In this document: positions 1 through 64,000 of the stretch, piece after piece
Layout of the letters: every line of letters starts with the position of its first letter
Position numbering within the stretch: the first letter of the stretch is position 1
Assembly: GCA_914767715.1 (NCBI GenBank)
Contig: OU612069.1
Coordinates: 5,394,001-5,458,000, forward strand
Source of the DNA: Membranipora membranacea
Lineage: Eukaryota > Bryozoa > Gymnolaemata > Cheilostomatida > Membraniporidae
Length of the DNA stretch: 64,000 nucleotides
Reading direction: 5' to 3'
Notes under the pieces: model-generated
The model's database searches: none
Seen by the model: the letters and a program-made list of their open reading frames with translations, nothing else
Told to the model about the DNA's origin: nothing
Made by a program: the position numbers and the translations under genes

Positions 1-506
1 CTTTGGCTGGGTCTGTATGAATACCATCCTGATTAACGATATGGCCCAAAAACTCAACTTCCTGTTTGAGTAAATGTGTCTTAGACACTTTGATTTTTAG
101 ATTGGCTTTTTGCAGCCGCTCTAACATGGTATCCAACCTGGTCAGATGTGTTTCTTCATCTGAACTGATTGCCATTGCAATCCTTGTAACACTTTCTCCA
201 TCAACCTTTCGAAGGTGGCTGGAGCACCACACAATCCCATACCGAGTACACGCCATGTATAGACTCCGCTTTTGGTGCAAAAAGCTACCATTTCCTTAGC
301 GTCAGGGCTTAAGGAGCACTGCCAATAACCAGATAAAAGGTCAAATGTGCTAAAAAGAGTTGAACCTCTCAGTGCCTCTAGTGAGTCGTCAATACGTGGT
401 AGGGGTTGTGATGGAATATAATTTGCTTTATTTAGCTTGCGGTAGTCCTGGACAAACCGACTGGTTCCATCTTTCTTAGCTATCAGTAGAACAGGAGCAC
501 TATAAA
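1..506 (-). pseudogene. reverse transcriptase segment lacking the YxDD box
   Basis: Translating the minus strand gives typical gypsy RT blocks: AKKDGTSRFVQDYRKLN, then STFDLLSGYWQ, which includes the first catalytic Asp, then GAPATFERLMEKVLQGLQWQ. The following block, EETHLTRLDTMLERLQ, and then VEFLGHIVNQDGIHTDP, lie in another frame. The stretch that should hold the Y-x-D-D active site is missing at about 160-172, where the two blocks are joined directly. A further frameshift near 506 separates this part from the upstream pol ORF. Without the two YxDD aspartates no polymerase activity is expected. Whether a sequencing collapse explains it cannot be judged from one copy. Confidence 0.8.
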
Positions 507-2354
507 TGGTGACACTGTACGTTCAATGATGCCCTTTTTCAATAGTTCATCTACATGCTTTTCTATTTCTAGGTTAGCATGATATCCTACTCTATATGGA
601 GGAAGCCTGATTGGTTGGGTGCCAGGTTTGAGCGTGATTTCATGAGGAACCAGATCACAATAACCCATGTCATATGCATCCTTGGAAAACACATCCTGAT
701 ATTTGACGAGGAGTTGTCTCATCTTTGACTTACTGTCAACTGAGATATATTCAGGTAAGGTGTCGAATAGGGGTTTGACATGGTCTGGCAAGACCGATTC
801 TGAGTCAATGGTGACATCACAATTCTGGATGGTTGTGCCATTCCAGTCTAGTACCTCAGGTTCATGTATGTCAATAATGTTTCCATCAGTGAGGAAAGCT
901 ATTGGGGTGTCTTGGGCAATGTGGATGGCTTCTGCGGTTATGTTGGCAACTCTGAGTACCAAACACTCTTTCACGTAGCATCTTGATGCAATTAGATTGT
1001 ACGAATCGACTACTCTGAAGTTTGGCTCTATGAGTCCTCCGCCTTCTATGGTGGTGTGAGCATACATAGGTATAACTCTTTCTGAGTAGGCCTCAATGGT
1101 CACTGACCGAGCTGAGTAGCATGCACACGCTAGCCTGTCACCACTACTGTTCACTAGAGGTATAGATTGCTGTAGCATTCTGAGGTTCATTTCACTGAGG
1201 TCCAGTACACATCCAAATGCCACCAGAAAATCCATGCCAATGAAACCATTTTCAGTAATGTCAGCCACCTCTATAAGTCCTAGCAAGTTTTCACTGCCCA
1301 ACTTGACATTCACCTCATGCTTGCCATAACAAGATATAGGACTGCCAGTTGCAGTTTTACCCTTCGGTTTTCCAGGTTCACACTGACCATCTAGGATACC
1401 TAGCTTGATAGCATGCACTTTACTCAATATGGAGGTGGTAGCACCCGTGTCAAGCAAAAACACAGTTTTGTACCCATTTACCTCCACCGGTACATAAGGT
1501 GAGTATAAATCTGATCGCCGTATTCTTCTTACATCGATTAATTGATCATCAGAAGGATATGATTGCTGATATGGTAATACTTCTAATAATAAGTTCAGAG
1601 TTGTCTCCTCTTTTTCAAGAGGTAAACCTGATGCATGTAAATCAATCTTATCTGGTATAACATAACCTGGAGATGGACCTGTGTTGCTAGACTCCAATTC
1701 AAATTCTGCTAGCTTAGATCCCATCTCACTAACCATAGCAATGGCCGGTTCAATGTTTACTTTGTCAGACTGAGCGTGCTGCTGAACTACTGGGTTATCC
1801 ATATCAGGATCCACTAATCGACTACTGGAAGAGTCGTTCATACTGGGTACATGAAATCTGGTGACCTTTGCAGGACCACTATAAGGCAAAGTGAGTACCT
1901 GTATTACTCTTTTAACAATATTATTAGATTTCAATGAGGTGACCTCAAACATATCAGTTTTTGTCACTTCGTAGCCTTTTTGATACAATAACTCTGTGGG
2001 AGGTAAATCAATCTTATCTGGTATAACATAACCTGGAGATGGACCTGTGTTACTAGACTCCAATTCTAATTCTGCTAGCTTAGATCCCATCTCACTAACC
2101 ATAGCAATGGCCGGTTCAATGTTTACCTTTTTAGACTGAGCTCTCTGCTGAGATACTGAAGTACCAAGACTGTGATCAACTAATCGAGTCTTTGAAGTAT
2201 CATGTATACTAGGAATACAGAACTGTGTAACCTTTGCTGGTTCACTATATGGCAAGGTGAGTACCTGTATAACTCTTCTAACAATGTTAGCAGGTTTCAG
2301 TGAGGTGACCTCAAACATATCAGTTTTTGTCACATCATAGCCATGTTGATACAA
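483..2354 (-). CDS. pol N-terminal part: retroviral-type aspartic protease and RT start
   Basis: This is a 623-residue open frame. Residues 1 to about 245 are a linker made of two near-identical copies of a 122-residue block. The protease follows, with the catalytic motif FLLDTGATTSIL at about residue 303 and a flap/second conserved region ending IGMDFLVAFGCVLDL. The tail HEITLKPGTQPIRLPPYR is the usual lead-in to gypsy RT, before the frame breaks at VSPF. The frame overlaps the gag stop in the -1 register and stays open upstream of the reported start, so expression as a gag-pol frameshift product is likely. The given start is therefore probably not a real initiation codon. Confidence 0.85.
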   Translation of the reverse strand: MYQHGYDVTKTDMFEVTSLKPANIVRRVIQVLTLPYSEPAKVTQFCIPSIHDTSKTRLVDHSLGTSVSQQRAQSKKVNIEPAIAMVSEMGSKLAELELESSNTGPSPGYVIPDKIDLPPTELLYQKGYEVTKTDMFEVTSLKSNNIVKRVIQVLTLPYSGPAKVTRFHVPSMNDSSSSRLVDPDMDNPVVQQHAQSDKVNIEPAIAMVSEMGSKLAEFELESSNTGPSPGYVIPDKIDLHASGLPLEKEETTLNLLLEVLPYQQSYPSDDQLIDVRRIRRSDLYSPYVPVEVNGYKTVFLLDTGATTSILSKVHAIKLGILDGQCEPGKPKGKTATGSPISCYGKHEVNVKLGSENLLGLIEVADITENGFIGMDFLVAFGCVLDLSEMNLRMLQQSIPLVNSSGDRLACACYSARSVTIEAYSERVIPMYAHTTIEGGGLIEPNFRVVDSYNLIASRCYVKECLVLRVANITAEAIHIAQDTPIAFLTDGNIIDIHEPEVLDWNGTTIQNCDVTIDSESVLPDHVKPLFDTLPEYISVDSKSKMRQLLVKYQDVFSKDAYDMGYCDLVPHEITLKPGTQPIRLPPYRVGYHANLEIEKHVDELLKKGIIERTVSPFIVLLFY

Positions 2355-2370
2355 TAATTCCTTTGTTGGC
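1639..2370 (-). repeat. 366-bp in-frame tandem duplication within pol
   Basis: Two adjacent copies with a 366-bp period (122 codons) encode the same block. It runs from LLYQ.GY.VTKTDMFEVTSL to NTGPSPGYVIPDKIDL. The copies differ by scattered substitutions, so the duplication is not an assembly stutter and the frame has been kept. It lies just upstream of the protease. Confidence 0.9.
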
Positions 2371-2407
2371 TTTTCAGACAGTTTATGTTTCTGAGTCCCA
2401 TTCCCTA

Positions 2408-3793
2408 TTACTGCCTGATTGATTGTCCGGGAATGGGCAACCCGTTTCCCTGGTGCTCACACTTGTTATCAAAGTGGGGGCCTCCACAGTGTCGACAAGG
2501 CTGACACACATATGGCATATGAGCCGCACCACAGTGTTTACACGGTCGTGTTATTCTTGGTTGAGTACCAGCGGTTGGGATAGAAGGTGATACATTCTTT
2601 TGCTCTATTGTAGACAGTGCCACAACTGGCGAGGATCTAGGAGGCTGAGATATTTTACTCTGATTACGCCTGAAGGGCGAGTCATGACCGTACCATACAT
2701 CATGGATGGCAGCTCTCTGTACGGCCTCTTCAAGAGTTTTCGGGCACTCCCGATTCAGCTCATATTTGATATGTACACTGGGCAAGGAGCGAATGAAATT
2801 ACTGATGGTAATTTTCTCCCTTGTAAATTTGTCACAGTCATGATAGACAACTTCTACCATCTTCCTTATGTCATTGGCTAGGTCGGAGATGGACTCATGC
2901 TGCCCCTTTTTCCGGCTATCTAGCAACACTGTATATTTTTGCACCAATAAATGGTTACCATATCTGTTCTCTAATTTTTCAAATACTGTCCTGGAATCTG
3001 AGACCTGCTCATAGAGGATACACTCTTTAGCAGCACCAGTTAGGCACTGTTTAAGCCATAGAGTGATGATCTTCTCATCCTCCCAGCCGTTTAGCTCCAC
3101 ACATTCAGCAAACAACAGTTTGAATACGGTGAGATCACCAGAACCATCAAACTTAGGCAAGTCGCCAAGTGGTTTACAAGCTCTGGCTCTTCTTGGCAGG
3201 TCAACAACTGGAATTTCACATGGCCGTCTCCTAGGAGCAGGCACAGGACGCTGACTTGTAGAACTAGGTGCAAGAGTCTGATAAACGGTGTCAGGCTCTC
3301 TATGTATAGGCGATGACTGATGCTGATGGTCAGCACTAGCTAACCCAAATACTATGGATGACAGGTCAGTCATCCGTCTATCCATGTATTCCTGTATTTC
3401 TTTTGTATGTGCCTTATTTCTTTCCATGGCCGCCATCATCTCGCCATGATTCCGCTCAATGGAAGCTGATAAATTGGCTGACAGGTCCGTCAAACTGACA
3501 GTAGTGGATTGTTCAAATAAGCGACCTGGCTGAGGGCGGGTATCGTTAGCTCCTTGCCTCTGCCCAGCAAGCTTATGACTAGGTATCTGAACCTGTTCAG
3601 TTCTTTCCATAGCTGAGGCAAGCCAAGCGGGCTGCGATCTTCTAGTAGTCTGAGTTCTTGGCCGTGCTGACTGGCCTTGAGCGACTGGTCGATCGGTATT
3701 TGATGCCATTGTTTGTTTGCTTTTAGATTTTGCTGAGTCCGCACCAACGATAACCTCCGTTCCTTTGTAATTATGCCCACCCGAGGACGCCAA
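2408..3793 (-). CDS. gag polyprotein with two CX2CX3HX4C zinc knuckles
   Basis: This is a 461-residue intact frame. The N-terminus is basic and Gln/Ser-rich. The central capsid-like part (about 210-370) contains LPKFDGSGDLTVFKLLFAEC and LKQCLTGAAKECIL, the usual retrotransposon gag fold signature. The C-terminus has two knuckles, CKHCGAAHMPYVC and CRHCGGPHFDNKC. Gag would package the element RNA. The knuckle spacing C-x2-C-x3-H-x4-C differs from the retroviral C-x2-C-x4-H-x4-C and is also seen in BEL/Pao elements, but the pol sequence points to Ty3/gypsy. It ends at a TAA that lies inside the pol frame (-1). Confidence 0.88.
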   Translation of the reverse strand: MASSGGHNYKGTEVIVGADSAKSKSKQTMASNTDRPVAQGQSARPRTQTTRRSQPAWLASAMERTEQVQIPSHKLAGQRQGANDTRPQPGRLFEQSTTVSLTDLSANLSASIERNHGEMMAAMERNKAHTKEIQEYMDRRMTDLSSIVFGLASADHQHQSSPIHREPDTVYQTLAPSSTSQRPVPAPRRRPCEIPVVDLPRRARACKPLGDLPKFDGSGDLTVFKLLFAECVELNGWEDEKIITLWLKQCLTGAAKECILYEQVSDSRTVFEKLENRYGNHLLVQKYTVLLDSRKKGQHESISDLANDIRKMVEVVYHDCDKFTREKITISNFIRSLPSVHIKYELNRECPKTLEEAVQRAAIHDVWYGHDSPFRRNQSKISQPPRSSPVVALSTIEQKNVSPSIPTAGTQPRITRPCKHCGAAHMPYVCQPCRHCGGPHFDNKCEHQGNGLPIPGQSIRQ

Positions 3794-3953
3794 TGGCTGT
3801 GGTACGGGAAATCTCGAAAGGGTGGAACACCTGGCCGTTACCGGGCTAGGGTTTGGTTCTCAGGCTAACGGTATCTAGCTAACCAAACTCACCATGAATG
3901 AGCCGAGAGAGGATAACTCCTGGGTAGAGAATTCCTGGATAGCTATCTTCAGC

Positions 3954-4224
3954 CTAGAGAGGGTCGTACTGGTGGCAAAGCCAACCTAGCAGAGCTGTTT
4001 CCTGAGGGTCGTACTGGTGGCAAAGCCAACCTAGCAGAGCTGTTTACTGAGGGTCGTACTGGTGGCAAAGCCAACCTAGCAGAGCTGTTTACTGAGGGTC
4101 GTACTGGTGGCAAAGCCAACCTAGCAGAGCTGTTTACTGAGGGTCGTACTGGTGGCAAAGCCAACCTAGCAGAGCTGTTTACTGAGGGTCTTACTGGTGG
4201 CAAAGCCAACCTAGCAGAGCTGGT
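3954..4224 (-). repeat. 45-bp tandem repeat in the retrotransposon leader
   Basis: About six copies of a 45-bp unit beginning gagggtcgtactggtggcaa lie between the candidate LTR and gag. Because 45 is a multiple of three, the array keeps a long frame open (repeated ALPPVRPSVNSSARL), but it has no independent sign of coding. It is probably part of the untranslated leader. Confidence 0.9.
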
Positions 4225-4250
4225 GTCTCGAGTAGCTTACAAGCGGAGCT

Positions 4251-4596
4251 TGTAGCGGGTGCATTTATATCTGATAGTATACGTTGCGAAGCGGGATGTA
4301 CCCTGACCTTGCCCTCTGAGCAGATTGAGCGGGACGCACCCGCAACCTGGACTGTGTAGCCTTAGCTATATGAGGTGTATTGACTATATATTCAGACCGG
4401 ACACTGAAACGCACTTCCCGGGAGTAATATTGGAAATGCGATAGACTGTCTGTGATAATACTGTAAGACGGTGCAGCCGTCTTAATATTGAGTTCCATGT
4501 CGATAATTGCTAAGATTAAATGTGTATAGAATATATATTTATGATGTCCGTGAGATTGCTTCTGCAATAAATATATATATGTTGAAGCCGTCTACA
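4251..4596 (-). repeat. candidate long terminal repeat
   Basis: On the minus strand this 346-bp stretch starts TGTAGACGG and ends CCGCTACA, giving TGTAG...CTACA inverted ends. It sits directly upstream of the leader and gag. An AT-rich run of TATATATA lies near the start. The partner LTR is outside the window, so the boundaries rest on the TG/CA ends only. I did not find a clear tRNA primer-binding site next to it. Confidence 0.45.
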
Positions 4597-7500
4597 TGAT
4601 ATTGATAATATAATATGTTCCAGTTTAAATCAGGGTAGATAACCCTTTTCACATCAGAATGACTCTGTTTGACTTTGAATATTCTATATTTAGAATATTC
4701 AAAATTAGTAGGCATGATACATCCATTATAATAGCAGACAGCAAGAGTTGTCCCCTCAATAATGCGTGTTACTGGGCTCGCTTCATTATTTATAGCCTCA
4801 AAACTACCTCAATGTCATACAAATTCCGAATAGAACAAATTCTCACTTACATGTACATCTGTGAAGTCTGGACAGTACGAAAAATAGAAAATTTGTTACA
4901 ACAACAACAGTTACCATGCTGTATCCGGTGTAGACTGAAACTCTATTCAATTCATAAGATATATGCTGTCTGGCTTTCGAAACCCCCACACTCTAGTTGA
5001 TTACATGGTCCACTGGCGCCAGACTGTCTGGCCCCTAATTTGTATCACTACTCTGAAATTAAAACACTTTGACTTTGTTCACTTCACAAGATTTGTTGAT
5101 AAAATACAAATTTCGGAGTTGAAATTGAGGATTCTTATTCCTAAAATGTATTAAGATTTGATTCATTATTTATGATTGGTAATCTGGGAAGGTGAAAAGA
5201 GCATTTATAGGTTTGCGCATCAATATCCTGGGCAAATCACTAAAGTGCAATGAGATGAAGTGATTCACTCATTTTGCCAAATTTATCAACCCAAAAAAAC
5301 AGTGAATGTGCTGCATAATAGACTGTAGTGACTGACAATAGCAAATGAAATCCAATTGTGACTCAGTGTTGAAGGTCACACTCTTGTGATTGGTGTAACA
5401 GATTGAGATTGCTCAAAAAGTGTTTGGTAAGTCATAAAAGTTGCTTGCTGAAATTTTTTTTATTTCATTTCTTTATTTTTATATATTTCAGTAAATTCAC
5501 AATTATTGTTGTTTGTTGAACACTCATGGTGTGGCGGTGGTGGATTGCATTGATGTTGATCCAGTGGCTGTGTTTATTGAGTGGAATCCAGTCATGTATA
5601 CATTATAATACATCATAACTTGGTTTGTTTGTTTCACATTGGCCTGAATCATTTTTTTATTCATAAATTTTGTAAATGGGACTAACCTAACTCTAAGACT
5701 AAGTTAGTTAAAGTTAGTGTAGTCGTTCTGTTCTGAGAAAGTCAGCTGACAACAGAGTAGTAGTGTAATACTTACTCCATTTGCCTGAGTCTTACTAGAC
5801 CTAGTAAAGTGAGGACAATAATAATTTACATGAATGACACTGTGACCGTCTGTCTGATCACCAGGAACCCTGTTTGTGTACGAGTTAAAAAAAGGAACAA
5901 ACGGTACTTGGTACTTGCCGGCATGATCACCGCTTCATAGATTTGAATGCTCAGGTAATGTGGCACTCTGTTTGTATGTAATCCGTTCCAAGTTCAGGAT
6001 ACCGGTTTCACCACCATGGTGAGAGTCAGGGTTCGCAAGCCAGTGGGACAGAGTAGTTCGGCCTGTGGTACCTGTACCTACTCTGTAGGCTTCTACAAAG
6101 AATTTAGAGGCTCCCAAGCAAACCAATGCCAGATGGTGATGGAATTCATTTAGTTAATGGACCAGATTGGAGGAGAAAATGTATCGCTACAGACACATGG
6201 GCTGCTACTACTATCTATCAAGTTAGGCTTCCAAACCGTCAATTGAAATCCATTTCTTTTGATTCTGACCATGTATGTTTGATGGTAGAATATACACTGT
6301 GTATATTTTTGTGCGTTTGAGCAGATAGGGTTCTCTCAAATAATCAAAATTAACGATCTTGTGATGTGCTTTCCAAGAGGACAATGAGTCATCACCTAAG
6401 CTACGTGATGATTTGGTTCCATATGTATGTCATTGTAGATCTAAACTGATGCGAACTTTTACAATATCTTACCCAATTCGGTCTAAAGGGCTCACCTTGA
6501 TCCCTGATGATATTAACATATTTCTCATCTTTAGGGTATTTCCAGCAGCCTTTGGTGGAAAATCAAGTTAGTGGAGTCTAGCGTGTTGCAAAGTGGTTCA
6601 ATGCATAGCTTTCTGGGACATCAATATCCGTTCAGTTTCATTTGATCGTTGCTCTTTGTTCATCAAGTAGCCTATATACTTGGGATTCAGCTATTTTTCG
6701 TTATTTTGTCATACATTTTTAGATTTCACAATGGTAGCAGGTTGTTCTTAATTTGAATAGCAGATTTCAATTTAATGCCCTAGCTCCATTCATATATGGT
6801 GGGGCCAGTAGAAGAATTATTTGTTTTTTTTGCTGATTGTTTGGATAGGAGTGAGAAACAAGGAAGAATTAATTATATCACACTTGTGCTGATATATGCA
6901 AATATGGTGGTGGTCTCTATTCATAGAATCCACGTTGGTAATATTCATTCTGTGAGATTTGGAATCATGATCATGCACTCCGTACATCACTGGTGATGGT
7001 AGCCATCTTCAAGCCATTGCTATGGATATCAGATTCAAGATTCAGCTCTATTTAAATTCACCGCTGAAAATTATCGTGGTGTCTCGTTCCTCTTGCTCCA
7101 TGTAATGCAATACCTCTGATGCCGTTACTAAAAAAGACCCATGAACCACAAAATTTTCATATCCTCACTTTTGGTTGAAAGTCCTACAGACAGACCATTG
7201 TATATGCTGCAAATATGTTGCTGCCAGGTGGCTTGGAATCTATAGCATTGATATGATTTCTAACCAAAATGCCCAAGTTTAGCTGATTGCTAGTCGACAC
7301 TGTTGCTGATGTGATTCAGTCCATGTGCTCACGAAGTAAGGATATATCAGGTCGACTGGCAAAGATTAATTACTTGTCTTATGATCTCACTGGTCTCAGA
7401 TTTGATATGCATGTCATGATTATTTTCAACTAAAAGCTAGTGGTGTCTCACCATGAAGCCAGGAGTTGCCAGTTAAGTAACCTTAGACATGGTCAAAAGA

Positions 7501-8296
7501 TTCTGTCAATACATAAGGCTTAACTAGGTTGGTACCCTACACTCCTCAAGTGAATTCTGAAAGAACAGCCATGTTTGAGTTGTAGTCTGGGTTATCGTTT
7601 CGTTATAACTTTTTTAAAGTCATTATAATATAATTTCTTAAAAATAGATGTTGGAGGTCTTACGCTCAATTGTTTCTCTTCATGTGCGAACTATTTAAAT
7701 ATTCTCAGCAAAGGACTCCCTCTAAGCACAAGACCAGAGTACTTTGAAAGAAGGGGATATCACCGCAATGTCTTGCTAATTTTAGCGATTGAGATCACCC
7801 AGGTTTTGCCACCTTGTAGCAGAGGCAAAATTTTCTATGTTTGCTACAGTGAGCATACTAGCTGCATTGCGTATGATGTGTAATATTGCCCTGGGAGTCT
7901 GTCAAGACTTTTATTTGAGTGGATTAGACTGTATGTCGGCATCTGTGTTTTGATTTGAGACTAGATTTTTATAGATTTCTTTGTATGAAATTATTTGAAC
8001 AATCAATGAATAAGGGAGCCTACTTCACGTTGAACATTGTGTACTTTCTTGTGTCTCTTTATGGCTGAGATCTTGTAATTCTATTGTTTTGCCACTTTGT
8101 GAGTTGCCTTGTAATCTCAAATCCACAAGACTCATGATGAAGTGATGATTCATTTTTATTTCACTGACCATAAAAGTGTGGATGATAGTATTTGACAGTT
8201 TGAATGCCAGCCATTTCTATTATTCAGCAGCTATATTTGTGTGGATGCACAATTATGAGTATCATTTATGATTTGCCTCAATTTCATAACATCAGC
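4597..8296. other. non-coding DNA, no gene seen
   Basis: This is AT-rich sequence with only short open frames and no recognisable protein, RNA or tandem array. It lies between the retrotransposon and the upstream region of the Smad gene. It may hold distal regulatory DNA or untranslated first exons of Smad, but nothing in the sequence marks them. Confidence 0.5.
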
Positions 8297-8460
8297 AAAT
8301 GGACAGGTTGCTACTAGATCAAGTTGAATTCAACTGCCTGCATTCCAGTTGCTCCATGCCACTGGTCAAGTCGCAGGTGACCAGTGGACCGGCAGCAACT
8401 CCCAATGGTCTAGGTTGCTACTGACCAACAGTCACTTGATGCCCCGACCTTCTGGCCCCA
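8297..8460 (+). repeat. dispersed repeat with ctagatcaa / gcctgcattccagttg core
   Basis: The core, ctagatcaagttgaattcaa followed by ctgcctgcattccagttg, recurs inverted at 41178-41270 and in shorter palindromic form at 12964-13030. It is a dispersed MITE or SINE-like unit of unknown class. The right half here is rich in short inverted pieces (ccactggtca / tgaccagtgg). Confidence 0.55.
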
Positions 8461-10780
8461 CCGGTCACACATCTGGATTATGACATTAATAAATCATTTA
8501 TCATATTTCCAATAGTGTCGGTGACATTTGAAGTGGCCTACATGAGTCATCAATCTTATGGAAGAAGCACACTCTACCCTTTTGTCTGTCAGATTTTGCT
8601 AACATTGTTCAGCGTGTAATTTGAAAGTTAATGATCAGTTAGAGCTTACAGACTGTCTGCAGCATTATCAACGGTTACTGTTGGTCGGTTGGAGACATGC
8701 TTGTATTTAAGGTGTGCAACATACAGTCAGGGTGTATGCAGTTTCCTGGTTCCGTGCTGTCTGGATCTGATGATCAATCAGACCCTATATCACTGTATTA
8801 ATGTAGTGATTATGAACAGCAGTTCTCAAACGCATTTCATTTAAGCATTTCATTTGGCGCTGTGCAATATAATGCCCTGAATTTATGTCCTATGTGCACT
8901 GTTGAGCACTTTGGATACAAATTGTACCCAATTAAAGAACTACAGTGCTTTCTTCCAAGCTTGGGTACTCTACACTTTTTGGTGAGAGACTGTTGGGGGT
9001 ACTAGGTGTTGTCCCACATACAGCCCCCAACATGCATCTTGAGCGCAAAAGCTATCCACACTGATACTCATTAGTGGCACTTAATGATGTTTCATTAGTG
9101 ATTCTGTGATCTATTTGAGCTAGTTTTTGGGAGTTTTTTTTAGAGATTGTAGCTCATGATTTCATTGTTTGACTCTTCGTTCATTGTTGATTGCTTAGGG
9201 TGGTGTCAGGGTATTCCACCCTAAACTGTTCTTTGACCACAATTTCATCCTCAATGTCTGTCTGATTTTCATATCTGCACAGCTGGACTATTGTTTTAAT
9301 ATCTTTATCTTGACTGTCAGGGTTTGGTTATTGCCACCAGGTCTTGCCCTGTGTTTATGAGTTGACCTTGCCCTTTGTGAGCTCGCTTCAGTTTAAGACT
9401 AGGCCGCTGTCACATTTAGACAGGCTTACATAATGTCACGGCATACTCTTGATGCTCTGAGATGAGCACCTAGAAAAAGTTTGTCGGCCTGGAATGATTT
9501 AATTTCCTCTCGACATCGTGTGAGGTTTGTCGCTCAAAATCACCTGAAGACGTGATTAGGGAATTACTCAATGGGCTGCAGGAATTTCATTTCCTTGCAA
9601 AGCATGGCTTTTGTTTAGACGGCTGAGCGTTTTGTGTTGGCTTGAGGCTAGACACTACACCTGGGACCTTAATACTTCCAGATTTAGCTGCCAGTAGCTG
9701 CCAAGAATAAGACCAGTGTGTGTGACCTGATCTGAAAGTGACCTAGACATGTTTTATGGATAGTGTTGGTTTGCCACAAGTCTGGTTATTGCGGTGATCA
9801 ACTAATTGGCCCACTTTCTTCTTGTTCCTGTTGTTGAGAAAAGGCAATGTTCTGCTGGAACTTCATAGGACTTCTTGGTTTCATGGAGATCTAGCTGCCC
9901 GTAGCATCTTGATTTTTTGTTGTTTCTCTACGACTGCACTTCGCTGAGTTTGTGCTCATCACCTTGCTTCCTTTGTACAGGAGCTCATTATAAGCTTTTT
10001 ATTTGATAACCATCTCACATTATAATCCCTTACTTCAATGGCTTTGTCATAAAGAGTTTTAACTTTGGCTGCAGGCTATCACTCATTCTTTTTAGCTCGG
10101 TGCAAAACGATAAATTTACACCATTAGCCAACTATGTCACTGTTTGGTGCAATAAAAAGCTTCAGTTTACAAATGGATTTTAGAGTTGGAAGTATTTCAA
10201 CGCTATTTGATGCTGTCCTCTTTGGCATTCTGCAAATAGTCCGATGTGTTCTGTAAAGGGATTCTGTGTAGCTAGTTTAGTTTAGTCTAGTTGATTGTTC
10301 TGACAGATTTGAGTATTGACAGATTATTCTTGCAGGCTTTTAAATTTGTCATTTTTTGCCTTTTTAATCTGATATGCCAAGGATTGGTGGACTGCAGCTG
10401 TTTGTGATTCACCATTAACCGAGTTGCAGGATCAGTAAGCTCTTCTATTGTTGACAGCTCTGTTGAATAGGGAGGGGGAAGACCATCCATTGACCACGCA
10501 CAAGTCAGCTAGGCCCTTCCAGATCTTGCAGCATTGATAATCATGAGCTGCGGTTCGTGGTGTGGATGATGGTGATTACTACCGTATCACCCCTATAGCT
10601 TGTTTGAGGAGGACACATTATCATCTAAAAGAATATATAAATCTTTTGGCGGAAAAGTTCTGTGTTGACTGTAAACAAAGTTGGAACATTTAATACTATT
10701 AAGACTTACAGTTGTAATTTCATTTTCTCACTGCACAAACCACAGAACAACAGTCCCAGCAAATCATCACCCTCTTGGTC
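8461..10780. other. non-coding DNA upstream of Smad
   Basis: No coding exon, RNA or array is visible. Given its position directly 5' of the Smad coding exons it is a fair candidate for promoter, untranslated exon or enhancer sequence, but I see no motif that fixes a start of transcription. Confidence 0.45.
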
Positions 10781-10872
10781 TTTCAATTAGACAAGACCGC
10801 TCCCAAATCGTTCACTCAGAATGCGGATAGTTCCATCAATGAGTGAACGATGCTTGAACGAGACCCTAGCAG
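10781..10872. repeat. short hairpin repeat, related copy near 26.7 kb
   Basis: The inverted pieces cgttcactca (10809) and tgagtgaacg (10840) form a hairpin around gaatgcggatagttccatca. A diverged relative lies at about 26694-26785 (attagacaa...cactcagaatgc..tagttc.atc..tgag). It is a small dispersed hairpin element. Confidence 0.5.
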
Positions 10873-10944
10873 CTATCACTCACTCATTGCGTGAGCAATC
10901 TGACTGCAACTATGGCTTTTTTTAATTTAAAGACCCCTGGTAAT

Positions 10945-11092
10945 ATGATTTAGGCTGTGACTACACACGCCGTATTTTCCATCGGGCACTTTCAGTACGA
11001 TCAGTGGCACTTTCAGTACGATAAGGATTGGGCAGCTAATTTCATGTTTCCTAATGCTATGGAAAATAGGGCATGTGTAGCCAGACTTTTAA
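10945..11092. mobile_element. MITE just upstream of the Smad start
   Basis: Imperfect terminal inverted repeats (ggctgtgactacacacgccg...ttttccat versus atggaaaa...catgtgtagccagac) bracket about 150 bp. Inside is a direct repeat of gcactttcagtacgat (two copies). It ends about 40 bp upstream of a good splice acceptor and about 100 bp before the Smad ATG. It has no coding capacity. Confidence 0.65.
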
Positions 11093-11134
11093 GCTAGGCT
11101 GGTAGTATAAAACTTATTTTCGTTTCTCCAACAG

Positions 11135-23722
<12,588 letters not shown>

Positions 23723-23727
23723 CACTG

Positions 23728-23795
23728 ATGACGTGATATACTATTGCATGTATATCTCTGATCGATAGAGAGTGAATTAATTCACTTAGCTTGAG
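23728..23795 (-). repeat. CACACTGAT-family fragment
   Basis: It reads cacactgatgacgtgatata and continues ctattgcatgtatatctctgatcgatagag, the inverse of the right end of the 20412-20632 MITE. It directly follows the 150-bp array, so the MITE may have been cut by the array expansion. Confidence 0.6.
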
Positions 23796-24011
23796 TGCAG
23801 CTGAAATTCAGTATTAAGGAGACGTATGGATGATTACCCAAACTCTTGGATATAAACTTATCATTTACTCATTCTTTGTTAGAATATTCTAATTTATATT
23901 TAGAAAATCTTATATCACCTTTTAACAGTTTTAGAAGAGCATTTAGCACATGTTTTTGACAAGAAAAGTGACATCGAAACTGTGTATTGCTAGCCTAAGC
24001 TCAGAAAAGAG

Positions 24012-25290
24012 AACTAATAATGCGGAGCTCGGTAACTGTAAATTGCTGAACAGGCTGAACAGCTGAACAGAATTTCTCAGACTAAAATTAGTTTTTGTAT
24101 TATTTTCAGTGGCTGACTATAACTTCTCAAACACATTCCTCTCAGCCAAATGATTTAATGAGTATAAAGAATCAATCCTAAGTTCCTGCTGGCACCTAAA
24201 ATATTTGTTTTAGAGCATCACTGATATATATTACACGTGGGGTACATATCTAACCCTTAGGAGGCATATGGCTATTTCATGTGTGGTTGCTGGACAGCAT
24301 TTCTCATCTTTAAATGGTCCACAAGTTCAGAATCTGTTATAGCTGACACTCGTAAACTTTTGTCAAGCAGCGCTTGCCTGAGTTTTTGAAGGTTGTTACT
24401 GGAACTTCAATCATGCGTAATGTACAAGCTGCTAGATTTATAACTTTAGTTATATCCTCACACAAGGCTGATACTGATACTGATGGCATATCTTCACAAA
24501 TAGCAACGCTATGTGTTTTTCCACTGATCCATAAATTCATATATATATATATGTGCCAGCTGTAAGAGATAATCAAATTATTAATTTCTGTCTCTCTTGT
24601 AAAATGTAGTCATCAAGAAATCTCATTATTATTGTGCTGACATAACTCATGATAATATTTGATATTGAAATATATCAATTGGTTATCTAAATCTCATGCA
24701 GAATTACGAATTTTATAGGCAAGTGTTCAATCTACATAATATAAACCAAATTCTCAGGTTAATGATAATATAGACCAGTCACTTATATTAAGTTTGCAAT
24801 TGCCTTTGTTTCTTTCTATTATTTTATCCACAGTAAGTATTTGGGTGTTACACTTAGTGAATGGATGGAAGGAACCAACAACACCCACCCCCCCCCCCCC
24901 CCAACAAAGCTTGTCAAGACTGATTCATATAAATGAGGGAAAACAAATGAAGCAATTAATCTACCAAATCTGAAAATTTTAGGAAACTAGAAACACTATT
25001 CAGCACAATGCCATCCTTTCATCTAGGCAGTCTTGACAAGCTTTGTTGGGGGGGGGGGGGGGGTGGGTGTTGTTGGTTCCTTCCATCCATTCACTAAGTG
25101 TAACACCCAAATACTTACTGTGGATAAAATAATAGAAAGAAACAAAGGCAATTGCAAACTTAATATAAGTATTAAGCAGAATATAAGGAGTTGTCCAGGC
25201 TTGTGCATAATTAGTAGTCTGAGAAATTCTGTTCAGCTGTTCAGCATGTTCGGCCTGTTCAGCAATTTACAGTTACCGCATCAAGTTACT
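24012..25290. mobile_element. long foldback element with an insertion in the left arm
   Basis: The outer inverted arms are at 24016-24092 and 25207-25285 (ggtaactgtaaattgctgaa, aacagaatttctcagact). The inner arms are at 24788-24925 and 25024-25165 (gcaattgcctttgtttcttt, ttgtcaagactg). The right arm is continuous. In the left arm the two parts are separated by about 690 bp, most of which (24150-24560) is an unrelated dispersed repeat. Poly-C and poly-G runs face each other in the two arms. No transposase frame is seen. Confidence 0.8.
24150..24560 (+). repeat. dispersed repeat, second copy at 39215-39565
   Basis: Shared blocks with 39215-39565 include ggacagcatttctcatct, tttgtcaag(c/t)agc.cttgcc(t/c)gagttttt and ccactgatccataaattcat. 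It is inserted in the left arm of the foldback element. No coding role is seen; the class is unknown. Confidence 0.6.
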
Positions 25291-28130
25291 TAGTTCAAAG
25301 TTTGACTGTGATTGATGTGTCTGTAATCTGACAAAGTCCAAACAACATGTGTATGTATGTGTACTTTTATTTTACAGCCTGTATGATTATGAAGGAGCAT
25401 TTTAGAGATTAACCAGAGATAAGCCATAGGAATGATATGCAATCAACACCAGACTGAGTTAATCTTTGATCACATGTATCAGGATTGCATTGGTAAGACA
25501 GTGGCTGGTACTCTTAGCCGGATTTAAGATGCTGAGACTTCACAGAGTTAAAATGTTTTCCAATGAACAACGAGAGATCAAGGAGATTTTATACACAATA
25601 ATAATGCTGTTGCTCGTCTCCTAGTCCTGCCACATCTCACTGTAAGTGCTTCATATAGGCTACCCTTGTAACATGGCTGAAGGATGAAGATGATAAATCA
25701 ATGTCAAGCTGTGGACTTCAGTTGGTATTCAATACTGTTGATGGTGATACCTAGAGAGTTTTTGCGGTATCAAATAAATGAACAAACTTCATCAGGGTGC
25801 TTGGTCACTGGGTGCAGGCCCCAGGGAACTGAAAAGAAGGTTCATTGCGTAAGGCAGTCCTCGCACCCTGCTATACTCTGCTTAAATCTATCAATAGTAA
25901 CAAGATCGAATGATTCACAGTGTATTGTGCTTTTAATTTTTATTTTCAGGTACATCAAATATAATATGCATAACAGCGTCTGGTATTCTGGCTGGCTCGT
26001 AGTCATATTGATCCAACTTTTTTGGGTCAAACCAAACGCCTATCCTTACTCCAACTTTGGATTGATTGATTGGTTTATTTGTCACTCACATATAAGTATG
26101 TTGCGAAATTTGTTGTTTGATACACTGCTGTCCACATGGAGCAAAGAAAAAAATACGTAAAAAAAAGCTGACATCTCATCGTGGATTGGGTTAAAATAAT
26201 ATTATTGAGGGATAAAATCATGTTGCTTAAAAAACTGTCTTTCCCCCAAGAAGATCGATATTTTAATGTCCTGAATCTTCCTGATGGAAGCTTTGGTAAA
26301 AATTCATGTATAAAATGTTCATCATCATGTATGTAATTTAGTATCAGGTTTTTAGTTCAATTATCTATAATGGCATCAAGGACACTTATGTTTTGAATAT
26401 TCAGATTATTAGCGTCTTTGAAAAACTTTCTCAGTCGTTTCTTATCTTAGCATAAATAGAGGTGAACAAAATGGGCAGACAGATGTAGGAGAGTGATAGT
26501 AAGTCCTTGGGTGAACTAAAGATATCAGGGAGTTTGTATGATCAGGGAGTTGGGGACACAATATAACATTTGTCCCAAACTCCTTGGTATGATTGTATCA
26601 GACATATGGGTTGTCCTACCATAGTTCTTGTAAACACGGCTCCAAGTTCTCTCAGCAAAAATCAATCTTTCTCCCAAGGTAGTCTGGTCACTTGGCTCAA
26701 TTAGACAATTCGTGCACAAGGCATTTACTCAGAATGCATAGGTATAGTTCTATCTATGAGAGAGTGATTTGGGGACGAGACCTAAGTAGGGCACCTAAGC
26801 TGTTTTTTTATTCAAAGAACTTTCAGTCACTGTTGACAAATTCGCATCTATCTATACGTTATTCTGTAGACTTTCTTAGGCATAGTATAATTATTATTAT
26901 GCTTAAAATACGTTACACAAAACAGATAACGAAAAAAGAAATAAAGGAACCATTTATGTCAGCTCCTCATCAACAAACAAACATGGTATGTAAGAAAAAA
27001 AAATTTAAATCCGACCAGAGAGAAAACTTTGAAATAATTTGGTACCCACTTACAGATTACAGTTGTCAAGCCAGTTCACCGATGTATTTGTTGTCTGTTA
27101 GAACTAACGATTGATTTGAATCAGCTTATCAGTGGCACTTTGGGCATTTAAAATTCAAATGTGCTTGACTGCTTGAGTTCCTAAACTGAAAACCTGACCC
27201 ACAAGCAATTAAAAAAATGCATAGATACTAAGACCAAGGAGTTAGACTTATGTAAAGATGTCATTTGACCTTCTTTGTAGCACTTTGTTGCAGACTCGTA
27301 TCTCATAGTTGATCGGCAAGTTGTTTGTCGGCATATTGATCATCCAGATGACTTTATTTCCAACAATAATTATTATGATACACCACTGGGCCATAGGCTG
27401 GTTTTAATTTTGTTGTCATCACCTTGTCTTCAACCGTTCTGAAAGGAAAAATGATAATTTGATCAAACCAAATGAGATGCTCAACTGTGAAAAAAAGTTT
27501 ATGTTCCTGTGTTAGCGATAGAGCTATGAGGTCATTGAATGAAAGAATTGAACGTAATACGACTGTCAAACTTTGCCACAGACCCAGACAGGTTTTGGAT
27601 AAGGAGGACCATTGGGTCATAGATAGATAGTCTGCCAGTGAGGGTGCTGCTGCATCGTCAACAACATTCCACCAATTCTGTGACTCCGATTCACTGTAAC
27701 AATGACAAAAATTAACTACATACATAGATCCTACAGATTGGTCCAGGAGCTGTCTGTAGTGAAAGATCAAGGAGTACTCCTAGCTAGTCCTTGCCAGTCC
27801 TTGGTAAGATAGATTGGGTGGTGACAATCAGAACAGTTCACATGACAGACACCTCTCCTCTGCATATATCTTTTCCAAGGAGGCTCTATATTGAGAGTGT
27901 CTGACAGTGATAACGCTAAAAAGGTCACCTTTCAGTGCTCAGGCCAGTGAGTGATCCTCTAAACTCAAAGTCAGGCCTAGGACCCAATTATCAGACTCAG
28001 CTATCAAGATGGTGCAGACTTAGTTGTTAACAATCATACCTCCAAAACCCAAGTTGACTCCAACTCTTTTCCGACTGAGTAGTGTCAGACTATCAAATTC
28101 ATGAGTTGTGTTCTCATGTCTTCAAAATTT
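25291..28130. other. gene-poor stretch, no supported gene
   Basis: Only scattered open frames without recognisable homology. A weak minus-strand exon-like stretch (27560-27693, ESESQNWWNVVDDAAAPSLA between an acceptor-like and a donor-like site) is noted, but nothing joins to it. A diverged hairpin repeat at about 26694-26785 is related to 10781-10872. Confidence 0.45.
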
Positions 28131-28132
28131 GA

Positions 28133-28226
28133 AACTAGCCGAGCTGCGCCACACATAAGTTGCCCCTAGCCGAGCTGCGCCATTCCCAATTTATTTTCCC
28201 ATGTGGCGCAGCTCGTCTGCCGTAGA
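28133..28226. repeat. small hairpin repeat, gagctgcgccac arms
   Basis: Two direct copies of tagccgagctgcgcca are followed by the inverted atgtggcgcagctcg. It lies immediately before the satellite array and is locally GC-rich in AT-rich DNA. Confidence 0.7.
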
Positions 28227-31200
28227 CACCCATATCATACTGTCAGAAGAAGTCTGGCTCACAAACTGCCTAAACTACACTGACGGCCACATCATAGGCT
28301 ACTGTCACAACTCAGGCCAACCTCACGTACTGCCTTAACCAAACTGACACCCATATCATACCGTCAGAAGAAGTCGGGCTCACAAACTGTCTAAACTATT
28401 CGGACACCGATACCATACGCTACTGTCAGAACTCAGGCTAATCTCACAAACAAACAAACTACACTGACGCCCATAGCATGAGCTACTCTCTGAACTCAGG
28501 CTAATCTCACAAACAGCCTAAACTACACTGACACCCATAGTATACCGTCAGAAGAAATCGGGATCACAAACTGCCTAAACTACACAGACACCCATATCAT
28601 ACCGTCAGAAGAAGTCGGGCTCAAAAACTGTCTAAACTATTCGGACACCAATACCATAGGCTACTCTCAGAACTCGGGCTAATCTCACAAACAAACAAAC
28701 TACACTGACGCCCATAGCATGAGCTACTCTCTGAACTCAGGCTAATCTCACAAACAGCCTAAAATACACTGACACCCATAGCATACCGTCAGAAGAAATC
28801 GGGATCACAAACTGCCTAAACTACACAGACACCCATATCATACCGTCAGAAGAAGTCGGGCTCAAAAATTGTCTAAACTATTCGGACACCAATACCATAC
28901 GCTACTCTCAGAACTCGGGCTAATCTCACAAACAAACAAACTACACTGACGCCCATAGCATGAGCTACTCTCTGAACTCAGGCTAATCTCACAAACAGCC
29001 TAAACTACACTGACGCCCATAGCATAAGCTACTGTCAGAATTCAGGCTAATCTCACAAACAGCCTAAATTACACTGACACACATAGCATGAGCTACTGTC
29101 AAAACTCAGGCTTATCTCACAAACAAACAAACTGCACTGACGCCCATAGCATGAGCTACTGTCAGTACTCAGGCTAATCTCACAAACATCCTAAACTACA
29201 CTGACGCCCATATCATACTGTCAGAACTCAGGCATATCTCACGAACAGCCTAAACTATCCGGACACCCATATCATACCGTCAGAAGAAGTCGGACTCACA
29301 GACTGTCTAAACTTTTCGGACACCAATACCATACGCTACTCTCAGAACTCAGGCTAATCTCTCAAACAAACAAACTACACTGACGCCCATAGCATGAGCT
29401 ACTGTCAGAACTCAGACTTATCTCACAAACAGCCTAAACTACACTGACGATCATGGCATAAGCTACTTTCAGAACTCAGGCTACTCTCACAAACAGCCTA
29501 AACTACACTGACGCCCATAGCATGAGCTACTGTCAGAACTCAGGCTAATCTCACAAACAGCCTAAACTACACTGACGCCCATGTCATACCGTGAGAAGAA
29601 GTCTGGCTCACAAACTGCTTAAACTACACGGACACCAATACCATACGCTACTGTCAGAACTCAGGCTAACCTCACGCACTGCCTTAACCACACTCACACC
29701 CATATCATACTGTCAGAAGAAGTCTGGCTCACAAACTGCCTAAACTATACTCTCAGAACTCAGGCTAATCTCACAAACAAAGAAACTACACTGACGCCCA
29801 TAGCATGAGCTACGGTCAGAACTCTGGCTAATCTCACAAACAGTCTAAACTATCCGGACACCCATATCATACCGTCAGAAGATGTTTGTCTCACAAACTG
29901 CGTAAAGTACACGGACACCAATACCATAAGCTACTGTCAGAACTCGGGCTAACCTCACGCACTGTCACACTGACACCCATATCATACTGTCAGAGGAAGT
30001 CTGGCTCACAAACAGCCTAAACTACACTGACGCCCATATCATAGGCTACTGTCAGAACTCAGGCCAACCTCACGTACTGCCTTAACCAAACTGACACCCA
30101 TATCATACCGTCAAAAGAATTCGGGATCACAAACTGTCTAAACTATTCGGACACCAATACCATACGCTACTCTCAGAACTCAGGCTAATCTCACGAACAA
30201 TCAAACTACACTGACGCCCATAGCATGAGCTACTGTCAGAACTCAGGCTATTCTCACTAATAGCCTAAACTACACTGACACCCATAGCATAAGCTATTAT
30301 CAGAACTCGGGCTCATCTCACAAACAGCCTAAGCTACAATGACACCCATAGCATAGGCTACTGTCAGAACCCAGGCTCATGCTAATCTACACGGACGCCC
30401 ATATCATACAGTCAGAAGAAGTCGGGCTCACAAACTGCGTAAACTATGCAGACAATACCATACGCTACTGTCAGAAGAAATCGGGATCACAAATAGCCTA
30501 AACTACACTGACGCTCATGGCATTAGCTACTGTCAGAACTCAGGCTACTCTCACAAACAGCCTAAACTACACTGACGCCCATAGCATGAGCTACTGTCAG
30601 AACTCAGGCTAATCTCACAAACAGCCTAAACTCTCCGGACACCCATATCATACCGTCAGAAGATGTTTGGCTCACAAACTGCGTAAACTACACGGACACC
30701 ACATCATAGGCTACTGTCAGAACTCAGGCCAACCTCACATACTGCCTTAACCAAACTGACACCCATATCATACCGTCAGAAGAAGTCAGGCTCACAAACT
30801 GTCTAAACTATTCGGACACCAATACCATACGCTACTGTCAGAACTCAGGCTTATCTCACAAATAGCCTGAACTACACTGACGCCCATCGCATGAGCTACT
30901 GTCAGAACTCAGGCATAACTCACGAACAGCCTAAACTACCCGGACACCCATATCATACCGTCCGAAGATGTTTGGCTCACAAACCGCGTAAAGTACACGG
31001 ACACCAATACCATAAGCTACTGTCAGAACTCAGGCTAACCTCACGCACTGCCTTAACTACACTGACACCCATATCATACTGTCAGAAGAAGTCTGGCTCA
31101 CAAACTGCCTAAACTACACTGACGCCCATATCATAGGCTACTGTCAGAACTCAGGCTAACCTCACGCACTGCCTTAACTACACTGACACCCATATCATAC

Positions 31201-32640
31201 TGTCAGAAGAAGTCTGGCTCACAAACTGCCTAAACTACACTGACGCCCATATCATAGGCTACTGTCAGAACTCAGGCCAACCTCACGTACTGCCTTAACC
31301 AAACTGACACCCATATCATACCGTCAGAAGAATTCGGGATCACAAACTGCCTAAACTACACGAACACCCATATCATACTGTCAGAAGAAGTCGGGCTCAC
31401 AAACTGTCTAAACTTTTCGGACACCAATACCATACGCTACTCTCAGAACTCAGGCTAATCTCACAAACAAACTACACTGACGCCCATAGCATGAGCTACT
31501 GTCAGAACTCAGGCTAATCTCACAAACAGCCTAAACTATACTGACGCCCATAGCATAAGCTACTGTCAGAACTCAGGCTAATCTCACAAACAGCCTAAAC
31601 TACACTGACGCCCATAGCATAAGCTACTGTCAGAACTCAGGCTCATCTCACAAACAGCCTAACTACACTGACGCCCATAGCAAGAGCGACTGTCAGAACT
31701 CAGTCTCATCTCACAAACAGCCTAACTACACTGACGCCCATAGCAAGAGCGACTGTCAGAACTCAGGCTAATCTCACAAACAGCCTAAACTACACTGACG
31801 CCCATAGCATAAGCTACTGTCAGAACTCAGGCTAATCTCACAAAAAGCCTAAACTACACTGACACCCATAGCATAAGCTACTGTCAGAACTCAGGCTCAT
31901 CTCACAAACAGCCTAACTATACTGACGCCCATAGCAAGAGCGACTGTCAGAACTCAGTCTCATCTCACAAACAGCCTAACTACACTGACGCCCATAGCAA
32001 GAGCGACTGTCAGAACTCAGTCTCATCTCACAAACAGCCTAAACTACACTGACGCCCATAGCATAAGCTACTGTCAGAACTCAGGCTAATCTCACAAACA
32101 GCCTAAACTACACTGACACCCATAGCATAAGCTACTGTCAGAACTCAGGCTCATCTCACAAACAGCCTAACTACACTGACGCCCATAGCAAGAGCGACTG
32201 TCAGAACTCAGTCTCATCTCACAAACAGCCTAACTACACTGACGCCCATAGCAAGAGCGACTGTCAGAACTCAGGCTAATCTCACAAACAGCCTAAACTA
32301 CACTGACACCCATATCATACCGTCAGAAGAAGTCGGGCTCACTAACTGTCTAAACTATACGGACACCAATACCATACGCTACTCTCAGAACTCAGGCTAA
32401 TCTCACAAACAAACAAACTACACTAACGCCCATAGCATGAGCTTCTGGCAGAACTCACGCTAATCTCACAAACAGCTTAAACTACACTGACGCCCATAGC
32501 ATAAGCTACTGTCAGAACTCAAGCTCATCTCACAAACAGCCTAAACTGCACTGACGCCTATAGCATGAGCTATACCGTCAGAACTCAGGCTTATCTCATA
32601 CACTGCTTTAACAACACTGACCCCCATATCATAAGGTGAG
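28226..32640 (+). repeat. 64-bp satellite array of about 4.4 kb
   Basis: Roughly 69 units with consensus gcctaaactacactgacgcc, catagcataagctactgtca, gaactcaggctaatctcaca, aaca. A second subfamily reads catatcataccgtcagaaga, agtcgggctcacaaactg. The left two thirds alternate subfamilies. The right third (about 31480-32280) is a more homogeneous higher-order array with catagcaagagcgactgtca units. Open frames inside it are incidental. Confidence 0.97.
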
Positions 32641-32716
32641 ATATCTGATCAGTGACATATTCTTAGTCGCTGTGATGAACAATATCATATTTCTCTGCTG
32701 TGAAAATGCAGGCTAT

Positions 32717-34290
32717 TATCATGGGCCCCTGGGACTTACATGTCCTTACTTTGCCAATGTCCACTATCAACCACCCAAAAAATACCAAACAGGGTAAGAC
32801 ACAAAAAAATTATTTTTGACAACCTACCTTGAAATTTCTCACAATAACTCACTCCTCCTTCCTCTTTCATTTGCTTCAGGTTTGAAGTTTCTAGCACAAA
32901 CAGAGCTGACTTTATGGACCAGAGAAAAAAGATGCTTTGTTTCATCTAGAAGCCAGATCATGTGACATGTCATAGCAATCGAGGTCGATTGCAACCAAGG
33001 GAGTGCAGATGTCACATCTACAGAGCAAACAGGAGAATTTTCTATATCATCATCAGTACACTCAAACTCATTTTGAGGACACGCTAGTTACAGACAGGAC
33101 ATTTAACCTCGATCAAAGTTAACTGAATCAAAGTGAACATCGATCAAAGGCAACTGAATTACATCAAAGTGCTTATTTTTAATATCTGTACCCACTCTTG
33201 GGACCGATCAACCCACTCTTGGGGCAGATGTGTTTTGTTGTTTTTCTTGTGTTTGTTTACTGATGAGTGTCAGCAGTTTTTTAATGTGTTTGAAACCATG
33301 CTATATAAGAGCATGGTTCACCAATGGAAAGGCCCCTTCGTTTGCAACTTCATTTGGAGACAGGTCAGTTTTTAAACATGGAAGTTTTACAGTTTTTATC
33401 ATAATAATCTCATTTTACATTAGTTATAATTATAGGGAAATAGAACTTGTCTTATTTTTGATAATGGCGCAGTATAACACTTGGTTGGATTATTTGTATC
33501 ATCATATTATTTAGTTAAATGAATTAAATTGAGCATGCATGGCATCATCAACTAGAAAGAATAACTTGTTGAAATCAGACATGTACTGTTAAGTTGAATT
33601 GCGCTTGATTCTAAACTGGAACGAACTAAAAGACACGCTCTTAAGTCAAGTGTTTAATCGCGACATCAAATGAGATCACATCTAAATAAGTCAGTGTCGC
33701 ATAGTGAGAATCATCATGCCAAGCTCATGAGCACAGATCTCAGTAGCGGAGAGTTAATGTGGTGACTCCATAACCCGGAATCCCACAGCTTCTACAAAAT
33801 TCACAAAACCTGAGTAGGCTGAAATGGCTGCATGAGTATTGACATCCCCACATGATTATTGTACTTATTTTTTATTTCACTAAATTGGTTCTTTTTACAC
33901 TCATATATGAGTTCTAAATTATATTCGTTAATTTTTAAGCTACTAATAAACTATGAGAGACCATATATGAGTATAAAAAGAACCAATTTAGTGAAATAAA
34001 AAAAAAGTACAATAATCATGTGGGGATGTCAATACTCATGCAGTCATTTCAGCCTACTCAGATTTTGTGAATTTTGTAGAGGCATCTCTTTTCTCTGCTC
34101 CATAAAGTCAGCTCCGTTTGTGCTAGAAACTTCAAACCTGAAGGAGGAGTGAGTTAGTGTGAGAGAGTTCAAGGTGTGTTGTAAAAAAATTCTTTTTGTG
34201 TCTTACCCTGTTTGGTGTTTTTGGGTGGTTGATAGTGGACATTGGCAAAGTAAAGACATGGAAGTCCCAGGGGCCCATGGCTATTATCCA
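32717..34290. mobile_element. long foldback element with an 850-bp insertion
   Basis: The left arm is 32719-32936 plus 33789-33908; the right arm is 33963-34290 without a break. Arms match over gggcccctggga, ttgccaatgtccactatcaa, ccaccc and gtagaggc/ttctac, then tgtggggatgtcaatactca. The loop is about 55 bp. The left arm is split at 32937-33788 by unrelated DNA. The element lies just after the satellite. Confidence 0.85.
32937..33788. other. insertion inside the left foldback arm
   Basis: This is absent from the otherwise continuous right arm. It contains short frames only (for example 33133-33375) and a gatcaaagt(t/g)aactgaat(c/t)a direct repeat. Its origin is unclear; the clean junctions at gatgc / ttctac suggest a second mobile insertion. 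Confidence 0.5.
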
Positions 34291-34537
34291 TTTGTGCATA
34301 TAAGTTACATCGTGTGAATAAACTTGGTCATATTTGAATGATCTAATCCATCGAGCCCAAAACACATATCATATCCTTGTTCATCATTTATTGCATTGTT
34401 GTTATCGCCCTCCTCGCATTCTCTCATAATAAGTTTATCAACTGGTTGAGCGTATGTAGTGCATTGCACTAACTTGTGCGCAGCAGGCCAAAGCGAAGCG
34501 TTGATCGTTGATTTCTCTTGGTAATCTCAGTCTAAGC

Positions 34538-35760
34538 ATGGATGCCGTTTTTCAAAGTTTCCTAGACAGTATGTCTAACTCGGACATTTCAGCCTTAAAA
34601 TCCAAATGTAGGTTTAGAGGCATTGATTTTAATGGTGAAAAGAGCACCTTCTTATCTCGGCTACAGCAGTTACTTGAAAAGGAGTCTTTCGCACCGGTGC
34701 CATCTCAGAGTCAGCAAATCCAAACTCTGGCAGCAACTGACTACACATACATGTCTGTAGCTGCGGAGCACATGTCAGGAAACGCTGATTAGATACAGCC
34801 TGAACAATATAACGGAAGCCTATCAACAGGACAGCACTCACTACTAGATGGAGACCAGCCAAGATATCAACATTCAGGAATACATATGTATCAACACCCA
34901 GCACAAGTCAGCTTAGCAGAAGCAGAATCTCTAAAAGGCTCTATTCTTTAATATGATAACTAGACAGATACAAAAGCTCTCCAGATTATCTAGCATTAGC
35001 TCATTATGCATGAGGTTCACAATTTACTCAACTTCTCTAGGTTATCATACCACATCAAGTACTAGGCACCCCATCACTAACACCACGGCAACTAGACCAT
35101 CAGATATGCAGGCGACAGTTAATTGATCACCAGGAGTGTAACACCAGCCCCTCGATCTCCAGGTTTGCAAGCATCATATCCACTACAAAGTCATCACTTA
35201 AAGGGATAATACACTTCTTATCTCTGCTTTGCAGCCAATGGAGCACAGAAAAATGTATGTACATACACTTTTACTACCATAACCGGATATGGTAATAAAA
35301 GTGTTAAGCTGGGCTGTTAGAAAATAACAAGCTAAAGTCCAAAGGTCATCATTATTGCACATGCGCACTTTAAGTATCTGTACAATTGAAACGCTAACCA
35401 AGAGGTAGGAGCACACAACTGCTCACAAAATCAGCTTTTTTCAGATCACAAGCAATTCTGTTAGTTGTCTTATTTCTTGTTGGAGATGCACAACTACAAT
35501 TTAGAATGCACATTTGAGCAGAACAAGGGGTTTTGAATTACAAATAAGGAGTTTATGTATGTACATACATTTTTCTGTGCTCCATTGGCTCCCAAACAGA
35601 GATCAGAAGTTTATTATCCCTTTAACTATGCGTTCTTCTACAGGTTTGAATTAATCAGCCCACAACAGGTCATCCTGTACCAGCACAAAGACTCGAATTA
35701 TTATAAAAAACTCTGCAGCGTCAGCTAACATACAACCTGATACCCTACCATCACCAACCT
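34538..35760 (+). pseudogene. decayed ORF with SAP-like N-terminal segment, split by a MITE
   Basis: From ATG 34538 the frame reads MDAVFQSFLDSMSNSDISAL, then KSKCRFRGIDFNGEKSTFLS, then RLQQLL. The pattern LKxxxxxxGIxFxGxKxxxLxRLxxLL resembles a SAP-type helix pair, as found in DNA-binding and transposon-derived proteins. A TAG at about 34790 is followed by some 46 more open codons in frame (IQPEQYNGS to KGSIL), so the stop looks like decay. A 428-bp TTAA MITE then interrupts the low-complexity downstream sequence (35198-35625). It is probably a relic of a mobile-element protein; the family is not identified. Confidence 0.5.
35198..35625. mobile_element. TTAA-flanked foldback MITE (TTAAAGGGATAATACACTTC)
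   Basis: It runs from ttaaagggataatacacttc to gaagtttattatccctttaa (one mismatch-rich position). The inverted arms are about 150 bp and include atgtatgtacatac...tttttctgtgctccattggc. The arm sequence is a relative of the arms of 45171-47979 (aatacacttct, gagcagaaca, gatgcacaact), so this is probably a deletion derivative of that larger element. Confidence 0.88.
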
Positions 35761-36432
35761 ACACCCAAATACTATTACAAGGCGTACAAATTAAGGAAAT
35801 TCATATCACATATACCCAATGTACATCTGTCATATTGTTTTTCCGATGAGTGAGAGTCGAAAATAGAGTCTCTGACTCCTTGGCTTACCTGATTTAAAAA
35901 AATTAATTTACATCATGTGGGTCTATGTTAGACAATGATATGATATAACTCATTTCAAAAACCCAGATAACTGAAAGCGTAGTATGACTTGTGTCTTAGC
36001 ACTAATTGGCTACGCTAAGATGTATAGCTTCGAGGTTGGATGATAAGTTAAAGTTGGAAAGGTGTCCTTGCTCAATTATCAAATGAATTTATGGCCAATC
36101 ACAGGAAGGTATGTGTGCAGGACAAATTGCCATTGCAACATATACCTAAAGATAATGTGCCCGCTTTTCTCCCACTGAACCAAACCGCAGGCGGTATATC
36201 AATCATTGAGGTGTCTTCTCTGTGATAAATACTCTGTGATTTAAAATACCAAAAAAAATCATGCTGATATAATTAGTCTTTAAAAGAACAGTTGAGTCAC
36301 TGTCACACCTGGCACATGAGCAGCCCCTCAACGGTAATCACTAAGGGGTTGATTTTATGAAAGACCACATCGGGAACAACACTCTGCTCCCTTACATGCT
36401 AGTTATTTCTCATATAATTTTTTCGTTTGTAG

Positions 36433-36463
36433 GAATATAAGGAGTATGTCAAAGATAAATCAG
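36433..36463 (+). CDS. unknown gene, candidate short exon A
   Basis: Thirty-one bases, EYKEYVKDKS plus one base, between tttcgtttgtag and gtaggc. It ends in phase 1, which fits exon B. It is probably not the first exon; the true start was not found. Confidence 0.45.
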
Positions 36464-36699
36464 GTAGGCCTAAAGTTAAATCTAGTAAGAATTCCATTTC
36501 TGTGCCATACATCTTTTGGGGTGGCAAACCATTTCCAGCTTTAGATGACAAGGCTAATCACTGGCTTTCTTGGCCCCTCTCATGATAGTATAGATGGCAG
36601 GGGCGTATATTCTAAAAAAATTCACTCACTGACTTTTCAGAGATGAGCATAATAATCGGGCGCAGCCCGATCCACACGCCGTAGGCTTGGCGGGGAGGG

Positions 36700-36760
36700 T
36701 GTGGGAGGGAGGTGTGGTGTGGTGGGAGGGCGCTTAAGCGCCCGCCCACCACGGAAATTT
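36700..36760. repeat. GC-rich palindrome
   Basis: Around the centre cgcttaagcg, the arms gggcg/cgccc and ggtggg/cccacc pair (about 36719-36752). It stands out from the AT-rich background and may be part of a small repeat running into the tRNA-like piece downstream. Confidence 0.6.
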
Positions 36761-36905
36761 TTGCATATCGGTAGCAAAACAATGCAAGCAGAGAGGTATT
36801 TCAATAGCTCACTGAGCTGTTGGGTACTTTCAGAAAACAACTCAATAGCAGTAGAAGATTACGGTAAAAATGCTCCAGTTATAAAGCACCCATTTGAAAA
36901 AAAAC

Positions 36906-36995
36906 TGACCTGGATGGGATTCGAACCCACAACATTCTTATTATCAGTGATTATAAATCGCTGTACACACTGTGCTATTAAGCCACTCACGGAAA
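36906..36995 (-). repeat. tRNA-derived SINE-like segment
   Basis: On the minus strand it has a weak A-box-like tggcttaatagcacagtg and a perfect B box, gggttcgaatccca, spaced as in a tRNA. The acceptor stem does not pair, so it is a tRNA-like SINE head or relic and not a working tRNA. Confidence 0.55.
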
Positions 36996-37576
36996 TCTGT
37001 GGGCCGTGAGTGGTAATATAAGCCACTGATAGATGGGTGGTATAGAGGAGAGAAGGTAGTTGATAGAGAGCTGACATTTAAACCTTGGAATGAGTTAGAG
37101 TTATTTTTTGTGCTTGTCTAGCCAAACTGCCTGTGACATGTTCCAAAAGCTCAAGTTTCTGTTTTCTCCTAATGTGATGCAAATTGGAGATAAGCTTTTA
37201 ACACTAACAATCATTGTACTATGGCAGGCACTGACGATGTTTACCCACCATTCAAACACCCTTTCAGCAAAATGTCATTATCATTTAGAGTTGTGCATCC
37301 CCGCTCACTTTGCGCATGTATGTGCATCAATCAGTTCAGGGTGGTTACCTTTGCGACTGAACTAATTAGAATGTGGTTGAGTTATCAAGCTAAAAGGCCA
37401 TCCCACCCGTACTGGGAAAAAATTAGCTTCTTATGGGCAAAATATAAATAGGTCATTTGGGCCAGTTTGTGGCACTGTAGCTACGTTGCAGATAGACTAG
37501 TATCACAGAGTCGATCTGAAAGAAGTGTGGACAGACGGTTATGACTTGTTCTAATTATCTTGTTTATAAGATATAG

Positions 37577-37786
37577 CAGGGCTGAGATCTATGTCATATA
37601 GCCATGTTTTTGGAGTAGATAATTTACCTGATAGTACAGGTATGGCGTCTGCTGTCGAACACACTGACTACTCACATGATGAGTCTGTATACCACTCATC
37701 TAATGAAGACTTTAACAAATCAGCAGAGGCTTTTACAACTCATCAAACTGGATTTACGGATGAGCAACAGGAATCGGAATATCAAG
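37577..37786 (+). CDS. unknown gene, exon B (first of two paralogous exons)
   Basis: It reads AGLRSMSYSHVFGVDNLPDS ... TDYSHDESVYHSSNEDFNKS ... EYQ. It is phase 1 at both ends, with acceptor atatag and donor gtttgtg. It parallels exon D (RRSYSRVSGVDNLADS, TDY, NSVYHSSNEDM), so the two arose by exon duplication. It is Ser/Asp/Glu-rich and probably disordered. No family recognised. Confidence 0.7.
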
Positions 37787-38185
37787 GTTTGTGATTGTAG
37801 CGGCTTTGAATAGTGTTCCCTGTGTGTGTAATAGTTGTCTCCCTGCATTGGAGGTGGACATTTTACAGTTCAGAGATATGAAACTTGCATCATATTCGAA
37901 CAGAAGGTGAATCTGCTATTCACTATGCAGTATCAATTCAAATAATCAAACATGAAATCATCAGGGGTAGGAATGGGAATAAATCAAGGTGAACGATTGT
38001 AACAGTTATATCAATAGTACACATGCTCTAAGGGTGTGTTTAATTGTTCCCCTGCATTGGATGTATTGGAATATCAAGGTGAGTGATTGTGAAATTTATA
38101 TCAATAGTACACGGGTTCTAAGGGTCTGTTTAATTGTCCCCCTGCATTGGAGGTATTGGAATATCAAGGTGAGTGATTGTAGCTG
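37774..38185 (+). repeat. 90-bp tandem repeat that copies the exon B donor
   Basis: The block ggaatatcaag|gtgagtgattgtag recurs with donors at 37989, 38079 and 38169, exactly 90 bp apart, after the real exon B donor at 37787. A partial copy follows the SINE at about 38442-38515. The copied donors (gtgagt) fit the consensus better than the real one (gtttgt). Confidence 0.88.
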
Positions 38186-38289
38186 TTGGTTGATTAATAT
38201 TGCAAGGTAAAGTCACTCACCACATTTCGAAGAATGAGCAGTGAAATAGTGGGCGCCTTAGGAGCTAGGCCGCGATGTCTGCGCTATTT

Positions 38290-38440
38290 TGCTCTCAGTT
38301 TGTAGGCAGGTCGGAGCACACCTGGGGGTCCAACAAGTCCCAGTTGTCAGTGGACTGCAGTGGGATTCGAAACCCACGACCTTCAACATTACTTGTTGAA
38401 GGGACAGCGCTCTTAACGAACTGAGCCACCTCCTACTCCT
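38290..38440 (-). mobile_element. tRNA-derived SINE
   Basis: On the minus strand, gtggctcagttcgttaagag (A box) and gtgggtttcgaatcccact (B box) form a tRNA-like head. The tail (ggtcggagcacacctggg) is shared with the copy at 48650-48800. Short inverted cttcaaca/tgttgaag arms mimic the anticodon stem. Confidence 0.8.
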
Positions 38441-38940
38441 TGTGATTGTAGCGGTTATATCAATAGTACCATGAGTTCTCAGTGTCTGCTATAGCTGTCT
38501 CCCTGTATTGGAGGCAGAAGTATGTAACTTGTTGTCATTCTGCCCGGGGAGTTACATTGAACTCTTTGTTCCACCCACTATATTGGAACGCAAGGCGAAG
38601 CTGGTCATCACTTTGCAGTCTCCATTTCAGTATACATACAAGACATCCAGGTTATTCGACCAAGCCATTGCCAGAGGTCCTATAGTGGGATGGGAGTAGA
38701 CTTACAAGCATGCAGTTGCGAAGAAACAGCTCATGTCCAGAAGGTGTTCCTGCTCAAACTTCCCATCTTCGTTTTGTTGAAAGTCATCCTACCCCCAGGA
38801 GATATAACTATAACAAACCCACTGTGACTGGTCTTTCAATGCTGCACTTCAACAGTATATGACTATTATATCAGCAAAAAATTCCAATCTCAAAGCCAAG
38901 AGGTGACACTCTAGCCCTCGTCTGTATAATCAGGAGCAAC
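38441..38940 (+). other. possible decayed coding stretch
   Basis: Frames at 38508-38699 (for example PPTILERKAKLVITLQSPFQ) look protein-like but contain stops and have no matching splice sites in phase. They may be a transposon relic or a skipped exon of the unknown gene. No call is made. Confidence 0.25.
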
Positions 38941-39048
38941 CACTGTAAGTTTCTCTATGTCTCTCTGCTTTTCCTCAATTTTAAGTTATTTGTTCTGTCA
39001 CTGCATGAAAAACATTCAAAAATATGATTGTAGATTGCCATTAAAAGT

Positions 39049-39071
39049 GTTAATATATATATATATATATA
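39049..39071. repeat. (TA)n microsatellite
   Basis: About eleven TA units. Confidence 0.9.
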
Positions 39072-39214
39072 AGTCTCTATCCACAATAATACCGCTTTAT
39101 CCAGCTTGCTATCCAAATTCTCTTCCAGAATAAAATACAGACTGTTAACTGTGAGGCCTGTTCAGATATAACAATAATATGATAATTTTTTGTTGATGCT
39201 AATGACTAAGACAA

Positions 39215-39565
39215 AACAGATTTCCAAAGACCATATATTTACCATTATAGTCAATGATATTCATGGATTGGGAAAACATATCTGACCCTGGACAAGCATA
39301 TGGCAGTTTATGTATGAATGCTGGAAACAATTTCTCATCTCTGATTGGTCCCGAAGCTCCCTAATGCTATAGCTGAACCCTGGTACTCATTTGTCAAGTA
39401 GCTTGTCCGAGTTTTTAAAGGTCGTTTCTGGGACGTCAGTCAATGCATAACGTTAAAACTGCCAAAATTTTAGCTCCAATTACTTATTTTCTTATATACT
39501 GATGTAATTTCTCCATAAATAGCCGTACTGTGTATTTTACCACTAATCCATGAACTCATATCAAT
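39215..39565 (+). repeat. dispersed repeat, copy of 24150-24560
   Basis: It shares ctggaaacaatttctcatct, tttgtcaagtagcttgtccg and ccactaatccatgaactcat with the copy inside the 24-kb foldback element, at moderate divergence. It ends just before exon candidate 39574. Confidence 0.6.
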
Positions 39566-39573
39566 GATTGTAG

Positions 39574-39769
39574 TAGCTGCGATGAAGCTCACTCTCGGAG
39601 CGTGGCGTACTCTCCGACAGCAGACATCATCCACGCTTCGACTATATACAACGATGTGACGCCGCAGTGTGTTCCCTACGGTAGATCTGATCCCGAGTCA
39701 CATCATGAACCATCTCCTCATCCTTACAGACCTGCCATATACAGCTGTAAATCACCTCTAGTCCTCGAG
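39574..39769 (+). CDS. unknown gene, candidate exon with RSVAYS motif
   Basis: It reads HSRSVAYSPTADIIHASTIY, then NDVTPQCVPYGRSDPESHHE, ending SPLVLE at gtatgt. RSVAYS echoes the RSMSYS and RRSYS starts of exons B and D. The end is phase 0 and does not chain cleanly to the phase-1 exons on either side, so the exact start, or its use in the same transcript, is uncertain. Confidence 0.45.
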
Positions 39770-40226
39770 GTATGTGGACTGTATCCCCGCACTGAACTTG
39801 TAATATTCTTTTGCATGATTATCTTAAATCAGATCATGAATCAATCCATATGCCACTCAATTTTGGTAATTTTGGCTGGAAATCAGATAATAGAAGACCA
39901 GGACATAAGAGGTACTTCGATCAAATTGACTCTAACTATCAAAGAAACAGATTCTTAAAGCGCGATTTTGAGATCAAGGTGAACATATCGTAAGCTGCAG
40001 CTTTTTTGCTCAGAAACTCGATTATTCAGATTACTTGAGATAAAAGTATAACATATCCATATGACTGTGCTAAACCAATTACTGCCATCTCATAGATTAA
40101 GTCAGCGTTGGTCTCCTGCCTTGTTCCTTTTATGTGTTTTTTAAAATAAACAACCCTCCACAATCCACTACCTGTCATTGTTTTGCTGTCAAACATTCTA
40201 ATGATATTATTAGAATTACTATGAAG

Positions 40227-40349
40227 GTGATGATGATGATATCGACAGGAGGACTCGTACCACAACTACAGGTAATATATATAACACAAATACTACAGGT
40301 TATATTACCACAACTACAACATCATCTATTCAGCAGACAATTGTTACAG
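40227..40349 (+). CDS. unknown gene, exon C, Asp- then Thr-rich
   Basis: It reads GDDDDIDRRTRTTTTG, then NIYNTNTTGYITTTTTSSIQ, ending TIVT. It is phase 1 at both ends if the donor at 40350 (gttatt) is used. A 27-base gt..ag piece inside it is too short to be an intron, so I treat it as one exon. Low complexity; moderate support only. Confidence 0.4.
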
Positions 40350-40658
40350 GTTATTTACATGCTATATACTTGAAATAAAAGTCATCTCAAAATACTGAGT
40401 TGTCTGCTTAATGTCAAGGAGCAGACAACTTTATACTACCAAGTTGATGTTCACGTTGGAGTTTTTTACTACAGTTTAAAATTTCCTTTATGAAAATCAA
40501 GGTGTGATTAATCTGTCTGCTATAAAACTGACTTCTTATACGATGTTTGATTATATATAACATATATTCTTATCAGTATATCTAACATTGTACTATATTA
40601 TTTATATTATACATATAATATAAAATATATAAATTGATATTTTTATTCTGCTTTGCAG

Positions 40659-40874
40659 GTACATTGAGCCGTAGATCTTACAGTAGAGTATCAGGGGTAG
40701 ATAACTTAGCGGATAGTCATACTGTGCATGTATATAATGAGGAGACTGACTACGAGAATACTACAGATGAAGAGGAGGGGCAGGAGGGGGACAACTCAGT
40801 ATATCACTCATCTAATGAAGACATGCGGAGTACCTCCGCCTACTCTCATCACTCTGAGCCGACTACTGATGCAG
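40659..40874 (+). CDS. unknown gene, exon D (second paralogous exon)
   Basis: It reads GTLSRRSYSRVSGVDNLADS ... EETDYENTTDEEEGQEGDNS, VYHSSNEDMRSTSAYSHH ... TTDA. It is phase 1 at both ends, with acceptor ctttgcag and donor gtaaca. Shared motifs with exon B are RS.S.V.GVDNL.DS, TDY and SVYHSSNED. The acidic stretch suggests a disordered interaction region; the conserved SVYHSSNED could be a short binding or phosphorylation motif. Confidence 0.75.
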
Positions 40875-40879
40875 GTAAC

Positions 40880-41950
40880 AGTCAGATCAAGTATAGTTTA
40901 GTTTACTCTCAGATCTGATATTATCATGTGATAACAAAAATGGATCACGGGGTGCTCTGGGTAAAAACTGCACTAGAAATTTATCAGCTTACATAATAAT
41001 AGTTGGAACGGTATGACGTAAAAAGATTAAAAAAGCTTCGAGGTCTCTTCTCAGTGCAATATCGCTTCAGTCTAAAATTACTGACTGTCCAAGAAATTTT
41101 GTGAGGAGTCATTATAAATATTATATTATGTGAGGGGTGGGTAGGATCATTTAAAACTTTACTAAAATATGACCTAATTTGCCTGCAATTTGGGTTCGCG
41201 CCTCACCAGTAGACTGGGAACAACTGGAATGCAGGCAAGTTGGATGAAAATTGATCTAGGTAATAATATTATGAAACCTATATGTGCGAGCTTGGAAGGG
41301 AGAGGACAAACACAGAAGATTTGATGTTTGTACAATGTATATTATAGGTAGCAAGGGTGCAGCCTGTTGGATAAAGGTTAAGGCTTGGGGTCTTTATTAA
41401 AATGCGAGTGAGCACCCCCCTTGCACCGGCAACTGCCCCCTAAAAACTCACTAGCAAATGTGACTGCTAGATTTCTTGGTCCAAAGACCTGGATACAATG
41501 GATCAGGTTTTCAGAAGCCAGTGAGGGGATCTTTTAAAGCTGCAGGCATGATAATACAGTAATTTGGTCCGTTTTAATTTGTAGAGAGTTCTGAGTGTGC
41601 CGGAAATGGATGCATGTCGCTTAAGTTTATTTCTCGTGATTCACAATAGTAACATATCATTTCTTCGACTTCCGGGTGGTGCGGTTTCTCATTTTTATAC
41701 AAAACTTATGAAATGATACTAGCTAGAGCTTATTATCCTAAAATCACCACTGCTTGATAGGCCAAATATATATATTTTTAGTGACCAATTCAGGATTGAT
41801 TTCACCTGGAGGTTAGACCACAGAAGAGAAAAGGAGCAACTGGCTCTAAAATCCTCACTAATTCTGATCGAATGACACCGCCCTTCCCTCCTGGACTAGC
41901 TTTTACTCACTGTTGTTAATTTCACTCACAGTTATTATTGAAATATACTT
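40880..41950. other. intron with dispersed repeat at 41178-41270
   Basis: The only recognised part is a minus-strand copy of the 8297-8460 repeat (cctagatcaattttcatcca, ttgcctgcattccagttg). The remainder shows nothing. Confidence 0.55.
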
Positions 41951-41957
41951 TTAATAG

Positions 41958-42047
41958 GCGATCAAGATGATGCAACCAGTCTTTGTTGCACAGCAGATGA
42001 GGATGAGGTTTCTGCACCCGAAGCGCTAGCTCCTTTTTCCCACTTCG
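41958..42047 (+). CDS. unknown gene, exon E
   Basis: It reads GDQDDATSLCCTADEDEVSA, then PEALAPFSHF. It is phase 1 at both ends, with acceptor tttaatag and donor gttagt. Acidic, short. Confidence 0.6.
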
Positions 42048-42543
42048 GTTAGTAAATCTATGTTTGGTAAATTGCCAGGGGTTGCCAAGTGCACAAAATG
42101 GGGTATGAAAATAAAACCCTTCGAGGTTTGCTGTTTAGTAAGAAACAGAAGATTGGGCTGCCCCTAAAGAGAGACGCAAGGTGCCCTAAATCCTCATACT
42201 GAGAATGTGATACATCCTAGAAAACTAGAATACATCTTAGAGGTGAGGCCATAGAAGACCTAATCATGGTTGTGCAGCGAGCTGCCAAAACTGAACTTGC
42301 ACTTATCGGCCATTGGTAATGACACTTTGATCTTAGGCAATAGGCTGAGATTTGCATGTATCTTCATTATCATCATCTTAAATCTTTCTCAGTTTGTAAT
42401 GTAAACCATTATCTGCTTGGTTAACTTTTAAATGTAGTTTATACATATTTAATAGTAAAATAGTTATAGATAATAAAATAGCTTGATGAGACAACTCTGA
42501 AACAGAAGAATAGTCTATATTCACCTTTCTCTTACTCTGACAG

Positions 42544-42688
42544 GATTAGGAGGGGCGATAGTTGGAGGTATGATTAGACAGAGGAGACAAACCTTTTCCT
42601 GTAACAGCCCGTTTATACTACATCGCCACAGTGAGCACACATCTCCTATCGATATGTCTGCTAGGCATAGTAATACACCTCGTGTGTG
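42544..42688 (+). CDS. unknown gene, exon F
   Basis: It reads GLGGAIVGGMIRQRRQTFSC, then NSPFILHRHSEHTSPIDMSA, then RHSNTPRV. It runs from phase 1 to phase 2 at gtgagt. The glycine-rich start LGGAIVGGMI is hydrophobic but too short for a firm membrane call, and RQRR follows. Confidence 0.68.
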
Positions 42689-43060
42689 GTGAGTGGAGCT
42701 ATGCACCCCTGAGGTCACCTTCGATATAATGCTTAATTAACCATAGAGCAGAACAAAGACTCACTCATCACCTAAGCCTTTTGGCTTCATTCCTGTGATC
42801 TTTGAGTGTAGTGGGTATCTACTGTCGATAAGACTGTTGATAAGTCTGTCAGGCACAGTATTACACCTTCTGAGAACACATAACTAACAGTGTATTAAAA
42901 TTCCTCAACTCTTTTAGTAAGATGTATCTACTGATAAGTTACTATCATCACAGTCTGGAATCAATATTACACCAAATGATAACACAACAATGGTCCCTGT
43001 TTTTATCTGTATCCTCTTCCCTGTGGCTCATTTCTAGTTAGGTGACTTTGTGTGTTGTAG

Positions 43061-43308
43061 CTTGGCAGGGTTGAGCCGGTTGAGACTTCAGTCCAGAGAG
43101 ATGCTCTACTTGGATACGAATGAGATGTTAGTCCTTCCCTCAACTGTTGGTGAGCCTGCTGACCAGATGATCCCTGAGCACCACCTGGAGCAGCGGTTAC
43201 TCGCCACAGAACATAATCAGTCAGAACGATCATCTCTTCAGGAGAAGAGAACTTCACATTGCTCATCAGATACAAGAATTAATATAGACATGAATGGTCT
43301 CGAAGCAG
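43061..43308 (+). CDS. unknown gene, exon G
   Basis: It reads CLAGLSRLRLQSREMLYLDT, then NEMLVLPSTVGEPADQMIPE, and on to DMNGLEA. It starts in phase 2, matching exon F (TG|C), and ends in phase 1 at gtattg. Leu/Arg/Glu-rich, partly helical by composition. No recognised domain. Confidence 0.7.
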
Positions 43309-43778
43309 GTATTGCTAGCTACTGTATTGTTAGCTACTGTGTTGTTGGCTACTTGTATTGTTAGCTATTTTCACCTACACTTAGCCAATGTGTTGGCACT
43401 GATTGGCTGGTGGGAGAGGGAGATTCCATGCTAGGTCAGATGGTACTTTCCCGAAAGAACCTATTAGTGTTATAGTGACATGTAAGAGTAATTCATTTTC
43501 ACTTTCACTGTATTTCACTTGTTATATTTTGTGAGCTAGCATTGGCTCTCTCTCCCACCCAAAAGTCGATTAGATAAGAGCCCTCACTTTGGCTACCTAC
43601 CTTGTGGGAAATATTAAATTGAAGCAAACTTGATAAGCTTGTAAAACTCATAATTTATCTAACAGACTCTCTGTGTATACACCAAGTGGTGAAGTGACAC
43701 AAAAACTTGGACACAGTTGTAACGAGCTGTTAAAAGATTGGCAGTTGGTGAATCTTTTGAACTTACTTTTAACTTCAG

Positions 43779-44094
43779 ACTCTACAGACTCTGAGGCAGA
43801 GAAGCAATCTCAGAGTATAGGTGAACGTTTACTGAAGCAGGCCAGTCCTCATATAGCAGAGTATCTCAACTCTCAGTCTGAACTTTATAACAACAAATCT
43901 ACCGCTGAGACAGGGGAGCTTAGTCATCGGTCGGCAGACCCGGCTCATCATCAGTCGGCAGACCCGGCTCATCATCAGTCCGCTGACCCAGCTCCTAACA
44001 TGGAGGGTTTGGTGGAAGGTGAAAGCGATCAACTTCCCGAGGAGTATACTGCGGGTAAATCTCCCAATGAAGCTCAAGACTATGCAATGAATCT
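43779..44094 (+). CDS. unknown gene, exon H with SADPAHHQ repeats
   Basis: It reads DSTDSEAEKQSQSIGERLLK, then QASPHIAEYLNSQSELYNNK, then three copies of an eight-residue SADPAHHQ-type repeat (24-bp unit at about 43930-43996). It ends MNL-part at gtaagt, phase 2. The same frame is open upstream to 43673 (GEVTQKLGHSCNELLKDWQL), so the exon may be longer if another acceptor is used. Confidence 0.7.
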
Positions 44095-44652
44095 GTAAGT
44101 TTAGGGTAAAATATGTAAATAGACGTTGGGTAATTTTCTACTAGCTTTATGTTCAAAATATTTAAGAGCTAAACATTACAACAATGATATGGTGGACACA
44201 AAGTTAATCTGACCGCGCTGACACTCATCAACAGGCTCACGGAGAGAGACTCATACATAATAAGATTAAAAAATCAGTAAATACATGCTGCTTTGCTGCT
44301 GTTATTCTTTTTGTAAGCTCTTTATTGGCTGTCTATATCGTTACAACATTGAAATGATTTCCAAATAGTGCGGGAAGAAAGGTGAAAAGTAAAAAATAGC
44401 AAAAATGTTAGAGTGAGAATATAGTAACGTAAGAATGAAATCTGAATGTATCTTTACTTCCTATCTTATGAATATATAAACTTTTATTGGCGACCAAAGT
44501 CATCTCATTAGTAATGTTTTTCATTCAGTGCCAGAAAAAAAATTGAAAATAAATTGAATAGAGTAGCATTAACATTGTCGATTAATTTGATAACATTTGG
44601 TTGAATAGCAATGCTCTAAATGATCTGAACTTCTATTTGTACAGACACCAAG

Positions 44653-44807
44653 GAAATCTGACCTCACTGACCCTGATCGGCAGCTGAGGCAGCAGGCCGG
44701 TAGTCTAGTAGATATGGAGAGAGAAGAAGCCCAAATGACTACAGAGACAGGAGCTGCTATATTAGACGAGATTAGAGATATGCAGTTTATACTAGATCAA
44801 GCACAAG
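44653..44807 (+). CDS. unknown gene, exon I
   Basis: It reads KSDLTDPDRQLRQQAGSLVD, then MEREEAQMTTETGAAILDEI, then RDMQFILDQAQ. Likely a helical, possibly coiled-coil, segment. The acceptor at 44652 gives the right phase after exon H; the stronger-looking acceptor at 44644 would shift frame. The donor at 44808 (gtatga) leaves phase 1. Confidence 0.6.
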
Positions 44808-45566
44808 GTATGATAGTTATATAATATGAAAAATAATGTGAAACAAAGTATGAAGTTTCAAAAAAGGCAAAAAAGGTCATAATTATTACTGATTCAAATA
44901 TAGTACCCTCAAGGAGATAAGTATCCGCAAGACAACAAGTTTGCTTATATGCACAGTTTTATAACAGCAAAATTTGTGGCTAGCTGAAATTCACAAACCT
45001 CATAACATTACGCTTAGCTTCTGGTAAGTGCAGGCTGACATTGAATCACCCAAGACTTGCTGAACTAAACTCTAACCCATATTTCCTCTCTTAGGATTTG
45101 CTCACTCAATAAATACAAGCTGAGAGAATAAGATTGTAGAGTCACTACTAGTGACCTGTTTTTTATTTTTTTAAAGGAACAATACACTTCTGATTTCTGT
45201 TTGACAGCCAACGCAGCTCTGAAAAATGTATGCACATACTAAAACTCTGGTATTATAGTGTAAAAACCCCTGTTCTGCTCAAATATGCATTCAAAATTGA
45301 AGTTGTGCATCCCCAACAAGAAATAAGACAACTAATAGAATCAAGTTTTTAGCTGAAATAGTTTGATTTTCTCAATAGGTTGTCTGCTCCTACCTGATGA
45401 AATAATACAGATGTATCATAATGCGCATGTGCATGATGTAATATTTTCTGGCCACCCAAACATTTTGCTTTTAAGCAACATCCGGGAGGTTTTTCAACAG
45501 AAATGACTTGCAGCAATCAGAGGATTTTCTGAGTTTTATCAAACATTCACTGTTGAAACTAAAAGA

Positions 45567-46149
45567 TGAGTTCAAAACCAACACCTTATGCTTTTGCTCC
45601 AACCAAGAATGGCCAGAAGCTTCCTTGGGAATTGGGGATACCTGAAGATGGGAGAAATTTGCCTCCTGTCCCAACTGGACACAGAAATACTAGTGGGAGT
45701 ATCAGTCAGGATCACCATCATCTGCTACTGGGAGTGCTGACCCCTCACCTTACCGACCAGGCAGGATGTGGGAGGCCTTTAGAGAGCAACAGAATGAGCA
45801 ACAACATGTTGATCAGGTAATGTTTTGTAAAATTGCTTCAAGCTTTCATATAACATTGATCGCATCTGTATCCATATTCACACTTACATTACATCTTATA
45901 AATCTAAAACAGCTAAGCGAATACAATCCTTATTCAGTACGATCAAGACCATGATAGATTATGTTGCTAAATACCTATTTCAGAAGTGGTTAGAAGGGTT
46001 GCCTCAATTCTGGCAGCATGTGAAATGGTAGATACTTTTTTATTAGAGCATGATTCCAGGTCGAGGTAGTATATTGACTTCCCTTTGATTATTATTTAGG
46101 TCGAACAAAGACCATCGCCGCCGCCTCCACCACCACAGTGCAGGCAGAT
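45567..46149 (+). pseudogene. two-exon Pro-rich ORF in the left transposon arm, frameshifted
   Basis: Exon 1 starts MSSKPTPYAFAPTKNGQKLP, then WELGIPEDGRNLPPVP. A second frame then gives SADPSPYRPGRMWEAFREQQ, ending at a gtaatg donor. Exon 2 after tatttag reads VEQRPSPPPPPPQCRQIL and stop. Compared with the right arm, one base is missing near 45707, breaking the frame. The function is unknown; it could be an accessory transposon protein or a captured host fragment. Confidence 0.55.
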
Positions 46150-46986
46150 TCTGTAGTCAGGAGGAGAGATGTCTGTACCTGCCAGAGATATCCAGCGGAT
46201 CCAATCGCAACATACACCCACATGCATGGCACAGCATCAAAACAAAACTATCACAAATTTATTATACATAAATTTCCCCAAATCCCGGCTATCGAGGATA
46301 CATAGATACCTTGTCATTTTGGGTGTAAGGGGTATAATTGTACGGAGGCAGCTGTTAACAGTGAGAAAGTCCGTTGTTAGCAGTTAGAACTTTATCTATA
46401 ATAATTGTTACAGCCCTGTATATCCAACCCTGATTGGGACGAATTCATTTAGAATTTGTGAAGATGAAGCTCCCATTTGACTCCGTGCTTGTTACGTGCA
46501 AAATAAGTAGTATATGAGCAATATTATTTCAGCATTATTGCTCTCATGTTTATAGAAAACATAAATTGTGCCTTTGGTTCTCCGCTAGCAACTCATAATT
46601 TTTACAGAATAACGTTTTAATCATAAGTCGTGTTCATAAGTCAACCGTGTCGCACTGTGTTAGTGGTGAACACTGAAACCTTGTACATATGTGTAATTTT
46701 ATTCAGAATTCTTGCTCTCATGGTTGTAAAAAAGATAACTCTTTGACTTCATTCTTTGCATGCAACTCAGGAAAAATCAATTTTATGTGTACATTTATAA
46801 GCATTTTTTACAGAATAGTATTTCAACTTTTTGTAAGAGTTTAGCCGTATTTCGGGTTCATATTTTTCAAACTCAGTGGTGTCTTTTTATTTATAGTGTG
46901 TTATTTGTTGTTTTGTATGTCCGCTGAATCCTGTATTTCCTGAATAAAAATTAGTTAGGATAATAAAAAAAATGCATAATCATTAT

Positions 46987-47249
46987 TGGCTTCAATAGTT
47001 GTCAGTCGTGAAGCACCAGATATTTTTAGTTCTAAATCTGCACTGACCCACTTGCACATGGCCGCTCAGAGCAATGAACTCCCTCTCATTGTTCAGAGGG
47101 TCTCTATCATTAAACTTGGTTCTAGAGTCAATGGTCCATTTACATTGCAGTGGCCAGTAAAAGTTTATGTTCAATGGCAACATTCTGTACACCATTGCAA
47201 GAATTTGTTGAAATTGTCTTTTGATGCTGACTATACTTACTCCGACTAA
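46987..47249 (+). other. unassigned open frame in the centre of the transposon
   Basis: The plus frame reads VVSREAPDIFSSKSALTHLH and continues to FDADYTYSD before a stop. It has a moderately protein-like composition but no known motif. It could be a remnant of the element's internal gene or chance. Confidence 0.25.
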
Positions 47250-47387
47250 CCTCAGCATCAAGTACTTCAAACTTTTCACAGTTTGGTATCAGCTGTTGAC
47301 CTTGAACCACGTTCAGCTCTTATTAGCACAATGACAGGACACATCTAGCGTGTAAAATCATCCAACATCTTCCTGTGGGAGGTTGTG

Positions 47388-47585
47388 CTAGTCTTTGTTC
47401 AACCTAGATAAAAATGTCCCAGTAGCAGATGATGATGATCCTGTACTGGTACTCCCACTAGTATTTCTGCGTCTAGTTGGGACAGGAGGCAGAACTCTCC
47501 CATTTTCAGGTATCCCCAATTCCCAAGGAAGCTTCTGGCCATTCTTGGTTGGAGCAAAAGCATAAGGTGTTGGTTTTGAACTCAT
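47388..47585 (-). pseudogene. right-arm copy of the transposon ORF, truncated
   Basis: MSSKPTPYAFAPTKNGQKLP, then WELGIPENGRVLPPVP, then NTSGSTSTGSSSSATG. After that a deletion joins directly to the end of the intron, giving a false tail. It keeps the frame that the left arm lost, so the parental ORF can be inferred by comparing the arms. Confidence 0.65.
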
Positions 47586-48416
47586 CTTTTAGTTTCAACA
47601 GTGAATGTTTGATAAAACTCAGAAAATCCTATGATTGCTGAAGTTATTTCTGCTGAAAAACCTCCCGGATGTGGCTCAAAAGCAAATTGTTTGGGTGGCT
47701 AGAAAATATTACATCATGCACATGCGCATTATGATACATCTGTATTATTTCATCAGGTAGGAGCAGACAACCTATTGAGAAAATCAGACTATTTCAGCTA
47801 AAAACTTGATTCTATTAGTTGTCTTATTTCTTGTTGGGGATGCACAACTTCAATTTTGAATGCATATTTGAGCAGAACAGGGGTTTTTACACTATAATAC
47901 CAGAGTTTTAGTATGTGCATACATTTTTCAGAGCTGCGTTGGCTGTCAAACAGAAATCAGAAGTGTATTGTTCCTTTAATACTTTATTTGCAATCTAAAT
48001 CATTTTGCCGAAACAGAAGAAAAAAAGACAATGGAAAGAAACCATTATGGTTTTATCAGAAAAACTGTATTTTATTCAATCTCATAATAATAGCTCATGA
48101 AAATTTGCAAAAGGCCTTAAACCCCAGTCAAGTTTATCTACCTTCAGGTCATACAACTATAGAGTGTAAATTAAATGCTTTAACAAATTTTGCACGTTCG
48201 TTCGCTTCAAGATTAAGGCTTTGTGATGATTTTGATGTGCAAATTAATAATCTACCCTCCCCATCCCAAAAACTACAGGAAAAACTTTTGTATACTATCA
48301 AATCTTTTTTTTGTGTGAATAAAGTAAACTGAAATAAGTAAATTTCGGGTGTGCATAAAACAACGTAGGAAAGACCAGACAATTCAAATGAGCAGAATAA
48401 TTTTGTTGTATTTTAG

Positions 48417-48557
48417 AAGCCAGAGAGTATGAGATGTCGGCAGCAGCAGCAGTGTTGTATGAAGAGCCAGCGGAGATTGGCAGCAGCTCACAGATTTATA
48501 ATTACTCAGTACCAGATTACTCTGTACCGCAGGCCTGTTCACTATCTCCCGCTGAGG
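48417..48557 (+). CDS. unknown gene, exon J
   Basis: It reads EAREYEMSAAAAVLYEEPAE, then IGSSSQIYNYSVPDYSVPQA, then CSLSPAE. It is phase 1 at both ends, with acceptor gtattttag and donor gtgagt. The Tyr-rich piece YNYSVPDYSVP may hold SH2-type or phosphorylation sites (inference). Confidence 0.68.
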
Positions 48558-48649
48558 GTGAGTCATAGCTACACTGATTAAAGTTTGATTTAAATCTTGC
48601 TGTTGCACGCCACATCGTCAAGTGTGTGTAGAGAAATTTGAATTGCCTT

Positions 48650-48800
48650 AAGGTTGGTCGTAGTTTGTAGGTAAATCGGAGCACACCTGGCGGCCAACCA
48701 AACCCAGTGGTCGGTGGAATGCAGTGGGTATCGAACCACGACCTTCAGCATTTGCGTGCTGAAGGACCAGTGTTCTAACCGACTGAGCCACCTTCTACTG
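48650..48800 (-). mobile_element. tRNA-derived SINE, second copy
   Basis: On the minus strand, ggtggctcagtcggttagaa (A box) and tcgtggttcgatacccact (B box), with tail caaatcggagcacacctgg as in 38290-38440. Same orientation as that copy, so the family is minus-strand at both loci. Confidence 0.82.
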
Positions 48801-49887
48801 ATATACGAGTTGATCCACACAAAGCGACAATGCCACAAAGAAGACCAATAAACAATATTTTGCTGAGGAAGCTGATATTTTCCAAAGGCAGATAGATCAG
48901 TTTCAAGTTCAGGCTGAGTTATGTTAAGTTTGCTATCTCTTGCTGAGGGTAACACCCACACTGCTGGTCTATCTTTCTCTGAGATGCAAGTCTCTCTACA
49001 GCATAGTGACGTACATATAAGAAGACCTACTGGTTAGGTTTTGTTTATCTGTCTGGTTTTAAGTTTAGGAACTCCAGCACATTTGAATCAATTCAGTAGC
49101 TACTGCAATGTGAATATAACCAACAGTAATTGATAGCTTGCACATGCGCAAAGTTGGTGAGCGGCTGAGTTTCTCAGTACCCTGTTGCTTTTCTGCGATT
49201 AACAAAACCAAAATGTACGAAATGATCCATCAGAAGAAGTGAGGTTAAAGTGGCAGCACACCATCTGACCCTCCTGTTGTACGCAAAATGTTTCGTTGAC
49301 TGACCTCTCCAGAGGCGCGCTGATATCACTCATACTACAGGAAGACACAATCAGGCATCAATACATTTCAATAAAAGATTTCGTTTCTGTTGTGTTGATT
49401 ACATAGTCATGGGTTCAAGCCCATGAATTGAACAATCATAATCGAATGTCCCGTCCGCAACACATTTTGGTCTATCTAATTTCTACATGTTGAAGGCAGA
49501 TATTTCTTATGTTTGTTTTGTTAGTTGTGAGACATCAGCTATGTCAGCTATTTGGTCCGTATTTTCTGTCTGCCTATAACCCTTATATTTTGAGCTCTGA
49601 GTCATAATACTACGATACCTACAATGATTTAGTTAGTATTATATTTTGTTGCAAGAGTTTTCATCTGTTATGGCATTGGTTGTTAGATCTCAGCCAGGTC
49701 ATTTGCTAAGTCCGTACTTCCTGTTTGTTCAGTGCCATGATCCCACGAGCCTGAGAGTTATCATACTACTATACCTGCGATGTATTAGTTAGTACCATAT
49801 GTTTATCATACATTACAAAGTCCATACACCCTGTTTGCTGAGTCTCCAGATCTGTAGAGTTATGAGTATCTCTATACCCTGTGACAG

Positions 49888-50012
49888 GTGGTAGTTACAA
49901 TGATAGCAGTATTCTCTCTAGTGAGCCGATAGTTAAGAGAAGAAGAAGAGCAGCAGCAGGAGGAGGCAGAGTATGTAAGGGTAAACTATACTCTAGCTCT
50001 GACTGTAAGTAA
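49888..50012 (+). CDS. unknown gene, last exon with basic C-terminus
   Basis: It reads GGSYNDSSILSSEPIVKRRR, then RAAAGGGRVCKGKLYSSSDC, K and TAA at 50010. The phase-1 start after gtgacag fits exon J. KRRRR is a likely nuclear localisation signal. A gtaagt overlaps the end, so further splicing is possible. The giant transposon begins about 270 bp downstream. Confidence 0.62.
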
Positions 50013-50282
50013 ACAATACAAACTTAAACGAATTTACTAAAAATACACAGGCCTCACATGTTTATTCATTCACATACAATGCAAGCTTGAACCTCCTAAT
50101 GTAAGCTGCATATGATAATAAGTGACATTGTGTCGGGGTTATAAAAATACAATACCCTAGAACCACACTGGTATTTGGGTTTGCAAGAAGGAAAAACCTA
50201 CCAATTTTTGGAAAAGGTCCTTCAAATCTGATCTTAATCGCATATAATTCTTTTGCGTAATGGAACACAGCAGGTAAATTTG

Positions 50283-50965
50283 TAGGCGAAAAAGTACTCT
50301 GATAAGGTTAATATATAATAGCTAAATTAAGGGGGTCGCACCAACCACACTCCCTCGCTCAGCCTCCTGTTAAGCTGAAAATATTTAGGCGAAAAAATAC
50401 ACTAATAAGGTAAATATATAATAGGCAAAATTAGAGGGTCGCACCCGCCGCACTCATGCGCTCAGCCTTCTGAGAGGTTGAAAATATTTAAGTGAAAATT
50501 TCGTTAATAGGTAAAAATACAATAGCCAAAATTAAAGGGTCGCACCAACCACACTTGTGCGCTCAGCCTTCTGAGAGGTTTAAAAATATTTAGGCGAAAA
50601 AATACACTAAGGTTAATATATAATAGCCAAAATTAAAGGGTTGCACCAACCGCACTCTTGCGCTCAGCCTTCTGAGAAGTTGAAAATAGTTAAGTGAAAT
50701 AATACCCTAATGTAAATATATATATTAGGCAAATTTAGAGGGTCGCACCAACCGCACTCTTGCGCTCAGCCTTCTGAGAGGTTGAAAATATTTGGGCAAA
50801 AACATACACTAAGGTTAATATATAATAGGCAAATTTAGAGGGTTGCACAAACAGCACTCATGCGCTCAGCCTTCTGAGAGGTTAATATATAATAGCCTAA
50901 ATTAAAGGGTTGCACTACCACACCCCTGCGCTCAGCGTTCCAAACATTGTGGCCGAAAATTGATC
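50283..50965 (+). repeat. left inverted terminal array of the giant transposon (100-bp units)
   Basis: About six to seven units with core gggtcgcaccaaccgcactc, ttgcgctcagccttctgaga, ggttgaaaatatttaggcga, aaaaatacactaaggttaat, atataatagcc. It is the same repeat as 62866-64000 in reverse orientation. The outermost unit is a variant (tcgctcagcctcctgttaag), and the same variant is outermost on the right. Confidence 0.92.
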
Positions 50966-53099
50966 TCAGGCAAATATGGATATCAGCCGTAAAGCTGTGT
51001 CCAGCAATGAAATAGATTTTTGTCAATAGGCTGCCAATGCTAGCAGAAATATGGCCAGGCAGGGTGGCGATTTAAGTTCATTATTATTTTTGGGCTTTAT
51101 TCTAGAAGTTAAACTTGTTGCATCATCATCTTAATGCACCACTATTTTACTGTCCCTGAAATTCATTCACTCCAACCATAATCACAGTTATCAACGGTTA
51201 GTGTTCCCAGAATTACTTCCAATCCTTTCTTCTTCTCATTACAATTATGTTATATTACTATAAGAAGTAACGGTAGTTCTGGTAACTGTCTCTATAAAAT
51301 GTGAGAGTATGGAGGAGTTTATCTCGTGGCAGCAAAGGTGAGGGATAGGTATTAAAAATCAGATCACTAGGCCGACAGTGAGCTGTCATAGTAATAAACG
51401 TTTATCAGATTTGATCATAAGCTTTATATTCATGTATTTATGTATTTATCTATGAAAGAACGCTCTTGTTATGTGAAGTTCAAAGGTATCTTCTTCTCTT
51501 CTTCGCATCATTCTAAAAGTAAAAGAACAATTATCCATATCCTATCTTCTCTTTTCATAAATCAACTAGCCCACGTTAACAGGCGTTCATGTCAAATGTC
51601 AAGTTGTTTGGACAACGTTATAGGTCGTTAAAGTGATTACAACGTTCAGCATTTTCTAAAACAGGTGTTTTGGTATGCAAGAAGGAAAGACCTTCCAATG
51701 AAGATTAATAACTAAGCCAAAGCCATGTTAAGCTAACCCAAAATCACAAAGCGATAGCCTTCAAAATCATGCTGCTGATCGGGGCATGTCACGAACCCTA
51801 AACACATGATAGAAACTTGTCATATAGAGGTCACGTTTTGTGGTTTTCTCCTTCCATCGTCTGGGTATGGCCTAGGTTCAAAAGCTTTGAATGGATAGTT
51901 GATGTCATGGAACTGAAGCTATCAGCCATCCTTATATGCTAGAGATTTTCCATATAATTATGGCCAACTATCTCACAATATCTCACTTAGTGCTATGTCC
52001 ACAATGATTTTAAACTCAAACCGCATTGCATTGGTGCTTCCGAAAGTAGACAACTCTATCTCGAACACTTGACCTGCTTATTAGTTGCTTCAATAAACAA
52101 TGTCAAGTTCAAACTGTTGATTGGCAATCCCCTTGCTTTAATGATTGCGGTTTTTCACGTGAAAGGTCACATAAATCATCAATATTTATCTCATAACATA
52201 TCGCACAATCCTGGCTGTTTCATCACATATTTCTAGCGGCCCTTGGCTATAGGATGTTCCTGCACATTGCAAATCTATGTACAATTGCGAATAGCCATAC
52301 AGTGAATCGGATCAGGGGATTTGAGAGAAAGAAGACTTACTCCAATCTGGCTCCTTCTCACTCGTAGTTAATATCTTGCTCCTACGATAAATTAGAGTGA
52401 TAAGTGATAATGACGATCAATGCCTCAGTAGAAGTAAATGTCCAGCTGTTCTCCCATATTTTAAAAATTTGCGTATTGAACAAGGTCAATCTCATTCACA
52501 AATAATATGGGGCAACTCTTGGAACCTTTGTTAATTCGACACAGAGTAAAGGCCAATGAGAATTCAAGCAAACTTTCAATCTAGTACGATGATACAGGTC
52601 TATTTTAGACTCACAATGTGTACTTGCCGAAATCAAACGGCTGGTCGGAATGCAAGAAAGGTAAAACACAGTTATTTAGAGACAGAATTTTAAGTTACGC
52701 AGGATTCTATCGAATATTTGTTATGTACCTGAGGATTTGGGTGTGTCATTAGTGTCATGGGATTTTACTAACATCGCAGGTAACTCACAACAGCACGGAG
52801 TTTAGACTAACGAATCTCAACCATGCACGGTGAAACGGGAGTGAACAATCTGAACTGTGATAGAGAGTCAACGTAAAGTGAAAGCGACAGTAAGCAAAAT
52901 CAGCAAAATAAGTAGCAAGATCAACAGTAGAATTAATTTAAGCTGATATATCCACTCTCTAGCACCTGTTCTAATCATAAAAATTCTCAGCATTTGGGCA
53001 CGGTGCCCACCAGCTGAACTGCACCACCCCTAAAAGGTCAAATCCCCTATAAGGCGCGTACTTTTTCTCCGCTAGATTACGGTAAAAATGATAGAATAT
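50966..53099. other. element interior, no clear gene
   Basis: No confident exon. A diverged copy of the repeat in 53105-54700 lies at about 51660-51810 (gcaagaaggaaagacctt, aaccctaaacacatgatag). A minus-strand exon-like piece at 52341-52381 (between ctac and acttac) has stops in the frame used by its relatives. Confidence 0.45.
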
Positions 53100-53104
53100 A
53101 TAGT

Positions 53105-54700
53105 AGTAGTAGGACTAACAGGATAAGTAGTCAGATACATACCACGATTTGCTTCACAAACTCCGCCGTATATTTCCTTTTCTTCGGATCTATCACCATG
53201 AGCTCCTACATAACAATCATAACATTCCTCGCTATTAAGTATCTGGCCTGGTCTTCAGATTTGTGTGATGACCCTTATGACTAGATTTGATCAATCTCCA
53301 AATAATGTACATATGCTAATAAGTTGACATACCGACAGTCAGGTCTTATCTACACTGAGTCAGAAGATGCAAATCATGCTAGAAGGAAAAACCCACCAAT
53401 CAGGATTATTTACGACTAAGCCAGAGCCACATTGAGCTAACCAAAAATCATTTACCGATAGATTTCAAAATTGCACTGCCGGGAGGGGGGGGGGGGTATG
53501 TCGCAAACCCTAAACACATGATAGGGACCGGAAATAATGTAGATGAAGTATGGTGGGCTTCACCCTCCATCATACCGGCCTGCAATTTTACCATGCAAAC
53601 ATCAATTCAATTGTCATCTTACTACAAACCTATGTTACCACAGGTTAATTAGGTTTTAGTTTTACATTCTACAACCGTTTGTTCGCATTATTTGAGCAAC
53701 ATTAATTCAATATATGATGCATTTTGGCCTACAATTATACTCAAAGCTAACCCTCTACACTGTAACTTCATATTATCCACACTGACTGTAAACGAACATT
53801 GTTTGATCAAAGCTTTAATCAGGAGTTATCCAGAGATAAACCAGGTTATCCCTTTATAGACAAGTTTAATGGTAGTCAGATACATACCTTGATTTCGTTT
53901 AATGACACTGTTCGATCCATCATCATCAGCTCCTAAAAGACAGTGTCCAATGTAACAATGGCAAAAGAAACTTATATTGTATCTGTATGTAATTGTTGTC
54001 TTCTCTTGCGCTGATGACACAGTGTCATGAGAAGACAACTAATGATTGATTGATGGTACCTCCAAATAACTTTGCCCAGAAAGCCTCTTCCTTATAAAGC
54101 AGTACGTAGATTTACGGCTATCCCTGTAGTATAAACACGTAGCCAGTTTGGGAGATATGATTGAATGTGGGTGCATTAAGGCTAATTGCCCTCAGAATTT
54201 TAATCAGGTTTTATAAGATTATCGTTTTACAAGATTATCCTTTTACAGACAAGTGAAGTTTATAGTAGTCAGAGACATACCACGATTCGCTTCACCAACT
54301 CCATCAGATGTTTCATTCTCTTCGAATCTATCACCATGAGCTCCTACATAACAATCATAACATTCCTCGCTATTAAGTATCTGGCCTGGTCGTCAGATTT
54401 GTGTGATGACCCTTATGACTAGATTTTATCAATCTCCAAATAACGTACATATGCTAATAAGCTGACATACCGACATCCAGGTCTTATCTAGACTGAGTCA
54501 GAAGATGCAAATCATGCTAGAAGGAAAAACCCACAAATCAGGATTATTTACGACTAAGCCAGAGCCACATTGAGCTAACCCAAAATAATTTACCGATAGA
54601 CTTCAAAATTACACAGCTGGGAGGGGGGGGGGGTATGTCGCAAAGCCTAAACACATGATAGGGACCTGTAATAACGTAGATCAATACCGGCCTACAATTT
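53105..54700 (-). repeat. 1.14-kb tandem duplication with exon-like units on the minus strand
   Basis: Positions 53105-53560 and 54243-54690 match closely, offset 1138 bp. Each holds a minus-strand unit flanked by tag and gtatgt. The unit at 53150-53205 codes GAHGDRSEEKEIYGGVCEAN; that at 54288-54343 codes GAHGDRFEENETSDGVGEAN. A third, shorter one at about 53890-53935 codes GADDDGSNSVIKRNQ. All start G|GA and end in phase 1. This looks like a tandemly copied small exon of an unknown minus-strand gene. Confidence 0.55.
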
Positions 54701-57075
54701 TATCATGTGCACATTATTTTAATTCTCATCTTTCTACAAACCTATGCTACCACATCTTGATTTGGTTATAATTTTACATTCTATAACCGTTTTTTTGCAT
54801 TATTTGAGTCACACTAATTCAATATATTATGATGCATTTGGGCCTACAAGTACACTCAAAGCAAGCCTTGTACGGTGTTACATGATACCACATAGCTGCC
54901 TGTAAAATCCATGAGAATTGTATGATGAGATCTGGAAATTTTCATTTTAATATGCTAGCAGTGTTGTTTCTTTTGAGATATGTTGCGCTGCTACACAGAA
55001 TGTGTGTTTTACTGATACAGTTTTGGTTGATATAGGTTCAAGGCTTAGATCACGGTCTCCTTTACATTCTTCCTGAAACTACCGGTAGCTCACCACTGAT
55101 CACTTACACAGAGTCATAACTGCTTTATATTATTTCTTGTGGGATCAGGTCTAATTTCAATACAGTCTAAAGGCAATTGCTCGTATTCGAAACAGACACA
55201 ATCCGATCCAGGGTCCAAACTTATACCCTTTTTTAACTGGGTTACTTGGGACACAGCTTATTTGGGTAAACGCCTGTAAACAGCCCCTGTGTTTCAGCGG
55301 AAACATGACAATGTTATGCACATTGAAAAATGTGCATAACCATAGTTTGAACAGTGCCGCAGCCTTGGCGAAGGCCCCTGTACATGATGAGACCAAAGAG
55401 AAACTGAACAAGCTATAGTGGTCTCACCGCGGTGAAGGCGAAAAACAACATATGTGGGGATATATGTGAGCCCGAGAAGCCAGCTAACAGGTCACTTTGT
55501 CCTGACTATCACTTCGTCAAAAGGTTGGTATTACATGAAGTTCTTTAGAGTAGGGTGTCTGTCATTACTTGCTCTGAAACATACTATTATGCTTTCCAAG
55601 AGCTAGCCAAACATTTATGCCATCTGAATTTTGTTGTACAAAATTATGTTTTCTAATTATTTGTCAACATTTTTGCCATTAATTTTAGTTTGTTGGGAAT
55701 GGGGAAAATATGTTTTTGTGGACTCAAACAAATTTTGTCTATAATGGCATGCCACAAAGATCTGAGATTTGAATGTATAGGCTACTACCCTGGTTTAACA
55801 AAACTGCAGTTAGTAACCAGTGATTTCGTTCATGTTGGTCTATACGCAATAAGGAACGTTCTAGTTGTCTTCCCTTGGAAGCTGTTATACTTAGCAGTAT
55901 GAATTTACAATCATTGTAGAAATAACACTCTCTATGCGATATTTTGAGACAATGAGCTGTTATTCTACTATGCCACCCTTTACACATATTTTTACTTATG
56001 GAAGAAAAACCCTCCAAATTTGCATGATTTACTTGCTTACTTGATTGCAAGCAAATGTTTTAGGTTGGTGAACGCCTCTTCAGCAGCATGATTATGAAAA
56101 TTATATAGGGTTCAGTATTAGACCGAGCCTAAATTGCACGTTGAACTCATATTTTTACTCCCGTTGGTGGATTTTGTTCATTCTTCCATTTTTGACTTGG
56201 CTGCACTTCACAACAGATCAAATATTTATATTATCTTGGACTGTCTAACTGTAGAATCCTTGCGTCTTTTGTCTGTTTTTTTTGCAGGGGGTTTGGTATC
56301 TGTTGTTTCTGTACCAATTCCTGATATGTTAATATCACATACATATTTGTCATCTTAGAAGTTGAAGGAAATATCAGGAAAACAAATATGGCGAAAGACA
56401 CCAGACTGGATCCAGCGCTGATTCTGCTGTGTCCAGGCAACTAGGCAAGATGGAAGATGTAAGACACTCCTCTGTTGTGACTGGTAATGGACATGCCGTA
56501 TGCACATTTGTAACCCAGTACAACATAAGATGTCACTCTCTGAGGTGGGTTCATGTTTTTTTTCTCCGCATCAACTAGAAATGAACAACTTTAAACAACT
56601 TGAACAATGCATTCTGTTTTAAGCCCTAGGTGATCATTTACAAATACATAATGGTTATACATGTACATAAATCGCTATGTTAGTTATGTCATCCATGACT
56701 AATACCGCGACGCTCTTTGCTTTTCGCCATTGACCCCAAAGACCACGTCTAACATTATTTTTGTCCAACCAAATGTTTTTCCTATGAAAACATAATAAAT
56801 TTAGATCTTGAACAATAACTGGTTTTAGATAATGGGCTAGTTGGATGGGTGGACTCGTATTGCTTGTTCATAACCTATAAGTCCATTCAGACATCCTTCA
56901 GGATTGACAAAGAAATTGTTCCCACTGTGGTATTGTATGGATCATCAGCGTAACAAGTGCATACCTCACTACTGCGAGACATAGTAGCCATTGCCATGCA
57001 GATCTAGGCTCAGAATTTGTGCATGAATAAAATGAAAAATAATAAGTTATACTTTTTATATATAATTTCATTTAG
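54701..57075. other. element interior, possible 5' part of the transposase gene
   Basis: Mostly non-coding. A plus-strand stretch at 56368-56458 (KYQENKYGERHQTGSSADSA, VSRQLGKMED before gtaaga) looks exon-like and could belong to the transposase N-terminus, but its phase does not match the next exon. Upstream exons for a DNA-binding zinc finger were not found. Confidence 0.35.
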
Positions 57076-59784
57076 CGGTGCCGGCAAGATGGTATTCATG
57101 AACGCCACGGATGGACTGGACAATGATGGCACGAAATTGTTCCTCCTTGCAACTATCACTGTTGGAGAAATGGTACCTTTTGGTAAGTAGCACGCACACA
57201 TACGGTGATGAAGTCACTATCCTGTCATTCCCGTCACTGTTCTTTGTTATGCTCTGCTGCCAAGTTTTCCCAAATATCTTATTCATAATCGATAATCCAA
57301 GTCATGCTCTACCTCCACCCTAATTTGCTTTTTCGATGTTACATGCATAAAATGTGTATCTTTATTATAAGGTGACCACTTTCAGATCGAAGGCAAATTG
57401 CTTTAGCGAAGATTAATCATGGAAGTGTAGCAAAGTTTTTTGTCATCTGTAAACACAATTAATTCATTGCAATTCTCACAGGTGCCTTTGTGACAACATC
57501 AGAGTCAGAGGAGGCAATAGCATCTGGACTTTCACCGTTGAAAGACCTGTTAGGCAGTCAAGGATTTGGAGGTATGTGTAGTTGAAATTATCATTTACAC
57601 TGCTATGCGAAATTTACTAATTGCCACCAGCTTCATTCAAACAGTGGCAGTTGCAGTCACACTGGAACTTTTATTACCTACTTTTAATTTGTCCCTCGCA
57701 TGTGTTTTGGTAGTTAGTGACATACCCTCCCACCCAGGCAACAAGTAAAGCCCCACTGATGAAGAGTATGAAAAAACCAAATAATTTTAAAAGTCATGCT
57801 GCTGATGGGTCTCTTCACTAAACCCAAAACAGATGTACGAAACTTGTGTTAATAATGGTAGGTTTCGCCTGTCATCCTCACTGCAGGGGAAGCCATCTGA
57901 AGTGTCTTAAAAAATATAGAAACCATCTGGTTTGATCCTAGGGCATATATGTCAATCTTTTCTAGAGTAATGCTGGTAAACGTGGTATAACCTCTAGGTC
58001 ACTGGAACACATCACATAGAAAATGAAAACAATAATGATTTGCTATTTTTGGGGTCGATTTGAGTGGTAATTTCAAATGATGAGGTCGCTAATCTGGTCT
58101 TTGAGTCTGCGTCATGCCTGTGCCTCTCAAATCAAGCTCACTTAGCCTAACCTAGCCTGAAGGATCGAACCCTCTTGCTCTGCTAATAAAAATATGCAAA
58201 AGTAGCCTCCGCTGGAGCGGTAAGGGCAACTCAAACTGTTGCAAATGACTTTTAGCCAAGAGAAGGCCTGTTAGTGCAGGCTGAGTTTACCGTTATAGCA
58301 TGAAGAGTTATATTATTATGAGTGGGCCATTATTGATAACGATGGCTTGTAAAACAATCTATATATGTCTCAGCCACTTGGTATTAAAGCAAATGTTGGC
58401 ATACCAGACTTGCCATAATACATGGAAACAATCGTTTGAAGCTTCAATGCAACAGGCAGGGAGTTGTGTCACCTTCAGCTGGGCAATTAAAACGGACACA
58501 ATGCTTTCCACTTGTAGTTTTGGTAACTAGCTTTATAATACAATGTCATAATAAAACCCATCATACGTGTCAGTTCATCTGCCACACCCAACTTCCAAAA
58601 TCATATTGATTTATCTACATGTTAATTGAAGGTTGCGGTTCTCCTGAACATTTCATGGTAGATGACTGTAAGGCCGAGCACAATGCCATACGAAAGGTTT
58701 CTGGAAATGATGTAAGCGTGCTCCTTTGTACGTTCCATGTAGTCAAGTCCTTTACCGCTTGGGTAAATGCACATCTGGAAGATAGTGAACGTGAGGCATG
58801 AACCAACTCATTAATAGGTTTGGTCTACTGTACCTCTGAGAGGAAGTTCAATTTACGATAGGTTCACCCTTCCAAACCATAAATCCTTTCAGTAAATATG
58901 GTAAAGTCAGCAACACGTGTCAGCAAGGGTTTCTATTACTAATTGCTTGTTGCTATGAAAACCTAGGGAGCTGTTAGTCATGCCGCACTTTTTTGGTGAA
59001 ACTGGTAAGATTGTTCAATGATTTGACCGAGGACTGTAGTCTTTGATGTGATGGAGCTGTTGCACCACTTTTCACAAGCATATTTACCCATTCAACTTAG
59101 AGTTGTTCTCTTTATGATCAACTTTGAGTGTAAATTTAGCATACTTCGGAAGAATAACAACCTTTTATTGATAACTCCTATGCTCAGGATATGTCAATTG
59201 TTTCCTATACATAGGGTAGAGGCTATTGCCCAAAACAATGAGAGGGTTTATGAATACATATCTGAATACTATCTGAACAGATGACAGATGTGGGCTCACT
59301 ATACAAGAAACCAAAGCTCAATTCTCGGTATGCTGACTTCTGCAGATTCCCGATCTTACTATCAGGGTTATATTATGATCATAAGTGAGACAACTCAAAG
59401 CGTTTTGTTGATATATTGTGTAGACTTTAATGATTTTAGTAAACGGGCAAACAGTGACAGGGGTACATTAAGCGATGGCTTTGTTATCATATACTTGTAC
59501 TCCTAGTATGGGTTGAGTCGCTGATAATTTGATTATGTAACACTAGTTTGACATTGTTGATCAACTACATGTATCCAAAATCACGTTGCTCCCCTTTCTT
59601 AGAGGGTAACACCAACAACAGAATTGAGAGACAGTCTAAGGTCATAAAAGAAAATGTCTTCACCAGGGAGCGAGCCTACAATGTAACTGAAACTGTTCAG
59701 TTCATTGTAAGCTCTTATGATAAGTTGAGCAAAGATAAGCTGCTGGAGGTTGCCAATGGCAGAAGAAGACAAAGCAAGACCGAT
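57076..59784 (+). CDS. MULE (Mutator-like) transposase, spliced, with an in-frame TGA
   Basis: Five exon pieces: 57076-57182, 57482-57571, 58632-58790, about 59215-59327, and 59603-59784. The first three chain in phase 1; the last two chain in phase 1 with each other. They give the MULE catalytic order: VFMNATDGLDNDGTKLFLLA (first Asp region), FVTTSESEEAIASGLSPLKD, HFMVDDCKAEHNAIRKV (second Asp) with LLCTFHVVKSFTAW (CxxH), MWAHYTRNQSSIL, and EGNTNNRIERQSKVIKENVF, RERAYNV, KLLEVANGRR (NNxxE region). A TGA at 59282 interrupts the fourth piece two codons before MWAHY. The transposase would cut and join the element ends. N-terminal exons and a SWIM zinc finger were not found, so this copy may be decaying. 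Confidence 0.72.
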
Positions 59785-62401
59785 GTAAATTTAACTATTT
59801 TGTCGAAAAGCACCTATTTGGTATTTGCCATCTGAGCAGGTTTTATTTGTAAAGAAAAAAGGTTAAGCATTAGCAATGTTGCTAAATTTACCCTCTACTT
59901 GGTTTTAAATTTTGTGCAGGGTAGGGGTATTATCTGAAAGTCTTCGTAACCACCTATGCGTTTATAAACTTAAGATAACATTTCACATAAACGTAAAATA
60001 ACTCAATAATAATAATGGCTGTCCGCTGTAATCTGGCAATAACTGCATAACCTATATATAATGACGGTGCTGTATTGTCCACTCAACAGCTTATATGCAT
60101 GTTTAGCTATTTTTGATGAAGTCAACATAGGCTGAAAAACTCAATATTTATAAAGGATACTGGAAACAGTCCTTTGCATCGATGATGTATGAAATCAGTC
60201 ACCTAAGTAATTGTAATGGTGTGGAAATCTACGAAGCAAATGTCACACCAGGGCTGTAGCTTAGAACTTTAGTTTGTGACGGCTATGGGCAAGCAACTCA
60301 CTCAAAGGTGCATAGCGTGAGAGGTAACAGGAAAGTTACGTGCCATGAATGAGATATGGTACCCCCTGAGCTCAAAAATCCATTTTTTGGCCCACTTCAT
60401 TCTGGACGTAGGGACAGCAGTGCTGTCCTTTGAACTATGGCCTGCACACCACAAGCTATATTTAAACCAAATTAAATCTCCAAATCGTCTATTGTGATTC
60501 ATCAGATCCAGCTTGTCCTCACGCCGAATCCAACAACGTTTCATTGATTGATAGATATATATACTTTAAGTATATTTTCTTGTCTCAGAATGTTTTGATG
60601 TTGGACCTGTCTTGTGGCTGCAAAATGTATGAATGACATTGCATACTTTTCTATGACAGCAACCTATTCAATGATGGTGAATAGGATGATTATGTTTGGG
60701 TCACTACCATATTGCTGCTTGGACTGCGTCTATCTGCTACTTAAAACAATAATCAAATATATAGCAATCAATTGACATATGTGACATCGCGTACATTTAT
60801 TTTAGGGGTTGGATGTGAAGGAGAAGGAGGAGTTGTTTGTGGTTGCCACCGGTGGATAATGATTATGACACCATGAAAGATGGATGACAATGTGAGATTC
60901 GTGGGATAAGCAAATGATGAGAACATTGTCCATTTGTTCATTCCAAGATGTATTGGACTGTGAATAGTGAGGTTTCAAAGGGTGCAATCAATATTTCAGC
61001 AACCAACAACATCCTCAATGAAACAAATCACCTGTGATGCTGACATGGTGCTGTATGTGTTTCTTAGCAAATAGTTCTCTGGTATTTGCAGGTAAAGCAC
61101 CAAGAACTGGATGGTGTCTGCCGCTCCAAACAGATACTGCCAATGACTCCAGTTCACTGCCAGCGAGTGAGCCATCCACCTCAAAGACCCAGAAAATCAG
61201 TGGGACCGCCCAGGCATCAGAATATCACAGATCACATGAAATCCCAGCTACAATCTTACCTCTGATCTCGGAAACGTAAAACCGTAGTTTTGGATATGTA
61301 TTTGGTTACGCTCACATTATGTTTTGAATCTCTTCACAATGGCTCAATGACATGCCATTTTGCCATGCTGAGCTGACTGAACGTCTATGTTATATTCTAT
61401 TATAAGAGGGCAATGGTTTAAAAAAGACCAAAGTGTACCAAGGAGCAAAAGATTAACATTAAGTTGTTGATGTTGCCTATTTAACTGGATGTGGAGCAAA
61501 TTTCTGTTTCAAGACTATTTTATCTGGAATAGGATATGGTGCGGCTCTAGCTTGCCCAGGCTAGTGTGGCCCCAGCTATTAGTTGACGCATACTGTAATG
61601 ATTATTTTAGAGTTATCGATAAGTTCATTGCTGATCTACAAGCTCCACAATTGATAGAGGTTGGCCACAAGTTCATGGCAGCGTGGCAGAAGGCATCTGA
61701 AGCAAAGCAGATAGATATGCTTTATTCAGCAATAAATTTGCAAACTGCAAAGAGGTGGGCTATTATGAGAGACTTTACAAACTTGACAAACTGACATCAG
61801 ATTGTGTTATCATGCGTCCAAATTTGAACCATAAACAAAAGCATGGATATAGATATAGATATGTATATATAGGTTACATCCTTCCACTCTGTTCAACATC
61901 AACAACTTTGTTAACATGTATTGAATTTTGAAAGTTGTCTTATTATGTGATTGTGTGTGATTAAATAGTTCAGTGCTAATTTGGAAGAGTTGTCTTCCGT
62001 TTGTGGAGCACACTATCTAAAAAATCTCACCTTTGCAAAGGCCAAAGGTCAGTTTATTATTATTAATATTATCGTGTTGGTCAACCCTTTATCACAGTGG
62101 CAACATTGGTAGGTATAAATGGTCCTGGGCCTTAGCAAAAGGCCAAAGGATATCATTTTTGGTCATCAAGACTGAAGAAGTTTCCTTAATATGTGGGCAG
62201 CTCCGATTTCTGTATCGTCTCATAAGTAGTTCAGACACCAATAACTATTGGTATAACTTTGGTTCTTACATTCAACAGTCCTCCTATCTCAAATCTTTGT
62301 TTTTTTTGCACTCCTCCATTTTCTCTTCTTCCTTTTTTATCACTCTCATGTCTCCAGGTTTAGCAATGCCTATGATTTGACATTTGTTGGTGGCCTTATT
62401 C
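59785..62401. other. element interior after the transposase, exon-like pieces not joined
   Basis: Stretches such as 61090-61270 (after ttgcag; APRTGWCLPLQTDTANDSSS) and 61489-61794 (CNDYFRVIDKFIADLQAPQL, FMAAWQKASEAKQIDML) are open and protein-like and could be transposase C-terminus or a second element gene. Phases and motifs do not allow a call. Confidence 0.35.
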
Positions 62402-62466
62402 ACTATTATTATTATTATTATTATTATTACTATTATTATAACTATTATTATTATTATGACTACTAT
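62402..62466. repeat. (ATT)n microsatellite
   Basis: About twenty imperfect ATT/ACT units, inside the element, about 400 bp before the right terminal array. Confidence 0.92.
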
Positions 62467-62865
62467 TACTATTGCTGTGTTATCAATATGATTTCTCTTC
62501 CAGAAGAAAAATTATAAAGAGAACGAAGAGGAAGAGATATACTCTTGGACTATGAAAGCTATAAATGCATATATAATATCGTATAGGTGATTTGGCTCTA
62601 TGTAATTGTATCTTACTCTCTGTCGTCATACATGTTTTTTGTCAGATTGACGGAGTTCACATGCAAACATTTTGTTGCTTTTGTCATCAATACCTAAATC
62701 ATAACATCATTTTTTTGACATCCTGCTAAAAACAGTTGCTGTATCTCCTTGTATTGCTCAAAGATCCTTTTTGCAAAAAAAAAACCTATGATGTTCATTC
62801 ATCATTGATCATTTTATCTGATTTCCAACTTCTCAGAAGGTAGTTTAAGTGCTCAAACTGATTGC

Positions 62866-64000
62866 TGTGTTGTTAGGGTGCGACCCTCTAATTTAGACTA
62901 TTATATATTAACCTTAGTGTATTTTTTCGCCTGAATATTTTCAACTTCTCAGAAAGCTGAGCGCAAGAGTGCGGTTGGTGGGACCCTCTAAATTTGGCTA
63001 TTATATATTAACCTTAGTGTATTTTTTCACTTCAATATTTTCAACTTCTCAGAAAGCTGAGCGCAAGAGTGCGGTTGGTGGGACCCTCTAAATTTGGCTA
63101 TTATATATTAACCTTAGTGTATTTTTTCACTTCAATATTTTCAACTTCTCAGAAGGCTGAGCGCAAGAGTGCGGTTGGTGCGACTCTCTAAATTTGCCTA
63201 TTATATGTTTACCTTAGTGTATTTTTTAGCCTAAATGTTTTCAACTTCTCAGAAGGCTGAGCGCAAGAGTGCGGTTGCTGCGACCCTCTAATCTTGGCTA
63301 TTATATATTAACCTTAGTGTATTTTTTTCACATAAATATTTTCAACTTCTCAGAAGGCTGAGCGCAAGAGTGCGGTTGGTGCGACCCTCTAAATTTGGTT
63401 ATTATATATAAACCTTAGTGTATTTTTTCGCCTAATTAATTTCAACCTCTCAGAAGGCTGAGCGCAAAAGTGCGGTTGGAGCGACCCTCTAATTTTGGCT
63501 ATTATATATTAAACTTAATGTATTTGTTCACTTAAATATTTTCAACCTCTCAGATGGCTGAGCGCAAGAGTGCGGTTGGTGCGACCCTCTAAATTTGGCT
63601 ATTTTATATTAACCTTAGTGTATTTTTTAGCCTAATTATTTTCAACCTCTCAGAAGGCTGAGCGCAAGAGTGCAGTTGGTGCGACCCTCTAATTTTGGCT
63701 ATTATATATTAACCTTTGTGTATTTTTTCGCCTAAATATTTTCAACCTCTCAGAAGGCTGAGGGCATGAGTGCGGTTGGTGCGGCCCTCTAAATTTGCCT
63801 ATTATATATTTACCTTAGTGTATTTTTTTGCTTAAATAGTTTCAACCTCTCAGAAGGCTGAGCGCAAGAGTGCGGTTGGTGCGACCCTCTAATTTTGCAT
63901 ATTATATATTTACCTTATTAGTGTACTTTTTCGCCTAAATATTTTCAGCTTAACAGGAGGCTGAGCGGGGGAGTGCGGTTGGTGCGACCCTCTAATTTTG
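62866..64000 (-). repeat. right inverted terminal array of the giant transposon (100-bp units)
   Basis: About eleven units with exact 100-bp spacing where checked (63001 and 63101). Core ttatatattaaccttagtgt, attttttcgcctaaatattt, tcaacctctcagaaggctga, gcgcaagagtgcggttggtg, cgaccctctaatttt. It is the reverse complement of the left array. The last complete unit carries the variant cagcttaacaggaggctgag, which is the inverse of the outermost left unit. The array continues past the window edge. Confidence 0.93.

Follow-up and report, generated by a model that had tools for sequence, protein, structure and literature searches.

A broken foldback-type element enclosing a MULE-type transposase gene, and its scattered family, in the genome of the bryozoan Membranipora membranacea

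In this study, we describe a 14.3-kb foldback-type element in the genome of the bryozoan Membranipora membranacea. It is very probably what remains of a gene-bearing member of a family of cut-and-paste DNA transposons that belongs to the MULE superfamily and has foldback-type ends. The window, the whole stretch of 64,000 nucleotides that was analyzed (contig C5, positions 5394001–5458000), contains most of the element, which starts at window position 50183 and ends at C5:5458480 (64480 in window numbering); this right end was located from 2.5 kb of sequence beyond the window edge. The genome searched for relatives comprises 339,339,785 bases in 18 contigs. An earlier note on the window had proposed a foldback-structured element of at least 13.7 kb around a MULE transposase, and the ends, the target site duplications (TSDs) of the family and a second gene-bearing copy bear this out, with 14.3 kb between the termini. 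However, the left boundary given there, 50283, is where the edge of an array lies, the true terminus being at 50183. The mirror-image right end that it expected about 200 bp past the window was found, but about 480 bp past it.

Both termini sit outside the arrays of a 100-bp unit, in a terminal domain that is about 225 nt long and has GCAAGAAGGAAAAACCTACC as its first bases. On the left, the terminal (flanking) domain of the terminal inverted repeat (TIR) occupies 50183–50275 on the plus strand and was recognized by alignment to the right terminus (64480–64384), the two being 84% alike over 98 columns. The inner part of this left domain is missing in the window copy, where 151 nt separate the terminus from the first array anchor, against 279–286 nt in 11 of the 20 arms compared. 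Next come a left array of about 6.5 units on the minus strand (50276–50940), delimited with Tandem Repeats Finder and unit comparisons, and a left inner region without a recognized gene or assigned strand (50941–54906), traced through matches to other copies. This region is 88–95% identical to a TSD-flanked 14.8-kb copy on contig C3, is partly common to 10 other fetched copies, and contains an internal duplication (53126–53792 and 54264–54906). The transposase-bearing region (54880–62248, plus strand) is followed, with overlap, by a right inner region (60640–62827, no strand assigned), most of which is kept in the family copy L044 and part in L047, and which adjoins the right array in a 71.5-kb copy on contig C8. 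The right array, on the plus strand, has at least 11 units within the window (62877–64000) and continues to about 64260, 260 bp beyond the window, where the non-repetitive terminal domain of 225 nt takes over up to 64480. As a separate observation, an internal terminus-like motif lies at 51677, and its outer 16-nt flank is similar to the 16 nt that border the left terminus on the outside.

The inverted arrays on either side of the gene, already claimed from the first reading of the sequence, were recovered by several approaches. Tandem Repeats Finder reported a period of 101 at 50276–50890 and of 100 at 62877–64000, and the two arrays match each other in inverted orientation, as with 50324–50498 and 63825–63999 (93%). 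With up to three mismatches allowed, a 33-base core of the unit matched 12 times in the window but not once in 100 shuffles. Of the right units, the outermost one visible in the window is 96% identical to the outermost left unit, whereas the other 10 compared reach 80–84% with it, and further outer-type units lie just beyond the window end. Across 20 arms of the family (the left arms of L034 and L049, both arms of L041 and the far C8 end, L011, being outside this set), the number of units ranges from 1 to 26 or more. The first anchor of the array is 284–286 nt from the terminus in nine of these arms; in five others the first recognized anchor is at 381–389 nt, and it looks as if the first unit had been missed there. 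The outer-type unit is outermost in 10 of the 20 arms (11 if the second position is included), eight arms have none, and one is without a countable unit. Because one arm, L050, also carries this type further inside, and given these counts, the polarity of outer units is a tendency and not a rule.

It could be imagined that the arrays are ordinary dispersed satellite flanking a MULE gene by chance, a finding that the earlier note had set against its own reading, and the unit is indeed dispersed, with 170 genome matches to a 300-base piece of array. However, the spacing of 279–286 nt between first anchor and conserved common terminus in 11 of 20 arms, the TSDs at family copies and the mirror-image outer units of the two arrays contradict this explanation, which we rejected as vanishingly improbable. 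An exact 30-base piece of the unit was absent from the viral and prokaryote contig collections searched. The array unit can be aligned with the inner edge of the terminal domain, and only 1 of 500 mononucleotide shuffles aligned equally well; with the outer-type unit, 5 of 500 did. From this resemblance, the array probably originated as a duplicate of that edge.

Further copies with the same ends were predicted, and the terminal domain has 43 matches in the genome (40 of 42 candidates scored), two of which are pieces of one end and some of which are partial. The length and first bases of the domain given above were read from an alignment of 24 ends. The members differ strongly in what they enclose. 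A 364-bp copy on contig C9 has no array. The 14.8-kb C3 copy shares its left arm with the window copy up to 54.9 kb; its middle contains a retroelement (reverse transcriptase, E 9e-18) and showed no match to the MULE gene. In the derivative L044, position 51645 is fused to 60781, and in L047, 51559 is fused to 60642; both resemble an element of the window copy's build that has lost internal sequence. The family thus has the structure of foldback elements, with inverted ends made of a terminal domain and tandem repeats in variable number, one member being array-less.

Of 12 copies with both termini, nine have a TSD of 9–10 bp with at most one mismatch. The duplication is perfect over 9 bp in the 14.8-kb C3 copy and over 10 bp in a 10.0-kb C8 copy, L039, L040, L044 and the 364-bp C9 copy, and it matches at 9 of 10 positions in L036, L041 and the 71.5-kb C8 copy. 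L040 and L041, which have common flanks, probably represent a single insertion that was duplicated, and treating them as one gives 8 of 11. Two copies that lie in runs of G or C were uninformative and not counted as positive, C7:18930470–18935357 (9/10, in a run of G) and C3:11009831–11012871 (6/10 by eye). The set of 12 was drawn up without L032–L035, the right terminus of which was not recognized, and without L045/L046, L047, L048, L049 and L060, with fewer than two true termini in the stretch read, as well as other single termini. As a control, 54 pairings of left and right flanks from different insertions, within a set of eight copies, all agreed at 5 of 10 positions or fewer. Because of the duplications in 9 of the 12 copies, the family appears to transpose with a stagger of 9–10 bp. 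Members of the MULE superfamily duplicate about 8–11 bp of target. A range of 8–10 bp is given in two published accounts (PMC5225508, PMC4079207).

The duplication of 8–10 bp anticipated in the earlier note is therefore found in the family; the window copy itself has none. Its flanks agree at 5 of 10 positions, which equals the best mismatched pair. A missing duplication had been named as counting against the reading, which is rescued by the other copies and by the second gene-bearing copy. The window copy could have arisen by recombination, or one of its flanks could have been altered. It is quite plausible, though slightly short of probable, that the window copy is a chimera, its ends coming from different insertions through recombination or later rearrangement, so that it was not inserted as one 14.3-kb unit. 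Besides the missing TSD, the modest similarity of the two ends, the shortened left terminal domain and the likeness between the flanks of the left terminus and of the motif at 51677 all speak for it. However, the order of left arm, middle and right arm agrees with that in L044, in L047 and, as far as it was read, in the C8 copy. Such a chimera would be compatible with the family being one of MULE-superfamily transposons with foldback-type ends.

Five exon-like segments within 57076–59781, all on the plus strand, were read as a MULE transposase. The motifs FMNATDGLD, VDDCKAEHNAI, CTFHV and NTNNRIER, pointed out in the first reading, are present in them, above chance by a profile of relatives. 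The putative exon at 57076–57182, bounded by AG and GT, carries the first position of the DDE triad by alignment to the protein P0002, and a second one, with the same kind of boundaries, lies at 57482–57571. The putative exon at 58631–58795 holds the second catalytic Asp and CTFHV; the Pfam MULE model gave E 0.0049 for this segment alone (below the cut-off) and the relatives' profile E 6e-6. The helical part would be encoded at 59213–59353, where a near-identical frame exists in P0001 and a TGA stop occurs at 59282, and the catalytic Glu, within NTNNRIE, at 59602–59781 (relatives' profile E 0.0013). On the joined segments, the search with the MULE model suggested in the earlier note gave E 0.0018, a match under the curated cut-off, and it is backed by the relatives' profile. 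This profile, built from 28 P0002-related proteins and run against 478 frames of the element, matched 58610–58798 at E 6e-6 and 59533–59832 at E 0.0013. We conclude that the predicted protein is a transposase of the MULE-type DDE class. However, its D-D-E residues are not intact in the window copy: the alignment to P0002 shows the second Asp conserved, together with CTFHV and NTNNRIE, but the string FMNATDGLD, which had been listed as a catalytic motif, has Asn where the first catalytic Asp of P0002 aligns, and the TGA interrupts another exon.

The affiliation of this transposase within the MULEs is less clear. A fragment, P0001, is 92% identical over 21% of the joined-segment query, and the nearest distant homolog, P0002, matches with a non-significant E of 0.12. 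Pfam places P0002 in the ZSWIM1/3 RNase-H-like and MULE families, and a ZSWIM1/3 helical domain and a C-terminal SWIM are also present in it. The Pfam ZSWIM models did not match the joined exon-like segments, and SWIM gave one non-significant frame (E 0.13). A set of 41 proteins came from a profile with P0002 as its first row, and it therefore places P0002 and not the protein of the element. An N-terminal FLYWCH domain was suspected by eye; Pfam did not support it, with no FLYWCH match in one upstream frame each of the window and C8 copies. One tentative reading is that this foldback family has its own ZSWIM1/3-like MULE transposase, distinct from Phantom and NOF, and would represent an independent foldback origin within animal MULEs. 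We consider it rather doubtful, because the link to ZSWIM rests on the E 0.12 match. If true, the family would preserve steps in the evolution of foldback ends, with the array-less 364-bp form made of the terminal domain alone, edge-grown arrays and gene-bearing members.

Searching the whole genome with the transposase protein gave 11 matches (19 of 19 candidates scored), all in two loci, the window and C8. The C8 gene-bearing copy has its termini at 19661146 and 19732655 and is 71.5 kb long, enlarged by insertions; its flanks, ATATTGGGCC and ATATCGGGCC, are the 10-bp duplication matching at 9 of 10 positions. It is collinear with window positions 54880–59213 and 59219–62248, at about 95%, and with 62292–64256, a span that takes in the gene and reaches the right end; its far end carries the left arm (50276–51921). 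These matches come from the parts of the C8 copy outside about 49 kb, with C8:19690500–19730458 (40 kb) and 19666001–19670499, and they leave aside window positions 51921–54880. The collinear part is interrupted by a PIF/Harbinger insertion (DDE_Tnp_4, E 2e-33); by eye, TAA is found at both of its junctions. As the C8 copy combines the gene, a collinear right end and a TSD, gene and ends belong together.

Nevertheless, the MULE gene could be a separate passenger transposon that once landed in an element with array ends, itself mobilized by a different enzyme, with both gene copies descending from that event. The gene is at only 2 loci against 43 terminal-domain matches, the 14.8-kb C3 copy is without it, and Drosophila FB-NOF is termed non-autonomous in the title of a work in the reference list of PMC4079207. 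However, a TSD of 9–10 bp fits a MULE enzyme, L044 and L047 retain sequence that starts at 60.6–60.8 kb and adjoins the gene, and the other mobile-element frames in the C3 middle and in part of C8 are of nested kinds only, reverse transcriptase and PIF/Harbinger. We therefore regard the passenger explanation as improbable and favor a transposase that belonged to the family.

Both transposase genes are broken, without sign of constraint. In the C8 copy, the reading frame of one exon is disrupted, and over the five exon segments the two copies differ by 23.5 nonsynonymous and 4.5 synonymous changes (pN 0.045, pS 0.031), as expected for genes without a useful protein product. A second open reading frame at 61600–61791, 100% identical in amino acids over 60 residues between the two copies, was considered as a conserved gene, but two substitutions in 64 codons are too few for a claim of selection. 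In this assembly, the family thus seems to have no functional transposase left. In the mechanism that we propose, a MULE transposase would have recognized the terminal domain, cut both ends and rejoined them across a stagger of 9–10 bp. Array units would have originated as duplicates of the terminal domain's inner edge, and the arrays would then have grown by unequal exchange or slippage. The units probably served as additional binding sites of the transposase, in analogy with the foldback-like element Galileo, whose transposase is of the P type and for which binding sites inside the long TIRs have been demonstrated (PMC3688188). The source copies or their genes would have decayed later, so that the family seems immobile in this assembly.

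By analogy, the element would work like known foldback systems. Drosophila FB/NOF has inverted ends of tandem repeats and an associated coding segment, and the likeness of our element to it is one of description. Tetris, a foldback transposon of Drosophila virilis, is described with TIRs made, as here, of a flanking domain, a variable array and an inner domain around a variable middle, with a TSD of 8–10 bp, similar to the 9–10 bp found here, and with a short stretch of sequence common to the array unit and the flanking domain, from the duplicated edge of which the arrays are proposed to have arisen (PMC4079207). However, its unit is about 220 bp against 100 bp here and, in that account, no transposase-bearing copy was found (PMC4079207), whereas we found two gene-bearing relics; this comparison is also one of descriptions. 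The Mutator/Foldback element Tm1 of Meloidogyne is similar in its composite TIRs with variable repeat number, its MULE transposase in a rare copy, its non-autonomous derivatives in a decaying family, and its TSD of 9 bp; it differs in a repeat of about 14 bp with asymmetric terminal motifs and in a Phantom-type transposase with an incomplete FLYWCH, a domain undetected here in one upstream frame per copy (PMC3169594). Muta1 of Aedes aegypti shares with our element a MULE transposase and subterminal tandem repeats, is classified as a type-2 foldback, and is reported with a TSD of 8–9 bp and many derivatives with truncated TIRs (PMC5225508). However, it is 3.2 kb long, active in yeast and built on a 12-bp repeat, in contrast to 14.3 kb, 100-bp units and a broken gene here (PMC5225508).

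The element stands apart by its length of 14.3 kb, by its 100-bp unit and by a transposase in which no FLYWCH was detected. The distant host alone is no surprise, since foldback elements are already on record from nematodes, with Tm1 (PMC3169594), and from sea urchin (cited in PMC4079207). In the Tetris report, the majority of foldback elements are considered Mutator-like (PMC4079207). The family described here is a fresh case of an already known kind of transposon, and the element is an old, broken copy of a family that is scattered through the genome of its host.

From a biological perspective, some foldback families are known only without an enzyme, and their transposase is then judged by the length of the duplication. 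Tetris is one such family (PMC4079207). Here, a relic of the transposase lies inside a duplication-flanked member, and derivatives record the loss of the gene and the variation of the arrays. The role of the repeats in foldback ends thereby becomes testable, through a binding assay that compares the terminal domain with the array unit.

Besides the transposase remnants, the 14.3-kb relic foldback element holds a second reading frame (window 61600-61791, + strand), which we compared between the two gene-bearing copies, that of the window and the 71.5-kb copy on contig C8. All 60 compared residues of this frame are identical, whereas the transposase segments of the same two copies are ~84-91% identical. 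Just two changes separate the copies of the frame, both synonymous, and a Pfam search with it returned no match.

Elsewhere in the window, long frames on the - strand at 483-3859, truncated at the window start, probably represent an LTR retrotransposon; one of them encodes an aspartyl protease of retroelement type (PF13975, E 1e-8). A 4.4-kb satellite-like array (28225-32635, unit ~64 bp) displays a strong GC skew.

Among the other family copies, the array-less L061 (C9:14224839-14225203, 364 bp) consists of two terminal domains alone and is flanked by a perfect 10-bp target duplication, AGCTGTGAAC. Four ~2.1 kb copies, L032-L035 (C10:8.85-8.93 Mb), have left flanks in common, no right terminal domain was recognised in any of them, and they look like duplicated blocks from one truncated insertion. 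The L045/L046 copy (C11:6246-6259 kb), with its internal arrays head to head, is a rearranged foldback form. Finally, three terminus-like motifs inside the window element (51677, 53378, and 54516, + strand; 2-3 mismatches in 20 relative to the element terminus) have counterparts retained in the C3, L041, L049, and L011 (far C8 end) copies, and are possibly old nested relatives.
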